Source: Phyllobacterium myrsinacearum | GTDB lineage: Bacteria; Pseudomonadota; Alphaproteobacteria; Rhizobiales; Rhizobiaceae | Direction of reading: 5' to 3' | Assembly (NCBI RefSeq): GCF_014138285.1 | Contig: NZ_JACGXN010000001.1 | Span: forward strand, 1,787,314-1,851,313 | Length of the DNA stretch: 64,000 bases | Shown: positions 1-64,000 of the stretch, in pieces | Layout of the letters: every line of letters begins with the position of its first letter | Numbering within the stretch: the stretch's first letter is position 1 | The notes under the pieces: generated by a model | Database searches by the model: none | The model's input: only the letters and a program-made list of their open reading frames with translations | What the model was told of the DNA's origin: nothing | Made by a program: the position numbers and the translations under genes

Positions 1-810
1 GTTTCCATTCCAGCATCGGAAGTCTATGCGGAAAACGGCATTGTTGAAGTAACGCCTGCTGCAACCAACCCTGTTTTCACCGAGCGCGGCCTGTGGAATA
101 CGTTCCGCACCTGCGGTCGTGATGACCAGCAGGGTGCCATTGCCGGTGCCTATATCGCCGAGCATTTCAAGGATGCGAAGATCGCAGTCATCCATGACAA
201 GACACCATATGGCCAGGGTCTTGCCGATGAAACCAAAAAGACAATCGAAGCAAAGGGTCTGAAGCCTGCGCTTTATGAAGGTGTCAACGTTGGTGACAAG
301 GACTTCTCCGCCCTGATCGCCAAGGCGAAGCAGGCAGGTATTACCGTTCTGTATTGGGGCGGTCTGCACACGGAAGCTGGTTTGATCATTCGCCAGTTGG
401 CTGACCAGGGTCTGAAGGTTACCTTCATCTCCGGTGACGGCATCGTAACGAACGAACTGGCAGCGATTGCCGGCGACGCAGTTGTCGGTACGTTGAACAC
501 ATTCGGTCCGGACCCGCGCAACAACCCAGCCAACAAAGAACTGGTTGAGAAGTTCCGCAAGGCTGGTTTTGAGCCGGAAGCCTATACACTTTATTCCTAT
601 GCTGCCGTACAGGCGATTGTCGGAGCAGCAACCGCTGCAAAGTCGAATGACCCTGAAACTGTTGCCAAAGCTCTGAAGGCGAATGGCCCATTCAAGTCCG
701 TTCTCGGCGATATCTCCTTTGACGAAAAGGGCGATCCGAAGCTTCCAGGCTACGTCATGTACGAATGGAAGAAGGACAAGGACGGCAAGTACACTTACGT
801 TCAGCAGTAA
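1..810 (+). CDS. Branched-chain amino acid ABC transporter substrate-binding protein, C-terminal part (partial)
   Basis: The reading frame is open from base 1 to the stop at 808-810, so the gene begins upstream of the window and about 269 C-terminal residues are visible. It is a periplasmic binding protein of the Leu/Ile/Val (LivJ, type 1 fold) family, which captures amino acids for an ABC importer. Family-typical segments are [33 protein letters not shown] and the C-terminal GYVMYEWK. It is a close paralogue of the gene that follows, with most residues identical by eye. No permease or ATPase gene is adjacent inside the window. The exact ligand cannot be read from sequence. Confidence 0.9.
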
Positions 811-836
811 GCCTTTCCGATCTTTATCTCATCGCG

Positions 837-870
837 AAATACCCGGCCATTGTGCCGGGTATTTTGTTTT
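837..870 (+). terminator. Rho-independent terminator after the first binding-protein gene
   Basis: A perfect 10-bp stem (838-847 with 854-863, AATACCCGGC/GCCGGGTATT) has a 6-base loop and is followed by a T-rich run. It separates the two binding-protein genes, so the second probably has its own promoter. Confidence 0.85.
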
Positions 871-904
871 GGACATTTTTGTTTCCAGTGTTCACAATGC
901 GTTG

Positions 905-916
905 TGCATTGCAGCA
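905..916 (+). promoter_or_regulatory. Candidate PhaR (PHB regulator) binding site
   Basis: The 12-mer TGCATTGCAGCA lies about 70 bp before the start of the second binding-protein gene. It fits the TGC-N3-GCA core described for PhaR operators, and the identical 12-mer occurs upstream of bdhA at 10116-10127. The assignment to PhaR is inference. Confidence 0.45.
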
Positions 917-988
917 AGCATTGTGCTGCCTCGGCATTTCACCTTTTCTTTTGATGCGGCTTATGTGCAGACGCAGGGGAACCATTCA

Positions 989-2104
989 ATGAAATCAGTG
1001 TCACTGTCGGGTGTTGTGCTCGCTATTGCCTTCATGCTGGGCAGCCAGGCCCAGGCGGATATTCTTGTCGGTATCGGTGCGCCGTTGACCGGCCCGAATG
1101 CGGCTTTTGGGGCGCAGATGCGCCGGGGTGCGGAAATGGCATTCGACGAGATCAATGCGGCTGGCGGTATCAATGGCGAAAAGGTCAAACTGACCTTTGG
1201 TGACGATGCATCCGATCCGAAGCAGGGCGTTTCCGTCGCTAACAAGTTCGCGGCAGACGGTGTCAAGTTCGTCATCGGGCATTACAATTCCGGCGTGTCC
1301 ATTCCCGCCTCCGATGTCTATGCCGAGAATGGCATTCTCCAGCTGACGCCGGCATCGACCAATCCGCAGTTTACCGAGCGCGGATTATGGAACGCCTTCC
1401 GCATCTGCGGGCGAGATGACCAGCAGGGAGTGGTTGCAGGTGCCTATATTGCTGCACATTTCAAAGATGCCAAGGTTGCGATCGTCCACGACAAGACACC
1501 CTACGGCGAGGGGCTTGCCAACGAGACAAAGAAGGCCCTCAATGCCAATGGCATCACGGAAGTGATGTTCGAGGGCGTGCATGCCGGAGACAAGGACTAT
1601 TCGGCCCTTATCGCCAAAGCCAAGGAGAATGGGGTCACACTGCTGTACTGGGGTGGTCTCCATACGGAAGCCGGTCTGATCATCCGACAGCTTGCCGATC
1701 AGGGCCTGAAAGTACAGTTCATGTCTGGCGCAGCCATCGTTTCCAATGAACTGGCGGCGATTGCCGGCGACGCCATTGCAGGCACGCTTAACACATTCGG
1801 ACCTGATCCCCGCAACAATTCTGCCAATGATGAGCTGGTTAAGAAGTTCCGGGCGAGCGGCTTCGAACCGGAAGCTTTTACGCTCTACACCTATGGTGCA
1901 GCTCAGGCGATCGCCGCAGCGGCCACGGCAGCCAAGTCGAATGATCCGGAAACAGTTGCCAAGGCACTTAAATCGGACGGCCCGTTCAAGACTGTTCTGG
2001 GTGATCTTGCCTTTGACGAGAAGGGGGATCCGAAGTTTCCCGGCTATGTCATGTATGAATGGAAAAAGGGACCGGATGGCAAATATACCTACTTCCAGCA
2101 ATAA
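989..2104 (+). CDS. Branched-chain amino acid ABC transporter substrate-binding protein (LivJ family)
   Basis: A 371-residue periplasmic binding protein. The ATG at 989 is chosen because it begins a clear signal peptide ([18 protein letters not shown], cleavage near AQA-D). The frame is open further upstream, but that part runs through the preceding terminator. The mature protein starts [18 protein letters not shown], the usual beginning of type 1 amino-acid receptors. It is a tandem paralogue of the upstream gene, differing mainly at residues that could line the ligand pocket (for example SGAAI against SGDGI). The two copies may serve different amino acids through one transporter; that is inference. 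Confidence 0.92.
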
Positions 2105-2201
2105 GCTTTCGAACTGACACAATCAGTGAAATCTCCCCCCCCCTGAAGTGGGGCATTTTGCCGTTGGACATTTCACCTTCTTGTGATCAATATGTATTGT
2201 T

Positions 2202-2213
2202 TGCAGTGCAGCA
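2202..2213 (+). promoter_or_regulatory. Candidate PhaR binding site before pyc
   Basis: TGCAGTGCAGCA, within the near-palindrome TTGCAGTGCAGCAA (2201-2214), lies 62 bp before the pyc start. It matches the TGC-N3-GCA pattern seen upstream of bdhA and the second binding-protein gene. Binding by PhaR is inferred from the motif only. Confidence 0.4.
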
Positions 2214-2275
2214 ATCGCCCCGCCAATTGGGTTTTACCGCTCATATTGTCTCTATGAGATTTCGGAGTTTTCGCC

Positions 2276-5200
2276 TTGCCTATCAAGAAAATCCTCGTCG
2301 CCAATCGATCAGAAATCGCCATCCGTGTTTTCCGTGCCGCCAACGAACTCGGCATGAAAACCGTGGCGATATGGGCAGAGGAAGACAAGCTGGCGCTGCA
2401 CCGTTTCAAAGCGGACGAATCCTATCAGGTTGGACGTGGACCGCATCTTGCCAAGGATATGGGACCGATCGAAAGCTATCTGTCGATCGAGGAAATCATC
2501 CGCGTGGCAAGGCTGTCTGGTGCCGATGCCATTCATCCGGGTTATGGCCTGCTGTCCGAAAGCCCCGAATTTGCCGAAGCCTGTGGTGAAGCCGGGATCA
2601 TTTTCATCGGACCAAAGCCGGAAACCATGCGCCGCCTTGGCAATAAGGTTGCCGCGCGCAATCTCGCCATTGAAATCGGTGTTCCCGTGGTGCCGGCGAC
2701 AGAGCCGCTGCCGGACAATATGGACGAAGTGAAGAAGCTTGCCGAAACCATCGGCTATCCCGTCATGCTGAAAGCATCATGGGGTGGCGGCGGACGCGGT
2801 ATGCGTGCCATCTTCTCGCCTGAAGATATTGCCCGCGAGGTAACCGAGGGCAAGCGCGAAGCCAAGGCGGCGTTCGGTAAGGATGAGGTTTATCTGGAAA
2901 AACTGGTACAGCGCGCACGCCATGTCGAGGTGCAGATTCTCGGCGACACCCATGGCAATGCGGTGCACCTGTTTGAACGCGATTGCTCGATCCAGCGCCG
3001 CAATCAGAAAGTGGTGGAGCGGGCACCCGCGCCCTATCTCAACGAGGCTCAGCGTAAGGAGATTTCGGACTACGGCCTGAAGATCGCCAAGGAAACCGCC
3101 TATATCGGTGCGGGCACCATCGAATTCCTGATGGATTCCGACACGAACCAGTTCTACTTCATCGAAGTGAATCCGCGTATTCAGGTGGAACACACGGTGA
3201 CCGAGGAAGTCACCGGTATCGACATCGTCAAGGCTCAGATCCGTATCCTCGAAGGCGCGACGATCGGCACACCTGAATCCGGTGTTCCGGCCCAGAAGGA
3301 CATCAAGCTGAACGGCCACGCCCTGCAGTGCCGTATCACCACCGAAGATCCTGAACAGAACTTCATTCCGGATTATGGCCGTATTACTGCCTATCGCGGC
3401 GCGACGGGCTTTGGCATTCGTTTGGACGGCGGCACAGCCTATTCCGGTGCGGTGATCACTCGGTTCTACGATCCGTTGCTGGAAAAAATCACCGCATGGT
3501 CGCCAACCGCCGAAGAAACCATCCACCGCATGCACCGCGCGCTGCGTGAGTTCCGTATCCGCGGCGTGGCAACAAACCTGACCTTCCTCGAAGCCATCAT
3601 CACGCATCCGAAGTTTACGGATAACAGCTACACCACCAAATTTATTGACACGACACCGGAACTGTTCGAGCAGGTAAAGCGGCAGGACCGGGCTACCAAG
3701 CTTCTGACCTATCTGGCCGATGTGACGGTCAATGGCCATCCGGAAACCAAGGGGCGTGCGACGCCGCCGGCGGAAGCAGCGCTGCCGCGTGTCCCTTTCA
3801 TTGAAACGCCAATTCCGGATGGTACCAAGCAGCTTTTCGACCAGCTTGGTCCGAAGAAGTTTAGCGAATGGATGCGCAATGAAAGGCGCGCTCTCTTCAC
3901 TGATACCACCATGCGCGACGGCCACCAGTCTTTGCTGGCAACGCGTATGCGCACTTTTGACATTGCCCGGGTTGCTGATACCTACGCGCGGGCTCTGCCG
4001 CAGCTGTTCTCGCTGGAATGCTGGGGCGGGGCGACGTTCGACGTGTCCATGCGCTTCCTGACGGAAGATCCGTGGGAACGGCTGGCGGAAGTGCGTGAAG
4101 CAGCGCCGAACATCCTGCTGCAGATGCTTTTGCGCGGTGCCAATGGTGTTGGTTACAAGAGTTACCCGGACAATGTGGTCAAATATTTCGTGCAGCAGGC
4201 GGCACGGGGCGGTGTCGATGTATTCCGTGTGTTTGACAGTCTCAACTGGGTCGAGAACATGCGCGTGACCATGGATGCGGTGCTGGAAGAGAACAAGCTG
4301 TGCGAGGCAGCCATCTGCTACACCGGCGACATCCTGAATTCAGCCCGCCCGCAATATGACCTGAAATATTATATCGATCTGGCGCAGCAGGTGGAGAAAG
4401 CCGGTGCGCATATCATCTGCATCAAGGACATGGCCGGCCTGTTAAAGCCGTCCGCTGCCAAGGTGCTGTTCAAGGCCCTGCGCGAGGCAACGGACCTGCC
4501 GCTGCATTTCCATACCCATGACACGTCGGGCATTGCTGCCGCGACCGTGCTTGCAGCTGTGGATGCGGGTGTTGATGTGGTCGATGCGGCGATGGATGCT
4601 CTCTCCGGCAATACCTCGCAGCCCTGTCTTGGTTCGATTGTCGAAGCTCTCAAGGGCACCGAACGCGATCCTGGGCTTGATCCGGAATGGATCCGCCGCA
4701 TCTCGTTCTATTGGGAGGCCGTTCGCACGCAATATGCGGCGTTCGAGAGCGATCTGAAGGGACCGGCATCGGAAGTTTATCTGCACGAGATGCCGGGTGG
4801 TCAGTTCACCAATCTGAAGGAACAGGCACGCTCGCTCGGCCTTGAAACACGCTGGCATGAAGTGGCGCAGGCCTATGCCGACGTCAATCAGATGTTCGGT
4901 GATATCGTCAAGGTAACGCCCTCATCCAAGGTTGTCGGTGACATGGCGCTGATGATGGTAAGCCAGGATCTCTCCGTTGCCGATGTGAAGGACCCGGACA
5001 AGGATATTTCCTTCCCGGAATCGGTTGTGTCGATGATGCGCGGTGATCTCGGGCAACCGCCGAAGGGTTGGCCGAAGGATATTCAGAAAAAGATTCTGAA
5101 GGATGAGAAGCCCTTTACCGACCGGCCCGGTTCACTGCTGGCGCCTGCCGACCTCGTCACAGAGCGCAAGGACATTGAAGAGAAACTGGAGCGCAAGATC

Positions 5201-5731
5201 AGTGATCAGGAATTTGCCTCCTATTTGATGTACCCCAAGGTCTTCACCGACTTTGCCGTTACCCATGGCACCTACGGTCCGACCAGTGTGCTGCCCACCC
5301 ATGTCTATTTCTACGGGCTGGCGCAGGAAGAGGAAGTGTTCCTCACAATCGAGCGCGGCAAGACGCTGGTGGTGCGCAATCAGGCGGTGGGCGAACCCGA
5401 TGAGAAGGGCATGGTTACGGTGTTCTTCGAGATGAACGGCCAACCGCGCCGTGTGAAGGTACCGGATCGTACCCGTGCCAGCGGCGCTGGGGTGCGGCGC
5501 AAAGCCGAGCTTGCCAATGACAAACACGTTGGCGCCCCCATGCCGGGTATCGTCTCGACGGTGGGCGTTTCTGTCGGCCAGAAGGTCAATGCGGGCGATG
5601 TGCTTTTGTCGATCGAAGCCATGAAAATGGAAACCGCGCTGCGCGCCGAACGGGACGGGACGCTTGCTGAAATTCTAGTCCGCGCCGGTGATCAGATCGA
5701 TGCAAAGGACCTGCTCGCGGTTTATGAGTAG
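2276..5731 (+). CDS. pyc: Pyruvate carboxylase
   Basis: A 1151-residue, single-chain biotin enzyme that carboxylates pyruvate to oxaloacetate with ATP and bicarbonate, the main anaplerotic step. Order of domains: N-terminal biotin carboxylase with ATP-grasp (about 1-455, opening IKKILVANRSEIAIR), carboxyltransferase/HMGL-like domain from about 538 (TMRDGHQSLLATR), linker, and biotinyl carrier domain with EAMKMET, the biotinylated lysine being Lys1117. The start is TTG at 2276, about 8 bases after CGGAG; no ATG gives a full N-terminus. The length is normal for the alpha4 type. A TGC-N3-GCA motif upstream suggests control by PhaR. Confidence 0.97.
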   Translation: MPIKKILVANRSEIAIRVFRAANELGMKTVAIWAEEDKLALHRFKADESYQVGRGPHLAKDMGPIESYLSIEEIIRVARLSGADAIHPGYGLLSESPEFAEACGEAGIIFIGPKPETMRRLGNKVAARNLAIEIGVPVVPATEPLPDNMDEVKKLAETIGYPVMLKASWGGGGRGMRAIFSPEDIAREVTEGKREAKAAFGKDEVYLEKLVQRARHVEVQILGDTHGNAVHLFERDCSIQRRNQKVVERAPAPYLNEAQRKEISDYGLKIAKETAYIGAGTIEFLMDSDTNQFYFIEVNPRIQVEHTVTEEVTGIDIVKAQIRILEGATIGTPESGVPAQKDIKLNGHALQCRITTEDPEQNFIPDYGRITAYRGATGFGIRLDGGTAYSGAVITRFYDPLLEKITAWSPTAEETIHRMHRALREFRIRGVATNLTFLEAIITHPKFTDNSYTTKFIDTTPELFEQVKRQDRATKLLTYLADVTVNGHPETKGRATPPAEAALPRVPFIETPIPDGTKQLFDQLGPKKFSEWMRNERRALFTDTTMRDGHQSLLATRMRTFDIARVADTYARALPQLFSLECWGGATFDVSMRFLTEDPWERLAEVREAAPNILLQMLLRGANGVGYKSYPDNVVKYFVQQAARGGVDVFRVFDSLNWVENMRVTMDAVLEENKLCEAAICYTGDILNSARPQYDLKYYIDLAQQVEKAGAHIICIKDMAGLLKPSAAKVLFKALREATDLPLHFHTHDTSGIAAATVLAAVDAGVDVVDAAMDALSGNTSQPCLGSIVEALKGTERDPGLDPEWIRRISFYWEAVRTQYAAFESDLKGPASEVYLHEMPGGQFTNLKEQARSLGLETRWHEVAQAYADVNQMFGDIVKVTPSSKVVGDMALMMVSQDLSVADVKDPDKDISFPESVVSMMRGDLGQPPKGWPKDIQKKILKDEKPFTDRPGSLLAPADLVTERKDIEEKLERKISDQEFASYLMYPKVFTDFAVTHGTYGPTSVLPTHVYFYGLAQEEEVFLTIERGKTLVVRNQAVGEPDEKGMVTVFFEMNGQPRRVKVPDRTRASGAGVRRKAELANDKHVGAPMPGIVSTVGVSVGQKVNAGDVLLSIEAMKMETALRAERDGTLAEILVRAGDQIDAKDLLAVYE

Positions 5732-5824
5732 GCGCCATTTGTCTGCATCGCTGGCCTCTTCGTGATCTTGGGCTGAATCTCAGGACTCGATGATGCTGCT
5801 GATGTGTTGACTGCAATTTCCTTT

Positions 5825-5961
5825 GTGCGTGGTTCGTGGTTCGGCAAGCTCACCATGAGGGAGAGTGAGGATTGCAGGGGGCTACATTCTGCAATGTTTC
5901 CGATTAGCATTGCGGCACCGCTCTCCCTCATGGTGAGCTTGTCGAACCACGAACCACGCAC
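5825..5961. repeat. Palindromic intergenic repeat element, copy 1
   Basis: A roughly 137-bp element bounded by a long inverted repeat: GTGCGTGGTTCGTGGTTCG on the left and its exact complement on the right, followed inward by CAAGCTCACCATGAGGGAG and its mirror. The asymmetric core contains ATTCTGC and AATGTTTCCGATT. Compared with the copy at 63367-63507 the core lacks about 17 bp. The whole 5732-6116 gap otherwise shows only the DeoR gene's promoter region. The element carries no reading frame. Confidence 0.85.
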
Positions 5962-6116
5962 GAAGGTCATATCGATCAGCTGATGTAACATGAGTGCGCC
6001 CGATTGTGCGCATATCGGCATAAACAGGCATTGAATAATGCATATATGAGAAGTATAGTTGCGTCATTGACGTTCTGTGGTTGCCATGGAATGCGCGCGA
6101 TGCAGAGATCTCCACA

Positions 6117-6899
6117 ATGACAAAAGACCTGTCACCGGATGAACGGAAGAGCATGATCCTTAAACGGGTCAATGAATCCGGTCGCGTTCTGGCGAATGCG
6201 GTTGCGACGGAGTTCGGTGTTTCGGAAGATTCCATACGCCGGGACCTGCGTGAACTGTCGGAGGCGGGGCTTGTCCAGCGCTTTCATGGCGGTGCCGCGC
6301 GCAGCAGTTCCAGTTTCCGGACCTTTCAGCAGCGCGCGAAGGATGAAACCGTTGGGAAAAAAGCAGTTGCCGCGGCGGCAGCTGAACGTATCACGCCGAA
6401 TTCGACCATGCTGCTGGATTCGAGCACGACAGTGCTTGAGTTTGTGCGTGCCCTGCCGGTCAACCTGCAAACGCGCATCATCACAAGTTCGCCGGATATC
6501 GCCTCGGCTGCGCTCGACCATCCCCTGTGCGAGGTTATTCTCCTGGGGGGCACGTTGAACCGTTTCACCCGCAGCGTCATCGGGCAATCGCCCCTTGCCG
6601 AAGTGCAGCTCATGCATGTCGATTATTGCGTGCTGGGGGCCTGTGCCATTGACGAGAGCCTCATACTGCGCGCCGAAAATTACGAGGATGCGCATCTGAA
6701 ACTGGCAATGTGCAAGGCAAGCAATGAGGTCCTGCTGCTCGCCACTGCGGAAAAACTGTTGAAGCAGGCACCCTTTGCCATAGCGCCCATCTCGACCATA
6801 TCCACGCTCGTCACCGACAGAACGGCCGATCCTTTGATTGTGGAGCAGGTGCGGGCGGCTGGTGTCGAAGTCATCGTCGCCGACAATGGTGATGCATAA
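6117..6899 (+). CDS. DeoR/GlpR family transcriptional regulator
   Basis: A 260-residue sugar-type repressor. The N-terminal DeoR winged helix reads ERKSMILKRV...VATEFGVSEDSIRRDLRELSEAGLVQRFHGGA, and the C-terminal part is a sugar-phosphate-isomerase-like effector domain (LDSSTTVLEFVRALP, ITSSPDIA, LLGGTLN). The ATG at 6117 gives the normal family N-terminus; one at 6081 would add 12 unrelated residues. The stop overlaps the start of the next gene (TAATG), so the two are co-translated and the regulator probably controls the transporter. The effector is unknown. Confidence 0.88.
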   Translation: MTKDLSPDERKSMILKRVNESGRVLANAVATEFGVSEDSIRRDLRELSEAGLVQRFHGGAARSSSSFRTFQQRAKDETVGKKAVAAAAAERITPNSTMLLDSSTTVLEFVRALPVNLQTRIITSSPDIASAALDHPLCEVILLGGTLNRFTRSVIGQSPLAEVQLMHVDYCVLGACAIDESLILRAENYEDAHLKLAMCKASNEVLLLATAEKLLKQAPFAIAPISTISTLVTDRTADPLIVEQVRAAGVEVIVADNGDA

Positions 6900-8116
6900 T
6901 GTCCATTCTGTCCGAAATTCAAGCTGGTGATAAAACTATGGATGCCTCTGTCTACAGGAAGAAAGCCGTCTACGGCCGCTGGGCGGTTGCCTGCGCCTTC
7001 TTCTTCAACGGTTTTCTGATCGGCAGCTGGGCGCCACAGATTCCCGTGTTCATGTCCCGCCTGCATATCAGCGAATTTACGCTTGGTCTGATGATTCTGG
7101 TCTTTGGTATGGGAGCTCTGGCGGCGATGCCCTGGTGCGGCTACCTCATCGGCAGGTATGGTTCTCGGGCGGTGGTCCAAGGGTTCGCCATCTTCTGCAG
7201 TTTTTCCCTGCTGCTGGTGGCCCTGGCTCCGAATGTCTATATTGCGGCGCCTGCATTGTTTCTCTTTGGTGCCGTCATTGGCGGCATGGATGTGGCCATG
7301 AATGCCAATGCCGTGGAGGTCGAGAAGAAGCTGTCGCGCGCCGTGATGTCGTCCTCACACGGTTTCTGGAGTCTTGGCGGCTTCGCTGGCGGCGCGCTTG
7401 GCGGCCTGTTGATCGAAGCACAGGGCCATCTGGTTCATGCGGCCGTCGTTACCGGCATTGCTGTTGTGCTGGGCCTTGCCGCCTTTCGCTACATGATCAC
7501 CGAAGATGCGCCGGTCGTACATGAGAAGAAAGGCAAACTGGCCTTTCCGACCAATCCTCTGATCTATCTGATCGGCATCATGGCCCTATTCTCCATGGTT
7601 CCGGAAGGTTCCGTTCTCGATTGGGCCGCACTCTATCTCAAACAGGAACGCGGCGCTGATATTGCCACGGCGGGGTTTGCATTCGCTGCATTCTCCGGAA
7701 CCATGTCGGTCATGCGTTTTCTGGGTGACGGTGTGCGGAACCGGTTTGGCGCAGTGAAGACATTGCGTGTTTCCGCGCTGATCGGCGCGTCCGGCATGCT
7801 GGTCGCGAGCCTTGCACCGAGCCCGTGGATAGCCATTCTGGCTTTCGCGTTTTCTGGTCTGGGGATTGCCAATATGGTGCCCATTGCCTTCTCGGCTGCA
7901 GGCAACCAGAAGGGCACGTCCTCAGGCGTCGCTCTCAGCCTTGTTACGCTGATGGGTTATTCCGGTATTCTCGTTGCGCCGTCGGCCATCGGCTTTGTGG
8001 GTGGGCGTACGGGATTTGCTTCGGTCTATATGGTGCTCGCCTGCCTGCTCATTGTGGTCTTCCTGATGGCCAATCTTGCAGCGAGCGCTGACAGAAGCGA
8101 AAATTCTGAAAGCTGA
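6899..8116 (+). CDS. MFS transporter, probable sugar permease
   Basis: A 405-residue membrane protein of the major facilitator superfamily with about 12 hydrophobic segments (for example WAVACAFFFNGFLIGSWAPQ, FTLGLMILVFGMGALAAMP). The first cytoplasmic loop carries a degenerate MFS motif A (CGYLIGRYGSR). The start used overlaps the DeoR stop; a second ATG at 6938 would remove 13 residues and cannot be excluded. Pairing with a DeoR regulator suggests a sugar or sugar-derivative substrate. The substrate itself is not readable. Confidence 0.85.
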   Translation: MSILSEIQAGDKTMDASVYRKKAVYGRWAVACAFFFNGFLIGSWAPQIPVFMSRLHISEFTLGLMILVFGMGALAAMPWCGYLIGRYGSRAVVQGFAIFCSFSLLLVALAPNVYIAAPALFLFGAVIGGMDVAMNANAVEVEKKLSRAVMSSSHGFWSLGGFAGGALGGLLIEAQGHLVHAAVVTGIAVVLGLAAFRYMITEDAPVVHEKKGKLAFPTNPLIYLIGIMALFSMVPEGSVLDWAALYLKQERGADIATAGFAFAAFSGTMSVMRFLGDGVRNRFGAVKTLRVSALIGASGMLVASLAPSPWIAILAFAFSGLGIANMVPIAFSAAGNQKGTSSGVALSLVTLMGYSGILVAPSAIGFVGGRTGFASVYMVLACLLIVVFLMANLAASADRSENSES

Positions 8117-8133
8117 CAATCACAAGCACTAGA

Positions 8134-8162
8134 GTGGCCGGCTCTTCGGCCGGCCGGTACTT
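8134..8162. terminator. Hairpin between convergent MFS and patatin genes
   Basis: GGCCGGC (8136-8142) pairs with GCCGGCC (8149-8155) around a TCTTCG loop, a stable tetraloop-like turn. It lies between two convergent stops and could serve both strands; the T-run on the plus strand is short. Confidence 0.6.
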
Positions 8163-8163
8163 T

Positions 8164-9285
8164 CTATGCCCGGCGACGTGCTGCTACGGCTGGCTTTTTG
8201 CGTTGCAGCAGGAAGTCTGCCACCCGCCGTCCTGTCTTTTTGGCATTGAGACCAACGTTCATTTCGGGTGAAAGCTCTCCAGACAGATCGAGTGTGGCGT
8301 GCTCGCCCACCGCATCTAAATGCTCTTCGAGCCAGTCGTCGGCGGCGGCCTGACCAAGGTCGCGCAGATATTCGAGGAACGCCCATTCCGCATTGATTTT
8401 AGACGAGGCAGCAAGGCCAGCCAGCGCCACATCGGCATCGATGCGGTGCATGCGGATATGCTTGTACTCACCATGCTCGATCCGACCTGCGTCGATCAGC
8501 GAATTGACGAAGGCTATTGAACGAAATTCGCGCAAGAGCGCCGCATTGAACGTGATCTCGTCTATACGATCGGTGATTTCCCGTGCCGTCTTTGGCGCGC
8601 CGCGCCGCTCGATCGGGTTGATCTGGATCAGCAGCAGATCCTCGCTCTTGGTCGAATAGAAGAAGGGATAGAGTGCCGGATTGCCGCCGTAACCGCCATC
8701 CCAGTAAGGCTCGCCCTCGATTTCTACTGCCTGAAAAATATAGGGTAGGCACGCGGATGCCATCACCACGTCAGCATTAAGCTCGGACTGCGAGAACACC
8801 CGCAGTCGCCCGCTTTCCACATTGGTTGCCGAGATGAACAGTTTCAGGTCCGAGCACGTCCTTACCCGATCGAAATCAATCTCCCTGTCCACCACATCGC
8901 GCAAGGGATTGAGGTTGAGGGGATTGATTTCATAGGGTGAAAACATCCGCGACATCTGTTCAAAGAAATTATAGCCGATGCCGTTTTCCACTGACCAGTT
9001 GCCGAAAAACCGGTCCCAGGGTGTGCGTTGAACCGGGCTGAACTGCCCGCTGCGCGCGACGGCCCGCCAGAACTCCTGCAGTTTCTCGCGGGCGCCCTCC
9101 CGGCCATTGCGGCTCCAGCCGTCGGCCAGAGCCACAGCATTCATGGCACCAGCGCTGGTCCCGGAAATGCCTTCGATGGTCAGACGGCCATCCTCAAGGA
9201 TGCGATCCAGCACGCCCCAGGTGAAGGCGCCGTGGGAGCCGCCGCCCTGCAGCGCGATGTTGATGGCTTTCGGTTTGTGATTCAT
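8164..9285 (-). CDS. Patatin-like phospholipase/esterase
   Basis: A 373-residue serine hydrolase of the patatin family. Visible marks are the oxyanion-hole glycines GGGSHG (14-19), the nucleophile elbow GTSAG (Ser44), and the catalytic aspartate in WDGGYGGNP near residue 198, so the Ser-Asp dyad is complete. No signal peptide is seen, so it acts in the cytoplasm. Its ATG overlaps the bdhA stop (TAATG), showing translational coupling. That context suggests work on lipid or polyhydroxybutyrate-derived esters, but a plain phospholipase role is equally possible. Confidence 0.88.
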   Translation of the reverse strand: MNHKPKAINIALQGGGSHGAFTWGVLDRILEDGRLTIEGISGTSAGAMNAVALADGWSRNGREGAREKLQEFWRAVARSGQFSPVQRTPWDRFFGNWSVENGIGYNFFEQMSRMFSPYEINPLNLNPLRDVVDREIDFDRVRTCSDLKLFISATNVESGRLRVFSQSELNADVVMASACLPYIFQAVEIEGEPYWDGGYGGNPALYPFFYSTKSEDLLLIQINPIERRGAPKTAREITDRIDEITFNAALLREFRSIAFVNSLIDAGRIEHGEYKHIRMHRIDADVALAGLAASSKINAEWAFLEYLRDLGQAAADDWLEEHLDAVGEHATLDLSGELSPEMNVGLNAKKTGRRVADFLLQRKKPAVAARRRA

Positions 9286-10064
9286 TACTGGGCAGTCCAG
9301 CCGCCGTCGACAGAAATGGACGTTCCGGTGATCTGTGCGGCCGCATCACTGGCAAGGAACACGACCGTTGCGCCGATCTGGTCAACGGTTGCAAATTCTT
9401 TTGTCGCCTGCTTGTCGAGCATGACTTCGCGGATGACCGTTTCACGGTCCATGTTGTGGGCCTTCATCTGGTCGGGGATCTGTGCCTCGACAAGCGGCGT
9501 CAGAACATAGCCCGGGCAGATGGCGTTGCTGGTGATGTGTTTCTCGGCAACTTCCAGCGCAACTGTCTTGGTCAGGCCGAGAACGCCGTGCTTGGCCGCA
9601 ACATAGGCGGATTTGAACGGCGATGCGCGCAGGCCGTGGGCCGAAGCAATATTGATAATGCGGCCCCATCCGGCTTTTTTCATATAAGGAAGAGCGGCGG
9701 CAGTGGTGTGGAACGCCGATGTCAGGTTGATGGCGATGATCGCATCCCATTTTTCGGTCGGAAACTCGTCAACCGGCGCGACAAACTGGATGCCGGCATT
9801 GTTGACCAGCACATCGACACTGCCGAATGTTGCGGCGGCCTGATCGATCAGGGCACGGCATTCATCACCCTTGGACATGTCTGCCTTGATATAGGCAACA
9901 CCGGTGGAATGCTTGGCGGCAATCTCCTTGGCCAGATCGTGGTCTTCCGGGCGGTCGGTGAAGGAATTGATCACTACATTGTAACCCGCCGCGGCGAGCG
10001 CGTGGGCGGAACCCAATCCGATGCCTGAATTGGAACCTGTAACGACTGCGGTTTTCTTGGCCAT
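9285..10064 (-). CDS. bdhA: D-3-hydroxybutyrate dehydrogenase
   Basis: A 259-residue short-chain dehydrogenase that oxidises D-3-hydroxybutyrate to acetoacetate with NAD+, the step after polyhydroxybutyrate breakdown. The NAD site is TGSNSGIG, the structural motif NNAG is in place, and the catalytic residues are in NIASAHG (Ser) and YVAAK (Tyr, Lys). The HGLRASPFKSAYVAAKHG stretch and the C-terminal GTSISVDGGWTAQ are typical of bacterial 3-hydroxybutyrate dehydrogenases. It is the first gene of a two-gene minus-strand operon with the patatin gene, and a TGC-N3-GCA motif lies about 50 bp upstream. Confidence 0.93.
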   Translation of the reverse strand: MAKKTAVVTGSNSGIGLGSAHALAAAGYNVVINSFTDRPEDHDLAKEIAAKHSTGVAYIKADMSKGDECRALIDQAAATFGSVDVLVNNAGIQFVAPVDEFPTEKWDAIIAINLTSAFHTTAAALPYMKKAGWGRIINIASAHGLRASPFKSAYVAAKHGVLGLTKTVALEVAEKHITSNAICPGYVLTPLVEAQIPDQMKAHNMDRETVIREVMLDKQATKEFATVDQIGATVVFLASDAAAQITGTSISVDGGWTAQ

Positions 10065-10115
10065 GAGATATTTCCTTTGGTGTAAACAACCGTGTTGAAG
10101 GCGTGTGGAATATAT

Positions 10116-10127
10116 TGCATTGCAGCA
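10116..10127 (-). promoter_or_regulatory. Candidate PhaR binding site before bdhA
   Basis: TGCATTGCAGCA (plus-strand reading) lies 52 bp upstream of the bdhA start. The same 12-mer precedes the binding-protein gene at 905-916. Control of a 3-hydroxybutyrate dehydrogenase by the PHB regulator would make metabolic sense; this is inferred from motif and function. Confidence 0.5.
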
Positions 10128-10281
10128 AAATTACCAGCTTTGGAACGTGAACACTTTGTCATGCGGTTCACTCTGGCGTGATCGGCAAGAGCATTTGCTT
10201 TGAATTTGCCGCGTTAATGTCACATGGTGTTGACACAAAGCATTCCCTGCGCCACGTGAGGGGAATATCTGGAGTTTGACG

Positions 10282-11538
10282 ATGTCTGACTATTATTCGC
10301 AACCCTTTGCCCGCCGCGCCTCTGTTGGCGTCGACGTGGGCGGGGTCATGGTTGGCGGAGGCGCGCCTGTCGTGGTGCAGTCGATGACCAATACGGATAC
10401 GGCCGATGTAGACGGTACTGTTGCGCAGGTGGCAGCACTTTCGCGTGCAGGATCGCAGATTGTCCGTATCACCGTTGACCGGGATGAATCGGCGGCAGCA
10501 GTGCCGAAAATCCGCGAGAGACTGGACCGATTGGGTCTGTCGGTGCCGCTGGTCGGCGATTTCCATTATATCGGCCATAAACTGCTGGCGGATCATCCGG
10601 CGTGCGCCGAAGCCTTGGCGAAATATCGCATCAATCCGGGCAATGTCGGCTTCAAGGACAAGAAGGACGCGCAGTTCGGTGCCATCATCGAAATGGCGAT
10701 CCGCTATGACAAGCCGGTGCGTATCGGCGTCAACTGGGGCTCTCTTGATCAGGAACTGCTGACGGCATTGATGGACCAGAATCACGCTGCCGGTGCACCT
10801 TTGACCGCCGAAGAGGTCACGCGTGAAGCCATTGTGCAGTCGGCGCTGATTTCCTCACAACTGGCGGAAGAAATCGGCCTGCCACGCTCGAAAATCATCC
10901 TTTCCGCCAAAGTCAGTCAGGTTCAGGATCTGATCGCCGTTTATGCGGAACTGGCTCGGCGCTGTGACCATGCGCTGCATCTTGGCCTTACAGAGGCTGG
11001 CATGGGTTCCAAGGGTATTGTCGCCTCGTCGGCGGCTCTTGGCATTCTCTTGCAGCAGGGTATCGGCGACACCATCCGCATATCGCTGACACCGGAGCCG
11101 AACGGAGACCGGACACGCGAAGTGCAGGTAGCGCAGGAATTGCTGCAGACCATGGGTTTCCGACAGTTCATCCCGATTGTTGCGGCATGCCCCGGTTGCG
11201 GACGGACGACATCCACGGTGTTTCAGGAACTGGCGCAGTCGATCCAGAGCGATATTCGCGACAACATGCCGGTCTGGCGTGAGAAATATCCCGGTGTTGA
11301 AGCGCTGAACGTTGCGGTGATGGGCTGTATTGTCAACGGACCAGGTGAGTCCAAGATGGCCGATATCGGCATTTCGCTGCCGGGAACAGGCGAGACGCCG
11401 ACAGCTCCGGTTTTTGTCGATGGCAAGAAAGTTGCCACCCTGCGCGGTGCTGGTATCGCCAAGGAATTCCAGAAGATGGTCGCTGATTATATCGAGAACC
11501 GTTTCGGGCAGGGTGCAGGCTCGCACGCTGCGGAATAA
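10282..11538 (+). CDS. ispG: 4-hydroxy-3-methylbut-2-enyl diphosphate synthase
   Basis: A 418-residue iron-sulfur enzyme of the MEP isoprenoid pathway; it converts methylerythritol cyclodiphosphate to HMBPP. The N-terminal barrel opens with [13 protein letters not shown] and the C-terminal part binds a 4Fe-4S cluster through ACPGCGR and [11 protein letters not shown]. The ATG at 10282 is chosen because GGAG at 10271-10274 is then seven bases away; the upstream TTG at 10276 would leave only one base. It converges with ispA, the stops being only a few bases apart. Confidence 0.96.
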
Positions 11539-11541
11539 CTT

Positions 11542-12462
11542 CTAGCTCTGCCGGTCGGCAATGAACCGGGCGGCATCTCTCAGAAGGGATGCCTTGGCAC
11601 CGAAAGGTGCGAGCAATTCTTCTGCTTCTGCTACTAGTCCGCTGAGCTGTTGCTTCGTCCAGTCGATACCATGCATGGAAACCAGAGTGGCCTTCCCGGC
11701 GGCGGCGTCCTTGCCGGTGGCCTTGCCCATATCGGTAGCATCGGCGGTGACATCAAGCAGATCATCGGCCAGCTGGAAGGCAAGGCCGATTGCCGAGCCA
11801 TATTCCGCAAGCCGTTCCCGATCGCCGGGGCTGGCGTTCCCGACTATTGCGCCTGCCTCGCAGGCGAAGCGGATCAAGGCACCTGTCTTCATGGCTTGCA
11901 GGCGGATAATGCCCGCCTCATCAGGTTTGATCTTCTCGGCTTCCAGATCAAGCGTCTGACCACCGGTCATGCCGCCGATGCCTGCAGCGCGCGCCAGCGC
12001 TGTCACCAGCGCAACCTTTGCCCCGGCATCCAGTTCCGTTTCATCCGCCGCAATCAGTTCGAAGGCATAGGTCAGAAGGCTATCACCGGCGAGAATGGCA
12101 GCCGCCTCGTCGAACTTGCGATGGACCGTTGGCTGGCCACGGCGCATATCGTCGTTGTCCATGGCGGGAAGGTCGTCGTGGACGAGCGAATAGCTGTGAA
12201 TGCATTCAAGTGCTGTTGCCACCCGCAATGCCGCATGGGTGTCAGCGCCGAAAAGGGCCGCGCTTTCCATGACGAGGAAGGGGCGAAGGCGCTTGCCGCC
12301 ATTGAGTACACCATGACGCATGGCCGCCATCAGGCGGGGCGGGCGGCTGATTTCGCCAGTGTGCGGGCGATCGGATAGCAGGTCGGCCAGAAGCATTTCC
12401 ACCGAAGCGGCACGCTGTTGCAACGCAATCTGGAACAGGGAGGAGCCTTGATCTGTCATCAT
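11542..12462 (-). CDS. ispA: Polyprenyl synthetase, farnesyl/geranylgeranyl diphosphate synthase type
   Basis: A 306-residue trans-prenyltransferase that condenses IPP with allylic diphosphates. The first aspartate-rich motif is DDLPAMDND (from residue 96), preceded by GGKRLRPFLV; the second is DDLLDVTAD. Spacing and length fit the short-chain IspA group, so farnesyl diphosphate is the likely product. Two ATGs in a row open the frame, so the start may be one codon downstream. It lies opposite ispG, the other isoprenoid gene here. Confidence 0.92.
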   Translation of the reverse strand: MMTDQGSSLFQIALQQRAASVEMLLADLLSDRPHTGEISRPPRLMAAMRHGVLNGGKRLRPFLVMESAALFGADTHAALRVATALECIHSYSLVHDDLPAMDNDDMRRGQPTVHRKFDEAAAILAGDSLLTYAFELIAADETELDAGAKVALVTALARAAGIGGMTGGQTLDLEAEKIKPDEAGIIRLQAMKTGALIRFACEAGAIVGNASPGDRERLAEYGSAIGLAFQLADDLLDVTADATDMGKATGKDAAAGKATLVSMHGIDWTKQQLSGLVAEAEELLAPFGAKASLLRDAARFIADRQS

Positions 12463-12587
12463 GATGTGGCAATGAGCGAAAAAACGTCACCGGGTCAATG
12501 ATTAGATACGTTCCTTTTGCATTTTTGCCGTGATGTCGCTGTGAACATGGCTGGAAAGACACGGAAATGGTTCCCTTTGGATAGCCA

Positions 12588-13367
12588 TTGCTCTATGTCG
12601 ATGAAGGGCTTTCAACGCAGGCGGTGGGTGTGGCAAGGGTACTCGTCAAAAACAAGAGAGGTGGAGGTTATCTGGTCAGTCCGGGTGGCTCGCCTTTGGG
12701 GCGTATCGTGCGTTACCTGATACTGGCAGGAATCATCCTGTTCATGATTCCCGTTGTTCTGCTCAGCCTGTACCGGCTGCCCTTTGTCCATCCGATCTCG
12801 ACATTGATGGTGAAGGATCTCGCGACATTCTCCGGATATGACCGGCGCTGGGTGTCGCTGGACGAGATTTCCCCGGTACTCGTCCACTCTGTCATGATGT
12901 CGGAAGATGCACGGTTCTGCTTTCATTCCGGCGTCGACTGGAATGAAATGAATCTGGTTATGTCGGATGCCATGGATGGCGAACAGACACGCGGCGCATC
13001 GACCATTACAATGCAGGCTGCAAAGAATCTGTTTCTGTGGAATGGCCGGTCTTTTATCCGCAAGGGATTGGAGATGCCGCTTGCGATGATGACCGACCTG
13101 ATCCTCACCAAACGGCGGGTTATGGAAATTTATCTGAATATTGCCGAGTGGGGGCCGGGCATTTATGGCATCGAAGCTGCGGCTCAGCATCATTTCAAGG
13201 TCAGCGCGGCAAGGCTGACACCGCGGCAGGCGGCTTTTCTTGCGGTCACTTTACCCAACCCCATCGTGCGCAATCCGGCGCGGCCGGGGCGTGGTTTGCA
13301 AACACTTGCAAGGCTCAATGAACGGCGTGCACGTGGAGCCGGTGCGTATATTGGTTGTGTCAAATAG
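12588..13367 (+). CDS. mtgA: Monofunctional peptidoglycan transglycosylase
   Basis: Up to 259 residues: one N-terminal membrane anchor ([22 protein letters not shown]) and a glycosyltransferase family 51 domain facing the periplasm, which polymerises lipid II into glycan strands. The catalytic glutamate is in [15 protein letters not shown] (Glu106 in this numbering); [16 protein letters not shown] and [14 protein letters not shown] are further family blocks. No transpeptidase domain follows. The start is uncertain: TTG at 12588 has no good ribosome site, and GTG at 12624 or 12630 would also keep the anchor. Confidence 0.88.
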
Positions 13368-13545
13368 ACACCAAGTCAGCATGAATCCTGGCATATCGGC
13401 CCTTGCGACAAAAAATATGCGACTCATGCTGGTCAAAAGCTCTCAAGACGTGTATAGCCCCAGCCGAACTTTCCGGAAATTTGTCCATTGTGACAGGCTC
13501 GATCGGGCCACTGCCGGATTTTGACTGATTACTGGAGCAGGAACA

Positions 13546-13728
13546 ATGGCTGTACCTAAAAGAAAAACTTCTCCGTCGAAGCGCGGCATGCGCCGCTCCG
13601 CCGACGCGCTGAAGGCCCCGACTTACGTCGAAGACAAGAATTCAGGCGAACTGCGCCGTCCGCACCATGTCGATCTGAAGACCGGCATGTATCGCGGCCG
13701 TCAGGTTCTGACGCCGAAAGAAGGCTGA
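13546..13728 (+). CDS. rpmF: 50S ribosomal protein L32
   Basis: A 60-residue ribosomal protein with the invariant start [17 protein letters not shown] and basic character. The ribosome site GGAGCAGG is well placed. The two pairs of zinc-binding cysteines found in many L32 proteins are absent; this is the zinc-free (C-minus) form. It stands alone, followed by a strong terminator. Confidence 0.97.
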
Positions 13729-13751
13729 TCCCTTCCTGAATTTCGTGATAA

Positions 13752-13782
13752 AGAGGACCGGCCTTGTGCCGGTCTTTTTTGT
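13752..13782 (+). terminator. Rho-independent terminator after rpmF
   Basis: GACCGGC (13756-13762) pairs with GCCGGTC (13768-13774) around CTTGT and is followed by a run of T. Confidence 0.9.
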
Positions 13783-13882
13783 TTGCGAGGTGCTTCGTGG
13801 AGCGAATTTGACATTCGCATCCCATTTGACATCAAGAGCAATATGCGAATGTCAGAATCGGACCACTAGGGAGACAAATGCC

Positions 13883-14287
13883 GTGATTTCCAACATTCCT
13901 TTGATGATTGTTCCGTTGATTGTGTTCAATCTGGTGATTGCCGGATTGGCCGGTGTTGGCGGTGCCGACCCTTGGGCGACGCAGCTCTATTCCGTACAGA
14001 TGCTGTCCGGGGGCATCTGGCGAATGACGCTCGGCGACCTGATGATTGTCCTGTCGCTGGCACTCCTGTTCTTCGAGATCATGAAGTCAACGCGCACGAG
14101 CAATGCCTCGGTGGTTGACCACCTGCTGTCGACCTTCGTGTTCGTGGCGTTTCTGGTGGAATTCCTGCTTGTTCCCAGTGCTTCGCATTCACTGTTTTTC
14201 ATTCTGATGGCGATGGCTTTCTTCGATATTCTTGCCGGATTCACCGTCTCTCTTCGTTCTGCCGGCCGCGACGTCAACTTTCGCTAA
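13883..14287 (+). CDS. Conserved small integral membrane protein, function unknown
   Basis: 134 residues with four hydrophobic segments (IPLMIVPLIVFNLVIAGLAG, LGDLMIVLSLALLFFEIM, LLSTFVFVAFLVEFLLVP, LFFILMAMAFFDILAGFTV). The start is GTG at 13883, nine bases after AGGGAGA; the frame is open further upstream but without a ribosome site. The C-terminus is basic (SLRSAGRDVNFR). I do not recognise a functional family. It ends at a terminator shared with the convergent efflux pump. Confidence 0.75.
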   Translation: MISNIPLMIVPLIVFNLVIAGLAGVGGADPWATQLYSVQMLSGGIWRMTLGDLMIVLSLALLFFEIMKSTRTSNASVVDHLLSTFVFVAFLVEFLLVPSASHSLFFILMAMAFFDILAGFTVSLRSAGRDVNFR

Positions 14288-14303
14288 TGAAAATTTGACA
14301 TGC

Positions 14304-14345
14304 AAAAACCCCGGCAGATGGTTTCATCTGCCGGGGTCTGCTTTT
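14304..14345. terminator. Bidirectional terminator
   Basis: A perfect 12-bp stem, CCCCGGCAGATG (14309-14320) with CATCTGCCGGGG (14325-14336), has a GTTT loop, with A-rich DNA on the left and T-rich on the right. It lies between convergent genes and would stop transcripts on both strands. Confidence 0.9.
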
Positions 14346-14350
14346 GCCTG

Positions 14351-15865
14351 TCAGGCGGTTGCTGTTTCTCTGTCCGGTATGCGCATGACGATAAAGATGG
14401 CGAATGCGGTCACGACAGTGATTTCCGCAAGAATTTGCAGGAGATGGCTGAACGCGTCGCCATAACTCTGAAGAACCGCCTCCCGGGTGACCGGAGCCAG
14501 AAGGCTCATAGCCGAAGCAAGATTGCCGGTCGCTATTTTCTGAGCGGCCTGAGCGGTTTCGACACCCACGGGAAGCACGGCACCCAGCTTCCAGCTCAGA
14601 AGCGCTGTGAAAAGAGCGCTGACAACGGCAAGGGCAATGCCTTCACCGGCAATACGCGTGGTGCTGAAAATCCCGGTTGCCATGCCCGCCCGTTCTTTTG
14701 GGACGACGCTGACAGCGAGGCCGTCCATCAGCCCCCAGGGCAGACTGATGCCAAAGCCGATCAGCATCAGTGCTGGAACGGTCAATTCCACGGGCTGGCC
14801 CGGCATGCAGCGGCTGAGCCAGAACAGTCCGGCGGCTGACAGAAGAAGGCCGACACTGCACAACACTGCGGCCGAGAACCAGCGGGTGAGGAGAGCCGCA
14901 AGAAACGGCACAATGAGGAGGGGGCTCGACAGTGCAATCATCATCTGGCCGGTCTGCACTTCACTGAAATCTTCGACGCCGATGTAACGGATAGGCAGAA
15001 GAATCAGCAGAACCACAAAGGAGTAGGCCGGTGCGGCAGCCAGAAGCTGGACGCCGACGAACCGTGGATAGCGAAACAAGCTTAGATCGAGCATCGGCCG
15101 GGCGACGCAGTGCTCAATCACTGCAAAAAGACCGAAGACGACCAGCGCAGCGACAAGCATACCGACGACGAGCGGGTGTCCCCAGCCGATATCAGGAGCC
15201 TGCAATATGCCGCATGTGAGAAGCGTCAGGGCGAGCGTGAAGCTCATTGCGCCCGGCCAGTCGATGCCGAGCGCGTCCGGATCACGGGATTCCCGCAGCC
15301 GGAAAGCGCCAAGGCAGAAGGCGACAACCGTGATCGGCACCGTCACGAGAATTGCGGCCTGCCAGCCAAAATGACTGATCAGAAATCCTGAGAGAATAGG
15401 CCCGAACGACAGACCGATGCCAAAGGTGATGCCAATCAGGCTGAAGGCGCGCGTTCTTTCATGTCGATCGAATTCTTGGGCGAGCGCCGCCATGCCACCG
15501 GAAAAAGCGAGGGCGCTGGCAAGGCCCTGTGCAGCCCGCAATATGTCGAACCAGATCAGATTGGTTACGAGCGACAGCGCAAGGGAGAAAACAGCAAAGA
15601 GCACAAGGCCGGTAAGGAAAATGCGCTTGCGTCCGTAATTGTCAGCGAGCGCGCCTGCTGCCATCAGGCTGCTGCCGAAGGCCAGCATGAAGGCATTGGT
15701 GATCCAGTTGAGCTCTACCGGACTGCCTCCGAGGGCGCGCGCAATGGAGGGAAGGGCGACAGCGGGGCCAGTAAAACTGATCGGCATGGCCAGGGCAGCG
15801 AGACAGACAGCGGCCAATATCATCAGTTTTTCGGCCGTGCTGTGCGGACGTGTATGGGCAGTCAT
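14351..15865 (-). CDS. MFS efflux transporter, DHA2 (14-TMS) family
   Basis: 504 residues with about 14 hydrophobic segments, the pattern of EmrB/QacA-like drug exporters. Visible blocks: LNWITNAFMLAFGSSLMAAGALADNYGRKR (motif A at the end) and the motif C-like GITFGIGLSFGPILSGFL. It would export a toxic compound by proton antiport. The gene is divergent from a LysR regulator, with a 123-bp shared control region containing two overlapping inverted repeats. The substrate is unknown. Confidence 0.88.
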   Translation of the reverse strand: MTAHTRPHSTAEKLMILAAVCLAALAMPISFTGPAVALPSIARALGGSPVELNWITNAFMLAFGSSLMAAGALADNYGRKRIFLTGLVLFAVFSLALSLVTNLIWFDILRAAQGLASALAFSGGMAALAQEFDRHERTRAFSLIGITFGIGLSFGPILSGFLISHFGWQAAILVTVPITVVAFCLGAFRLRESRDPDALGIDWPGAMSFTLALTLLTCGILQAPDIGWGHPLVVGMLVAALVVFGLFAVIEHCVARPMLDLSLFRYPRFVGVQLLAAAPAYSFVVLLILLPIRYIGVEDFSEVQTGQMMIALSSPLLIVPFLAALLTRWFSAAVLCSVGLLLSAAGLFWLSRCMPGQPVELTVPALMLIGFGISLPWGLMDGLAVSVVPKERAGMATGIFSTTRIAGEGIALAVVSALFTALLSWKLGAVLPVGVETAQAAQKIATGNLASAMSLLAPVTREAVLQSYGDAFSHLLQILAEITVVTAFAIFIVMRIPDRETATA

Positions 15866-15939
15866 TTTTCACCTGCGATATCAAATGTGAGAGGGAGTTG
15901 GATAAAATTCATGATACACAGGCTTTAATCATTGAAAAT

Positions 15940-15969
15940 CAGGACGAATGTCCTGAGATAGCGGACATT
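15940..15969. promoter_or_regulatory. Putative LysR operator between efflux pump and regulator
   Basis: Two perfect overlapping inverted repeats: CAGGAC-GAAT-GTCCTG (15940-15955) and AATGTCC-N9-GGACATT (15947-15969). They sit 20-50 bp before the LysR start and in the divergent promoter region, the usual place of LysR binding. Sequence shown directly; binding inferred. Confidence 0.6.
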
Positions 15970-15988
15970 ATTTCTCTAATAGGTGTGT

Positions 15989-16888
15989 ATGGACAATCTG
16001 AATGGCCTCTTCGCTTTTGTCCGGACCGCGGAAACCCTGAGTTTCGTCGCGGCGGGCCGCTCGCTGGGCGTGTCCGCCTCGGCGGTTGGAAAGACAATTG
16101 CCCGACTGGAGCAAAGACTGGATATCAGGCTGTTCCAGCGCAGCACGCGGCGGATCAGCCTGACCGAGGAAGGGCAACTTTTTTACGAACGGTGCCGCCG
16201 CATTGTCGATGATCTTGATGATGCGGAATCCATGCTGTCGCGGACCAAGGAAGCGCCGCGCGGCCGTTTACGCGTCAGCCTGCCGACAATAGGCTACCGT
16301 TTTCTGCTGCCACACTTACCGGAATTCGAGCAGCTCTATCCGGAGATCGAACTTGACCTCGATTTCAATGATCAGATGGTCAATGTGATTGAAGAGGGAT
16401 TCGATGCGGTGATCCGCAGTGGCGACCTGCCCGATTCGTCATTGATGGCACGCCGTCTTGGTCCTTTCCGGCAGGTGCTGGCAGCGTCATCGGAGTATCT
16501 GGACAGACGAGGCATACCCAAGGCGTTGACTGATCTGCAGCATCACGCATGTCTGCGCTATCGTTTCCCGACAAGCGGAAAATTGCAGGATTGGGTTATA
16601 GGAGGGGCGGCCAATGGTGTTGGTCTGCATCTTCCTCCGGCGTTGGTCTGCAACAATATGGAAGCGCTCTATGGAGCAACGGTTCGCGGTCTCGGCATCG
16701 CCTACATGCCGGATTTTCTGGTCGCCGATGCGGTGAAGGCAGGTGAGCTGCGGACCTTGCTTGACGACTGTCTGATTCAGACCGGCCAGTTCTGGGTGCT
16801 CTGGCCCTCGAACCGGCATCTGTCGCCGAAGCTACGTGTATTCGTTGATTTTATCGCGCCCCGATTGTTCAGCGGGACGCGATTATAG
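15989..16888 (+). CDS. LysR family transcriptional regulator
   Basis: A 299-residue regulator. The N-terminal winged helix reads FVRTAETLSFVAAGRSLGVSASAVGKTIARLEQRLDIRLFQRSTRRISLTEEG, followed by a LysR substrate-binding domain from about residue 90 (GRLRVSLPTIGYRFLLPHLPEF). The ATG at 15989 is preferred to the GTG two codons before. It faces the DHA2 exporter and very likely controls it, the usual arrangement for a LysR gene and its target. Confidence 0.9.
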   Translation: MDNLNGLFAFVRTAETLSFVAAGRSLGVSASAVGKTIARLEQRLDIRLFQRSTRRISLTEEGQLFYERCRRIVDDLDDAESMLSRTKEAPRGRLRVSLPTIGYRFLLPHLPEFEQLYPEIELDLDFNDQMVNVIEEGFDAVIRSGDLPDSSLMARRLGPFRQVLAASSEYLDRRGIPKALTDLQHHACLRYRFPTSGKLQDWVIGGAANGVGLHLPPALVCNNMEALYGATVRGLGIAYMPDFLVADAVKAGELRTLLDDCLIQTGQFWVLWPSNRHLSPKLRVFVDFIAPRLFSGTRL

Positions 16889-16930
16889 AGGCTGGCCTGC
16901 CATCCCTGACGGAATGGACGAGCCTGGCGA

Positions 16931-17368
16931 TCAGCTCTGGCCACCGTCAGCGGTAAAACCGGCAGCTTCAATGCCTGCAATGGCGGCAATCTCGTCATTG
17001 TCGGATGTGTCGCCGGTGATGCCTACCGCACCAAGAATCTCCCCCTTCGCGTTCTTGATGAGGACGCCGCCCGCCACCGGAATGACACGTCCGCCCGAGG
17101 CCGCCACCAGACCTTCAACAAAATGGGGGCGATCCTTGGCGAACTTTTCAACGGTGCGCGAGCCCGTACCGATGGTCAGGCCGCCGAATGCCTTGCCGAA
17201 AGCGATTTCGAAACGCAGCATGGAAGCGCCATCCTGCTTCTGGAAAGCTTTGAGGTGACCGCCTGCATCGAGCACGGCAACGGAGAGCGGACGCATGCCT
17301 GCCTCGGTGCCCTTGGCAAGTGCTGCTTTGATAATTGTATTTGCTTTGGAGAGTGTAAGTTGGGCCAT
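16931..17368 (-). CDS. GlcG/HbpS family protein
   Basis: 145 residues of the GlcG/HbpS (DUF336) family. Family features include the start LTLSKANTIIKAALAKG, VAVLDAGGHLKAFQKQDGA and the C-terminal GGVLIKNAKGEILGAVGITGD. Members bind haem or act as accessory proteins of glycolate and related oxidation operons; their reaction is mostly unknown. It lies downstream of phaR on the same strand, about 90 bp away. A role in PHB metabolism is not supported by anything beyond position. Confidence 0.82.
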   Translation of the reverse strand: MAQLTLSKANTIIKAALAKGTEAGMRPLSVAVLDAGGHLKAFQKQDGASMLRFEIAFGKAFGGLTIGTGSRTVEKFAKDRPHFVEGLVAASGGRVIPVAGGVLIKNAKGEILGAVGITGDTSDNDEIAAIAGIEAAGFTADGGQS

Positions 17369-17461
17369 GGTGTCCTCTTTGGCGCGTGTGCTTGTTACAG
17401 TATAGAGAAGCCAATCCGGGCGAATGCCGGATGCTTTAGCCTTGGCTGAAATTGGCTTGGA

Positions 17462-18073
17462 TTATTTGTCGAGCGAATCGAGCTTGCGCTGCATGGCGGC
17501 GATCTGTTCTTTCAGTTCGTCCAGCCCGGTATCCTTCTTGGCGGATTCGGCGGCGGGCGTTTCGTCAACCTCGGCTGCTCCGGCTGTCTTGCTGAGCGGG
17601 AAAGGTGTGAACATGCGCATCGCATGCTGCAGCATTTCCGTATTACGGCGCACCTGCTCCTCAACCAGTTTGACCGGCGCACTGATGTTCATCATGTCGA
17701 TCGGCGATTTGCCAAAGGCGGCGGAAAGCTGTTCGCGCATGCGCTCCTGTTCCTTGGCAAAGGCGCTCATGGACTGTTCGAGAAATGTTGGCAGCACCAC
17801 CTGCATCTGGTCCCCGTAATAGGCGATGAGCTGGCGCAGGAACGGGATCGGCAGCATGTTCTGCCCATCCTTGTTTTCCAGTTCGAAGATGATCTGGGTC
17901 AGCACGGAATGGGTGATGTCTTCTCCGGTCTTGGCGTCCTGAACGGTAAAATCCTCATTTCGCTTCACCATCTCGGCGAGATCTTCCAGCGTCACGTAGG
18001 TGCTTGTGCCGGTATTGTAGAGACGCCGGTTAGCATATTTTTTAATGACGATGTCGCCGGTTTTTGCTGCCAT
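17462..18073 (-). CDS. phaR: Polyhydroxyalkanoate synthesis regulator PhaR (AniA)
   Basis: A 203-residue DNA-binding repressor that also senses PHB. The N-terminal PHB/PHA accumulation DNA-binding domain reads IVIKKYANRRLYNTGTSTYVTLEDLAEMVKR, followed by the accumulation-regulator domain (VLTQIIFELENKDGQNMLPIPFLRQLI) and a C-terminal charged coiled coil (LDELKEQIAAMQRKLDSLDK). The ATG at 18073 is chosen because GGGAG lies seven bases before it; the TTG at 18088 has none. It is divergent from phaA-phaB, and the intervening region holds two TGC-N3-GCA motifs. In rhizobia PhaR/AniA also shapes wider carbon flow. Confidence 0.94.
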   Translation of the reverse strand: MAAKTGDIVIKKYANRRLYNTGTSTYVTLEDLAEMVKRNEDFTVQDAKTGEDITHSVLTQIIFELENKDGQNMLPIPFLRQLIAYYGDQMQVVLPTFLEQSMSAFAKEQERMREQLSAAFGKSPIDMMNISAPVKLVEEQVRRNTEMLQHAMRMFTPFPLSKTAGAAEVDETPAAESAKKDTGLDELKEQIAAMQRKLDSLDK

Positions 18074-18184
18074 CAGAGAACTCCCCAACTCATGTCATCA
18101 GACTCAAATGGTCTGAATTTGCGTGCCCGCTTACTGATATGCCTGCGAGGATAGGGGCAAAGCGGCACAATTCAAAGTGATTTG

Positions 18185-18232
18185 TGCAGCGCATCCATCG
18201 AGCAGATCATTCTGTCTTTTCCTGCACGGCAG
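18185..18232. promoter_or_regulatory. Candidate PhaR operators between phaR and phaA
   Basis: Two TGC-N3-GCA motifs lie in the divergent region: TGCAGCGCA (18185-18193) and CTGC-ACG-GCAG inside the perfect palindrome CCTGC-N3-GCAGG (18221-18233). The second fits the CTGC-N3-GCAG operator described for Paracoccus PhaR. The rest of this 272-bp gap shows only promoter-like AT-rich DNA. Confidence 0.6.
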
Positions 18233-18315
18233 GCGTTAAATTTGCCTTCACGGCGAATGCCCCTTGTCAAACCGTCGCAGGGAGGGAATTCTGTTCAGGA
18301 AACCAAGCTGAATAA

Positions 18316-19530
<1,215 letters not shown>

Positions 19531-19545
19531 TCTGCAAAATAACAG

Positions 19546-19574
19546 ACCCGGTCCGGCTTTTTGTCGGACCGGTG
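19546..19574 (+). terminator. Hairpin between phaA and phaB
   Basis: CCGGTCCG (19548-19555) pairs with CGGACCGG (19565-19572). The loop is T-rich, but no T-run follows the stem, so it may attenuate or stabilise the phaA transcript rather than stop it. Confidence 0.5.
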
Positions 19575-19663
19575 TCTTGGCAGCACTAAATTTCCAGGCT
19601 GCTGCCGCGTCTCTTTTTCAATAACACTAACTTTGTATCCAACATGAATTAGGGAGGGGAAAT

Positions 19664-20389
19664 ATGACCAAAACGGCAATTGTTACGGGTGGAACACGTG
19701 GTATCGGCGCTGCCATATCCGTGGCTCTGAAAGCGGCAGGTTACAAGGTCGCGGCAAATTACGCCGGCAATGACGATGCGGCGAAGAAATTCACGGAAAA
19801 AACCGGCATTGCCACTTATAAGTGGGACGTTTCCAATTATGAGGAATGCGCGGCGGGTATCGCCAAGATCGAGACCGATCTCGGGCCTGTTTCCGTGCTG
19901 GTGAATAATGCGGGTATCACCCGCGATGCCATGTTTCACAAAATGACCCCAGGCCAATGGGGCGAAGTGATCAATACCAATCTGACCGGCCTTTTCAATA
20001 TGACCCATCCGGTATGGACGGGCATGCGTGACCGCAAGTTCGGCCGCGTGATCAATATCTCCTCGATCAACGGACAAAAAGGTCAGGCCGGGCAAGCCAA
20101 TTATTCCGCAGCCAAGGCTGGTGACATTGGTTTCACCAAGGCACTGGCCCAGGAAGGCGCACGCGCCGGTATTACGGTCAACGCGATTTGTCCGGGTTAT
20201 ATAGGTACAGAAATGGTGCGAGCGATTGATGAGAAAGTGCTCAATGAGCGCATCATACCGCAGATTCCGGTCGGCCGTTTGGGTGAACCGGAAGAAATTG
20301 CGCGCTGCGTCGTGTTCCTTGCATCGGATGACGCCGGATTCATCACGGGCTCCACATTATCCGCGAATGGCGGGCAATATTTCAGCTGA
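19664..20389 (+). CDS. phaB: Acetoacetyl-CoA reductase
   Basis: A 241-residue NADPH-dependent short-chain reductase giving D-3-hydroxybutyryl-CoA for PHB synthase. The cofactor site is TGGTRGIG, then NNAG, Ser in NISSINGQKGQAGQ and the YSAAK catalytic pair; the GQKGQAGQANYSAAKAG block is diagnostic for PhaB. An excellent ribosome site (AGGGAGGGG) precedes the ATG. A strong terminator follows, so phaA-phaB form a closed unit. PHB synthase (phaC) is not in the window. Confidence 0.97.
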   Translation: MTKTAIVTGGTRGIGAAISVALKAAGYKVAANYAGNDDAAKKFTEKTGIATYKWDVSNYEECAAGIAKIETDLGPVSVLVNNAGITRDAMFHKMTPGQWGEVINTNLTGLFNMTHPVWTGMRDRKFGRVINISSINGQKGQAGQANYSAAKAGDIGFTKALAQEGARAGITVNAICPGYIGTEMVRAIDEKVLNERIIPQIPVGRLGEPEEIARCVVFLASDDAGFITGSTLSANGGQYFS

Positions 20390-20404
20390 CCCGACGCAAA
20401 TCAA

Positions 20405-20442
20405 AAGACGCCGCTGGCTGGAAACGGCCGGCGGCGTTTTCA
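20405..20442 (+). terminator. Rho-independent terminator after phaB
   Basis: ACGCCGCTGGCTG (20408-20420) pairs with CGGCCGGCGGCGT (20425-20437), with two G-T pairs and a GAAA loop, followed by TTTCATTTT. Confidence 0.88.
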
Positions 20443-20560
20443 TTTTGCGGGACAACAATTCCAGAGTTTGCGGCCAAAAGTTAACAGCGGATCCTGAATC
20501 TTGTCCTATTTCGGCCTCCGGCGAGGGGTGATTGGTGCGACTCCTCGTTCTCATGCACAA

Positions 20561-20623
20561 GATGTAGCCGTGAACAAAACGGGAAAACGGATAAAGCGCT
20601 GATTCGTCGCTGATTCGTTCTGC
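20561..20623 (+). repeat. 63-bp direct repeat, unit A
   Basis: Aligned without gaps to 20842-20904; 51 of 63 positions agree and the last 25 are identical. That identical end contains an 11-bp tandem duplication (CGCTGATTCGT twice), placing two GATTC sites exactly one helical turn apart. Confidence 0.85.
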
Positions 20624-20841
20624 CTTTGATCGGAGTGTTAATGAAATCGCTGCTCGCGGCGCCAGATAACTTAACTAAGTGTAAGGAAATATTACGATTT
20701 TCTTAATCGGGGAAAATCCTGCACTTCATTGGTCCATCGATGAAACCCGGAAAACCCAAAGGTTAATGCGGAGGAGCGGATTCGAATGATTCTTGCAATT
20801 GCCGATTCAGCATCTTGTGCGGCTCGTATCACAAAAAGCTA

Positions 20842-20904
20842 GATGTGGCCGTGAACAAAGCAGGAATCTGATCCTAGAGCTGATTCGTCGCTGATTCGTT
20901 CTGC
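20842..20904 (+). repeat. 63-bp direct repeat, unit B
   Basis: Second copy of the unit, 281 bp after the first. It keeps GATGT-GCCGTGAACAAA at the left (one variable base) and the 25-bp identical right end with its paired GATTC sites; the middle 18 bases have diverged. Confidence 0.85.
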
Positions 20905-21070
20905 TCGCGTTCTATTTCTTAATGGAACACTCCGTGAATCGGTTCGCAATTGTTTATCTTGAGGTCGCCGCATACTTTCTGTCTGATACCGATAATGCTA
21001 TCGGATAGTGCATGCCCGGCATGCCTTGCTGGTTTTGGTAAGGCCGTCGTGCCGGTGTTGGATATTTTTG

Positions 21071-24000
21071 ATGAACCTTATGCCTACCCCCGAACTTCCT
21101 CTGATCCTGAGCGGTCGTGACGTCACCGCCGTTCTGGGGCCGACGAACACGGGCAAGACCCATCTCGCTATTGAACGGATGCTGGCGCACCAGACGGGCA
21201 TGATCGGCCTGCCGTTGCGCTTGTTGGCGCGGGAAGTTTACAACCGTGTCGCCGAGCGGGTGGGGCTGGCCAATGTCTCGCTGATAACAGGCGAGGAAAA
21301 GATCATGCCACCCGGTGCGCGTTATGCGGTGTGCACTGTCGAGGCCATGCCGCGTCAGACCGATGTGGATTTCGTCGCTATCGATGAGGTCCAGCTCGCC
21401 AATGATCTGGAGCGCGGACATATCTTTACCGATCGCATCCTGCACTTGCGCGGCCGTCAGGAAACGCTGCTGCTTGGCGCGGCCACCATGCGCGGGATAC
21501 TGGAAAAGCTGCTACGCGGTATTTCCGTCGTCACCCGCCCGCGCCTGTCCAACCTGACCTATGCCGGTTCGAAGAAGATCACGCGTCTGCCTCCCCGCAC
21601 TGCGATCGTGGCCTTTGCGGCTGATGAAGTCTATTCCATTGCCGAACTGATCCGCCGCCAGAACGGTGGTGCGGCTGTTGTCATGGGTGCCTTGAGCCCG
21701 CGTACCCGCAATGCTCAGGTGGAACTCTACCAATCGGGTGATGTGGATTATCTGGTGGCGACCGATGCGATCGGCATGGGTCTCAACCTCGACGTAGACC
21801 ATGTGGCCTTCGCGCAGGATCGCAAGTTTGATGGCTATCAGTTCCGTGATCTGTCGCCAGGTGAAATCGGCCAGATTGCCGGCCGTGCCGGCCGGCATCT
21901 GCGCGATGGCACGTTCGGTGTCACCGGACAGGTCTCGGGATTTTCGGAAGAGTTGGTGCAACGGGTGGAATCGCACGCCTTCGATTCAGTCAAGATTCTG
22001 CAGTGGCGTACAGCCCGATTTGATTTTTCAAGTCTTGATGCCCTGAAGCGGTCGATCGACACACCCGCACCTGTGGAAGGGCTGACCCGCGCGTTGCCAG
22101 CGGTAGACCAGCAAGCGCTTGAATATCTGTCGAAAGATCCGGGTATCGCCTCGCTGGTCAACACGCCGGAACGGGTAGCGCTCCTCTGGGATGCCTGTGC
22201 ATTGCCTGACTACCGGAAAATTGCGCCGGCACAGCATGCGGATATTATTGCTTCGATCTATACAGATCTCGTTGAACATGGTCATGTGAACGAAACCTAC
22301 ATGGGCGAACAGGTGCATCGGGCCGATACGACCGATGGCGATATCGATGCTTTGTCGCGACGGATCGCCCAGATCAGAACTTGGACTTTTGTGTCTCATC
22401 GGCCAGGATGGCTGGCAGATCAGGCACATTGGCAAGAAAAGACGCGTGAAATTGAGGACAGATTATCAGATGCACTGCATGAACGGTTGACGAAACGCTT
22501 CGTAGACCGCAGGACAAGCGTGCTTATGAGGCGCCTGAGAGAGAATACAATGCTAGAAGCCGAAATTAGCCCTGCCGGGGACGTTGTTGTCGAAGGGCAC
22601 CATGTTGGACGTTTGGATGGATTCCGTTTCACGACGGACAGCCAGATTGATGGAACCGATGCAAAAGCCGTGAAGGCCGCTGCACAAAAAGCCTTGGCGA
22701 CAGAGTTCGACAATCGCGCTGAGCGCTTCGCCGCTTCCGCGAATGGCGACTTTGCTCTGGCCTCGGACGGGACGTTGCGCTGGATCGGCGCTCCGGTCGC
22801 CTCCGTTGTCTCAGGCGAACAGCCGCTGAAGCCGCGCGCCGTGCTTCTGGCCGATGAGCAGTTGACGGGACCGGCACGCGACAAAGTCGCTGCCCGTGTT
22901 GACCGCTTCCTTGCCCATCATGTGGATACGGTTCTCAAGCCGCTGGTTGATCTTGCCAACGCCGATGCGCTGGTCGGGATCACGCGGGGGCTGGCGTTCC
23001 AGCTGGTCGAAAATTTTGGCGTGTTGCAGCGCCGCGATGTGGCCGAGGATGTTCGGGGTCTCGATCAGGATTCGCGCGCTGCCCTGCGCCGTCTGGGCGT
23101 GCGCTTCGGCGCTTACCATGTCTTCCTGCCCGCGTTGCTCAAACCCGCTCCTGCGGGTCTCCTGACGCTGCTGTGGGCGCTGAAGGAAGATGCCAAGGAT
23201 CGCCCGGGCTATGGTGACGTGGTTCAGGTGCTTTCCGCAGGCCGCACGTCTGTCGTTACCGATCCGGCCTTCGACCCGGCCTTCTACCGGCTCGGTGGCT
23301 ATCGGCTGCTCGGCCGCCGCGCCGTGCGCATCGATATCCTCGAGCGTCTGGCTGACCTTATCCGTCCGGCACTGGCGTGGAAACCGGGCGCCGGAACACG
23401 GCCTGATGGTGCTTATGACGGTACCCGTTTTGTTGTTACACCGGCCATGATGTCCATTCTTGGTGCGACAGCCGACGATATGGAAGAGATCCTCAAGAAC
23501 CTTGGATATCGGTCGGAAGCAACCGATGCGGCTGTTGTATCGGCCAAAGTCGCCGAGCTCGATACGGTCGCACAGGCACCTGCTGCGCAGGAAGCAGGGG
23601 TTGCTGCGCCGGAAAGCACCAAATCCATTCCCGCTGCCGAACCGGTTGGTGATCCGATTGCCAAGCCAGCTGTCGAGGCCGCGGCGCCTGTAGAGGCTGT
23701 CGAAGAAGCGCCTGCGGCTGTTGCCGAGGTTGCTCCAGTGGCCGAAGAAGCACCCAAGCCGGTCCTTCTGTGGCGTCAGGCTCCCCGTTTCGAAGGCCGC
23801 AACAACAATCGTCGCCCGCAGGGTGGCCGTGAGAATCAGCGTGAACCGCAGGCCCGCAACGCCAATGGCAATAGTCAGGGCGAAGAGCGGCAGGACGGCC
23901 GTCCCAATCGCAATGCCGGGCCACAGGGTGAGCGTGGCGAGCGCAAGGATTTCCGGGGCAAGGGCGGTGGCAAGCCTGGCGGCGGCGACCGCTTCAAACA

Positions 24001-24133
24001 GGAAGGCGGCAAGCCTTCCGGTAAGCCCCAGCAGCATGGCAAGCGGCCTGAACGTGAAGAGCGTCCGGTCAAAATCGACATGGATTCTCCTTTCGCCAAG
24101 TTGCTGGCGTTGAAGGAACAGATGAAAAAGTGA
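21071..24133 (+). CDS. SUV3-like DEAD/DEAH-box RNA helicase
   Basis: A 1020-residue superfamily 2 helicase related to mitochondrial SUV3. Walker A is GPTNTGKT (23-30), the Walker B/DExH-like motif is IDEVQL near residue 105, and the helicase C domain includes VATDAIGMGLNLDVDHV and GQIAGRAGRH. A long middle region follows, then from about residue 840 an Ala/Pro/Glu-rich linker and an Arg/Gly/Asn-rich disordered tail (FEGRNNNRRPQGGRENQRE) typical of RNA-binding extensions; it ends in a short helix (FAKLLALKEQMKK). Likely RNA unwinding in decay or ribosome work. The start at 21071 has no clear ribosome site; 21080 is an alternative. Confidence 0.9.
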   Translation: MNLMPTPELPLILSGRDVTAVLGPTNTGKTHLAIERMLAHQTGMIGLPLRLLAREVYNRVAERVGLANVSLITGEEKIMPPGARYAVCTVEAMPRQTDVDFVAIDEVQLANDLERGHIFTDRILHLRGRQETLLLGAATMRGILEKLLRGISVVTRPRLSNLTYAGSKKITRLPPRTAIVAFAADEVYSIAELIRRQNGGAAVVMGALSPRTRNAQVELYQSGDVDYLVATDAIGMGLNLDVDHVAFAQDRKFDGYQFRDLSPGEIGQIAGRAGRHLRDGTFGVTGQVSGFSEELVQRVESHAFDSVKILQWRTARFDFSSLDALKRSIDTPAPVEGLTRALPAVDQQALEYLSKDPGIASLVNTPERVALLWDACALPDYRKIAPAQHADIIASIYTDLVEHGHVNETYMGEQVHRADTTDGDIDALSRRIAQIRTWTFVSHRPGWLADQAHWQEKTREIEDRLSDALHERLTKRFVDRRTSVLMRRLRENTMLEAEISPAGDVVVEGHHVGRLDGFRFTTDSQIDGTDAKAVKAAAQKALATEFDNRAERFAASANGDFALASDGTLRWIGAPVASVVSGEQPLKPRAVLLADEQLTGPARDKVAARVDRFLAHHVDTVLKPLVDLANADALVGITRGLAFQLVENFGVLQRRDVAEDVRGLDQDSRAALRRLGVRFGAYHVFLPALLKPAPAGLLTLLWALKEDAKDRPGYGDVVQVLSAGRTSVVTDPAFDPAFYRLGGYRLLGRRAVRIDILERLADLIRPALAWKPGAGTRPDGAYDGTRFVVTPAMMSILGATADDMEEILKNLGYRSEATDAAVVSAKVAELDTVAQAPAAQEAGVAAPESTKSIPAAEPVGDPIAKPAVEAAAPVEAVEEAPAAVAEVAPVAEEAPKPVLLWRQAPRFEGRNNNRRPQGGRENQREPQARNANGNSQGEERQDGRPNRNAGPQGERGERKDFRGKGGGKPGGGDRFKQEGGKPSGKPQQHGKRPEREERPVKIDMDSPFAKLLALKEQMKK

Positions 24134-24147
24134 GATCTTGCCTCTAA

Positions 24148-24552
24148 ATGACGGGAAATGACCGGCAGCGCATCGACAAGTGGCTGTTTTTCGCGCGGGT
24201 GGTCAAATCCCGTTCCCTCGCGGCAAAATTGGCGTCGGGTGGCAATGTCCGGGTTAACAAGGATAAAATCGATCAGGCATCACACGGGGTCAAACCCGGT
24301 GATGTGCTGACGATCACGCTGGATCGGCGCATTCTGATCTATAAAGTCCTTTCCGGCGGTATCCGGCGCGGGCCCGCCGAAGAGGCGCGGACGCTGTATG
24401 AGGATATTTCTCCGCCACCGCCACCGAAAGACGCTATGAGCCGTCTGGATTTGCTGCCAAGGCGTGACGCCGGCAGCGGGCGCCCCACCAAGCGCGAACG
24501 GCGGGAAGTGGACAGGCTGATGAAGAGCCGGGACGATGGTTCCGAAGATTAG
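24148..24552 (+). CDS. S4-domain RNA-binding protein, HslR-like
   Basis: 134 residues with an N-terminal S4 domain (QRIDKWLFFARVVKSRSLAAKLASGGNVRVNKDKIDQASHGVKPGDVLTI) and a basic C-terminal tail (RPTKRERREVDRLMK). It resembles heat-shock protein 15, which rescues stalled 50S subunits carrying nascent chains. It lies 14 bp after the helicase gene and is probably co-transcribed, giving an RNA-handling pair. Confidence 0.88.
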   Translation: MTGNDRQRIDKWLFFARVVKSRSLAAKLASGGNVRVNKDKIDQASHGVKPGDVLTITLDRRILIYKVLSGGIRRGPAEEARTLYEDISPPPPPKDAMSRLDLLPRRDAGSGRPTKRERREVDRLMKSRDDGSED

Positions 24553-24864
24553 TTTGCGATAAAAAACACGGAAATATCGAAATTATCTCTAAAATCGTTG
24601 GTCGGGCTAAAATATTATTTCCGAAATACCTATATTGGAAGACAATGGTTGCTTGTCGGCGGGTCATCGCAATGCGATGAATGGCATTCTGCGGACTTGA
24701 ACAATGGCTCGGTCCTGATGTGATGAAGACAATCCTTTTGCACGTCGAGATTTTTCGGGCCGCGTTCTGGTGCCGCAGTCCGTTTTTCCCCTCTTGTCAG
24801 GCCGGTGCCAAATCGTTACCTCAACCGCTGACACGCTGACTATGGTGTCTTCAGGAGCCAGTAA
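24553..24864. other. Intergenic region before fdxA
   Basis: 312 bp without a supported gene. The left third is AT-rich (ATCGAAATTATCTCTAAAATC) and could hold a promoter. I see no clear operator, hairpin terminator or RNA gene, and the small frames lack ribosome sites. Confidence 0.5.
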
Positions 24865-25203
24865 ATGACATATGTTGTGACCGACAATTGCATCCGCTGC
24901 AAATATATGGATTGCGTTGAGGTCTGCCCGGTCGATTGTTTTTACGAAGGTGAGAACATGCTCGTCATCCATCCGGATGAGTGCATCGACTGTGGTGTCT
25001 GCGAGCCGGAATGCCCTGCCGAGGCCATCAAGCCGGACACTGAGCCGGGTTTGGACAGCTGGCTTCAGCTGAATTCGGAATACTCGGAAAAATGGCCGAA
25101 TATTTCGGCAAAAAAAGATGCGCCTGGCGATGCCAAGGAAATGGACGGCGTGACCGGTAAACTCGAGAAGTACTTCTCTGCCGAGCCGGGCGAAGGTGAC
25201 TAA
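24865..25203 (+). CDS. fdxA: Ferredoxin FdxA, seven-iron type
   Basis: A 112-residue soluble electron carrier with two clusters. Cysteine motifs are [17 protein letters not shown] and [12 protein letters not shown], with the spacing of 3Fe-4S/4Fe-4S ferredoxins of the Azotobacter FdI type. The C-terminal extension ([19 protein letters not shown]) is the usual alphaproteobacterial one. It is a single gene; its redox partners cannot be told from the neighbours. Confidence 0.95.
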
Positions 25204-25564
25204 ACTTATTTGAGGCACCGCAGTCATGCGCAAGACTGATTTGCTCCGAAAATCAAGTCTTGCAATGCGTTTAGTTTGAGCTTGTGCAGCAAAAAGTTGA
25301 TTCTGATCACTTTTCGTGTTATGGTCCTGCGATATGTTGATCATTGGACGTCAATTTCGTGGCGCTAAAGCATAAATCACCAATCGGCTAGATTTTTTCC
25401 GGACTTAACAGTTCAGGTTGAGGTTATTTGGTTTTGACCTATCCTGCTGTTTGGTCCGGATTGCTTTGCGTGAAAATATTGGCGGCCGACAAACCGGGTT
25501 CCGGTTTCCAGTGATTGGTTTAACCGGTGCGTTTTGCCGGGCGCAGCAGGGAGTAATGAAGCGC
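25204..25564. other. Intergenic region fdxA-carD
   Basis: 361 bp without a gene. A hairpin near 25233-25262 (AGACTGATTT with AAATCAAGTCT, one bulge) may end the fdxA transcript but lacks a T-run. The remainder is AT-rich and presumably carries the carD promoter and a long leader. Confidence 0.45.
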
Positions 25565-26170
25565 ATGACAGCAGTTCCGCAGAAAAAGACCGCCCAGCGT
25601 ATCGGATTCAAGACGGGTGAGTTTATTGTATATCCGGCTCATGGTGTAGGCCAGATCGTCAATATTGAAGAACAGGAAGTTGCGGGCCACAAGCTTGAAC
25701 TGTTCGTAATTGACTTTCAAAAAGATAAAATGCGCTTGAAAGTACCGGTTGCAAAAGCAACCGCCATTGGTATGCGCAAACTCTCAGAAACAGATTATGT
25801 CGAACGTGCTCTGAAGGTCGTTCAGGGACGTGCCCGTATCAAGCGCACCATGTGGTCGCGCCGTGCGCAGGAATATGATGCGAAGATCAACTCGGGCGAT
25901 CTGATTTCCATTTCGGAAGTTGTCCGCGATCTTTTCCGTGCTGACAACCAGCCGGAGCAGTCCTATTCCGAACGCCAGCTTTATGAAGCAGCGCTCGACC
26001 GGATGGCGCGTGAAATTTCCGCCGTTAACAAGATGTCGGAAACCGAAGCCGTCCGTTTGATCGAAATCAATCTCGCCAAGGGTCCCAAGCGTGGCGCGAA
26101 GACGGACGAAGCTGAAGCCGAAGCCGATGCAGATATTGCCGTTGAAGACGAACAGGAAGAAGCCGCATAA
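25565..26170 (+). CDS. carD: CarD family transcriptional regulator (CdnL type)
   Basis: 201 residues. The N-terminal RNA-polymerase-interacting domain reads FKTGEFIVYPAHGVGQIVNIEEQEVAGHKLELFVIDF, followed by a helical DNA-contacting domain with ERALKVVQGRARIKRTMWSRRAQEYDAKINSGD. CarD/CdnL proteins bind the polymerase beta subunit and stabilise open promoters, notably at rRNA genes. The acidic alanine-rich tail (DEAEAEADADIAVEDEQEE) is longer than usual. AGGGAG is 11 bases before the ATG at 25565 and only 2 before the ATG at 25556, so the former is preferred. Confidence 0.93.
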   Translation: MTAVPQKKTAQRIGFKTGEFIVYPAHGVGQIVNIEEQEVAGHKLELFVIDFQKDKMRLKVPVAKATAIGMRKLSETDYVERALKVVQGRARIKRTMWSRRAQEYDAKINSGDLISISEVVRDLFRADNQPEQSYSERQLYEAALDRMAREISAVNKMSETEAVRLIEINLAKGPKRGAKTDEAEAEADADIAVEDEQEEAA

Positions 26171-26192
26171 AAGCGGGTTCATCCATTTTAAC

Positions 26193-26222
26193 AAAAAGCC
26201 CGGTTCTTCCGGGCTTTTTTGT
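26193..26222. terminator. Terminator after carD, shared with the convergent protease gene
   Basis: AGCCCGG (26197-26203) pairs with CCGGGCT (26209-26215), preceded by A-run and followed by six T, so it can act on both strands. The protease stop lies immediately beside it. Confidence 0.9.
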
Positions 26223-27733
26223 TATTCGCTGATGATTTTCACTTTGTCGCCAACAGAAACCGTTCCGCCGGGAGGCAGGGCATTGATCAGCCGGAAGAGA
26301 TCGAGCTTGCGATCCGTGCCCATGATCTGATTGGACAGGCTGGTGAGTGTGTCGCCTGATTTGACCGTGACCACCCGTATACGCAACGGCTTGATATTGG
26401 CCTTTTCCTCCGGCGTCAGCAGATGGAAACTTTGCGTGACCGTCTGTGCGGCCGGCATCAGGGCCGCGCTGCCGGTTGGCGCAGCCGTCAGGAAGCGATA
26501 AATGCGATCACCCGAATTCACGACAAAAATATCGAACTCCCAGCGGTCGGCCTTGGCTTTTGCCGTTGCCGCAGGCATGCCGTTGAACGTTGTCGCCTTG
26601 ACGCTTGCATCATCCAGGCCTGTGACCCAGCCGCTGCGCATATAGTCGACCATGGATGTCTTGCCGGAAATCTGTGTTCCGTCAAAACGGATCGCGACTT
26701 CGCCGGGGCCTGTTGCCATGACGGCGGCCGCGGAATTGTCGATGACAAATCCATCCGGCACTGTGAAGCTGACGCCAAGCAGCGGGTGCACGAACGTACG
26801 GCCGCGGACATAACCTTCCTCAGGCGTGTCGCCATAGAGCAGCCCGTCAATGCCTTGCAGGAAAGAATCGCGGTCTGTCGTGCCGACGCCTGGTGCACCG
26901 ATCTTGCGGGCGTGACCGCGTGCGAGTTCAATGCGCTGCGGTGCGGACGGGTGGCTCGCAAGGAAGTCGAGGCTGGCATCGGTCGCGCCGGAAACGTTGC
27001 GGAAGTCCGAATAGGCGGCCATCGATTGCAGAAAGCGGGCGGCGGCAAAAGGATCATACCCGGCTTCGCCGATCATCTTGATGCCGATGGCATCCGCCTG
27101 CAGCTCCTGATTGCGCGAGAACTGCGCCATGCGCAGCTTGCCGCGAATGAGGGCCTCGCGGCCCGCCTGATCATCCTGCAATACTTCTGACACGACGCGG
27201 CCCGCGATTACAGCCTCCGCCTCGCGCTGCTGGCGTTCGATACCATGATTGGCGATCACGTGGCCCATTTCGTGGGCAATGACCGCGGCAAGTTCCGCGC
27301 TGTCATTGGCCAGCGCGAGCAGGCCGCGGGTGACATAGAGATACCCCCCGGGCAGCGCGAAAGCATTGATGTTGGGCGAATTGAGGATGGTGATGCGATA
27401 GGTATGGGTCGGATTGTCCGATACGGTGGTCAGATTGCCGACCACCTTGGCAACCATGCGCTCGAGTTTTGCATCCTTGTATTCGCCGCCATAGGTGGCA
27501 AGGATGCGTGGATGCTGTTCGGCGCTCAGCTTTGCCAACCGGTCATTCTTCGATACATTATCAACTATGACGGGGCTTGATGATGGACCGAGCGCGTCTT
27601 CCTTCGTGACATTCAGCACCTGGCAGCCGGACAGAAAGGCAAGCAGCAACGTTGCCGAAGCCACAGTTGTGCCGCGTGCTGCCGGATAGAACCGTCGATT
27701 GCCGATGGGGAGAATGTGCGAGCCCAGAATCAT
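26222..27733 (-). CDS. M48 family zinc metalloprotease, lipoprotein
   Basis: 503 residues. A lipobox LSGC (Cys37) follows a hydrophobic signal, so the mature protein is a periplasmic lipoprotein. The peptidase M48 domain has HEMGH (His154, Glu155, His158) and a downstream EADAIG-like glutamate (ELQADAIG). The middle region (FTVPDGFVIDNS...) is the C-terminal domain of YfgC/BepA-like proteases. The last 50 residues (VVTVKSGDTLTSLSNQIMG) resemble a LysM peptidoglycan-binding module. Likely function is outer-membrane protein quality control at the cell wall. Confidence 0.9.
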   Translation of the reverse strand: MILGSHILPIGNRRFYPAARGTTVASATLLLAFLSGCQVLNVTKEDALGPSSSPVIVDNVSKNDRLAKLSAEQHPRILATYGGEYKDAKLERMVAKVVGNLTTVSDNPTHTYRITILNSPNINAFALPGGYLYVTRGLLALANDSAELAAVIAHEMGHVIANHGIERQQREAEAVIAGRVVSEVLQDDQAGREALIRGKLRMAQFSRNQELQADAIGIKMIGEAGYDPFAAARFLQSMAAYSDFRNVSGATDASLDFLASHPSAPQRIELARGHARKIGAPGVGTTDRDSFLQGIDGLLYGDTPEEGYVRGRTFVHPLLGVSFTVPDGFVIDNSAAAVMATGPGEVAIRFDGTQISGKTSMVDYMRSGWVTGLDDASVKATTFNGMPAATAKAKADRWEFDIFVVNSGDRIYRFLTAAPTGSAALMPAAQTVTQSFHLLTPEEKANIKPLRIRVVTVKSGDTLTSLSNQIMGTDRKLDLFRLINALPPGGTVSVGDKVKIISE

Positions 27734-27891
27734 GTCCTCATGTCGTACGGCGCCAGTGCCCGCGCTAAAACCAAGTTCTCACTCGTCTTTTGCCTGCGGA
27801 ATCGGCGTGCTTACTTTCTAGCTAGCCCGTTGAGCAGGCAGGAGCAAGAATTTCATTGATTTCTTATGAGAGGCAATGAGTACAAAATATG

Positions 27892-28644
27892 TCAAAGTGA
27901 TAACTCTTGCGAGCCGAGATATTTTCGCAACAGAGAGGGCCCCCTGTCGGAGAGCAAGTCCCTGGCGGGCCCGGATGCCGCCACATGGCCATTTTCGAGA
28001 AAGAACAAAATGGATGGCAGACGCAAAGCCTCTTCCGGATGATGCGTAACCATCACAATAGTCATCCCAGTATCGCCTTGTAACTGGCCAATGAGATCAA
28101 GCATTTCCTGTCGTAGCGCCGGGCCAAGGGAAGCAAAGGCCTCATCGAGCAACAGTACAGGCCGGTTGCGCACCAAAGCGCGGGCAATCGCAACGCGCTG
28201 GCGCTCGCCGCCGGAGAGTGCCTGGGGCTTGCGCTTCTCCTTGCCTGCGAGGCCGACCTTTACGATGGCATCGTGAATCGCGCTTTGATCGGCTTCATCA
28301 AGGCGAAGGCCGGGTTTGCGGCCAAGCCCGACATTGGCGGCAACGTCGAGATGGGCAAAGAGGTTGTTGTCCTGAAATACCATTGAAACCGGACGCCTGG
28401 ACGGGTCGACGTTCGTCATGTCCTCGTTATCGATCAGTATACGGCCGGAGAGGGGGGATTCGAAACCGGCAATGAGGTTGAGGACCGTGGACTTGCCTGC
28501 ACCGCTCGGCCCGATGATGGTGGCGATGGATGACGGTTCGATGGCAAGGTCGAAACGCATGGCCATATCACCATAATCGAAGCGAACGGCATCAAGCCGG
28601 ATCGCGGCTCCGCCTGTCGTCTTGTGCGCCGGTCGTTCAATCAT
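27892..28644 (-). CDS. thiQ: Thiamine ABC transporter, ATP-binding protein
   Basis: A 250-residue ABC ATPase: Walker A GPSGAGKS (45-52), Q-loop VFQDNNLF, signature [15 protein letters not shown] and Walker B LLLDEAF. It powers import of thiamine and its phosphates. The ATG at 28644 overlaps the thiP stop in ATGATTGA; the GTG at 28680 would add 12 residues within thiP. Last gene of the riboswitch-controlled thiB-thiP-thiQ operon. Confidence 0.94.
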
Positions 28645-30271
28645 CTGTTCTGCCGTCCTGTCTGGCGAGCCTGGTCGCACCGCGGTCTGCCGCGAACATC
28701 AGCAGTAGGCACAAGACTCCCAGGATCAGGGCCAGTCCTGCTGCATCCTGTGTGCGATAACTGCCCATCCGTTGCAAGAGCAGGAATGGCAGCGTCTGGA
28801 TGGAATCATTGCCGAAAAGCGCGATGGTTCCAAGATCGCCGAGGGACAGGGCCATGGCAAAGGCGAAGGCAACACCCATAGGCAGGCGCAAAGCTGGTCC
28901 GTCGATCAGCCGCAATCGATTCCAGCCGGAAATGCCAAGCTGGAGGCAAAGCCGGTTGTGACGGCTTGCGGCCGTATCCCAGGCGGGGCGCAGTATGCGG
29001 AAGGCAAAAGGCACCGCCATGGCGGCATTGACGCAGATGACCATGACAGGAGCGAGGCTGAACGGGTTGATCGCGTGGCGCGACAGGATAAACCAGCCGG
29101 CACCGATGACGATAGGGGGCACAACCATGATCAGACTTGCACCCAGATCGAGTCCGCGTTCAAACGGGCCGGGCGAGGCTGCTTGTCTCCGGCTTTGCTG
29201 ATATTCCCGCGCCATGACAAGTGCGAGCGAAATCAGCACCGAGAGCAAGGCGGCACCTGCGCCAAGCACGATGCTCGTGAGAATAGCGCGCCAGACGATG
29301 AATTCCGTCATTAACCGCAGCAGGTCGGCACCAAGTCCCGAAACAAGTGTTCCCGCCATGGGAAGGCCCACAAAGAGCAACCCCAGCACAATAATCGTCG
29401 TGTTGACGAATCGTGTTGTCCGGCCTGGGCGCTCGAAGCGTCGCGCCGTTGTCTGGAGACTGAAACCTTCCTCTGCCGGCCTGCCCGTCAGACTGAGCAG
29501 CAACAGGATCGCAATGGTCAAACCCAGCTGCAGAAGTGTGAGCGATACCGCGCGGGCAATATCGAAATCGAAATGCAGGGACTGGTAAATTGCAACTTCC
29601 AGCGTTGTTGCACGTGGCCCGCCACCCAGGGTCAGGACGATCGTGAACGACGTAATGCAGAGCATGAAGATCAATCCGGCAATTCCGGAGAGGTTGCGCC
29701 GGATGACGGGCCATTCAATCAACCGGAACCGCGCCCAGCTGCCCATGCCCAATTGCGAGGATAGTTTCCAATAATCCGCCGGAATGGAATCGAGACTTGC
29801 CAGGACGAGCCGCGTCGCCAGCGGCAGATTGAAGAAGACGTGGGCCAGAAGGATTCCAGTGAGGCCGTAAACATTGGGTATAGCGTCAAATCCGAGCCTG
29901 TTGAGCCCGAAGGCAAGCAAGCCATTACGGCCATAGACGCTGGTAATGCCCAGAACGGCCACGAGCGCGGGCAAAGCCAACGGCAAGGCAAACAGGCGCA
30001 GAATCAGCGCGCGGCCGGGGAAAGCCGGATGTTCATGCAGGGCGCGGGCCACGGGAATGGCGAAGGCGATCGCCAGCAACATGGACAGGAGTGCCTGCAT
30101 GAGTGTGAAGCGTGCGACGCGCCACAAATAGCTGTCGAATGCGGCAAATCCCTCGGTACTGCCCCGCAGCGCTTCAACTGCGAGGCCGAGAAGTGCGCCA
30201 CCCGCAAGTGTCGCCAGAAAGGCAAGGGCGGTTGCCCCGGCCCATGGTTTCAGGGTGCGGGTGGCTGCCAC
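28637..30271 (-). CDS. thiP: Thiamine ABC transporter, permease
   Basis: 544 residues, a fused double permease of the inner membrane: two binding-protein-dependent transport domains, each with about six hydrophobic segments. The coupling loops are visible as [10 protein letters not shown] near the start and the EAA-like stretches [23 protein letters not shown] and [20 protein letters not shown]. The start is GTG, four bases after the thiB stop. Together with ThiB and ThiQ it forms the thiamine/TPP importer. Confidence 0.94.
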
Positions 30272-30275
30272 CGTA

Positions 30276-31292
30276 TTACAGACTCATCGCCGCGAGCCAT
30301 TCATCGATCCAGGCTTTACGGTTCTTGGCGACTTCTTCGGCGGGGAAGACCAACGTCTTGACCGGCTTTACAAGGTTTTCGAAGGCCGGATTGAGTGCGT
30401 CAGTGGTCTTCGCCGCAGGGTACATCCAGTTGTTTTCAGGAATGGTATCCTGAAATGCCGGGCTGGTCATGAATGTCAGGAATTGCGCCGACAGCGGATT
30501 TTTTGCACCGTTAACGGTCTGCGCGGCCACTTCGACCTGCAGATAATGACCTTCGCTGAACGAGGCGGCCCGGTAGCGATCCACACGCTCGGCAATCAGG
30601 TGATAGGCCGGAGATGTGGTGTAGGACAGAACCAGCGGTGCTTCGCCCTTGGTAAAGAGGCCATAGGCTTCCGACCAGCCGGGTGTGACGGTCAGGACCC
30701 GGTCCTTCAGCTTTGTCCAGGCTTCGCCCGCCTTGTCGCCGTAGACCGATTTGACCCAGAGAAGCAGGCCGAGGCCGGGCGTTGAGGTCCGGGGGTCCTC
30801 AATCACGATCTTCTGTTTTGGATCGCCTTCGACCAGTTCTTTCAGGCTTGCAGGCGGATTCTTCAGTTTTTCGCTATCATAGACAACACCGAAATAGCCG
30901 TAGTCATAAGGGATGAAGATATCGTCCTTGTAGCCGCCGGGAATATTCACGGCGCTGGTGTCAATGCCATGCGGCGCGAAAAGATTGGTTTCCCTGGCCT
31001 CATAGGTCAGGTTGGTATCGAGGCCGAGAACTACATCCGCCTTGGTGGTTTCGCCTTCAAGTTTGATGCGGTTAAGCAGGGCGACACCATCGGCAACCGG
31101 CACAAATTCCACCGTGCAGGTGCATTGTTTTTCAAAGGCCTCTTTGACCTTCGGCCCCGGACCCCACTCGGCGGTGAAGCTTTCATAGGTGTAGACGGTG
31201 AGCTTGCCTTCGGCGCGCGCCACGTCAAGCGGCATGATGCCGAGCACGGCCAAAACCGCTGCTGTCTTTACAATAGTCTCGAATGGCCGCAT
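30276..31292 (-). CDS. thiB: Thiamine ABC transporter, substrate-binding protein
   Basis: 338 residues with a signal peptide (cleavage after ARA, near residue 27) and a mature start [18 protein letters not shown], diagnostic of ThiB. Further blocks are [15 protein letters not shown] and the ligand-cleft tyrosine/tryptophan segments such as PENNWMYP. It captures thiamine, TMP or TPP in the periplasm. The ribosome site AGGAGG lies five bases before the ATG and can be locked in a hairpin downstream of the TPP riboswitch. Confidence 0.95.
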
Positions 31293-31353
31293 CGGCGCCT
31301 CCTATCGTTCATGGTTCAAAAGGATTGGTGCGCCGGCAAATCTGCCGCGTCTA

Positions 31354-31446
31354 ATCCCTCCGCCGGTACAAGCCGGATCAGGTTCCGCGGGTTGGCAGGG
31401 TTTCCCCTTGCGCCTCTCAGCCGGTCGATGAGACCGGCACCCCGTT
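31354..31446 (-). ncRNA. TPP (THI-element) riboswitch
   Basis: On the minus strand the conserved parts appear in order: ACGGGGTGC, CTGAGAGG, AACCTGATCCGG, TTGTACCGGCGGAGGGA. These are the P2/P4 cores of the thiamine pyrophosphate aptamer. It stands about 60 bases before thiB. Between aptamer and gene two hairpins exclude each other, one of which covers the ribosome site, so control is probably at translation start. Confidence 0.95.
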
Positions 31447-31610
31447 AGAGCATCTCAAGGATAGAGATTCGGCCGAGGCGGTGCAAGCGGTGGATGCTTA
31501 TGAAATCTTTATGTTTTGCCGACTTTGCCAAATCGAATGCTGACATGTTCAGCCGTATCGTCCGCCGCGAAAACACCCCCATCCGTATTTTTCCGACGAA
31601 AGGATCAATC

Positions 31611-31808
31611 ATGTTTCGCGGTCATGGCTTTTATCATTCCAGTGTCAAGGTTCAGCCGAGTGCAGTGGCCCGGAATCCGCGCCAGCATCCAATGCGTTTG
31701 CGCTCCCGCCGGCAGAAGTTCATACCAACGCTCTATCCGAGTCTGTTTCTTGCCATGGGCGTTGCCATTGCCGGCATCGCTGCGATAGCGCTTGGACGAT
31801 TGGTGTAA
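31611..31808 (+). CDS. Small single-pass membrane protein, unknown
   Basis: 65 residues. The basic N-terminal half (PRQHPMRLRSRRQKFIPTLYP) is followed by one membrane segment (SLFLAMGVAIAGIAAIALGRLV) that ends the protein. The ATG at 31611 has AAGGA eight bases before; the frame is open upstream to 31494 without a ribosome site. It lies between the TPP riboswitch (divergent) and thiamine pyrophosphokinase. No family recognised; a thiamine link is only positional. Confidence 0.6.
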   Translation: MFRGHGFYHSSVKVQPSAVARNPRQHPMRLRSRRQKFIPTLYPSLFLAMGVAIAGIAAIALGRLV

Positions 31809-31862
31809 AGCCCGTGCACACAAGCTCTGTGCGACCGGCTTTTGCCATGCTATGGCCGGTGC

Positions 31863-32489
31863 ATGAGCAAATTCGTTCTTCTTCTCGGCGGAACCGTTCA
31901 CGTCACCGACCGTCTCCGGCATCTTGTGGCCGGCGCGCGCATTCTTGCGGCCGATGGCGGCATCGCGCATGCGCAGCCTTTGGGGCTTGAACCGGAATTG
32001 TGGTTGGGCGATTTCGATTCAACGTCGCCCGAGCTGGCCGAACGCTATGAACACGTGCCACGTTCGGTATTCCCCGCTGCCAAGGATATGACTGACGGCG
32101 AACTCGCGCTGAACGAGGCCTATCGGCTGGGCGCCACGGAAGTGATTCTCTGTGGCGCGTTTGGCGGCGAACGCACCGATCACACCCTGTTGCATCTGAC
32201 CATGGCGACCCGTTATGCCGCTGAAGGGCGAAAGATCATTCTGTCCAGCGGGACCGAGGAGGCACATCCTTTGGTTGCAGGGTCTTACGCGTTCGATTTT
32301 GTCGATGGAACACTGTTCAGCATTGTTGCATTTACGTCCCTGCGTGGATTATTTATCCATGGTGCGCGGTGGCCGCTGGAAAATATGGAACTTTCTTTCG
32401 GTTCATCGCTTACAGTGTCGAATGCCGTGTGTGGAAAACTCCACGTATCGCTTCATTCAGGCAAAGCAGTCCTGATTGCTGCACCGTAA
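31863..32489 (+). CDS. Thiamine pyrophosphokinase
   Basis: A 208-residue enzyme transferring pyrophosphate from ATP to thiamine to make TPP. Motifs: ILAADGGIAHA, the metal-binding LWLGDFDS, KDMTDGELAL and GGERTDHTLLHL, the ordered signature of the TPK catalytic domain, and a C-terminal thiamine-binding part with SLRGLF and LTVSNAV. The ATG at 31863 gives the usual N-terminus; one at 31842 lacks support. Beside the thiamine importer, it completes a salvage route: uptake then phosphorylation. Confidence 0.93.
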   Translation: MSKFVLLLGGTVHVTDRLRHLVAGARILAADGGIAHAQPLGLEPELWLGDFDSTSPELAERYEHVPRSVFPAAKDMTDGELALNEAYRLGATEVILCGAFGGERTDHTLLHLTMATRYAAEGRKIILSSGTEEAHPLVAGSYAFDFVDGTLFSIVAFTSLRGLFIHGARWPLENMELSFGSSLTVSNAVCGKLHVSLHSGKAVLIAAP

Positions 32490-32592
32490 AATTGCGAAAC
32501 GCTTGTAAAACAAAGCGGAAAATGCAATTCTTGGCGCACAGCATTGGGGACGCAAGCTGGTTAGTTTAGTTTTGAAACGGGAGAGGTCTTCC

Positions 32593-32889
32593 ATGTTGAA
32601 AAGTTTGTCGACAGTAGCAGTTGCCGCAATTCTGGCATTTTCGGTAGCCGGCTGTACAACGAGTGAACAGCGCACGGCGGGTTATGGTGTGGGCGGTGCA
32701 GCACTTGGTGCTTTGGCTGGTGGTGCAATCGGTGGTGGCCGTGGCGCGCTCGCCGGTGCTGCCATCGGTGGTGTTGGCGGTGTCGCTGTTGGTGCCGCAA
32801 CGGCCAACAACAATGGCGGCGGTCGTCGTTACTGCACATACGAAAACCGTTATGGCGAACGCTATCGCGCGCCTTGCCGCGGATATTAA
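32593..32889 (+). CDS. Glycine-zipper lipoprotein, copy 1
   Basis: 98 residues. A lipobox VAGC places the lipidated cysteine at 21; the mature protein starts CTTSEQ. Then follow about 50 residues of glycine-zipper repeats (GVGGAALGALAGGAIGGG) and a C-terminal RRYCTYENRYGERYRAPCRGY with two cysteines that could form a disulfide. Such proteins are outer-membrane lipoproteins of unknown job. It has the same architecture as the next gene. Confidence 0.85.
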   Translation: MLKSLSTVAVAAILAFSVAGCTTSEQRTAGYGVGGAALGALAGGAIGGGRGALAGAAIGGVGGVAVGAATANNNGGGRRYCTYENRYGERYRAPCRGY

Positions 32890-32910
32890 TTTTTCCCATC
32901 AGGGAAAGTG

Positions 32911-32942
32911 GAACAGGCCGGGAAACCGGCCTGTTTTTGTTT
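32911..32942 (+). terminator. Rho-independent terminator after lipoprotein 1
   Basis: ACAGGCCGG (32913-32921) pairs with CCGGCCTGT (32926-32934) and is followed by TTTTGTTT. Confidence 0.88.
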
Positions 32943-33031
32943 GAGCGGCTGCCCGACAGATCGGCGATCTTTGTTCTGCCGCATTAGGCCCGCACGATAT
33001 GGCCGCTATATTCATGTTGAGAGGATTTACG

Positions 33032-33400
33032 ATGAGTTTTCGTTTAACCGCGATTGCGGTTTCCGCGCTTCTGGCCATGTCACTGGCTGGCTGCGAAACG
33101 AGCGAACAGAACCAGCGTGCCGGGACGGGCGCGTTGATCGGCGGTGGTGTTGGTGCTCTCGCCGGACAGGCGCTCGGGCATAATACCAAGAGCACCGTAA
33201 TCGGTGCGGCCGGTGGTGCGCTTCTTGGTGCTGCTGTCGGTACCGCAACGACACCAAGCGGTAGCGGCAATGGCAATCAGAATCTTTGCCGTTATCAGCG
33301 GCCTGACGGCAGCATCTACAACGCCCCTTGCGAAGGCAATGGTGGTCGTGGTGCCGCCTATGGCGGTAACAACAACGGTTATGACAACGGCGGCTATTGA
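33032..33400 (+). CDS. Glycine-zipper lipoprotein, copy 2
   Basis: 122 residues: signal with lipobox LAGC (Cys21), mature start CETSEQ, glycine zipper (GALIGGGVGALAGQALGH), then a C-terminal CRYQRPDGSIYNAPCEG with two cysteines and an Asn/Gly/Tyr-rich tail. The parallel with the upstream gene (cysteine position, TSEQ, zipper, paired C-terminal cysteines ending in APC) points to an old tandem duplication. GAGAGGA precedes the ATG. Confidence 0.85.
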   Translation: MSFRLTAIAVSALLAMSLAGCETSEQNQRAGTGALIGGGVGALAGQALGHNTKSTVIGAAGGALLGAAVGTATTPSGSGNGNQNLCRYQRPDGSIYNAPCEGNGGRGAAYGGNNNGYDNGGY

Positions 33401-33422
33401 GCGGCACGTTGCTGAACTGATG

Positions 33423-33456
33423 CAGACAGGCCGGTTTTCCGGCCTGTCCTGTTTTA
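33423..33456 (+). terminator. Terminator after lipoprotein 2
   Basis: GACAGGCCGG (33425-33434) pairs with CCGGCCTGTC (33439-33448) around TTTT, followed by CTGTTTTA. Confidence 0.8.
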
Positions 33457-33556
33457 TGCCATAAAGATATTTGACAGCGGCGCCAATCTCGCCGACAAGC
33501 GCCCGTCGGCACTGATGTCCGGCGATTGCGCTCATTTTTCAGAACTGAAAAACTCC

Positions 33557-35374
33557 ATGGCCCCTCCACTTCTTCGTCTTGACCGGATTGCACTGACGTT
33601 TGGCGGCACACCGCTTTTGAGCGATGCGGCAATCTCCGTCAGCGAGGGTGACCGTATCGCCCTTGTCGGCCGTAACGGATCGGGCAAGTCGACGCTCCTC
33701 AAGATCGCTGCGGGTTTCATTGCCCCGACCGATGGCGAAGTATTCCGTCATCCCGGCGTGACCATCCGCTATCTCGCCCAGGCGCCTGACATGGAGGGCT
33801 TTGCCAATGTCCGCGACTATGTCGAGGCGGGACTTGGACCGGCGGATGACCTTTATCGTGTAAGCTATATTCTTGAACATCTCGGTCTGACCGGCGAGGA
33901 AAAACCGGACAATCTGTCGGGTGGCGAGGCGCGGCGTGCGGCACTGGCCAAGGTTCTTGCACCGCAACCGGATATCCTGCTCCTCGACGAGCCGACCAAC
34001 CATCTCGATCTGACAACCATTGAATGGCTGGAAGGCGAATTGCGGCAGATCCGCTCCAGCATCGTGGTCATTTCCCACGACAGACGATTCCTGGAAAACA
34101 TCAGCCGCTCGACCGTCTGGCTCGATCGCGGCGTTACGAAACGACTTGATCAGGGCTTTGGCGCCTTCGAGGAATGGCGTGACAAGGTACTTGAAGAGGA
34201 AGAGCGCGATCTGCACAAGCTCGGCCGCCAGATCGTGCGTGAGGAACATTGGCTACGCTACGGCGTTACGGCACGGCGCAAACGTAACATGCGGCGTCTC
34301 GGCGACCTCCAGACCATGCGCGGGGAATTCCGCAATCATCGCCGCGCGCAAGGCACTGCTGTCCTGAAGGCCAGCGACGCCAGGGAATCCGGCAAGCTGG
34401 TCATCGAGGCTGAACATCTCGTCAAGGGCTACGGGGATCGTGTACTCGTCAAGGATTTTTCAACGCGCATCCAGCGCGGCAACTGTGTCGGCTTTGTCGG
34501 TCCCAACGGTGTCGGCAAGACTACGCTCCTCTCCATGCTGACGGGCCTGCTCGCACCGGACAGCGGTTTCGTGCGCCTTGGCACCAACCTTGAGATCGCC
34601 GTACTGGATCAGAAGCGCGACAGTCTCAATCTTGACCAGACGCTTTCCGACTATCTGACCGATGGCCGCGGCGAGAATGTCATCGTCAACGGTGAGCAGC
34701 GCCATGTGGCGTCCTACATGAAAGACTTTCTGTTCCAGCCGGAGCAATTGCGCACCCCGATCCGTGAGTTATCCGGCGGCGAGCGTGCCCGGCTCATGCT
34801 GGCACGTGTATTGGCACGCCCGGCCAATCTGCTGGTGCTGGACGAACCGACCAATGATCTTGATATGGAAACGCTCGATCTTCTGCAGGAGCTGGTTTCC
34901 GGTTTTGCCGGAACGGTACTCCTGGTCAGCCATGACCGCGATTTCCTCGATCGTACCGTAACATCGGTGATCGCACCGGAAGGCGACGGGCGCTGGCTCG
35001 AATATGCCGGTGGCTACACGGATATGCTGGCGCAGCGCAAGGAAGCACTGGCGACACGCAAAGAGCTGAAAACGGCCAAGTCACCGGCTTCTACCGAAGC
35101 CACGGGGGAGAAACCCGCCGTGCAGCGCGAGGAAAAGCGCAAACTTTCATACAAGCAGAAATTCGCGCTGGAAAACCTGCCGGGCAAGATGGAAGCGCTG
35201 CACGCAGACATCCACAAGCTTGAGGCAAAGCTCGCTGATCCCAATCTCTTTGCCAAGAATCCGCAGCTCTTCAACAAGACCGTCGAGGAGATCGGCAAGA
35301 AGCGCCACGATCTTGAACGTTTCGAGGAAGAATGGCTGGAACTTGAGATGCTGCGCGAGGAAATCGAGGGTTAG
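33557..35374 (+). CDS. ABC-F family ATPase (Uup/EttA-like)
   Basis: 605 residues with two ABC domains and no membrane part. First domain: Walker A GRNGSGKST, signature LSGGEARRAALAKVL, Walker B DILLLDEPTNHLD. Second domain: GPNGVGKTT, LSGGERARLMLARVL, LLVLDEPTNDLD. The linker between them is helical, and the C-terminal third (KLSYKQKFALENLPGKMEALHADIHKLEAKL) is a coiled coil as in Uup. ABC-F proteins act on ribosomes or DNA structures. The ATG at 33557 gives the family start PPLLRLDRIALTFGG. Confidence 0.92.
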   Translation: MAPPLLRLDRIALTFGGTPLLSDAAISVSEGDRIALVGRNGSGKSTLLKIAAGFIAPTDGEVFRHPGVTIRYLAQAPDMEGFANVRDYVEAGLGPADDLYRVSYILEHLGLTGEEKPDNLSGGEARRAALAKVLAPQPDILLLDEPTNHLDLTTIEWLEGELRQIRSSIVVISHDRRFLENISRSTVWLDRGVTKRLDQGFGAFEEWRDKVLEEEERDLHKLGRQIVREEHWLRYGVTARRKRNMRRLGDLQTMRGEFRNHRRAQGTAVLKASDARESGKLVIEAEHLVKGYGDRVLVKDFSTRIQRGNCVGFVGPNGVGKTTLLSMLTGLLAPDSGFVRLGTNLEIAVLDQKRDSLNLDQTLSDYLTDGRGENVIVNGEQRHVASYMKDFLFQPEQLRTPIRELSGGERARLMLARVLARPANLLVLDEPTNDLDMETLDLLQELVSGFAGTVLLVSHDRDFLDRTVTSVIAPEGDGRWLEYAGGYTDMLAQRKEALATRKELKTAKSPASTEATGEKPAVQREEKRKLSYKQKFALENLPGKMEALHADIHKLEAKLADPNLFAKNPQLFNKTVEEIGKKRHDLERFEEEWLELEMLREEIEG

Positions 35375-35414
35375 GAGAGGTAAGCCGGAACGGTTCCCGC
35401 CCGGCTCTCCAATA
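35375..35414. terminator. Hairpin between convergent ABC-F gene and zapA
   Basis: GAGAGGTAAGCCGG and CCGGCTCTC can fold into an imperfect stem within the 40-bp gap between the two stops. There is no clear T-run. Confidence 0.4.
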
Positions 35415-35780
35415 TCAATTGGTTTTTGGCGCGATCTTCACGGCAAGGTTCTCGATGCGGCTTGTTACCTCCGAGAGGACACCGGTGATCGCCGTGTCAT
35501 TCTTGTCCGCTTTTTGCAAGGCTTCGTCACGGCTCTTGCGCAAGGCATCTGCCTCGTTCTCGAGGCCTTTCACCCGCATCTGCAATTCATGCAGTTCGTC
35601 CGTGATCATGATACCAGCCATGACGGTCAGGCGCAGGTCGCCGATTTCACCGAACGACGATTTGAGGTGCGTCACGTAACGGTCGAACCGTTCTGCGAGG
35701 CCGGTCAGATGCTGCTCCTGGCCTTCGTCACAGGCCATCCGGTAAGCTTTGCCGTCAATCGTAACTGTTACAGTGGCCAT
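35415..35780 (-). CDS. zapA: Cell division protein ZapA
   Basis: 121 residues. The N-terminal ZapA domain reads VTVTIDGKAYRMACDEGQEQHLTGLAERFDRYV and continues GEIGDLRLTVMAGIMITDEL; the C-terminal half is a coiled coil. ZapA bundles FtsZ filaments at mid-cell. It lies downstream of the DUF4164 gene on the same strand, with a gap of 27 bp, and both are probably one operon. Confidence 0.93.
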   Translation of the reverse strand: MATVTVTIDGKAYRMACDEGQEQHLTGLAERFDRYVTHLKSSFGEIGDLRLTVMAGIMITDELHELQMRVKGLENEADALRKSRDEALQKADKNDTAITGVLSEVTSRIENLAVKIAPKTN

Positions 35781-35807
35781 GGGCGTCTCTTTCAGCTGAT
35801 AGCGGTA

Positions 35808-36080
35808 TTACCGGTCCAGTACGGTACGAATGGATTCCATCGCCGTCACGAGACGGCGGGAGACTTCCTTGTTGGCGGCTTCCAGACGTTCCGCCCGTCC
35901 TTCAGACGCATCCAACTCCTGGGCCAGCCTCCGCCGGTCCATGTTCATGCGCTGGACCTCTTCCTCGGCTTCGGCAAAATCACCTTCCTGCTCGAGGCGC
36001 ATGTCAACAGCGTCCTCGAGATGAGCCAAGGCTTTTGCCAGTCGTTCAAGAACCTGTTTGAGGGTGGCTTCCTGTGCCAT
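35808..36080 (-). CDS. DUF4164 coiled-coil protein
   Basis: 90 residues, almost wholly coiled coil (LKQVLERLAKALAHLEDAVDMRLEQEGDFAEAEEEVQRMNMDRRRLAQELDASEGRAERLEAANKEV, read in register). The ATG at 36080 follows AGGGGA; the longer frame has a cysteine/arginine-rich start unlike the family. It is constantly found beside zapA in Rhizobiales, suggesting a division-linked role, but no function is proven. Confidence 0.82.
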   Translation of the reverse strand: MAQEATLKQVLERLAKALAHLEDAVDMRLEQEGDFAEAEEEVQRMNMDRRRLAQELDASEGRAERLEAANKEVSRRLVTAMESIRTVLDR

Positions 36081-36273
36081 TTTCGCGTTTCCCCTGTGTG
36101 TCGCTCTTTTACGCGAATCGCAAAAAGAAGAACAGCTTATGCGCCGAAGTCTAGAGGGCACATCAACGTCGCGTCAATCAATCCGCGTTGTCACAGTCCG
36201 GTCATGCACTGATAATAAGCGTCTGCGACGAAAGAGCCTGCTTTTCGAATGCCTCAATTTGACTTAGGTTTTA

Positions 36274-36301
36274 TTGACTCCCTCATGACACCTGCTATGT
36301 G
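36274..36301 (+). promoter_or_regulatory. Possible promoter of tkt
   Basis: TTGACT (36274-36279) and TATGTG (36296-36301) with a 16-bp spacer, about 75 bp before the tkt start. The rest of the 295-bp gap 36081-36375 shows no gene. Confidence 0.35.
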
Positions 36302-36375
36302 TCGCGTGCCTTTTGGATTTTGTCTAACCGGCGTCCAGAAACGGCATTTCCTATCCTCTTCGAAAGACGGTACAC

Positions 36376-38361
36376 ATGACCAATTCTGAAAAATCCAACC
36401 AAATGGCCAATGCAATCCGCTTTCTGTCGGCAGATGCAGTGGAGAAGGCCAATTCTGGCCATCCGGGTCTTCCCATGGGCGCAGCTGATATTGCGACCGT
36501 TCTCTATACCCGCTTCCTGAAGCATGATCCGAAAGCGCCACACTGGCCGGACCGCGATCGCTTTGTCCTTTCCGCAGGACATGGCTCGATGCTGCTTTAT
36601 TCGGTGCTCTATCTCTCCGGTTACGAAGATATCACTATCGATCAGATCAAGAACTTCCGCCAGCTTGGCTCGCGCACAGCCGGTCATCCGGAATATGGTC
36701 ATGCCGCCGGCATCGAGACCACGACGGGCCCACTCGGCCAGGGTCTGGCTAATTCTGTCGGCATGGCGCTTTCCGAGCGCATCCTGAACGCCCAATTTGG
36801 CGATGATCTCGTCAACCACCATACCTATGTGATCGTCGGTGACGGCTGCCTCATGGAAGGCATCAGCCAGGAAGCCATCGCGCTTGCCGGTCATCTCAAG
36901 CTGAACAAGCTGATCGTTTTCTGGGACCACAACAACATTTCCATCGATGGTCCGGTATCGCTCGCCGACAACACGGATCAATGTGCCCGCGTTGAGGCAT
37001 CCGGCTGGAACTCCATCAATGTCGACGGCCACGATCAGGATGCGATTGCTGCTGCTATCGAAAAAGCCCACAAATCCGACAAGCCGACTCTGATTGCCTG
37101 CAAGACGACAATCGGTTTTGGTGCGCCGACCAAGGCCGGCACCAACAAGGTACATGGTTCGCCGCTGGGTGCGGAAGAACTGGCCGGTGCCCGCAAGGCT
37201 CTGGGCTGGACTTCCGAGCCATTCGTCGTGCCTGCCGACATCCTCGATACATGGCGTGTTTCGGGTCTGCGTTCCGCCAAGGAACATGCGGCATGGGAAC
37301 AGCGTCTTGCTGCTGCCAACGCCGAGACGCGTGCTGAGTTTGATCGCCGTATGCGCGGCGACCTGCCTGCCAATTTCGATGCCACCATTGTCGCCTACAA
37401 AAAGAAGCTTTCGGAAGACAAGCCGAAGGTCGCAACCCGCAAGGCGTCGGAAATGGCGCTTGAGGTCATCAACGCCGTGGTTCCTGAGACAATCGGCGGT
37501 TCCGCCGATCTGACCGGTTCCAACAACACCAAGACCAGCCAGACCCAGAACATCAGCCCTGACGATTATGGTCAGCGCTATGTGCATTACGGCATTCGTG
37601 AGCACGGCATGGCCGCTGCCATGAACGGTATCGCGCTGCATGGCGGCCTCATCCCTTATTCCGGCACATTCCTGACTTTCTCGGACTATGCACGCGGCGC
37701 AATGCGCCTATCGAGCCTGATGGGTATCCGGGTCATCTATGTGATGACGCACGATTCCATCGGCTTGGGTGAAGATGGTCCGACCCATCAGCCGGTCGAA
37801 CATCTGGCAGCACTGCGTGCGATTCCGAACAATTATGTGTTCCGTCCCGCCGACGTTGTCGAAACAGCCGAGTGCTGGCAGCTGGCGCTGGAATCCCGCA
37901 AAACCCCGTCGACACTGGCACTGACACGCCAGAACCTGCCGACGGTTCGTACGGACCATGTGGACGAGAATAAATGCGCCTACGGTGCCTATGAGCTGGC
38001 TCCGGCAAGCGGCAAGGCCGAAGTGACAATTTTCGCCACCGGTTCCGAGGTTGAAATTGCCCTGGCTGCCCGTGCACAGCTGGAACAGAACGGTCATCCG
38101 GCCCGCGTCGTCTCTGTACCCTGCTTCGAACTCTTCGAACAGCAGAGCGAGGACTACAAGCGTGCGCTGCTCGGCGATGCGCCGGTCAAGGTTGCGGTGG
38201 AAGCTGCCATCCGTCTCGGCTGGGATCGTTTCATCGGTGTCGATGGTATCTTTGTCGGCATGACCGGTTTTGGTGCCAGCGGTCCGATCGAAGAGCTTTA
38301 CAAGCATTTCGGTATCACGGCAGAAGCCATCGTTTCGGCGGCGGAAGGCAAGTTGAAGTAA
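36376..38361 (+). CDS. tkt: Transketolase
   Basis: A 661-residue TPP enzyme moving two-carbon units between sugar phosphates in the pentose phosphate pathway. The N-terminal domain has [14 protein letters not shown], the TPP motif GDGCLMEG (near 155) and [10 protein letters not shown]; the middle domain has [13 protein letters not shown] (catalytic Glu), [16 protein letters not shown]; a C-terminal transketolase domain closes with FGASGP. Complete and of normal length. It heads a set of sugar-metabolism genes, tkt-gap-pgk-fba. Confidence 0.97.
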
Positions 38362-38428
38362 TCGGCGGGCTAACCGCTTAATCCAATTCATCAAGGGCTC
38401 CTAACTACCCCCAAGGAGAAACTAAAAA

Positions 38429-39436
38429 ATGACAGTTCGCGTTGCAATCAACGGGTTTGGCCGCATTGGCCGCAATGTTCTTCGCGCCATTATCGAGTCC
38501 GGCCGTACCGACATCAAGGTTGTCGGCATCAATGATCTGGGTCCAGTTGAAACCAATGCCCATCTGATGCGCTATGATTCCGTGCACGGCCGTTTCCCCG
38601 GCACTGTGACGGTTTCCGGCGACACCATCGATGTAGGCCAGGGTCCGATCAAGGTCACGGCTGTCCGCAACCCGGCTGAACTGCCGTGGAAAGAGCTCGA
38701 TGTTGATATCGCGCTCGAGTGCACAGGCATTTTCACGGCGCGCGACAAGGCGGCGGCCCATCTCGAAGCCGGCGCCAAGCGCGTCATTGTTTCAGCCCCC
38801 GCTGACGGTGCCGACCTGACGGTCGTGTTTGGTGTGAACCACCATAAGCTGACCAAGGAACATCTGGTCATTTCCAATGCGTCCTGCACAACCAACTGCC
38901 TTGCCCCGGTTGCCTTTGTGTTGAACGAAGCCGTTGGCATTGATCATGGTTTCATGACCACGATCCACAGCTACACCGGCGATCAGCCAACGCTCGACAC
39001 GATGCACAAGGATCTCTATCGCGGCCGTGCAGCTGCACTGTCGATGATCCCGACCTCAACAGGTGCAGCCAAGGCCGTTGGCCTCGTTCTGCCGGAACTC
39101 AATGGCAAGCTCGACGGCAGCTCAATCCGCGTTCCAACGCCGAATGTTTCGGTTGTGGATTTCAAGTTCGTTGCCAAGCGCGCGACCACGGTTGCCGAGA
39201 TCAATGATGCCATCAAGACTGCCGCCAATGGCAAGCTGAAGGGTGTTCTCGGTTATACGGATGCACCGAATGTCTCGATCGACTTCAACCACGACCCGCA
39301 TTCATCGATTTTCCACCTCGACCAGACCAAGGTCATGGATGGAACATTCGTCCGCGTCCTGTCGTGGTACGACAATGAATGGGGCTTCTCGAACCGCATG
39401 GCCGATACGGCCGTCGCGTTCAGCAAGGTCATCTGA
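38429..39436 (+). CDS. gap: Glyceraldehyde-3-phosphate dehydrogenase
   Basis: 335 residues. NAD-binding start [18 protein letters not shown], active-site [13 protein letters not shown] with Cys153, and the C-terminal [16 protein letters not shown]. It makes 1,3-bisphosphoglycerate from glyceraldehyde 3-phosphate. AAGGAG is well placed. It follows tkt by 67 bp and is closed by a strong terminator, so tkt-gap may be one transcript and pgk another. Confidence 0.97.
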
Positions 39437-39458
39437 GTGACCGAGGCGTGATATGTTA

Positions 39459-39496
39459 TGAAATGGCGGGTCGACAACACCCGCCATTTTTGTTTT
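39459..39496 (+). terminator. Rho-independent terminator after gap
   Basis: AAATGGCGGGT (39461-39471) pairs with ACCCGCCATTT (39479-39489), an 11-bp perfect stem, and is followed by TTGTTTTT. Confidence 0.92.
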
Positions 39497-39566
39497 TGCT
39501 TATGATAACGGGAATGTCCGGCAGGCGAGCAACCGGATATCCTTGATACAGACGAGGATGATGACC

Positions 39567-40760
39567 ATGCCAGCTTTCAAGACACTCGATGATGCCGATG
39601 TTGCAGGAAAACGCGTTCTTCTGCGTGTTGATCTGAACGTTCCGGTCGCCAATGGCCACGTGACGGATGCCACCCGTATCGAGCGTGTTGCCCCGACTAT
39701 CCTCGAATTGTCCAAAAAGGGCGCCAAGGTCATCCTGCTGGCGCATTTTGGCCGCCCCAAGGATGGGCCAACGCCGGAATTCAGCCTGAAGCCTATCGCG
39801 CATGCGGTGGGCAAGGTCATCGATCGCAATGTGCACTTTGCCGAGGACAGCATCGGCGACAAGGCGGCGGAAGCCGTTGCCAAGCTCGCGGATGGCGACA
39901 TTCTGCTGCTGGAAAACACCCGTTTCCACAAGGGCGAGGAAAAGAACGATCCGGCCTATGTAAAGGCGCTGGCCGCTAATGGCGATATCTATGTCAATGA
40001 TGCGTTTTCGGCGGCGCACCGCGCCCATGCCTCCACAGAAGGACTGGCGCATGTGCTGCCTTCCTATGCGGGCCGCACCATGCAGGCGGAGCTGGAGGCG
40101 CTGGAAAGCGGTCTCGGCAATCCGAAGCGCCCGGTGGTGGCTGTTGTCGGCGGTGCCAAGGTTTCGTCCAAGCTCGATCTGCTCGGCAATCTCGTCGAGA
40201 AGGTCGATGCGCTGGTGATCGGCGGCGGCATGGCCAATACATTCCTGGCGGCGCAGGGCGTCAAGGTGGGTAAATCGCTGTGCGAGCATGATCTGGCCGA
40301 TACGGCCCGCGAAATCATGGCCAAGGCGCAGGCCGCGAACTGCGTGATCATCCTGCCGGTCGATGCAATCGTTGCCTGGCATTTCGAAGCCAATGCCCCG
40401 TTCCATGCCTACGGTCTCGATGCAATTCCTGACGACGGCATGATCCTTGATGTGGGTCCGCAGTCGATCGAGCGCATCAAGAGCGCAATCGATGACGCGG
40501 CGACTCTGGTGTGGAACGGTCCGCTGGGTGCCTTCGAGCTGACGCCTTTCGACAAGGCGACCGTTGCCGCAGCCCGGCATGTGGCAGAGCGCACCAAATC
40601 CGGTCATCTGGTTTCGGTTGCAGGCGGCGGCGACACGGTCGCTGCGCTTAACCATGCGGGTATTGCCGGTGATCTGACGTATGTTTCGACTGCAGGCGGC
40701 GCTTTCCTCGAATGGATGGAAGGCAAGCCGCTTCCGGGCGTTGATGTGCTCAAGCGTTAG
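39567..40760 (+). CDS. pgk: Phosphoglycerate kinase
   Basis: 397 residues. Substrate-binding [44 protein letters not shown] and the nucleotide site [13 protein letters not shown] are all intact. It transfers phosphate from 1,3-bisphosphoglycerate to ADP. Of several in-frame starts, ATG at 39567 lies eight bases after GAGGA and gives the usual length; the two ATGs at 39558 and 39561 are possible. Confidence 0.96.
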
Positions 40761-40774
40761 TGGCCTGTTCCAGG

Positions 40775-40806
40775 AAAATCCGGGGTCTTTGCGGGCCCCG
40801 GATTAA
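40775..40806 (+). terminator. Hairpin after pgk
   Basis: AATCCGGGG (40777-40785) pairs exactly with CCCCGGATT (40796-40804). No T-run follows, so it may protect the 3' end or partly terminate. Confidence 0.5.
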
Positions 40807-40937
40807 CGAAGAACAGAAAATGTTATCCTGTTAAATCGGTTGAAAAAATTTCAATCGTTTCAAAGGCTTGAACTGCCATTCCGTTTGATATGAGCTTCTG
40901 GTATGGGCCAGACCACTAGAAACGGAGTGCATGATCT

Positions 40938-41963
40938 ATGAGCGAACGCCTGGAAGATATCGCGATTGCAATGGTTGCCAACGGCAAGGGCCTGCTTGCT
41001 GCGGATGAAAGTACCGGAACGATCAAGAAGCGGTTCGATACGATTGGGCTGGAATCGACAGCCGATAGCCGCCGCGACTATCGCGAAATGCTGTTCCGCT
41101 CGGATGATGCCATGAAGAACTACATCTCCGGCGTCATTCTGTATGATGAAACCCTGCGCCAGAACGCCAAGGACGGCACGCCCTTCGTCCAGATCCTGAA
41201 AGCCGCAGGCAGCATTCCGGGCATCAAGGTCGACGCCGGTGCCAAGGATCTCGCGGGTTTTGCCGGCGAAACCATCACGGAAGGCCTCGACGGCCTGCGT
41301 GAGCGGCTGGCAGAATATCACAAGCTGGGTGCGCGTTTTGCCAAGTGGCGCGGCGTCATCAACATTTCGGACACCCTGCCAAGCTGGGGTTCGGTCAAGC
41401 AGAATGCACAGGCTCTGGCTCGGTATGCCGCCCTCTGCCAGGAAGCTGGTATCGTGCCGATCGTTGAACCTGAGGTGCTGATGGATGGCAAGCCTGGCAC
41501 GCACTCGATCGAGCGCTGCTACGACGTGACCGAATGGGTATTGAAGACCGTTTTCACCGAACTCTATGATGCCCGCGTTGTGCTGGAAGGCATGATCCTC
41601 AAGCCGAACATGGTCATCGATGGCAAGAATGCCCGCAAGGCTTCAGTCGAACAGGTTGCCGAACAGACCGTGCGTCTGTTGAAGTCGACAGTTCCGACAG
41701 CGGTGCCCGGCATTGCATTCCTGTCCGGCGGTCAGTCGGACGAAGAGGCAACGGCACATCTCTCTGCCATGAACGCCGCCCACGACCTGCCGTGGAAGCT
41801 GACATTCTCCTATGGCCGTGCCCTGCAGGCGGCGGCTCTGAGCGCCTGGAACGGCAAGTCGGAAAATGTCGCAGCCGGACAGCGTGCCTTCACGCACCGC
41901 GCCAAAATGAACAGCCTTGCCGCCACAGGCGGCTGGAAAAAGGACCTGGAAAAGGCGGCTTAA
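40938..41963 (+). CDS. Fructose-bisphosphate aldolase class I
   Basis: A 341-residue Schiff-base aldolase cleaving fructose 1,6-bisphosphate. Class I marks: GKGLLAADESTGTIKKRF, KWRGVI, VPIVEPEVLMDG, EGMILKPNMV with the Schiff-base lysine near 222, and FLSGGQSDEEAT. No metal-binding class II signature is present. GGAG lies about ten bases before the ATG. It ends the glycolytic set and has its own terminator. Confidence 0.95.
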   Translation: MSERLEDIAIAMVANGKGLLAADESTGTIKKRFDTIGLESTADSRRDYREMLFRSDDAMKNYISGVILYDETLRQNAKDGTPFVQILKAAGSIPGIKVDAGAKDLAGFAGETITEGLDGLRERLAEYHKLGARFAKWRGVINISDTLPSWGSVKQNAQALARYAALCQEAGIVPIVEPEVLMDGKPGTHSIERCYDVTEWVLKTVFTELYDARVVLEGMILKPNMVIDGKNARKASVEQVAEQTVRLLKSTVPTAVPGIAFLSGGQSDEEATAHLSAMNAAHDLPWKLTFSYGRALQAAALSAWNGKSENVAAGQRAFTHRAKMNSLAATGGWKKDLEKAA

Positions 41964-41991
41964 GCGTTTTTTATACAAAAACAGCTTTCAT

Positions 41992-42026
41992 GGAGCCCGG
42001 ACTGGAATCAGGTCCGGGCTTTTTTG
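41992..42026 (+). terminator. Rho-independent terminator after fba
   Basis: AGCCCGGA (41994-42001) pairs with TCCGGGCT (42013-42020), then TTTTTGT. It overlaps the region just before the next gene. Confidence 0.9.
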
Positions 42027-42043
42027 TGTGCTGTGAGGAACGT

Positions 42044-42790
42044 TTGACGAAACCATCGGCTTTCCATCCGCTTGTCAGCTGGCTGCTGTTTCCGGTCTAT
42101 GCATGGCAGGGTATTGCCGTACGGCTGAAGACGGAACGCATGTTGCCACCACCGGCTTTTCCCGTTGGCGAGATTGCAGGCAAGGAGCCGGCAATCCGCT
42201 TGCTCGTTCTGGGAGATTCCTCCGCTGGCGGTGTCGGGGTGAGTGATGTCTGGCAGAGCCTTTGCGTGCGTCTTGCCGTACATCTGCAGGGGCGTACCGG
42301 GCGCAAGATCATCTGGCGCGCCGCCGGGTTCAATTCCGCTACGTCAGGGCAGTTGCGTGATCACGTGGTGCCGAATATCGAGCGCGGCATGTGGACCCAT
42401 ATCGTGCTGACGACAGGGACGAACGACACCAAGAATTTCCATTCGGTCGCCCGTTTCAAGCGGGAATTCGGCGGCCTGCTCTATGCGCTCAAAGCCAAAT
42501 GGCCCGAAGTGGCCATCGTCTGGTCGCCGGTCATCGACTTCCGCGATGTCCCCGCCATGCCGCCTTTGCTTGGACGCATTCTGGAGGGACGTGCCGGGGC
42601 CATCAATGCCATGGGGGAGCGGCTCTGCAGGGAGCGTATGGCGATACCGGCGCCGCGCCTGCCGGTGGATGGGCCGGAAGGCTTTTCAAGTGACGGTTTC
42701 CATGCCTCCGCACACGGCTACGACGCCTGGGCGAAACATCTCGTGCCCTACGTGCTCAATCTTCCGAATGGCGAAAAGGCTGCGGGGTAA
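42044..42790 (+). CDS. SGNH/GDSL-type hydrolase
   Basis: About 248 residues. Block I reads LLVLGDSSAGGVG (Ser nucleophile), block III GTNDTKN, and the C-terminal block V has SSDGFHASAHGYDAW (Asp and His), so the Ser-Asp-His triad is complete. A hydrophobic start (HPLVSWLLFPVYAWQGIAV) suggests membrane association or export. The start is TTG at 42044 after GAGGA; the longer frame runs back into fba and its terminator. The substrate (an ester or acyl group) is unknown. Confidence 0.82.
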   Translation: MTKPSAFHPLVSWLLFPVYAWQGIAVRLKTERMLPPPAFPVGEIAGKEPAIRLLVLGDSSAGGVGVSDVWQSLCVRLAVHLQGRTGRKIIWRAAGFNSATSGQLRDHVVPNIERGMWTHIVLTTGTNDTKNFHSVARFKREFGGLLYALKAKWPEVAIVWSPVIDFRDVPAMPPLLGRILEGRAGAINAMGERLCRERMAIPAPRLPVDGPEGFSSDGFHASAHGYDAWAKHLVPYVLNLPNGEKAAG

Positions 42791-43079
42791 TTTCACGCGC
42801 ATCGGCAGCAGGATCGAGCAGGAGCAGTGGAGCGATCCGGCCAGTCTGCTGCACGTGGCTGATGATATGAACGCGATCATCGGTATCGCGATGCACCGAA
42901 TAGACCAACTCGCCTTTGAGGCTGCGATCCGCCTGCCCGCGTTCGATGCGGAACCGCAGCATCAACGCGACCAGTCCCAATACGAAGGCGGGCGGAACGA
43001 TGAGCCACAACACCTTTAACCAATCAGACAGCGACTGGTACGTGTCAAAAAAATCTTGCCAGAAGTAATACGTATCCAA
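42756..43079 (-). CDS. Conserved membrane-anchored protein, unknown
   Basis: About 107 residues from a TTG at 43079; the frame stays open to 43208, so the start is uncertain. It shows DTYYFWQDFFDTYQSLSDW, one membrane segment (VLWLIVPPAFVLGLVALMLRF) and a soluble polar tail. The 3' end overlaps the convergent SGNH gene by 35 bp. I recall no named family; the aromatic start before a single transmembrane helix is the notable trait. Confidence 0.6.
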   Translation of the reverse strand: MDTYYFWQDFFDTYQSLSDWLKVLWLIVPPAFVLGLVALMLRFRIERGQADRSLKGELVYSVHRDTDDRVHIISHVQQTGRIAPLLLLDPAADAREITPQPFRHSED

Positions 43080-43098
43080 GCAACCGCACTCGAAATGA

Positions 43099-43126
43099 TT
43101 GTTCGTTAAAAAAAATATCCTATTAT
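43099..43126 (+). promoter_or_regulatory. Putative promoter of the XRE regulator gene
   Basis: TTGTTC (43099-43104) and TATTAT (43121-43126), 16 bp apart, with the -10 lying inside the first operator repeat. Confidence 0.45.
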
Positions 43127-43149
43127 GGGATAATCCGAAAGTGGGATTA
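43116..43149. promoter_or_regulatory. Twin operators upstream of the XRE regulator
   Basis: Two adjacent inverted repeats with equal spacers: TATCC-N7-GGATA (43116-43132) and TAATCC-N7-GGATTA (43131-43149). Where they meet, GGATAATCC is itself palindromic, giving a ladder of ATCC/GGAT half-sites. They overlap the promoter and end 31 bp before the regulator's ATG, the expected place for self-repression. Confidence 0.7.
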
Positions 43150-43180
43150 ATCACGAAGCTCCAGTTTTTGTGTGGAGCAT

Positions 43181-43432
43181 ATGACGAAATCCCTTCATTC
43201 AGAGCCATATGCCGACCTATTGACCGTTCTTGTTGCTGCGCGCCGCGACAAAGGCGTTACCCAGCAGGTCATCGCAGAGAGATTGCAAAAGCCTCAATCT
43301 TATATCGCCAAAATTGAGGGTGGTGAGCGTCGCCTGGATATTGTCGAGTTTATAGCTCTTGCGCGTGCATTGGAAATCGATCCGGCGACGATGTTTGCCG
43401 ACGTATTACACGCGATCGATAGCGAGGCTTGA
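43181..43432 (+). CDS. Small XRE family transcriptional regulator
   Basis: 83 residues with one helix-turn-helix of the Cro/CI type: LLTVLVAARRDKGVTQQVIAERLQKPQSYIAKIEGGERRLDIVEFIALARAL, followed by a short helical tail. Proteins of this size act as dimeric repressors, often self-regulating. GGAG lies three bases before the ATG; the GTG at 43172 is an alternative. No toxin gene stands beside it, so an antitoxin role is not supported. Confidence 0.88.
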   Translation: MTKSLHSEPYADLLTVLVAARRDKGVTQQVIAERLQKPQSYIAKIEGGERRLDIVEFIALARALEIDPATMFADVLHAIDSEA

Positions 43433-43450
43433 ATGGCTGGCGTTCTGATC

Positions 43451-43590
43451 GTGCGTGGTTCGACAAGCTCACCATGAGGGATATGGGTGGGCTGCAAGGC
43501 TAATCGCAAGTATTGCAGCATGAGCAATCTTGCAGAATAGAACTCCCTGCAATCCTCACTCTTCCTCATGGTGAGCCTGTCGAACCACGG
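43451..43590. repeat. Palindromic intergenic repeat element, copy 2 (inverted core)
   Basis: The ends are GTGCGTGGTTCGACAAGCTCACCATGAGGG and the mirrored CTCATGGTGAGCCTGTCGAACCACG. The core, read on the minus strand, gives AGGGAGTTCTATTCTGC and AGATTGCTCATGCTGCAATAC, so this copy lies in the opposite orientation to the one at 63367-63507. It begins 19 bp after the XRE gene and fills most of the 252-bp gap to the next gene. Confidence 0.85.
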
Positions 43591-43684
43591 CATGAAGGTT
43601 CTGCAGAGTGAAGCATCAAAGCGGCTTGAGTGCATAGCGAGCTCGAAAGATCGAATATCGTTGCTCTTCGGGCCAGAACAAAAC

Positions 43685-43849
43685 TCATAACCCGCTGTGG
43701 CTCAGCATCACGATCACCATCATCGCAAAGATGGCACCGGCGGCGATTTTCCAGAAATCGCTGCGTTTTTTCATGCCGGGCCAGCCCAATGGCTTGATCA
43801 GGTGCAGGACCATCATCAGGATCAGCAGGAGTGGCAGGACTTTGGTCAT
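43685..43849 (-). CDS. Small two-segment membrane protein, unknown
   Basis: 54 residues: two hydrophobic stretches (VLPLLLILMMVLHLIKPLGW and IAAGAIFAMMVIVMLSHSGL) joined by a basic loop PGMKKRSDFWK. The ATG at 43849 begins just before the first segment; the longer frame adds a polar stretch without support. Divergent from prpE. No function known to me. Confidence 0.6.
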   Translation of the reverse strand: MTKVLPLLLILMMVLHLIKPLGWPGMKKRSDFWKIAAGAIFAMMVIVMLSHSGL

Positions 43850-43986
43850 TACGGGTAAAAACCTGCCGGGTGCGGGGTGCGGGATGATTGTGATTTCGAC
43901 AAGTGTGTGATCCCGCGCCAATTGTCAAATCGGCCTTTGACTCCGGGGCATACATTGGGGAAGGTACGTTATCTGGGAGGACATTC

Positions 43987-45897
43987 ATGACGTCACGCTA
44001 TGCACAGGTCTATCGGGATTGGCAGGCCAATCCGGAAGGATTTTGGGCCAAGGCCGCCGAGGCCATAGATTGGACGAGGCCGTGGGAACAGGTCTTTGAT
44101 GCCACGCACCAGCCCTATGGGCGCTGGTATCCGGGCGCGGAATGCAACACCTGCTACAATGCCGTCGACCGTCATGTGGAGCGCGGTCGGAGTGATCAGG
44201 TTGCCCTGATCTATGACAGCGCTGTGACCGGCACGGGACGGAAGATCACCTATTCCGCTTTGCTGGATGAGGTGAACGCGCTGGCGGCGGTGCTGGCCGA
44301 CAAGGGGGTCGCAAAGGGCGACCGCGTCATCATCTATATGGCAATGGTGCCGGAAGCCGTGGTTGCCATGCTGGCCTGTGCACGCATCGGAGCGGTGCAT
44401 TCGGTGGTGTTTGGCGGTTTTGCCCCGCATGAGCTGGCAACGCGCATTGATGATGCCAAACCGGTCATGATCATTGCCACCTCCTGCGGCCTCGAGCCGG
44501 GCCGGGTGGTGGCGTACAAGCCGATGCTGGACATGGCCATCGAGCAGGCCGTGCACAAGGTCGGTACCTGTCTCATTCTCGTGCGCCCGCAACAGCCGCA
44601 CGAACTGATTCCCGGGCGCGATATCGACTACGCAAACGCCGTTGCTGCTACGCGTGGCCGAAAAGTGCCCTGCGCAAGCGTCAAGGCAACCGACCCGCTC
44701 TATATCCTCTATACGTCAGGTACAACGGGGCAGCCAAAGGGCGTGGTGCGTGACAATGGCGGTCATCTCGTTGCGCTGGCTTGGTCCATGGGGGCGATAT
44801 ACGACACGGCTCCGGGTGACGTGTTCTGGGCCGCCTCCGATATCGGCTGGGCCGTGGGGCATTCCTATATCGCCTATGCACCGCTGTTCATTGGCGCGAC
44901 CAGTGTGCTGTTCGAAGGCAAGCCCGTGGGCACGCCCGATGCAGGTACATTCTGGCGGGTGATTGCCGAGCACAAGGTCAAGGTGCTGTTCACGGCGCCA
45001 ACCGCGTTCCGGGCCATCAAGAAGGAAGATCCAAGGGGCGAATTCATCGGGAAATACGATTTGTCCTCACTCCGATACCTTTTTCTGGCGGGCGAGCGGG
45101 CGGATACGGATACGATCAAATGGGCCGAGGAGAAGCTCGGTGTCCCTGTCATCGATCATTGGTGGCAGACGGAAAGCGGCTGGCCAATGGCTGCCAATCC
45201 GGCAGGTCTCGGCATGCTTCCGGTCAAATATGGTTCACCGACCGTCCCTATGCCCGGTTATGACGTTCAGGTGCTGGATGATGCCGGGCACCCGGTTAAA
45301 CGGGGTGAGCTCGGCAATATCGTGGTCAAAATGCCTTTGCCGCCCGCCTGTCTGCCGACACTCTGGAATGCTGACCAGCGATTCCGCGAAGCCTATATGG
45401 CGGAGTTTCCCGGCTATTATAAAACCGCCGATGCCGGGATTGTTGATGAGGATGGCTATATCTACATCATGAGCCGTACCGACGACATCATCAATGTCGC
45501 TGGCCATCGCCTGTCGACGGGGTCGATGGAGGAGGTGTTGTCGAGCCATCCGGATGTGGCCGAATGCGCTGTCATCGGCATTACCGACCAGGTGAAGGGA
45601 CAGGTTCCCTGTGGTTTCATCGTGCTCAAATCGGGTGTCATCCGGGCTCCCGAAGACATCGAGAAGGAATGCATTGCCCTCATCCGTGACCGGATCGGCC
45701 CGGTTGCGGCCTTCAAGATCGCGGTTACAGCCAAGCGCCTGCCCAAAACCCGGTCTGGCAAAATTCTGCGCGGCACGATGCAGAAAATTGCCGATCAGGA
45801 GCCGTGGAACATGCCGGCGACCATCGATGATCCTGCCATTCTCGATGAGATCAAGGCGGTGCTCAACGCAAGGGGTATTGGTGTCGCCGCAGGTTGA
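43987..45897 (+). CDS. prpE: Propionate-CoA ligase
   Basis: A 636-residue acyl-CoA synthetase. Adenylation motifs: YTSGTTGQPKGV (about 241-252), WWQTESGWP, YYKTADAG and, near the end, PKTRSGKILRGTM with the catalytic/acetylatable Lys592. The opening YAQVYRDWQANPEGFWAKAAEAIDW and WYPGAECNTCYNAVDRHV is the PrpE form, distinguishing it from acetyl-CoA synthetase. GGGAGG lies before the ATG. No methylcitrate genes are nearby, so propionyl-CoA probably goes to the methylmalonyl route or polymers; that is inference. Confidence 0.9.
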   Translation: MTSRYAQVYRDWQANPEGFWAKAAEAIDWTRPWEQVFDATHQPYGRWYPGAECNTCYNAVDRHVERGRSDQVALIYDSAVTGTGRKITYSALLDEVNALAAVLADKGVAKGDRVIIYMAMVPEAVVAMLACARIGAVHSVVFGGFAPHELATRIDDAKPVMIIATSCGLEPGRVVAYKPMLDMAIEQAVHKVGTCLILVRPQQPHELIPGRDIDYANAVAATRGRKVPCASVKATDPLYILYTSGTTGQPKGVVRDNGGHLVALAWSMGAIYDTAPGDVFWAASDIGWAVGHSYIAYAPLFIGATSVLFEGKPVGTPDAGTFWRVIAEHKVKVLFTAPTAFRAIKKEDPRGEFIGKYDLSSLRYLFLAGERADTDTIKWAEEKLGVPVIDHWWQTESGWPMAANPAGLGMLPVKYGSPTVPMPGYDVQVLDDAGHPVKRGELGNIVVKMPLPPACLPTLWNADQRFREAYMAEFPGYYKTADAGIVDEDGYIYIMSRTDDIINVAGHRLSTGSMEEVLSSHPDVAECAVIGITDQVKGQVPCGFIVLKSGVIRAPEDIEKECIALIRDRIGPVAAFKIAVTAKRLPKTRSGKILRGTMQKIADQEPWNMPATIDDPAILDEIKAVLNARGIGVAAG

Positions 45898-45947
45898 CCG
45901 CTGAACCGCCAGCATTAAGCTCGATTCCTTAATCAGGAGATTCGAAC

Positions 45948-46733
45948 ATGGCTTTGGATGGCAAGATCGCGATTGTAACAGGCGGCGCGCAGGGCATCGG
46001 CAATGCCATTGCCCGGCGCTATCTGCAGGACGGTGCGAGCGTGATGATTGCCGACAGCAATGACGAGCGCGGTCTGGCGGCGGTCAAGGATCTCGGCGGC
46101 TTCGGCAAGGTGCGGTTCACGTCGACCGATGTCAGCAGCAAGCTTGATGTGCACAATCTGGTGGCGGCAACGCTGGATGCATTCGGCGATATCGATGTGC
46201 TCGTCAACAGTGCGGGCATTGTCCATACTTGCGAATTCCTGGACCTGAAGGAAGAGGATTTTGACCGCGTTCTGCGAATCAATCTGAAGGGATCGTTCCT
46301 GTGCGGGCAAGCGGTTGCCCGCCATATGGTCGACAAGGTCGAGAACGGTGGATCACCGGGGGCGATCATCAATCTGTCTTCGATAAATGCACTGTTCGGC
46401 CTGCCCAATCAGGTGCCCTATTCCATCTCCAAGGGCGGCGTGAATCAGCTGACACGGGTCATGGCGGTATCGCTGGCCGCCTATGGTATCCGGGTCAACG
46501 CCATCGGACCCGGCTCGATCAATACGGAAATGCTGGAAGCGGTGAATTCCGACGCGGCATCCAAACAGCGCATGCTTTCGCGCACGCCGCTGGGCAGGGT
46601 GGGTGAACCATCGGAAATTGCCGGCATCGCGGCATTTCTGGCATCGAATGACGCCAGTTACATCACCGGCCAGACCATCTATGCCGATGGTGGTCGCCTG
46701 CCGCTAAACTATACCGTTCCTGTCAAATCCTAG
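45948..46733 (+). CDS. Short-chain dehydrogenase/reductase
   Basis: A 261-residue Rossmann-fold oxidoreductase: TGGAQGIG cofactor site, NSAG (a slight variant of NNAG), Ser in NLSSINALFG, and YSISK with the catalytic Tyr and Lys. An aspartate after the second strand (MIADSNDERG) favours NAD over NADP. It follows prpE by 50 bp with its own ribosome site (CAGGAG), so the two may share a transcript. The substrate is unknown. Confidence 0.88.
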   Translation: MALDGKIAIVTGGAQGIGNAIARRYLQDGASVMIADSNDERGLAAVKDLGGFGKVRFTSTDVSSKLDVHNLVAATLDAFGDIDVLVNSAGIVHTCEFLDLKEEDFDRVLRINLKGSFLCGQAVARHMVDKVENGGSPGAIINLSSINALFGLPNQVPYSISKGGVNQLTRVMAVSLAAYGIRVNAIGPGSINTEMLEAVNSDAASKQRMLSRTPLGRVGEPSEIAGIAAFLASNDASYITGQTIYADGGRLPLNYTVPVKS

Positions 46734-46754
46734 GGTACATAATTCCTGGCCCTG

Positions 46755-46784
46755 CTGACAGGCTCCTGACAGAAGGTTGTCAGG
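46755..46784. promoter_or_regulatory. Pho-box-like direct repeat and hairpin before DUF1127 gene
   Basis: Read on the minus strand, CTGTCAGGAGCCTGTCAG holds two CTGTCA hexamers 11 bp apart, the spacing of a Pho box. The right part also forms an inverted repeat CCTGACA-N6-TGTCAGG (46765-46784). It lies about 45 bp before the DUF1127 start but in reverse orientation. Confidence 0.35.
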
Positions 46785-46827
46785 AGGGGTATGCGATAGT
46801 GTCTTCGTAAACAAAGGAGACACGGAC

Positions 46828-47127
46828 ATGAATACGGTTGATTTCGGAATCGTGAATACGATCAGGCGTCTGTGGACGGAATTCGCTCATACGCGTGAAG
46901 AAATGCGGACAGAGCGCTCCATCAACGGATTGCCGGAATATCTGCTCAAGGACATTGGCTGGCCCGATGCCTATGCAGAACGTCTGGCACGGCGCAATTC
47001 GCTGAAGGAGGTCGATGCTGGCAATGACAATGCCAGCACGATCCGTCAGCCCAACCGTTTGCAGCATCCAGCACCCAAACAGGGCGGAAAAGCGAGCCAA
47101 AGCGGTTATTTCAAGCTAGAATACTGA
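46828..47127 (+). CDS. DUF1127 domain protein
   Basis: 99 residues. The DUF1127 signature is RTERSINGLPEYLLKDIGWPDAY, followed by a polar tail. AAAGGAGA gives a strong ribosome site for the ATG at 46828. Small DUF1127 proteins in Agrobacterium are linked to phosphate and carbon metabolism; this one is larger than the minimal 40-50-residue forms. A Pho-like repeat upstream makes the phosphate link worth testing. Confidence 0.85.
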   Translation: MNTVDFGIVNTIRRLWTEFAHTREEMRTERSINGLPEYLLKDIGWPDAYAERLARRNSLKEVDAGNDNASTIRQPNRLQHPAPKQGGKASQSGYFKLEY

Positions 47128-47155
47128 TCCGGTAAACCAAAGAGGAGCGCCTGCC

Positions 47156-47746
47156 ATGGAACAGAAAAAGAAAATCGGCCTTGTATTCATCGATGAGTTC
47201 GCCGATTGGGAGTTCGGTCTTCTTACCGGCTCGGCTGTCGAATGGTTTGGCGCACGAACGGTTGCGCTAGCCCCGTCGTCAGGTCCTTTGAGGTCCATTG
47301 GCGGGCTGCATCTTGTGCCGGATCGTGGTCTTGACCCCGAGGAGAACGCCGATCTCGACGCGGTTGCCGTTATCGGTGCCAATACATGGCCGTCGGAAGA
47401 CGCTCCTGACATTGCGCCGCTTTTGACGTCAGTCTTGTCACGAGGCGGGGTTGTCGGCGGCATTTGCGGCGGTACGCTTGCGCTTGCACGCGCCGGTCTC
47501 TTCGAGGGACGCAAACACACCAGCAATGGTGCGGGCTGGATCGAGACCAACATTGGCGACTATGCCGGTTCCTCGCTCTATCAGGATGTGCCGTATGCGG
47601 TGCATGACGGCCACATTGTCAGTGCTCCCGGCTCGGCACCCGGTACATTTGCGACGCGGTTTCTGGGTGCGGTTCTGCCTGACAAAGCTGCCGAGATTGC
47701 CGAGATGCGCGGCTTGATCGCCCGCGAATATCAGACGGCAAGCTGA
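47156..47746 (+). CDS. DJ-1/PfpI family protein (class I glutamine amidotransferase-like)
   Basis: 196 residues of the DJ-1/PfpI fold. The nucleophile elbow is GGICGGTLALA with Cys104; the acidic partner is in FADWEFG near residue 19. No amidotransferase partner domain is fused. Members act as glyoxalase III, isocyanide hydratase, deglycase or chaperone; which one cannot be told. AAGAGGAG precedes the ATG. It begins a same-strand run with two further genes. Confidence 0.87.
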   Translation: MEQKKKIGLVFIDEFADWEFGLLTGSAVEWFGARTVALAPSSGPLRSIGGLHLVPDRGLDPEENADLDAVAVIGANTWPSEDAPDIAPLLTSVLSRGGVVGGICGGTLALARAGLFEGRKHTSNGAGWIETNIGDYAGSSLYQDVPYAVHDGHIVSAPGSAPGTFATRFLGAVLPDKAAEIAEMRGLIAREYQTAS

Positions 47747-47768
47747 GCAAGGGCAACGGGAGGGCGTG

Positions 47769-48176
47769 ATGAAAACATGGGCGGATAAATTGGATTCAGG
47801 TGCACCATCGCAGGTCAAGCCGGCGCCGATCAACATTGCCGGCATGAAGGCCGGGGAAATCATGCTGGTGCCCACGGCCCGTCAGGTGGACGACTTCATC
47901 CGCACCCTCCCCAAGGGCACACACATGGAGATCAGGACCCTGCGGCAGCGCATGGCCAAGCAGCACGGGGCCGAGGTAACCTGCCCGATCACGATGGGGT
48001 TTCACCTGAGAACTGTCGCCGAGGCGGCATTTGAAGATTTTCAGAGGACCGGCGACATCAGCGCCGTGACACCGTTCTGGCGGGTCCTCGATGCCAGCAC
48101 GCCGACAATTTCCCGACTGTCGTTCGGGACGGCTTTTGTAACCGAACAACGCCTTAAAGAAGGCTTGAAGGATTAA
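47769..48176 (+). CDS. Conserved hypothetical protein
   Basis: 135 residues, soluble, no signal. A recognisable block is MAKQHGAEVTCPITMGFHLRTVAEAA followed by AVTPFWRVLDASTPTISRLSFG; I associate this with a widespread unnamed bacterial family whose layout faintly recalls methylguanine-DNA methyltransferases, but the PCHR site is absent. GGGAGG is five bases before the ATG at 47769. It lies between the DJ-1 gene and a WYL regulator and is probably co-transcribed with them. Confidence 0.7.
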   Translation: MKTWADKLDSGAPSQVKPAPINIAGMKAGEIMLVPTARQVDDFIRTLPKGTHMEIRTLRQRMAKQHGAEVTCPITMGFHLRTVAEAAFEDFQRTGDISAVTPFWRVLDASTPTISRLSFGTAFVTEQRLKEGLKD

Positions 48177-48188
48177 CAGGGATTTGCC

Positions 48189-48896
48189 ATGCGACGAGCA
48201 GACCGTCTCTTTCAGATTGTGCAGAAACTCCGGGGCGGGCGGCTTGTTACCGCACGTCAGCTGGCGGAAAAGCTCGAGGTTTCCGAACGCACCATCTATC
48301 GCGATATTGCCGACTTGCAATCGACCGGGGTACCGATCGACGGGGAGGCGGGGGTTGGCTATATCCTGCGTGAAGGCTTTGATCTGCCGCCCCTGATGTT
48401 CACGCGTGACGAGGTGGTCGCTCTGGTCGCCGGCGCGCGGCTGATAACGGCATGGGGCGGTGCTTCCATGGCGCGCGCGGCTGAAGAGGCGATCATCAAG
48501 ATCGGCGCTGTCCTGCCCAAGGATGATCGCCCGCGCATCGCCAACACGCATATTCATTCGTCCGGTACCAACATCAGCAGCCATGACCGGGCTATGATCG
48601 ATCTTGCCGAGAATGCTGCGGACCAGTGCCAGGTACTGTCGATCACTTACAAGGACCTCGACGGCAAGGAAAGCTTGCGCGATATCCGTCCGCTCGGACT
48701 GTGGTTCTGGGGCAAGGTCTGGACGGTCATCAGCTGGTGTGAGCTGCGCAACGATTTCCGCACATTCCGTATCGACCGGATATCCAAGGCCGAGAAGGCC
48801 CTGCGCATCTTCCGTCAGGAACGCGGCAAGACGCTGGCTGATTTCTACCGCCGGGTCGAGCTGAGCGAAGCGCCCGATGCAAAGAAAGCATCCTAG
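48189..48896 (+). CDS. YafY-type transcriptional regulator (HTH_11 + WYL)
   Basis: 235 residues. N-terminal helix-turn-helix: MRRADRLFQIVQKLRGGRLVTARQLAEKLEVSERTIYRDIADLQSTGVPI; then GVGYILREGFDLPPL and a C-terminal WYL ligand-sensing domain (LSITYKDLDGKESLRDIRPLGLWFWGKVWTVISWCELR). Such regulators answer small ligands or nucleic-acid signals. It ends the DJ-1/unknown/regulator run and overlaps the convergent GNAT gene by 4 bp. Confidence 0.9.
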   Translation: MRRADRLFQIVQKLRGGRLVTARQLAEKLEVSERTIYRDIADLQSTGVPIDGEAGVGYILREGFDLPPLMFTRDEVVALVAGARLITAWGGASMARAAEEAIIKIGAVLPKDDRPRIANTHIHSSGTNISSHDRAMIDLAENAADQCQVLSITYKDLDGKESLRDIRPLGLWFWGKVWTVISWCELRNDFRTFRIDRISKAEKALRIFRQERGKTLADFYRRVELSEAPDAKKAS

Positions 48897-49429
48897 AGCG
48901 CCGTACGGTCCGCGTTGCCCGCTGTGACAAAATCCTCCCGACTCAGGGAAAAATATCTGTATGGGAAGCCATCCAGTGCGGCTCTGAGGCCCATTTTCTC
49001 CGCCACATGCATGGATGCCGTATTGTCCGGATGAATCGCGGCGATGATTCGCTCGACGCCCACATGCTCGAAGGCATGCACAACGAGCGCCCGCGCGGCT
49101 TCCGTCGCATAGCCTTTACCCCAGGCATGCCGATTGAGCCGCCAGCCGATTTCAATGTCCGGTCCTACTGCGTCATCCGGGATCAGCAGAACCCAGCCAA
49201 GAAACAGTTCCGGTTGGCGCTTTGCGAAAATGGACCAGTAGCCCAATCCCGGAGCAAAATCAGCCTCCATGCGCGCGGTGATGAAACGGCGGTGAGCATC
49301 AGGATCGTGCCATGGTCCCGGCACATATCGGGTCACCTCCGGATCGCGATCCATGGTCATGCAGTCTTCAAGATCAGCCATGGTGCGCGGACGCAGGAAA
49401 AGACGCTCCGTCTCGAATGTCGGCAGCAA
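48893..49429 (-). CDS. GNAT family acetyltransferase (RimJ/RimL-like)
   Basis: 178 residues. The opening LPTFETERLFLRPRTMADLEDC is typical of RimJ-like enzymes; the acetyl-CoA loop is RHAWGKGYATEAARALV and the C-terminal part has HPDNTASMHVAEKMGL. The start is TTG at 49429, seven bases after GGGAGA. The frame stays open further upstream, but that extension crosses the terminator of the trcR gene and cannot be real coding sequence. The target (protein amino-terminus or antibiotic-like molecule) is unknown. Confidence 0.85.
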   Translation of the reverse strand: MLPTFETERLFLRPRTMADLEDCMTMDRDPEVTRYVPGPWHDPDAHRRFITARMEADFAPGLGYWSIFAKRQPELFLGWVLLIPDDAVGPDIEIGWRLNRHAWGKGYATEAARALVVHAFEHVGVERIIAAIHPDNTASMHVAEKMGLRAALDGFPYRYFSLSREDFVTAGNADRTAL

Positions 49430-49448
49430 CGCTATATCTCCCGTAAGA

Positions 49449-49481
49449 CAAAAAAGCTCCACCAGCGGCGGAGCTTTCTTG
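49449..49481 (-). terminator. Rho-independent terminator after trcR
   Basis: On the minus strand AAGCTCCGCC and GGTGGAGCTT form a stem with one mismatch, followed by TTTTTTGTCTT. Confidence 0.88.
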
Positions 49482-49515
49482 ATTCCGGGATTGCCGGTCA
49501 AGACAATCGTGAAGC

Positions 49516-50211
49516 TTATTCTTCCTCGTCTTCGTCCGCATTGCGGCCCTTGAGCGAGGAAAGCTTGGCGAAAACCTTGTCCGCATCGAGCTCTTCGTCC
49601 TCTTCGCGGGCAGCTGGCTGGATGTCCAGATTTTCCGTGGCGGATGCCGGCAGCAATGTGTCACCGCCTTCGCCCGGCTGGACCGGACGATTACGGGAAG
49701 AACGCTCCACTTCAAGGTCCAGATCGATCTGCGAGCACAGGCCGAGTGTTACCGGATCCATGGGCTGGAGATTGTTTGAATTCCAGTGCGTGCGGTTGCG
49801 GATCTGCTCGATGGTCGACTTCGTCGTACCGATGAGGCGCGAAACCTGCGCATCCTTCAGTTCCGGGTGGTTGCGCACCAGCCAGAGAATGGCATTCGGA
49901 CGATCCTGACGCTTGGACAGCGGCGTATAGCGCGGGCCCTTGCGCTTGGCCTCGGGCACACGCACTTTCGGCTCGAGAATCTTCAACTTATGATCGATAT
50001 CGGCTTCGCCCTTCGCGATCTCCTCGCGGGACAGCTGACCCGTCATCAGCGGGTCCAGCCCCTTGATGCCCTGGGCCGATTCACCGTCGGCAATTGCTTT
50101 CACCTCAAGCGGGTGCAGTTTGCAGAACGCTGCAATCTGGTCAAAAGACAGAGCGGTGTTGTCGACAAGCCAGACGGCCGTTGCCTTTGGCATGAGAAGC
50201 TGGGTGGCCAT
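49516..50211 (-). CDS. trcR: DUF1013 cell-cycle transcriptional regulator TrcR
   Basis: 231 residues matching the DUF1013 family, named TrcR in alphaproteobacteria. The start MPKATAVWLVDNTALSFDQIAAFCKLHPLEVKAIADGE and the central RPNAILWLVRNHPELKDAQVSRLIGTTKSTIEQIRNRTHWN (a helix-turn-helix-like block) are strongly conserved, and an acidic tail ends the protein. Caulobacter work connects it with transcription through the cell cycle. GAGGAC precedes the ATG, and a terminator follows. Confidence 0.88.
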   Translation of the reverse strand: MATQLLMPKATAVWLVDNTALSFDQIAAFCKLHPLEVKAIADGESAQGIKGLDPLMTGQLSREEIAKGEADIDHKLKILEPKVRVPEAKRKGPRYTPLSKRQDRPNAILWLVRNHPELKDAQVSRLIGTTKSTIEQIRNRTHWNSNNLQPMDPVTLGLCSQIDLDLEVERSSRNRPVQPGEGGDTLLPASATENLDIQPAAREEDEELDADKVFAKLSSLKGRNADEDEEE

Positions 50212-50364
50212 TGAATATAGTCCTCTCGTTCGTCCGCTCCGGTGAGGCGGGACGTGGGTTCAACCACAATTTCCGGGAATTCGAGGCGTTATATAGCGGT
50301 AAATTCCCCATTCGGCAAGAATCGGTTTTTGCTATGCTCTGATCCTCCCGGTGGTTTCATCGAA

Positions 50365-50382
50365 CTGTCACGAAACTGTCAT
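50365..50382 (+). promoter_or_regulatory. Pho box upstream of the phytase-like gene
   Basis: CTGTCACGAAACTGTCAT: two CTGTCA hexamers exactly 11 bp apart with an A-rich spacer, the PhoB-binding consensus of rhizobia and enterobacteria. It ends 55 bp before the ATG, suited to PhoB activation. Overlapping TGC-N3-GCA motifs (50383-50396) follow at once. Confidence 0.75.
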
Positions 50383-50437
50383 TGCACTGCAATGCAAGCG
50401 GGTGACTGATCCTTCATAAAAAGAGGAGATTCAACCA

Positions 50438-52639
50438 ATGTCACGCAAAACCCTTTGCCTCGGTCTCTGGACCGCTCTGGCCGCATCCGTCGCTCTGCCT
50501 GCCGCCGCCGAACCGGTGTTCAACCGCATTGCGAGCTTCCCCGTTGCAAGCAATCTGCCCAAGGATGCCGACATATCGAAGGCAACCTCTTCGGAGATCA
50601 TCACGGCATCGGAAGACGGCAAGACGCTGATCTATTCCGACAGTCCCTACGGCGCCATCGGCTTTGTCGACATTACCGACGCCGCCAAACCGAAGGCAGG
50701 CGGGCTGATCAAGGTCGAAGGCGAGCCGACATCGGTCGCTGTTGCCGGATCCAAGGTGCTGGCTGCGGTTAATACCTCCAAGGATCACAAGAACCCCTCC
50801 GGGCGACTGGATGTGATTGATCTTGCATCGCGCAAGGCCCTGACAAGCTGCGATCTCGGCGGCCAGCCGGATTCGGTTGCCATTTCGCCCGACAAGACAT
50901 TTGCCGCGGTAGCGATTGAAAACGAGCGTGATGAAAAGCTGAATGACGGTGAAATTCCGCAGCTCCCATCCGGCGATCTGAAAATCTTTACGCTGAAGGA
51001 CGGTGCGCCTGACTGTGCCAGCATGAAAAGCGTTGTTCTGACCGGCCTGTCTGAGATAGCCCCTGACGATGCGGAACCGGAATTCGTGTCCATCAACAAG
51101 GACAATCAGATTGCTGTTACCCTGCAGGAAAACAACCACATCGCGATCATCGACGCGGCCAGCGGCAAAATCACGTCGCATTTTTCCGCCGGAACCGTCG
51201 ATCTCGACAAGATCGACGTCAAGAATGACGGTGCGCTGAAATTCGATGGTAGTATGAAGGGCGTTCTGCGCGAGCCGGATACGGTAAAATGGCTCGACAA
51301 TGACCGGATCGTGGTCGCCAATGAAGGTGACTATAAGGGCGGCTCGCGCAGTTTCACCATTTTCTCCAAGGACGGCAAGGTTCTTTATGAATCGGGGCCA
51401 TCGCTGGAGCACCGGATCGCTGCGGCTGGGCACTATCCCGACAAGCGTAACAAGAAGGGCGTTGAGCTCGAAGGTGCCGAGGTCGCAAAATTCGGTGATA
51501 CAAATTATCTGTTCGTGGCCAGCGAGCGCGCCTCGGTTGTGGGCGTCTACAAGGATACCGGCAAGGATCCGGAATTTGTCCAGCTGCTGCCATCGGGCAT
51601 TGGCCCTGAAGGCATTCTCGCCATTCCGTCACGCAATCTGTTCGTGACTGCCAATGAAACCGATCTGGTCGAGGACGGTGGTGCGCGATCGCATGTCATG
51701 ATCTATGAGCTGAAAGACCAGAAGCTGAACTATCCGAAAATCGTGTCTAAATCGAAAGACGACGGTACGCCGCTCGGCTGGGGCGCCCTGTCGGGCCTGG
51801 TCGCCGACCTGAAGGCGCCGGGCAAGCTCCATGCCGTGTCGGACTCGTTCTATTCGGCTGCGCCGACCATTTATACGATTGATGCCACGCAAACCCCGGC
51901 AAAGATCACCGATGCGCTGGTGATTACGCGGGGCGGCCAGGCGGCTCAAAAGCTCGACCTTGAAGGCATCACCACAGATGGAGCTGGCGGTTACTGGCTT
52001 GCCAATGAAGGCGATCAGTCCAAGCTGGTGCCGCATGCAATCTTCAACGTCAATGAAAAGGGCGAGATCAAGAAGGAAATCGCGCTTCCCGAAGAGTTGC
52101 TGCCGCACCAGACCCGTTTCGGTCTTGAAGGGATCACCCGTGTCGGCGAGGGCGATGCCGCTGTCTTGTGGATGGCAGTGCAGCGGGAATGGAAGGACGA
52201 TGAAAAAGGCTTCGTCAAGCTTCTCAGCTACACCGTCAAGGACAAGAGCTGGGGTGCAGTTTCCTATCCTCTGGACAAGAAGACGGGTGACGGATGGGTC
52301 GGTCTTTCCGAGATCACAGCCCACGATGGCCAGCTCTATATTGTCGAGCGCGACAATCTCATCGGCGACAAGGCGGTCAACAAGAAGCTCTATCGTGTGG
52401 CGCTGGAAGACCTGAAGCCGGCGAAAATCGGTGAAAAGCTGCCTGTCGTCGAGAAGAAACTGGCGCATGATTTCATCGCCGACCTCAAGGGCACCAATGG
52501 CTATATCGTTGACAAGCTGGAAGGCTTTGCTGTCGACGCCGATGGCAATGGTTTTGCGGTCACCGACAATGACGGTGTTGATGGTTCATCCGGCGAAACA
52601 TTGTTTTTCGGCATCGGCAAGGTGACGGCGACGAACTGA
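50438..52639 (+). CDS. Secreted esterase-like/phytase-family beta-propeller protein
   Basis: 733 residues. A signal peptide (cleavage after AAA, near residue 24) sends it to the periplasm. The N-terminal half is a beta-propeller of repeated segments (VAISPDKTFAAVAIENE, TLQENNHIAIIDAASGKI, VANEGDYKGGSR); the C-terminal half matches esterase-like activity of phytase, with KLDLEGITTDGAGGYWLANEGD, GLEGITRVGEGDAAVLW and KLEGFAVDADGNGFAVTDNDG. It probably frees phosphate from organic esters. A Pho box just upstream fits induction by phosphate starvation. Confidence 0.88.
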   Translation: MSRKTLCLGLWTALAASVALPAAAEPVFNRIASFPVASNLPKDADISKATSSEIITASEDGKTLIYSDSPYGAIGFVDITDAAKPKAGGLIKVEGEPTSVAVAGSKVLAAVNTSKDHKNPSGRLDVIDLASRKALTSCDLGGQPDSVAISPDKTFAAVAIENERDEKLNDGEIPQLPSGDLKIFTLKDGAPDCASMKSVVLTGLSEIAPDDAEPEFVSINKDNQIAVTLQENNHIAIIDAASGKITSHFSAGTVDLDKIDVKNDGALKFDGSMKGVLREPDTVKWLDNDRIVVANEGDYKGGSRSFTIFSKDGKVLYESGPSLEHRIAAAGHYPDKRNKKGVELEGAEVAKFGDTNYLFVASERASVVGVYKDTGKDPEFVQLLPSGIGPEGILAIPSRNLFVTANETDLVEDGGARSHVMIYELKDQKLNYPKIVSKSKDDGTPLGWGALSGLVADLKAPGKLHAVSDSFYSAAPTIYTIDATQTPAKITDALVITRGGQAAQKLDLEGITTDGAGGYWLANEGDQSKLVPHAIFNVNEKGEIKKEIALPEELLPHQTRFGLEGITRVGEGDAAVLWMAVQREWKDDEKGFVKLLSYTVKDKSWGAVSYPLDKKTGDGWVGLSEITAHDGQLYIVERDNLIGDKAVNKKLYRVALEDLKPAKIGEKLPVVEKKLAHDFIADLKGTNGYIVDKLEGFAVDADGNGFAVTDNDGVDGSSGETLFFGIGKVTATN

Positions 52640-52700
52640 TTTGTCTGCCAATCTGCAAAAGGTCGCGCCCGATGCGCGGCCTTTTTTGTTTTGGCATGCG

Positions 52701-53705
52701 TCAGCTGACATCAAGCATGATCTTGCCGACATGCTGGCCTTCTTCCATCCGTTCATGCGCACGCCACGCCTCATGCAGCGGGTAGACCATGTCGATAACA
52801 GGCGCGACCCGGCGCTGCACCAGCAACGGCCAGACTTTCAGTTCCAGTTCACGCGCGATCCCAGCCTTGAACTCGATTGGGCGCGCGCGCAAGGTCGATC
52901 CGGTATGGGTCAGACGCTTGATCATGATTTTCGAAACATCAGCAGTGGCCTTCGCGCCATTGAGATGGGCGATCTGGACGATGCGCCCGTCAACAGCAGC
53001 GGCATCGTAGTTGCGTTCGACGTAATCGCCGCCGACCATATCCAGCGTGAGGTTCGCGCCCTTGCCGCCGGTTGCCTCCTTCACCGCATCGACAAAATCA
53101 TGGGTGCGGTAGTTGACTGCCCGGTCGGCTCCCAGCTTCAGGCAGGCTTCGCATTTGTCATCGGAGCCCGCAGTTGTGATGACATAGGCGCCAAAGGCGC
53201 TGGCGAGCTGGATTGCTGTCGTGCCGATGCCGGATGTGCCGCCGTGGACGAGAAATGTCTCTCCGCTCTGCAGGCCGCCGCGCTCGAAAACATTGTGCCA
53301 GACCGTGAAAAAGGTCTCGGGCAGGGCCGCTGCTTCTATGAAGCCATATCCCGCCGGGATCGGCAGCGCCGTGGTTTCGTGCACCGTGCAATACTGAGCG
53401 TAACCGCCGCCCGCGACCAATGCCGTCACCCGGTCACCCACGCGAAAACGTGTGACGCTGCCACCCACCGCAACCACGTCGCCGGCAATTTCGAGTCCCG
53501 GAATATCCGATGCGCCTGATGGTGGCGGATAGTGGCCCTGACGCTGCAGCACATCGGGCCTGTTGACGCCGGCGGCATGCACCTGGACCAGAAGCTCGTT
53601 GGGACCCGGCTCGGGTACGCCCCGCTTTCCCGGCTTGAGGACCAGCGGACCACCCGGCTGAGTGATCTCGATCGCGGTCATCGTCGTCGGAATTTTACTG
53701 GCCAT
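52701..53705 (-). CDS. NAD(P)H quinone oxidoreductase, PIG3-like (zinc-independent MDR)
   Basis: 334 residues of the quinone oxidoreductase branch of medium-chain dehydrogenases. Blocks: VQVHAAGVNRPDVLQRQGHYPPP, GLEIAGDVVAVG, the NAD(P) site VHGGTSGIGTTAIQLA and a C-terminal EGQHVGKIMLDV. Zinc ligands are absent, as expected. The ATG at 53705 follows GGAG; the longer frame crosses a divergent gene. It reduces quinones or similar carbonyls. Confidence 0.9.
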   Translation of the reverse strand: MASKIPTTMTAIEITQPGGPLVLKPGKRGVPEPGPNELLVQVHAAGVNRPDVLQRQGHYPPPSGASDIPGLEIAGDVVAVGGSVTRFRVGDRVTALVAGGGYAQYCTVHETTALPIPAGYGFIEAAALPETFFTVWHNVFERGGLQSGETFLVHGGTSGIGTTAIQLASAFGAYVITTAGSDDKCEACLKLGADRAVNYRTHDFVDAVKEATGGKGANLTLDMVGGDYVERNYDAAAVDGRIVQIAHLNGAKATADVSKIMIKRLTHTGSTLRARPIEFKAGIARELELKVWPLLVQRRVAPVIDMVYPLHEAWRAHERMEEGQHVGKIMLDVS

Positions 53706-53799
53706 AGATATGCTCCATCGGTTGATTCGCTTGAATGATTTGCAATTCGAAGCGGGGGGACTGTATCCTTTCAGCGTAAAGCGACAAGTGGAGGATATG

Positions 53800-53985
53800 A
53801 TGTCACTTTTCGACGAAGAACCGAAACGCAAGATAGCCCATGAGATCGGGCAGGAACTTTCTCTCCTTTCCGTCGCTGAGCTGGATGAGCGGATTGGCAT
53901 CCTGCGGGCAGAAATCACCCGGCTTGAGGACGAGCGTACCCGGAAGGGCAGCAGCAAGTTGGCGGCGGAAGCACTTTTTCGCTGA
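53800..53985 (+). CDS. DUF1192 protein
   Basis: 61 residues: MSLFDEEPKRKIAHEIGQELSLLSVAELDERIGILRAEITRLEDERTRK. The invariant LLSVAELDERI and the coiled-coil pattern identify DUF1192, a small alphaproteobacterial family with no assigned job. GTGGAGGA lies four bases before the ATG at 53800; the ATG one codon earlier is too near. Divergent from the oxidoreductase. Confidence 0.85.
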   Translation: MSLFDEEPKRKIAHEIGQELSLLSVAELDERIGILRAEITRLEDERTRKGSSKLAAEALFR

Positions 53986-54094
53986 AACGGAACGTAAATG
54001 ATGCGGATGTCATGATGTCTCCGCATTGCTGACTAAGACGAGCCTGTGCCGGTCTGTTGCCGGCATCAGTCCAAGCATTTGGTGGGGTATCGCT

Positions 54095-55336
54095 GTGTTC
54101 CGTTCGTTCGTACAGGTCTTCGCCCTCTTGTGTGGCACGTCCTTTCTGGTCATGGCGTCCGGTCTGCACGGACTATTACTGCCTCTGCGCGGCGGGGCGG
54201 AAGGCTTTTCAACCACATCGCTTGGTCTTCTGGGTACAGCCTGGGCCGGAGGATTCATTACCGCGTGCCTCCTCGCGCCACGTCTCGTGCGCCGTGTCGG
54301 ACATGTAAGGGCGTTCAGCGCTTTTGCCTCGATTGCCGCCATTGTTGCCCTGATGACCGGCATTCTTGTCCACCCGACCGCCTGGATTGCCCTGCGCGCG
54401 CTGACCGGATTTGCCATGGCAGGCGCCTATATGGTGATCGAAAGCTGGCTGAACGAGCGCGCGACGAATGCCAATCGCGGTCAGATCTTCGGCTTGTACA
54501 TGGTGGTCAATTTCGCCTCCATCACCGCAGGGCAGATGATGATCGGCTTTGGCGACGTGCATACCGGCACGTTCTTCATGCTGTCTGGCATTCTCTTCTG
54601 TCTGGCTCTGATCCCGACGGCTATTTCCACAGCAAGCAGTCCAAAACCGCTGACGGAAGTGCAGCTGGATTTGCGCGCACTTTACCGCAATTCGCCCGTT
54701 GCCTTTGTCGGCTGCATGCTGATCGGTGTTGCCAATGGTGCGTTCGGTACGCTCGGGGCGGTCTACGGCGCGGCGACGGGTATTACGACGACCGAGATTG
54801 CTCTGATGATGAGTGCCTCGGTTATGGGCGGAGCCTTGATGCAGATTCCGGTAGGACGCATGTCTGACCGCACGGATCGCCGCTATGTTCTGGCTTTCGT
54901 TGCAGGTGCGGCCGCCATTATCGGTATGCTGATTTTCCTGATCGGATCACGTCAGGCGACGGTCATTCTGTTCATGACCGCAATTTACGGCGGTTTGGCC
55001 TATACGCTTTATCCGGTGGCGGTAGCCCATGCCAATGACTATTCGGATACCCAGAATTTCGTCAAGGTAACCGGCGGTCTGCTTCTCCTTTACGGGTTTG
55101 GCACCATGATCGGCCCGATTCTTGGCGCCTGGGCCATGGAATACATCGCTCCGGAAGGACTGTTCGCGATTACGGCTCTGGCCCATGTTTCCATCATGAC
55201 CCACGCGATTATCCGGTCACGCATGCGCGCGGCCATGCCAATTGCGATGAGAGACAATTTCCAGACCGTCCCGTCAGAACGGGCGACGCCCGAGGGTATC
55301 AAGCTCGATCCTCGCGCAGAAGCCCAGTCTGACTGA
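54095..55336 (+). CDS. MFS transporter (YcaD-like)
   Basis: 413 residues with about 12 membrane segments. Visible marks are FALLCGTSFLVMASGLHGLLLPLRGG, the alphaproteobacterial MFS block GAYMVIESWLNERATNANRGQIFGLYMVVNFASITAGQM, and GRMSDRTDRR between the two halves. Start: GTG at 54095, eight bases after GGTGGGG, begins just before the first membrane segment; the TTG at 54026 adds 23 residues without a ribosome site. The substrate is unknown. Confidence 0.85.
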   Translation: MFRSFVQVFALLCGTSFLVMASGLHGLLLPLRGGAEGFSTTSLGLLGTAWAGGFITACLLAPRLVRRVGHVRAFSAFASIAAIVALMTGILVHPTAWIALRALTGFAMAGAYMVIESWLNERATNANRGQIFGLYMVVNFASITAGQMMIGFGDVHTGTFFMLSGILFCLALIPTAISTASSPKPLTEVQLDLRALYRNSPVAFVGCMLIGVANGAFGTLGAVYGAATGITTTEIALMMSASVMGGALMQIPVGRMSDRTDRRYVLAFVAGAAAIIGMLIFLIGSRQATVILFMTAIYGGLAYTLYPVAVAHANDYSDTQNFVKVTGGLLLLYGFGTMIGPILGAWAMEYIAPEGLFAITALAHVSIMTHAIIRSRMRAAMPIAMRDNFQTVPSERATPEGIKLDPRAEAQSD

Positions 55337-55400
55337 GTTCTTATGGCGTTTTCCGTACAAATGCGTTGACATTGAGGGCAGTTTAAAACGACAATTCCCT

Positions 55401-55664
55401 ATGGTCGAAACAGATGCATTTGCAGCCATTTCTGATCCCAATCGCCGCTATCTGCTGGAAGAGTTGCGGCGCGGGCCCAAGACTGTCAACGAATTGGCGG
55501 TTGGACTGCCCATTTCTCGCCCGGCCGTTTCCCAACACCTGAAGGCGCTGCTGGATGCACGGCTGGTCAAGGTCAAGTCTGAAGGCACGCGACGGATCTA
55601 TACGGTGGATGACGGCGGCTTCTTTCATCTGAATTTATGGCTGGACCAGTTCTGGAGTGAATAA
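55401..55664 (+). CDS. ArsR family transcriptional regulator
   Basis: 87 residues with a winged helix: AFAAISDPNRRYLLEELRRGPKTVNELAVGLPISRPAVSQHLKALLDARLVKVKSEGTRRIYTVDD. No metal-binding cysteine pair is present, so it belongs to the non-metal ArsR group often paired with SRPBCC proteins; none is adjacent here. The C-terminus (LNLWLDQFWSE) is typical of that group. A terminator follows. Confidence 0.9.
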   Translation: MVETDAFAAISDPNRRYLLEELRRGPKTVNELAVGLPISRPAVSQHLKALLDARLVKVKSEGTRRIYTVDDGGFFHLNLWLDQFWSE

Positions 55665-55682
55665 GTCCGCCTGCAGGCTAAT

Positions 55683-55712
55683 AAAAAACCCGGTCTGTGA
55701 CCGGGTTTTGAT
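55683..55712. terminator. Rho-independent terminator after the ArsR gene
   Basis: AACCCGGTC (55687-55695) pairs with GACCGGGTT (55699-55707), preceded by A and followed by T; usable from both sides, since the next gene is convergent. Confidence 0.9.
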
Positions 55713-55779
55713 TTGAGAGCCTGCACAGTTGCCTCTCCGGCAACCGGCTGGAATTCTTTTTAACGTCGGCCGAAGGCGA

Positions 55780-55959
55780 TCAGTGACGTGTGGCGGTCAA
55801 TCTCAGTTTTTCGATTTGCTCTTTCAGCATGAGCTTGCGACGTTTCATATCGGTAATCTTCAGATCGTCGGTGGCGGGGCTTGCCTGCGCTTCGGAAATT
55901 TCCTTCTCGAGTGCACCATGCTTACGTTCAAGCGTTTCAAGATGAGACTCAATGGCCAT
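55780..55959 (-). CDS. YdcH-like DUF465 protein
   Basis: 59 residues read directly on the minus strand: start MAIESHLETLERKHGALEKE, then ITDMKRRKLMLKEQIEKL near the end. The LKxxKLxLKDxI-like pattern is the DUF465/YdcH signature, a two-helix hairpin. It resembles the 67-residue protein at 56186 in length and final helix. Function unknown. Confidence 0.85.
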   Translation of the reverse strand: MAIESHLETLERKHGALEKEISEAQASPATDDLKITDMKRRKLMLKEQIEKLRLTATRH

Positions 55960-56185
55960 CCGGCTTCTCCCTTGGTTGGTTTCCTACTCGTTGATGCTCT
56001 GCCTGCCAAAGGGCGAGATTATGACAGAGCCGTGACACTCTGCCACCACTTGAGGCAATTGTCGAATTTGTTTCGTAGGATTTTCTTGTCATGTAAAATA
56101 TGGTAAGGCCACGTGCTGATCCGGTATTCTCGAACGCCGGACCAGACATTGGATTCTTCTATAACAAAATACCGGGAATCACTGC

Positions 56186-56389
56186 ATGTCCGACCAGGAT
56201 CAGGCTGACATTCGATTGGCAGTCGCACGATTGAAACAGGAGCATCTGGATTTTGATGCCGCCATACAAGCGATGATCCAGGTTGGTTGTGACCAGCTTC
56301 GAATCCAGCGAATGAAAAAGAAGAAACTCATCATCAAGGACAGGCTCATCGAGCTTGAAGACAAGATCATTCCAGACATTATTGCCTGA
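56186..56389 (+). CDS. YdcH-like DUF465 protein
   Basis: 67 residues: VARLKQEHLDFDAAIQAM and IQRMKKKKLIIKDRLIELEDKIIPDIIA, the two-helix DUF465 layout with the KKKKLxxKDxI block. Transcribed toward purE, 95 bp before it. It is divergent from the 59-residue relative across a 226-bp region without other features. Function unknown. Confidence 0.88.
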   Translation: MSDQDQADIRLAVARLKQEHLDFDAAIQAMIQVGCDQLRIQRMKKKKLIIKDRLIELEDKIIPDIIA

Positions 56390-56484
56390 TTTTCAACAGG
56401 TCGTGACCGGCGGGCTGTCGATAACTTGCAGCGTCTCCGCTTTTCCGTTAATCCCTGCACGCTCCGCTGATCAGAGGATGTTCA

Positions 56485-56982
56485 ATGGCCGATAAACGCG
56501 CTGACGTCGCAATCATCATGGGTAGCCAGTCCGATTGGGCGACCATGCGCCACACCGCCGAGACACTTGATGCGCTCGGTATTTCCCATGACGATCGTAT
56601 CGTTTCCGCCCACCGCACCCCCGATCGTCTGGTCGATTTTGCCAAGGGCGCCCGCGATGCAGGTTTCAAGGTTGTGATCGCCGGAGCAGGAGGCGCGGCC
56701 CATCTTCCCGGTATGGCTGCCGCAATGACACCGCTGCCGGTTTTTGGTGTGCCGGTCGAATCAAAAGCCCTGTCCGGGCAGGATTCCCTTCTTTCCATCG
56801 TTCAGATGCCAGCCGGTATTCCTGTCGGCACTTTGGCGATTGGCCGGGCCGGTGCCGTGAATGCCGCCCTTTTGGCTGCAGCCGTTCTTGCGCTGCATGA
56901 TACGGCTCTGGCAAAGCGGCTCGACGATTGGCGCTCGGCGCAGAGTGAAAAGGTCGCCGAACGGCCATCTGACGAGGCATAA
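56485..56982 (+). CDS. purE: N5-carboxyaminoimidazole ribonucleotide mutase
   Basis: 165 residues. Motifs [37 protein letters not shown] and [20 protein letters not shown] are the complete class I PurE signature. It moves the carboxyl group of N5-CAIR to C4 in purine synthesis, acting on the PurK product. AGAGGA precedes the ATG. One base separates its stop from purK. Confidence 0.97.
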
Positions 56983-56983
56983 G

Positions 56984-58057
56984 ATGATAGCAGCAGGATC
57001 GACTATCGGCATTATCGGCGGTGGACAGTTGGGCCGGATGCTCGCCATGGCAGCGGCGCGTCTGGGATATCGCACGGTCATTCTGGAGCCGCAGGCAGAC
57101 TGTCCGGCAGCTCAGGTTGCCACTGAGCAGATTGTCGCCGCCTATGACAATCCCGAAGCGTTGGAGCGTCTGGCTGAAATCAGCGATGTCATCACATACG
57201 AATTTGAGAACGTTCCGGTCGACGCGGCCGAGACGTTGAATGAGACCAAGCCGGTTTTTCCGCCGCCGGAGGCGCTGAAAGTATCGCAGGACCGCGTGAC
57301 CGAGAAGCGTTTCCTCAACAATGCGGGAATTCAGACGGCACAATGGCGCATTGTCGAGAACGAAGGTGATCTGGAAGCGGCGCTTCTGGCGTTTGAGGGC
57401 AAGGGCATCCTCAAGACGCGCCGGTTCGGCTATGACGGCAAGGGCCAGGTCAAATTTTCCGGTGCCAAGGGCGAAAATGCCAAGGCAGGTTTTGCAGCGG
57501 TTGGCAGCGTCCCATCCATTCTGGAAGGCCTTGTGGATTTCACCCGTGAGATTTCAGTGATCGCGGCGCGCGATGAGGCGGGCGATATCCGCATCTATGA
57601 CATTGCGGAGAATGTGCACAAGGACGGGATTCTGGCAACTTCGACCGTTCCTGTTTCCGTGTCGTCGACGATTGCGGGCCTTGCTGCCGATTCGGCGCGC
57701 AAGTTGCTTGAGGCGCTCAATTATGTCGGCGTTCTCGGTATGGAATTCTTCGTGCTGGCCAATGGAACGCTGCTGGCCAATGAATTTGCGCCGCGTGTGC
57801 ACAATTCAGGTCATTGGACCGAGGCCGCCTGCGCGGTCTCGCAGTTCGAGCAGCATATCCGTGCGGTTGCCGGCTTGCCGCTGGGGGATGCACGGCGTCA
57901 TTCCGATTGCGTCATGGAAAACCTCATTGGCGATGATGTGGAAAAATTACCGGCGATTCTCGCGGAAAGCGGGGCTGTCGTGCATCTCTACGGCAAGGCT
58001 GAAGCACGCCCCGGCCGCAAGATGGGCCACGTCACACGCATTACAAAGCGGCTGTAA
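56984..58057 (+). CDS. purK: N5-carboxyaminoimidazole ribonucleotide synthase
   Basis: A 357-residue ATP-grasp enzyme that carboxylates AIR with ATP and bicarbonate. Start IGIIGGGQLGRMLAMAA, then EKRFLNNAGIQTA, LKTRRFGYDGKGQ and NEFAPRVHNSGHWT. The ATG at 56984 has GAGG close by and gives the normal N-terminus. Co-transcribed with purE. Confidence 0.96.
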   Translation: MIAAGSTIGIIGGGQLGRMLAMAAARLGYRTVILEPQADCPAAQVATEQIVAAYDNPEALERLAEISDVITYEFENVPVDAAETLNETKPVFPPPEALKVSQDRVTEKRFLNNAGIQTAQWRIVENEGDLEAALLAFEGKGILKTRRFGYDGKGQVKFSGAKGENAKAGFAAVGSVPSILEGLVDFTREISVIAARDEAGDIRIYDIAENVHKDGILATSTVPVSVSSTIAGLAADSARKLLEALNYVGVLGMEFFVLANGTLLANEFAPRVHNSGHWTEAACAVSQFEQHIRAVAGLPLGDARRHSDCVMENLIGDDVEKLPAILAESGAVVHLYGKAEARPGRKMGHVTRITKRL

Positions 58058-58084
58058 TGGCAATTAAATTCACTCCTGACGCAT

Positions 58085-58141
58085 GAATCGCCATATGAAT
58101 CATGAGTCGGGAGTTGACAATCGGGGCAATCCTTGGCTATT
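58085..58141 (+). promoter_or_regulatory. rpmJ promoter with three GANTC sites
   Basis: TTGACA (58113-58118), a 17-bp spacer and CTATTT (58136-58141) fit the alphaproteobacterial sigma-70 pattern. Just upstream lie GAATC (58085), GAATC (58097) and GAGTC (58104), three CcrM sites in 24 bp. Confidence 0.6.
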
Positions 58142-58225
58142 TCCCCGCAACGTGTTTCCGGCGCGCTCCAGAGGCGCGCTTTATTATTGGTGCCCGGTTT
58201 CGGGCGTAAAGATACCGGTGCTGAA

Positions 58226-58351
58226 ATGAAGATCAAGAATTCGCTCAAGGCTCTTAAAGGCCGTCATCGTGACAATCAGCTGGTGCGCCGCAAGGGCCGC
58301 ATCTACATCATCAACAAGACTGCTCCGCGTTTCAAAGCGCGCCAGGGCTGA
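58226..58351 (+). CDS. rpmJ: 50S ribosomal protein L36
   Basis: 41 residues: [20 protein letters not shown], ending [13 protein letters not shown]. It is the zinc-free (C-minus) L36, lacking all four cysteines. The upstream extension of the frame is not coding; the ATG at 58226 gives the exact family length. Confidence 0.95.
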
Positions 58352-58411
58352 TTTACCGTTTCACGGTTATTTGCATTTGACGTTTCGCTGATACGGACTA
58401 CCATCCGTGTC

Positions 58412-59038
58412 ATGCGGAACGTTTTTGCCATTTTTATCGGGTCTTTGTTGATGGTGTCGCCAGTGGTCGCGCTGGCGCAGGAGAAGTCCGGGGTCGATGT
58501 CCCCGCGGCTGCCCCGCAAGCAACTTCCCTGCCGGGAAAAACACTGGCTGAAAAACGCAATGCCCGCCTTGATGAACTGTTCTCCGCCTTGAAGCGTGAG
58601 CGCAACGAGGTGAAGGCGACCCGTATAGCAGAACAGATACAAACCCAATGGCAGAGTTCCGGCAGTGCGTCGATCGACCTGATGATGCAATGGGCCGCCG
58701 CCGCCATGGCGGAAAAGAAATATGCGGTTGCGCTGGATTTTCTCGATCAGGTCACGGTACTGAAACCGGACTTTGCCGAAGGCTGGAACAGGCGCGCCAC
58801 GGTCAATTTCCTGATGAATGACTATGGGCGGTCCATGGCCGATATTCAGAAGACGCTGGCGCTGGAGCCGCGTCATTTCGGCGCTTTGGCCGGATTGGCA
58901 GCCATACTGAAAGATACCGGAAAAAAGGAAGCGGCACTTCATGCTTTCGAGCAGGTGCTCGCCGTCTATCCGATGATGCGCGAGGCTCAAAAGCAGGCGG
59001 GTGAACTGGCTGATGATCTGACCGGCCAGCGGACCTGA
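58412..59038 (+). CDS. Periplasmic TPR-repeat protein
   Basis: 208 residues with a signal peptide (cleavage at ALAQE, near residue 22). Two to three tetratricopeptide repeats follow a charged linker: KKYAVALDFLDQVTVLKPDFAEGWNRRA, YGRSMADIQKTLALEPRHFGALAGLA, EAALHAFEQVLAVYPMMREA. It probably holds partner proteins in the periplasm; no specific function is evident. Confidence 0.85.
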   Translation: MRNVFAIFIGSLLMVSPVVALAQEKSGVDVPAAAPQATSLPGKTLAEKRNARLDELFSALKRERNEVKATRIAEQIQTQWQSSGSASIDLMMQWAAAAMAEKKYAVALDFLDQVTVLKPDFAEGWNRRATVNFLMNDYGRSMADIQKTLALEPRHFGALAGLAAILKDTGKKEAALHAFEQVLAVYPMMREAQKQAGELADDLTGQRT

Positions 59039-59078
59039 TTTTCCCCGGCTCCTCTCCGCAACGGAAACCCCATCCCCC

Positions 59079-60122
59079 ATGAATTTGTTTCTGGCCTTCG
59101 CTGCCTTTGCGATCATCTGTGTTCTGGGGCTGTTCGGGGCCACTCGTCTGGGTGCGCGGGCGATCGAGCGCCGCAATCCTCCTGTCGGTTCCTTTGCGGA
59201 TGTGGCAGGCACACGGATGCATTATATCCACGTCCAAGCCGAGCCGAACGCCGATCTGCCTCCCATCGTGTTCATTCACGGTGCCAGCAGCAATCTCAAA
59301 GATCTGATGCGGCCGTTGCGGCCCATGCTTGAAGGGCGTGCTGATCTTTTGTTTATCGATCGTCCCGGTCATGGCTGGTCCGGGCGTGGCAACGGCAACA
59401 ATGAGAACCCCGCAGGACAGGCGGATACTCTGGCTGGATTGATGGACAAGCTGGGCACCGGCCCTGCGATCATCGTCGGGCATTCCTATGGCGGTGCCGT
59501 TGCGGCGACTTTTGCCGTGAATCATCCGGGCAAGACCAAGGGCCTGCTGTTTCTCTCCCCGGCGACACACCCTTGGCCGGGCGGCGATGTGACCTGGTAT
59601 TACACGCTTGCGAGCATGCCGCTGCTGGGTTGGCTCTTTACCAGAACACTGGCGCTTCCCGGTGGCTTGTTGAGCATGGATGCGGGTATTGCCGGCGTGT
59701 TTGCGCCCAATGCCGTGCCTCAGGGTTATGCGCAGAATGCGGGCATCGAGCTTGTGCTGCGTCCCGAGACATTCCGTGCCAATTCACGGGATGTGGCCGG
59801 ACTGTTTGCCCATGTCTGCCGTTTTGCGCCGCGCTACCCGGAGATCAGGGTGCCGACGGTGATCATCACGGGTGATCATGATGACGTCGTTTTGGCAGAG
59901 ATACATTCAGCGGGGCTGGAGCGTGATATCGCGGGATCAGAGCTTGTCTGGATCAGGAACATGGGTCATCGGCCCGATTATGTCGCGACCGGTCTGGATG
60001 TCATGGCCATTGAAAAGATAGCCGGATCTGACCGGGATCTGCAGGGCGCCGCACGGTTGCTGGAAGCCCGCATCGGGAATAACAGTTTCGGGCTGGCGGT
60101 TTATCACCGCCAACCCGAATGA
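59079..60122 (+). CDS. Alpha/beta hydrolase, membrane-anchored
   Basis: 347 residues. An N-terminal hydrophobic anchor (LFLAFAAFAIICVLGLFG) precedes an alpha/beta-hydrolase fold: oxyanion-region FIHGASSN, RPGHGWSGRG, nucleophile GHSYGGAV, acid in ITGDHDDVV and a histidine in NMGHRPDYV. The triad is complete. The substrate is unknown. It lies 40 bp after the TPR gene and may share its transcript. Confidence 0.88.
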   Translation: MNLFLAFAAFAIICVLGLFGATRLGARAIERRNPPVGSFADVAGTRMHYIHVQAEPNADLPPIVFIHGASSNLKDLMRPLRPMLEGRADLLFIDRPGHGWSGRGNGNNENPAGQADTLAGLMDKLGTGPAIIVGHSYGGAVAATFAVNHPGKTKGLLFLSPATHPWPGGDVTWYYTLASMPLLGWLFTRTLALPGGLLSMDAGIAGVFAPNAVPQGYAQNAGIELVLRPETFRANSRDVAGLFAHVCRFAPRYPEIRVPTVIITGDHDDVVLAEIHSAGLERDIAGSELVWIRNMGHRPDYVATGLDVMAIEKIAGSDRDLQGAARLLEARIGNNSFGLAVYHRQPE

Positions 60123-60129
60123 TCGTGGT

Positions 60130-61566
60130 TTAGATGCCTGTCAGCCCATCCGAGCCGATATAGGCAATGCGCAGCATGTTGGTCGAACCGGGTGTGCGCA
60201 GCGGCACACCAGCCGAAATGATGATGCGGTCACCGGGATTGCCGAATTCTTCCTGATAGGCGATGTGGCAGGCGCGATCGACCATGTCGTCAAGGTCGGT
60301 TGCATCTTCTGTGACAACACAATGCAGGCCCCAGACGAGAGAGAGCTTCCGCGCTGTCTCGACAACCGGCGACAAGGCGATGATCGGCAGCAATGGCCGT
60401 TCACGCGCCGCACGCAAGCCAGTGGTGCCTGATGCCGTATAGGTGACAATGGCCGAGAGGTTGAGCGTCTCGGCGATCTGCCGGGCAGCCAGCGAAATGG
60501 CATCGGCACCCGTTGCATTCGGCTCGGGGCGCTGGGCATGGATGATGCCGGGATAGTTCGGGTCGCGCTCGACTTCCTCGGCGATGCGCGCCATGGTCGA
60601 TACGGCTTCCACGGGATAGTCGCCGGCGGCTGATTCTGCGGACAGCATCACTGCGTCTGCGCCTTCAAATACCGCCGTTGCCACGTCAGAAACTTCGGCA
60701 CGTGTCGGGACGGCGGCAGTGATCATCGATTCTAGCATCTGCGTGGCAACCACGACAGGCTTGCCGGCCCTGCGGCATGCACGGATGATCTGCTTCTGGA
60801 TCCCGGGAACGGCTTCCAGCGGCATTTCAACACCGAGATCGCCGCGCGCCACCATCAGTGCATCGGAAAGTTCGATGATCTCAGCAAGACGGGTAACGGC
60901 CTGCGGCTTTTCGATCTTCGAAAGCAGGGCAACGCGGCCGCGCGAGATCTTACGGACTTCGGCAAGATCCTCCGGCCGCTGAATAAAGGACAGGGCAACC
61001 CAGTCGACTTCTTCCTGCAGGACAGCGTCGAGGTCGCGGCGATCCTTTTCCGTCAAGGCACTGACACTCAGCGTCGTATCCGGCAGGCTGACGCCCTTCT
61101 TGTCTGATATTCTGGTGCCGGATATCACGCGGCAGGTGATCGACTTGCCATCGGATGCTTCCGCAACCAATGCCAGCTTGCCGTCATCGACCAGCAGACG
61201 GTGGCCCGGTTCGACAGCCTCAAGAATTTCGGGGTGCGGCAGGAAGACACGGGTATTGTCGCCGAGTGCCTCGTTGTTGTCGAGCGTGAAAATCTGGCCG
61301 GGAACGAGATCAACCTTGCCTTCGGCAAATTTGCCGACGCGCAGTTTCGGTCCCTGCAAATCGGCAAGAATGCCGATCGGGCGCCCGACTTCCTTTTCGA
61401 CATTGCGCAGACGGCGGACAAGTTCGCGCATGAGATCATGGCTGGCATGGCTCATATTGATGCGGAACACGTCGGCACCAGCTTCGAACAGTTTGCGAAT
61501 CATCGCTTCGTCGGATGAAGCGGGACCCAGTGTGGCGAGGATTTTGACCTTACGGCGGCGTCTCAT
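60130..61566 (-). CDS. pyk: Pyruvate kinase
   Basis: 478 residues. It moves phosphate from PEP to ADP, giving pyruvate, the substrate of the carboxylase at 2276. Motifs: RKVKILATLGPASS, FRINMSHAS, the catalytic-lysine region VALLSKIEKPQAV, metal-binding MVARGDLGVEMPLEAVP, and VVVATQMLESMI. The C-terminal allosteric domain is present. It overlaps the DUF1036 stop in ATGA. Confidence 0.97.
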   Translation of the reverse strand: MRRRRKVKILATLGPASSDEAMIRKLFEAGADVFRINMSHASHDLMRELVRRLRNVEKEVGRPIGILADLQGPKLRVGKFAEGKVDLVPGQIFTLDNNEALGDNTRVFLPHPEILEAVEPGHRLLVDDGKLALVAEASDGKSITCRVISGTRISDKKGVSLPDTTLSVSALTEKDRRDLDAVLQEEVDWVALSFIQRPEDLAEVRKISRGRVALLSKIEKPQAVTRLAEIIELSDALMVARGDLGVEMPLEAVPGIQKQIIRACRRAGKPVVVATQMLESMITAAVPTRAEVSDVATAVFEGADAVMLSAESAAGDYPVEAVSTMARIAEEVERDPNYPGIIHAQRPEPNATGADAISLAARQIAETLNLSAIVTYTASGTTGLRAARERPLLPIIALSPVVETARKLSLVWGLHCVVTEDATDLDDMVDRACHIAYQEEFGNPGDRIIISAGVPLRTPGSTNMLRIAYIGSDGLTGI

Positions 61567-62066
61567 CGAGGAGGGGTATCCGTTACAATTGGAGCTGAGG
61601 GAGGAGTTTCTTCCGTAAGCTGGACCATCCAGCTTGATTGTTCGCCGGTATCATACTCCTGAAATCCCGCTCGCTGAAATCCGCGCGCAAAACAGTCATT
61701 GATCCCGGTAATCTTGAATTGATTTTCCGCCACGCACATATTCACCTTGCCATCCCAGCGGCCGCCACTCTGGGCGTCCTCGGCGTAAAGGTAATAATAG
61801 CGTGACGTCAGCGGGCCGACAACCAGCGTGGTGCAGGAAGAAGCATTGACATGCCACCAGCCTTCCGTGATCCAGCCGGTCTTTGCCCGATAGCCCAGTG
61901 CTACGCCCACGAGATTTTGTGTGGTGTTGCATACGCGAAAATCAGCGTGGGCCTTTTCCGGCGCAAAGACACTGCCTGCTACGAAAATGAATAAAAAAGC
62001 CGCTAGAAAGCTGCTCCATCGCGTCCGCTGATGCTGGTCAGCGCGGAAAATGATGCCCCTGCGCAA
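61563..62066 (-). CDS. DUF1036 secreted protein
   Basis: About 167 residues: a basic start, a membrane-type signal (SFLAAFLFIFVAGSVFA), then the DUF1036 domain FRVCNTTQNLVGVALGYRAKTGWITEGWWHVNASSC with four or more cysteines likely in disulfides. The TTG at 62066 is chosen because GGAGG lies five bases before it; the frame reaches back to 62120 without a ribosome site. Its stop overlaps the pyk start, a constant neighbour pair in Rhizobiales. Function unknown. Confidence 0.82.
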   Translation of the reverse strand: MRRGIIFRADQHQRTRWSSFLAAFLFIFVAGSVFAPEKAHADFRVCNTTQNLVGVALGYRAKTGWITEGWWHVNASSCTTLVVGPLTSRYYYLYAEDAQSGGRWDGKVNMCVAENQFKITGINDCFARGFQRAGFQEYDTGEQSSWMVQLTEETPPSAPIVTDTPPR

Positions 62067-62242
62067 TATTGCCTCCGTCCGTCTTAGACTCCTTTTCCGC
62101 AGTTTCACATGCATTGTCAACGCGCTAATGGGCCGAACATGCCGTTCCTGTTGCCGTGTGACAAAAGAATGATGGTTGCATTCCCGATCAGGGCGTGAAA
62201 CACAAAAAAATATCCTGAATAATCGCGCAAGAGAACGTTGAA

Positions 62243-63037
62243 ATGCCGTTTTCCCCCTTTCACCTTGTCGATGGCAACAATGACAGAGGTCTGGTGCTGC
62301 TGGCTGATCATGCCCGCCGGGATCTGCCGGAGGAATATGGCTCTCTTGGTCTGCCGCAACAGCAGTTCGAACGGCATATTGCCTATGATATCGGTGTGGA
62401 GCCGTTGACGCGAAAACTGGCTGAAATGCTCGGTGTTCCTGCGGTGCTCGGCGGTTTTTCCCGCCTGCTCATCGATCCGAACCGGGGGGAGGATGATCCG
62501 ACGCTTATCATGCGCCTGTCCGACGGGGCGATCATTCCTGGGAACAATCCGTTGGTGGAAGCCGAGCATCAGAAACGCGTGAATGATTTCTATCGTCCCT
62601 ATCACACGGCCGTCTCGGATATGATCCATGCGGTTGCCGAGGCGAGCGACAATGCGCCGCTGGTCATTTCCATCCATTCCTTCACGGCTTTCTGGAAAAT
62701 GACGCCCCGGCCCTGGCATGCCGGTATTCTCTGGGACAGTGATCCGCGTGCGGTCTTACCGCTCATCAAGGCTTTGGAATCCGATCCGCAACTGGTCGTC
62801 GGAGACAATGAGCCCTATGACGGAGCGCTGCGCAATGACACGATGTTCAAACATTGCATCGTGCCGGGGCTCGCCCATGCGCTGATCGAGGTGCGGCAGG
62901 ATCTGATTGCCGACGAGAAGGGGGTTGATGAATGGGCAGACCGGCTCGCACCGATCCTTGAAGCCATCAACGCCGATCCCGATATGCATATAGCACGGCA
63001 ATATGGTTCGCGGACCGGTCCACTGGAAGAGGTTTGA
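62243..63037 (+). CDS. N-formylglutamate amidohydrolase family protein
   Basis: 264 residues of the N-formylglutamate amidohydrolase family (zinc hydrolases). Blocks: LLADHARRDLPEEYGSLGL, DIGVEPLTRKLAEMLG, LLIDPNRGEDDPTLI and SIHSFTAFWKMTPRPW with the metal-binding histidines. True histidine-degradation genes are not nearby, so it may act on another N-acyl amino acid. The next gene begins three bases after the stop. Confidence 0.88.
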   Translation: MPFSPFHLVDGNNDRGLVLLADHARRDLPEEYGSLGLPQQQFERHIAYDIGVEPLTRKLAEMLGVPAVLGGFSRLLIDPNRGEDDPTLIMRLSDGAIIPGNNPLVEAEHQKRVNDFYRPYHTAVSDMIHAVAEASDNAPLVISIHSFTAFWKMTPRPWHAGILWDSDPRAVLPLIKALESDPQLVVGDNEPYDGALRNDTMFKHCIVPGLAHALIEVRQDLIADEKGVDEWADRLAPILEAINADPDMHIARQYGSRTGPLEEV

Positions 63038-63039
63038 CC

Positions 63040-63345
63040 ATGAACAATTTCACCGATGAACAGCGCATCGCCTTCGAAGCGGCGGCGTTCCGGCGGCTGG
63101 TGGAGCATCTGCGGGAGCGCAGCGACGTTCAGAACATTGACCTAATGAATCTGGCTGGTTTCTGCCGCAACTGTCTGTCCAACTGGTATCGGGAAGCCGC
63201 TGAGGCGGCGGGTGTTTCCCTTTCAAAAGATGAATCCCGCGAGATCGTCTACGGCGAACCCTATGCCGAATGGCAGGCCAAGCATCAGCGCGAAGCCAGC
63301 GATGCACAGAAGGCTGCTTTTGAGACCAACAAGCCGTCGCATTGA
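63040..63345 (+). CDS. DUF1244 protein
   Basis: 101 residues. FEAAAFRRLVEHLRERSDVQNIDLMNLAGFCRNCLSNWYREAA and EIVYGEPYAEWQAKHQ mark DUF1244, an alphaproteobacterial family with a conserved CRNC pair that may bind metal. AAGAGG is seven bases before the ATG at 63040. Tightly coupled to the amidohydrolase gene, suggesting joint function, which remains unknown. Confidence 0.85.
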   Translation: MNNFTDEQRIAFEAAAFRRLVEHLRERSDVQNIDLMNLAGFCRNCLSNWYREAAEAAGVSLSKDESREIVYGEPYAEWQAKHQREASDAQKAAFETNKPSH

Positions 63346-63366
63346 TCGCGGTTGCGCGAGGTAAAC

Positions 63367-63507
63367 GGTTCGTGGTTCGACAAGCTCACCATGAGGGAGA
63401 GTGAGGACTTCAGGGAGTTCTATTCTGCGAGATTGCTCATAGCGCAATGTTTCCGATTGGCCTTGCAGCACCCCTCTCCCTCATGGACAGCTTGTCGAAC
63501 CACGCAC
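63367..63507. repeat. Palindromic intergenic repeat element, copy 3
   Basis: Ends: GGTTCGTGGTTCGACAAGCTCACC and the mirrored GACAGCTTGTCGAACCACGCAC. The core reads AGGGAGTTCTATTCTGC, AGATTGCTCATAGC and AATGTTTCCGATTGG. It occupies most of the 313-bp gap before gapR; a degraded extra end (CCACGAACCGCGCAC, 63521-63535) lies beyond it. No reading frame. Confidence 0.85.
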
Positions 63508-63658
63508 CATGACCCGCAACCCACGAACCGCGCACCACAGACAGCTGAAACCGCCTTCATCCTGACTCTATTATCTTGACTCATTGCGCTGTGGTCGGGC
63601 ATCGGAACCACAGAGGCGGCGTTCCCGAGTCGCACAATCAATTTTTACGGAGCAAAAT

Positions 63659-63928
63659 ATGAGCATGGATGATGTAGCGCCACAGGGCGGTGTCGAAGGT
63701 GTTGCGGCTGCGGAATTGCGGCAGTTCATTGAGCGCATCGAGCGCCTTGAGGAAGAAAAGACCACGCTTCAGGACGACATCAAGGAAGTGATGGCTGAAG
63801 CCAAGGGGCGCGGTTACGACACCAAGATCATCCGCACGATCGTTCGCCTGCGCAAGAAGGACGCCAATGAGCGCAAGGAAGAAGAAGCGATCCTTGAGCT
63901 TTACATGAACGCGCTCGGCATGGTCTGA
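63659..63928 (+). CDS. gapR: DUF2312 nucleoid-associated protein GapR
   Basis: 89 residues, the exact size of Caulobacter GapR. The coiled-coil domain reads [68 protein letters not shown]. GapR clamps overtwisted DNA ahead of polymerases and helps replication and transcription. The ATG at 63659 follows GGAG; a second ATG two codons later is possible. A strong terminator follows. Confidence 0.93.
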
Positions 63929-63938
63929 GCCAGTTTCG

Positions 63939-63972
63939 AAAAACGCAGCCGCAAGGCTGCGTTTTTGTTTGG
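63939..63972 (+). terminator. Rho-independent terminator after gapR
   Basis: AAACGCAGCC (63941-63950) pairs with GGCTGCGTTT (63955-63964) around GCAA, followed by TTGTTT. Confidence 0.92.
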
Positions 63973-64000
63973 TTCCCAGCCTTTATAACCCTTGAACTGG

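Follow-up and report, generated by a model that had tools for sequence, protein, structure and literature searches.

Between phaB and a Suv3-type RNA helicase gene of Phyllobacterium myrsinacearum, a patch of non-coding DNA contains two copies, 281 bp apart, of a rigid module of about 95 bp, detected by a repeat search. The architecture of the module, its copy number, its conservation and its linkage to the helicase gene are directly observed. Judging from the sequence, we consider it an even chance that the patch is a composite array that regulates the helicase gene in cis, in which a core of GcrA/CcrM type would be combined with LexA control of the proximal copy. The richness in GANTC sites, by which the patch was originally noticed, is largely a by-product of the conserved regulatory module.

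The features of the locus are reported below; positions refer to the window, i.e. the whole stretch of 64,000 bp that was analysed, which corresponds to positions 1787314-1851313 of contig C1, and the supporting evidence is given in parenthesis.

19664..20389, + strand: phaB, acetoacetyl-CoA reductase, the gene before the array (NCBIfam TIGR01829, over cut-off)
20405..20450, + strand: possible phaB terminator, a 14-bp inverted repeat followed by T-rich DNA (inverted repeat I1 and reading of the sequence)
20496..20940, no strand: GANTC cluster, 11 sites (direct count; rank 1 in an 864-kb sample)
20551..20645, + strand: distal module (model R1, 80 bits; rigid pattern, 22/23 key positions)
20558..20567, + strand: distal palindrome-like box CNANATNTNG (sequence; consensus)
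20572..20586, + strand: distal box A, GAAC-N7-GAAA (sequence pattern)
20600..20606, + strand: distal YGATTCG core, with the GANTC of 20601 (sequence TGATTCG)
20617..20631, + strand: distal box B, degenerate, GTTC-N7-GATC (exact GTTC-N7-GTTC in 14/137 upstream modules)
20637..20643, + strand: GTTAATG after the distal module (TTAA at +66 in 58/66 dereplicated family upstream modules, 6/19 outside)
20804..20819, + strand: GATTCAGCATCTTGTG element preceding the proximal module (GATTC within it kept in 18/18 aligned loci, hand-picked)
20833..20927, + strand: proximal module (model R1, 73 bits; rigid pattern, 23/23 key positions)
20839..20848, + strand: proximal palindrome-like box CNANATNTNG (sequence; consensus)
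20853..20867, + strand: proximal box A, GAAC-N7-GAAT (sequence pattern)
20881..20887, + strand: proximal YGATTCG core, with the GANTC of 20882 (sequence TGATTCG)
20898..20912, + strand: proximal box B, GTTCTGCTCGCGTTC, an exact alphaproteobacterial LexA-type box (exact in 135/147 last modules)
21074..24133, + strand: Suv3-type helicase gene, 1019 aa (Pfam PF22527 and PF00271; best PDB match Suv3, 6f4a, E 7e-38)

The two genes are both encoded on the + strand. The first-pass annotation had described a gene-free gap of 681 bp between them; the gap measures 684 bp, from the phaB stop at 20389 to the helicase start at 21074, the latter being the start that aligns with relatives. The hairpin at 20405..20450 was called by a terminator scan for the - strand only. 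Among the best 80 of 560 named helicase loci, the nearest in helicase protein sequence are those of P. calauticae (96%) and P. myrsinacearum (93%), and phaB was found in 71. It was not found in the array-bearing Brucella/Ochrobactrum loci L044 and L046-L048 and, since these keep the array, the helicase gene is to be regarded as its partner. Of the three targets initially offered for the cluster, namely the helicase gene, a small RNA and a chromosomal landmark, the first is clearly the right one. SMc03878, the gene adjoining SMc03877, is presumably phbB. The helicase probably corresponds to rhizobial mgpS: in the available part of PMC4941405, SMc03877 is named mgpS and is an RNA helicase. Elsewhere in the window, a TPP riboswitch is located at 31338-31454 on the - strand (65.5 bits).

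Within the module, positions are conveniently counted from the GAAC of box A, taken as 0. The CNANATNTNG box extends from -14 to -5, box A is made up of GAAC at 0 and GAA at 11, and a pyrimidine at 28 is followed by GATTCG at 29. The GTTC at 45 is usually part of a TTYGTTC that begins at 42, and TTAA follows at 66. In the copy nearest to the gene, a second GTTC at offset 56 generates the GTTC-N7-GTTC of box B. Modules were collected with a finder that demanded a match at 18 of 23 key positions. The core and both GTTC are among these positions, which inflates the frequencies of these elements; the pyrimidine does not belong to them. The core is exact in 144/147 distinct end modules and in 127/137 upstream modules, while box B is exact in 135/147 of the former against 14/137 of the latter. 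After dereplication at 80%, the complete YGATTCG is present in 168/174 modules, and a pyrimidine, at the position unused by the finder, precedes the core in all 174. TTYGTTC is found in 67/68 last and 65/66 upstream modules of the family, and in 17/21 and 6/19 outside it; the corresponding figures for TTAA at +66 are 46/68 and 58/66, and 9/21 and 6/19. Box A rarely takes the exact form GAAC-N7-GAAC (10/147 end and 10/137 upstream modules). The finder gave no match in 800 kb of DNA of the same genome away from the locus. Between the modules, at 20804-20819 and around 20762, the words GATTCAGCAT and GGTTAATG/GGTTAACG are kept in most of 18 hand-picked aligned loci.

GANTC sites in the gap

The high density of GANTC that had been reported, ten sites in 445 bp, was reproduced, but the number is eleven, with starts at 20496, 20539, 20601, 20612, 20779, 20788, 20804, 20864, 20882, 20893 and 20936. 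Four of them are paired exactly 11 bp apart, as described (20601/20612 and 20882/20893). The original expectation of about two sites corresponds to that of shuffled sequences, because the whole window contains 146 GANTC, whereas its dinucleotide shuffles contain 304 on average; at the density of the 864-kb sample the expectation is 0.83 per 445 bp. The ranking covers this sample, which was composed of 40 stretches of 20 kb from the P. myrsinacearum genome plus the window, and contains 1,604 GANTC; the genome extends over another 5.1 Mb. The segment of 445 bp with 11 sites is the densest in the sample, where the next four have 6 each; the cluster is thus exceptional in the sampled part of the genome, where no other segment is equally dense. 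For a single segment of 445 bp with 0.83 sites expected, the Poisson probability of finding 11 is 1.3e-9.

Taken by itself, the 11-bp pairing exceeds prediction only slightly, as GANTC-N6-GANTC occurs at 33 places genome-wide, with about 31 and about 21 predicted from two measured site densities. The 16-mer GATTCGTCGCTGATTC is found, genome-wide, only at the two 11-bp pairs of the gap. Another of the 33 places, C1:856540-856555, precedes the start of the gcrA profile match at 856579 by about 23 bp, and gcrA itself may therefore be methylation-controlled.

Upstream of the helicase gene, the number of GANTC in the best segment of 445 bp varies from 4 to 12 across 16 loci of the genus. In the third repeat of the module, GANTC is present in 87/147 end modules and in 0/137 upstream modules, and GTTC is retained where GANTC is lost; outside the family, GANTC is often gone from the second repeat too, and GTTC remains. 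Some of the sites are present because the half-sites of GTTC-N7-GTTC overlap GANTC. The spread of 4-12 and the third-repeat counts speak against GANTC density as the signal, and its proposed role as a functional feature is accordingly not supported; of the conservation expected in relatives, the core is kept, but the number of sites is not.

Distribution and spacing of the module

A sequence-only model, R1, was built from 60 modules. In the P. myrsinacearum genome it detects this locus only, with E values of 3e-22 and 4e-20, the next match being at 0.29. At E <= 0.01, matches were obtained in 113/151 genomes of the family (82/109 genera) and in 92/121 genomes of an order sample (four of the own family); at E <= 0.001, 13/142 genomes of a class sample were matched, 11 of them outside the order. 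A phage or plasmid origin was considered and rejected, as the rigid pattern gave 0 matches in viral contigs and the distal module, used as a blastn query, was matched by neither plasmids nor phages.

BLAST comparison of the gap with 59 genomes, the own included, gave a match in 28. Combined with the upstream DNA of the best 80 of 560 named helicase loci, this survey detected the blocks in front of the helicase gene in Phyllobacterium, Mesorhizobium, Aminobacter, Pseudaminobacter and Brucella/Ochrobactrum, and a single copy in two Bartonella records. At least one block, allowing up to 4 of 21 core letters to differ, is found in 109/109 helicase-upstream regions, a set in which several genomes are present twice and 29 regions were obtained via a DNA match to this gap.

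The module lies directly upstream of a Suv3-type helicase gene in 73 of 80 model-found loci, chosen by hand or by score and hence non-random. These are 29/29 best-scoring family loci (L119-L147), 19/20 family regions (L148-L167), the twentieth of which ends at a contig edge, 15/20 order regions and 10/11 class loci outside the order; three genomes are common to the two family sets. At L264, 24 bp separate the end of the module from the start codon (ATG) of the helicase. The five order regions lacking the helicase are second or further loci, four of them from genomes whose helicase-linked array was also examined and, since their arrays are located away from the helicase, the module is not always the promoter of this gene. 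Two arrays, L253 and L260, appear to be flanked by convergent genes, if reading frames poor in GC at the third position are left aside. The former (L253:5104-5962) contains four modules, at distances of about 265, 263 and 255 bp, in an 11-kb region devoid of the helicase, which indicates that an array can stand alone. At L262:5460-5543, a module is found beside phage-capsid and connector genes, perhaps part of a prophage or of a gene transfer agent.

Conversely, the array can be lost and the gene kept: among 20 genomes of the family in which the model finds no match, the helicase is retained in 16, and the 800 bp upstream of these 16 loci contain the repeat pattern in none and a LexA-type box in one. 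In 10 further genomes with lower-scoring matches, the helicase is present in 10/10 and an exact LexA-type box in 5/10.

Arrays contain one to five modules. Two modules are separated by 270-274 or 281-285 bp, two classes one helical turn apart, in 70/73 one-pair family loci, and 97/131 spacings under 330 bp, taken from all collected loci, fall within the same ranges. In L151, spacings are about 277, 279, 288 and 283 bp, after allowing for model offsets. A periodicity of R 0.65 at 10.5 bp was measured over 20 hand-picked lineages; helical phasing is nevertheless suggestive only, because the loci share ancestry and, in other arrays, 28 spacings of 151-267 bp are not periodic (R 0.11 at 10.5 bp).

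Candidate regulators and alternative readings

The alphaproteobacterial LexA operator is GTTC-N7-GTTC, according to the available parts of PMC3323433, PMC7987155 and PMC12700426. Such a box is found in the proximal module, at 20898-20912, and GTTCCAGCATTGTTC, of the same form, precedes the lexA gene of this genome (C7:199492-200202). Box B is exact mainly in the gene-proximal copy, as expected of an operator at a promoter, and the proximal copy probably carries a LexA operator that would place the helicase under SOS control. The available parts of PMC3323433 and PMC12700426 do not mention the helicase among the SOS genes.

The entire array might be read as plain SOS operators, i.e. LexA-binding arrays, strong at the promoter and weak upstream, with GANTC present by overlap only and devoid of any methylation role. 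The exact box of 135/147 end modules and the GTTC held by third repeats that have lost GANTC speak in its favour, and an excerpt of PMC7987155 states that overlap between LexA boxes and GANTC arises easily and has no effect on regulation. Against it, the most constant part of the module is the YGATTCG core, located between boxes A and B and containing no LexA half-site, box A differs from GAAC-N7-GAAC, and upstream modules persist although most lack an exact box B. In addition, a rigid module of 95 bp is, to our knowledge, not needed by ordinary LexA boxes. We regard this explanation as unlikely.

The core fits another candidate regulator, GcrA. In excerpts of PMC7987155, an extended motif, YGAKTCG, is ascribed to GcrA-activated promoters in Caulobacter, and was not found in Brevundimonas. 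The TGATTCG found at 20600 and 20881 fits this motif, as does the variant CGATTCG; the methylation-dependent control by GcrA/CcrM put forward in the first-pass annotation is supported to this extent, but not by the GANTC density on which it had been based. GcrA is encoded in the P. myrsinacearum genome (PF07750, C1:856579-857103). In a comparison of 40 hand-picked genomes, GcrA was found in 19/19 module-bearing genomes tested, two of them (G041, G056) with weak module matches, and no module match was found in 6/6 tested genomes without GcrA. This co-occurrence lends weak, lineage-confounded support to a role of GcrA, because a module match is likewise missing from 15 tested genomes that encode GcrA. 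According to the available part of PMC6813329, GcrA ChIP-seq peaks of Brucella abortus are 4.4-4.7 times enriched in GANTC and include lexA and uvrA; GcrA depletion altered ogt and mutL, and not the other tested targets, and induction of lexA was GcrA-independent. A promoter scan detected no sigma-70-like promoter on the + strand of the gap.

Alternatively, the modules may be bound by a dedicated DNA-binding protein, or by the helicase protein acting as autoregulator, their likeness to LexA and GcrA sites being in part coincidental. The module is private to one locus in its own genome, has a rigid 95-bp architecture with the palindrome-like CNANATNTNG box, and forms arrays of up to five copies, with family spacings clustered at 270-274 and 281-285; yet the 28 aperiodic spacings of 151-267 bp (R 0.11 at 10.5 bp) fit poorly, and the search for a candidate protein yielded none, although a LytTR gene lies inside the array in L148 and L149. 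This reading, too, seems improbable to us. In these two loci (L148:4474-5882 and L149:277-1697), a divergent pair encoding a DUF6622 membrane protein and the LytTR regulator is located between two modules. The LytTR regulator was rejected as binder, as it is suggested by L148 and L149 only, no such gene was seen among the ORFs of 16 other gaps inspected by eye, and the LytTR gene of P. myrsinacearum is located elsewhere in the genome.

That the modules act as RNA, either in the leader of the helicase transcript or as small RNAs, is suggested by their length near 100 nt, by an orientation that is the same as that of the gene, and by the apparent location of the L253 and L260 arrays between convergent genes. 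We deem it quite improbable, as Rfam detected nothing in the gap, at gathering and E-value thresholds, the consensus fold amounts to -0.9 kcal/mol with 0 compensatory pairs in 60 sequences, covariation resembling base pairing does not extend beyond the short palindrome, single-sequence folding gave a z of -1.0, and a terminator-like site was not found between the modules. Rfam, folding and covariation thus offered no evidence for the small RNA option of the initial annotation. Three more candidates were rejected: a tRNA, none being found in a scan, a short upstream peptide starting at GTG, weighed by eye on the module sequences, and the EcpR1 sRNA, whose locus, divK-pleD/rpmG, is elsewhere (PMC4414408, available part).

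In five Mesorhizobium loci (L052, L054, L056, L058 and L063), TGTGGATAA directly precedes the distal module. We take this word to be DnaA-box-like. A chromosomal landmark, such as a replication origin, a DnaA-titration or an anchoring site, could be imagined from this word and from hemE, located about 280-480 kb away in 7 genomes with both on one contig (G007 only if the contig is circular), but is very improbable and was left without evidence, as the sign of the GC skew does not change near the locus, hemE is found at variable distances whereas the link to the helicase is constant, and TGTGGATAA is absent from the gap of the window itself. A replication origin, in particular, was discarded on the basis of the missing skew switch and of hemE lying about 280 kb away.

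Proposed mechanism and known systems

In the reading that we favour, the composite array, the patch would control the Suv3-type RNA helicase gene that starts at 21074, and is provided with two copies of the rigid module. LexA would bind the GTTC-N7-GTTC of the proximal copy and bring the helicase under SOS control, while the YGATTCG of every copy would be methylated by CcrM and read by GcrA together with the housekeeping RNA polymerase, so that activity would be timed to the replication of the locus. TTYGTTC and TTAA, found at constant offsets that are clear within the family, are possible weak promoter elements, which would make the module a promoter-sized unit. The high GANTC count would result from overlapping sites and local drift, and would not itself be the signal.

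Tentatively, and with more doubt than confidence, the array may represent a class of iterated cis-regulatory module not described before, in which a methylation site and SOS-type boxes are combined in a rigid 95-bp geometry, in one to five copies before one RNA helicase gene, traceable across alphaproteobacterial orders. It would tie RNA turnover to the passage of replication and to DNA damage, possibly via a nucleoprotein structure that extends over modules separated by about 26-27 turns of the helix. No description of the element was found in the available portions of the open-licence literature searched (GANTC/CcrM, LexA/SOS, GcrA ChIP, mgpS, SUV3). Helicase or phbB names gave no match in PMC4433202, and the helicase was not found in the accessible text of PMC11514494 and PMC3973325.

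The proposal names a specific target, a Suv3-type RNA helicase, damage or cell-cycle control of which was not found in the literature examined, as far as available. The array also provides a clean natural case for a point made in the available part of PMC7987155, namely whether a GANTC overlapping a LexA box is functional or carried along. In our judgement, a non-coding element of this length, whose geometry is kept beyond the order and which nearly always precedes the same gene, is unusual in bacteria.

Among known systems, MucR targets are AT-rich, whereas the module is a long specific sequence. The MucR-shielded hypomethylated GANTC promoters, as presented in the available part of PMC5172544, resemble the array in having intergenic GANTC that a protein may shield from CcrM. 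GcrA/CcrM promoters (YGAKTCG, excerpts of PMC7987155) are closer, given the YGATTCG of 168/174 modules and the GcrA of 19/19 tested genomes; here, however, one core per module is kept and not a GANTC cluster, and a location of the core between -10 and -35 is hypothetical. Alphaproteobacterial LexA operators are matched by the exact box of the proximal module and by the same form before the own lexA. They differ in that most upstream copies of the module have no exact box, and in that the box is here part of a rigid module of 95 bp, which has YGATTCG as its core and is repeated in arrays.
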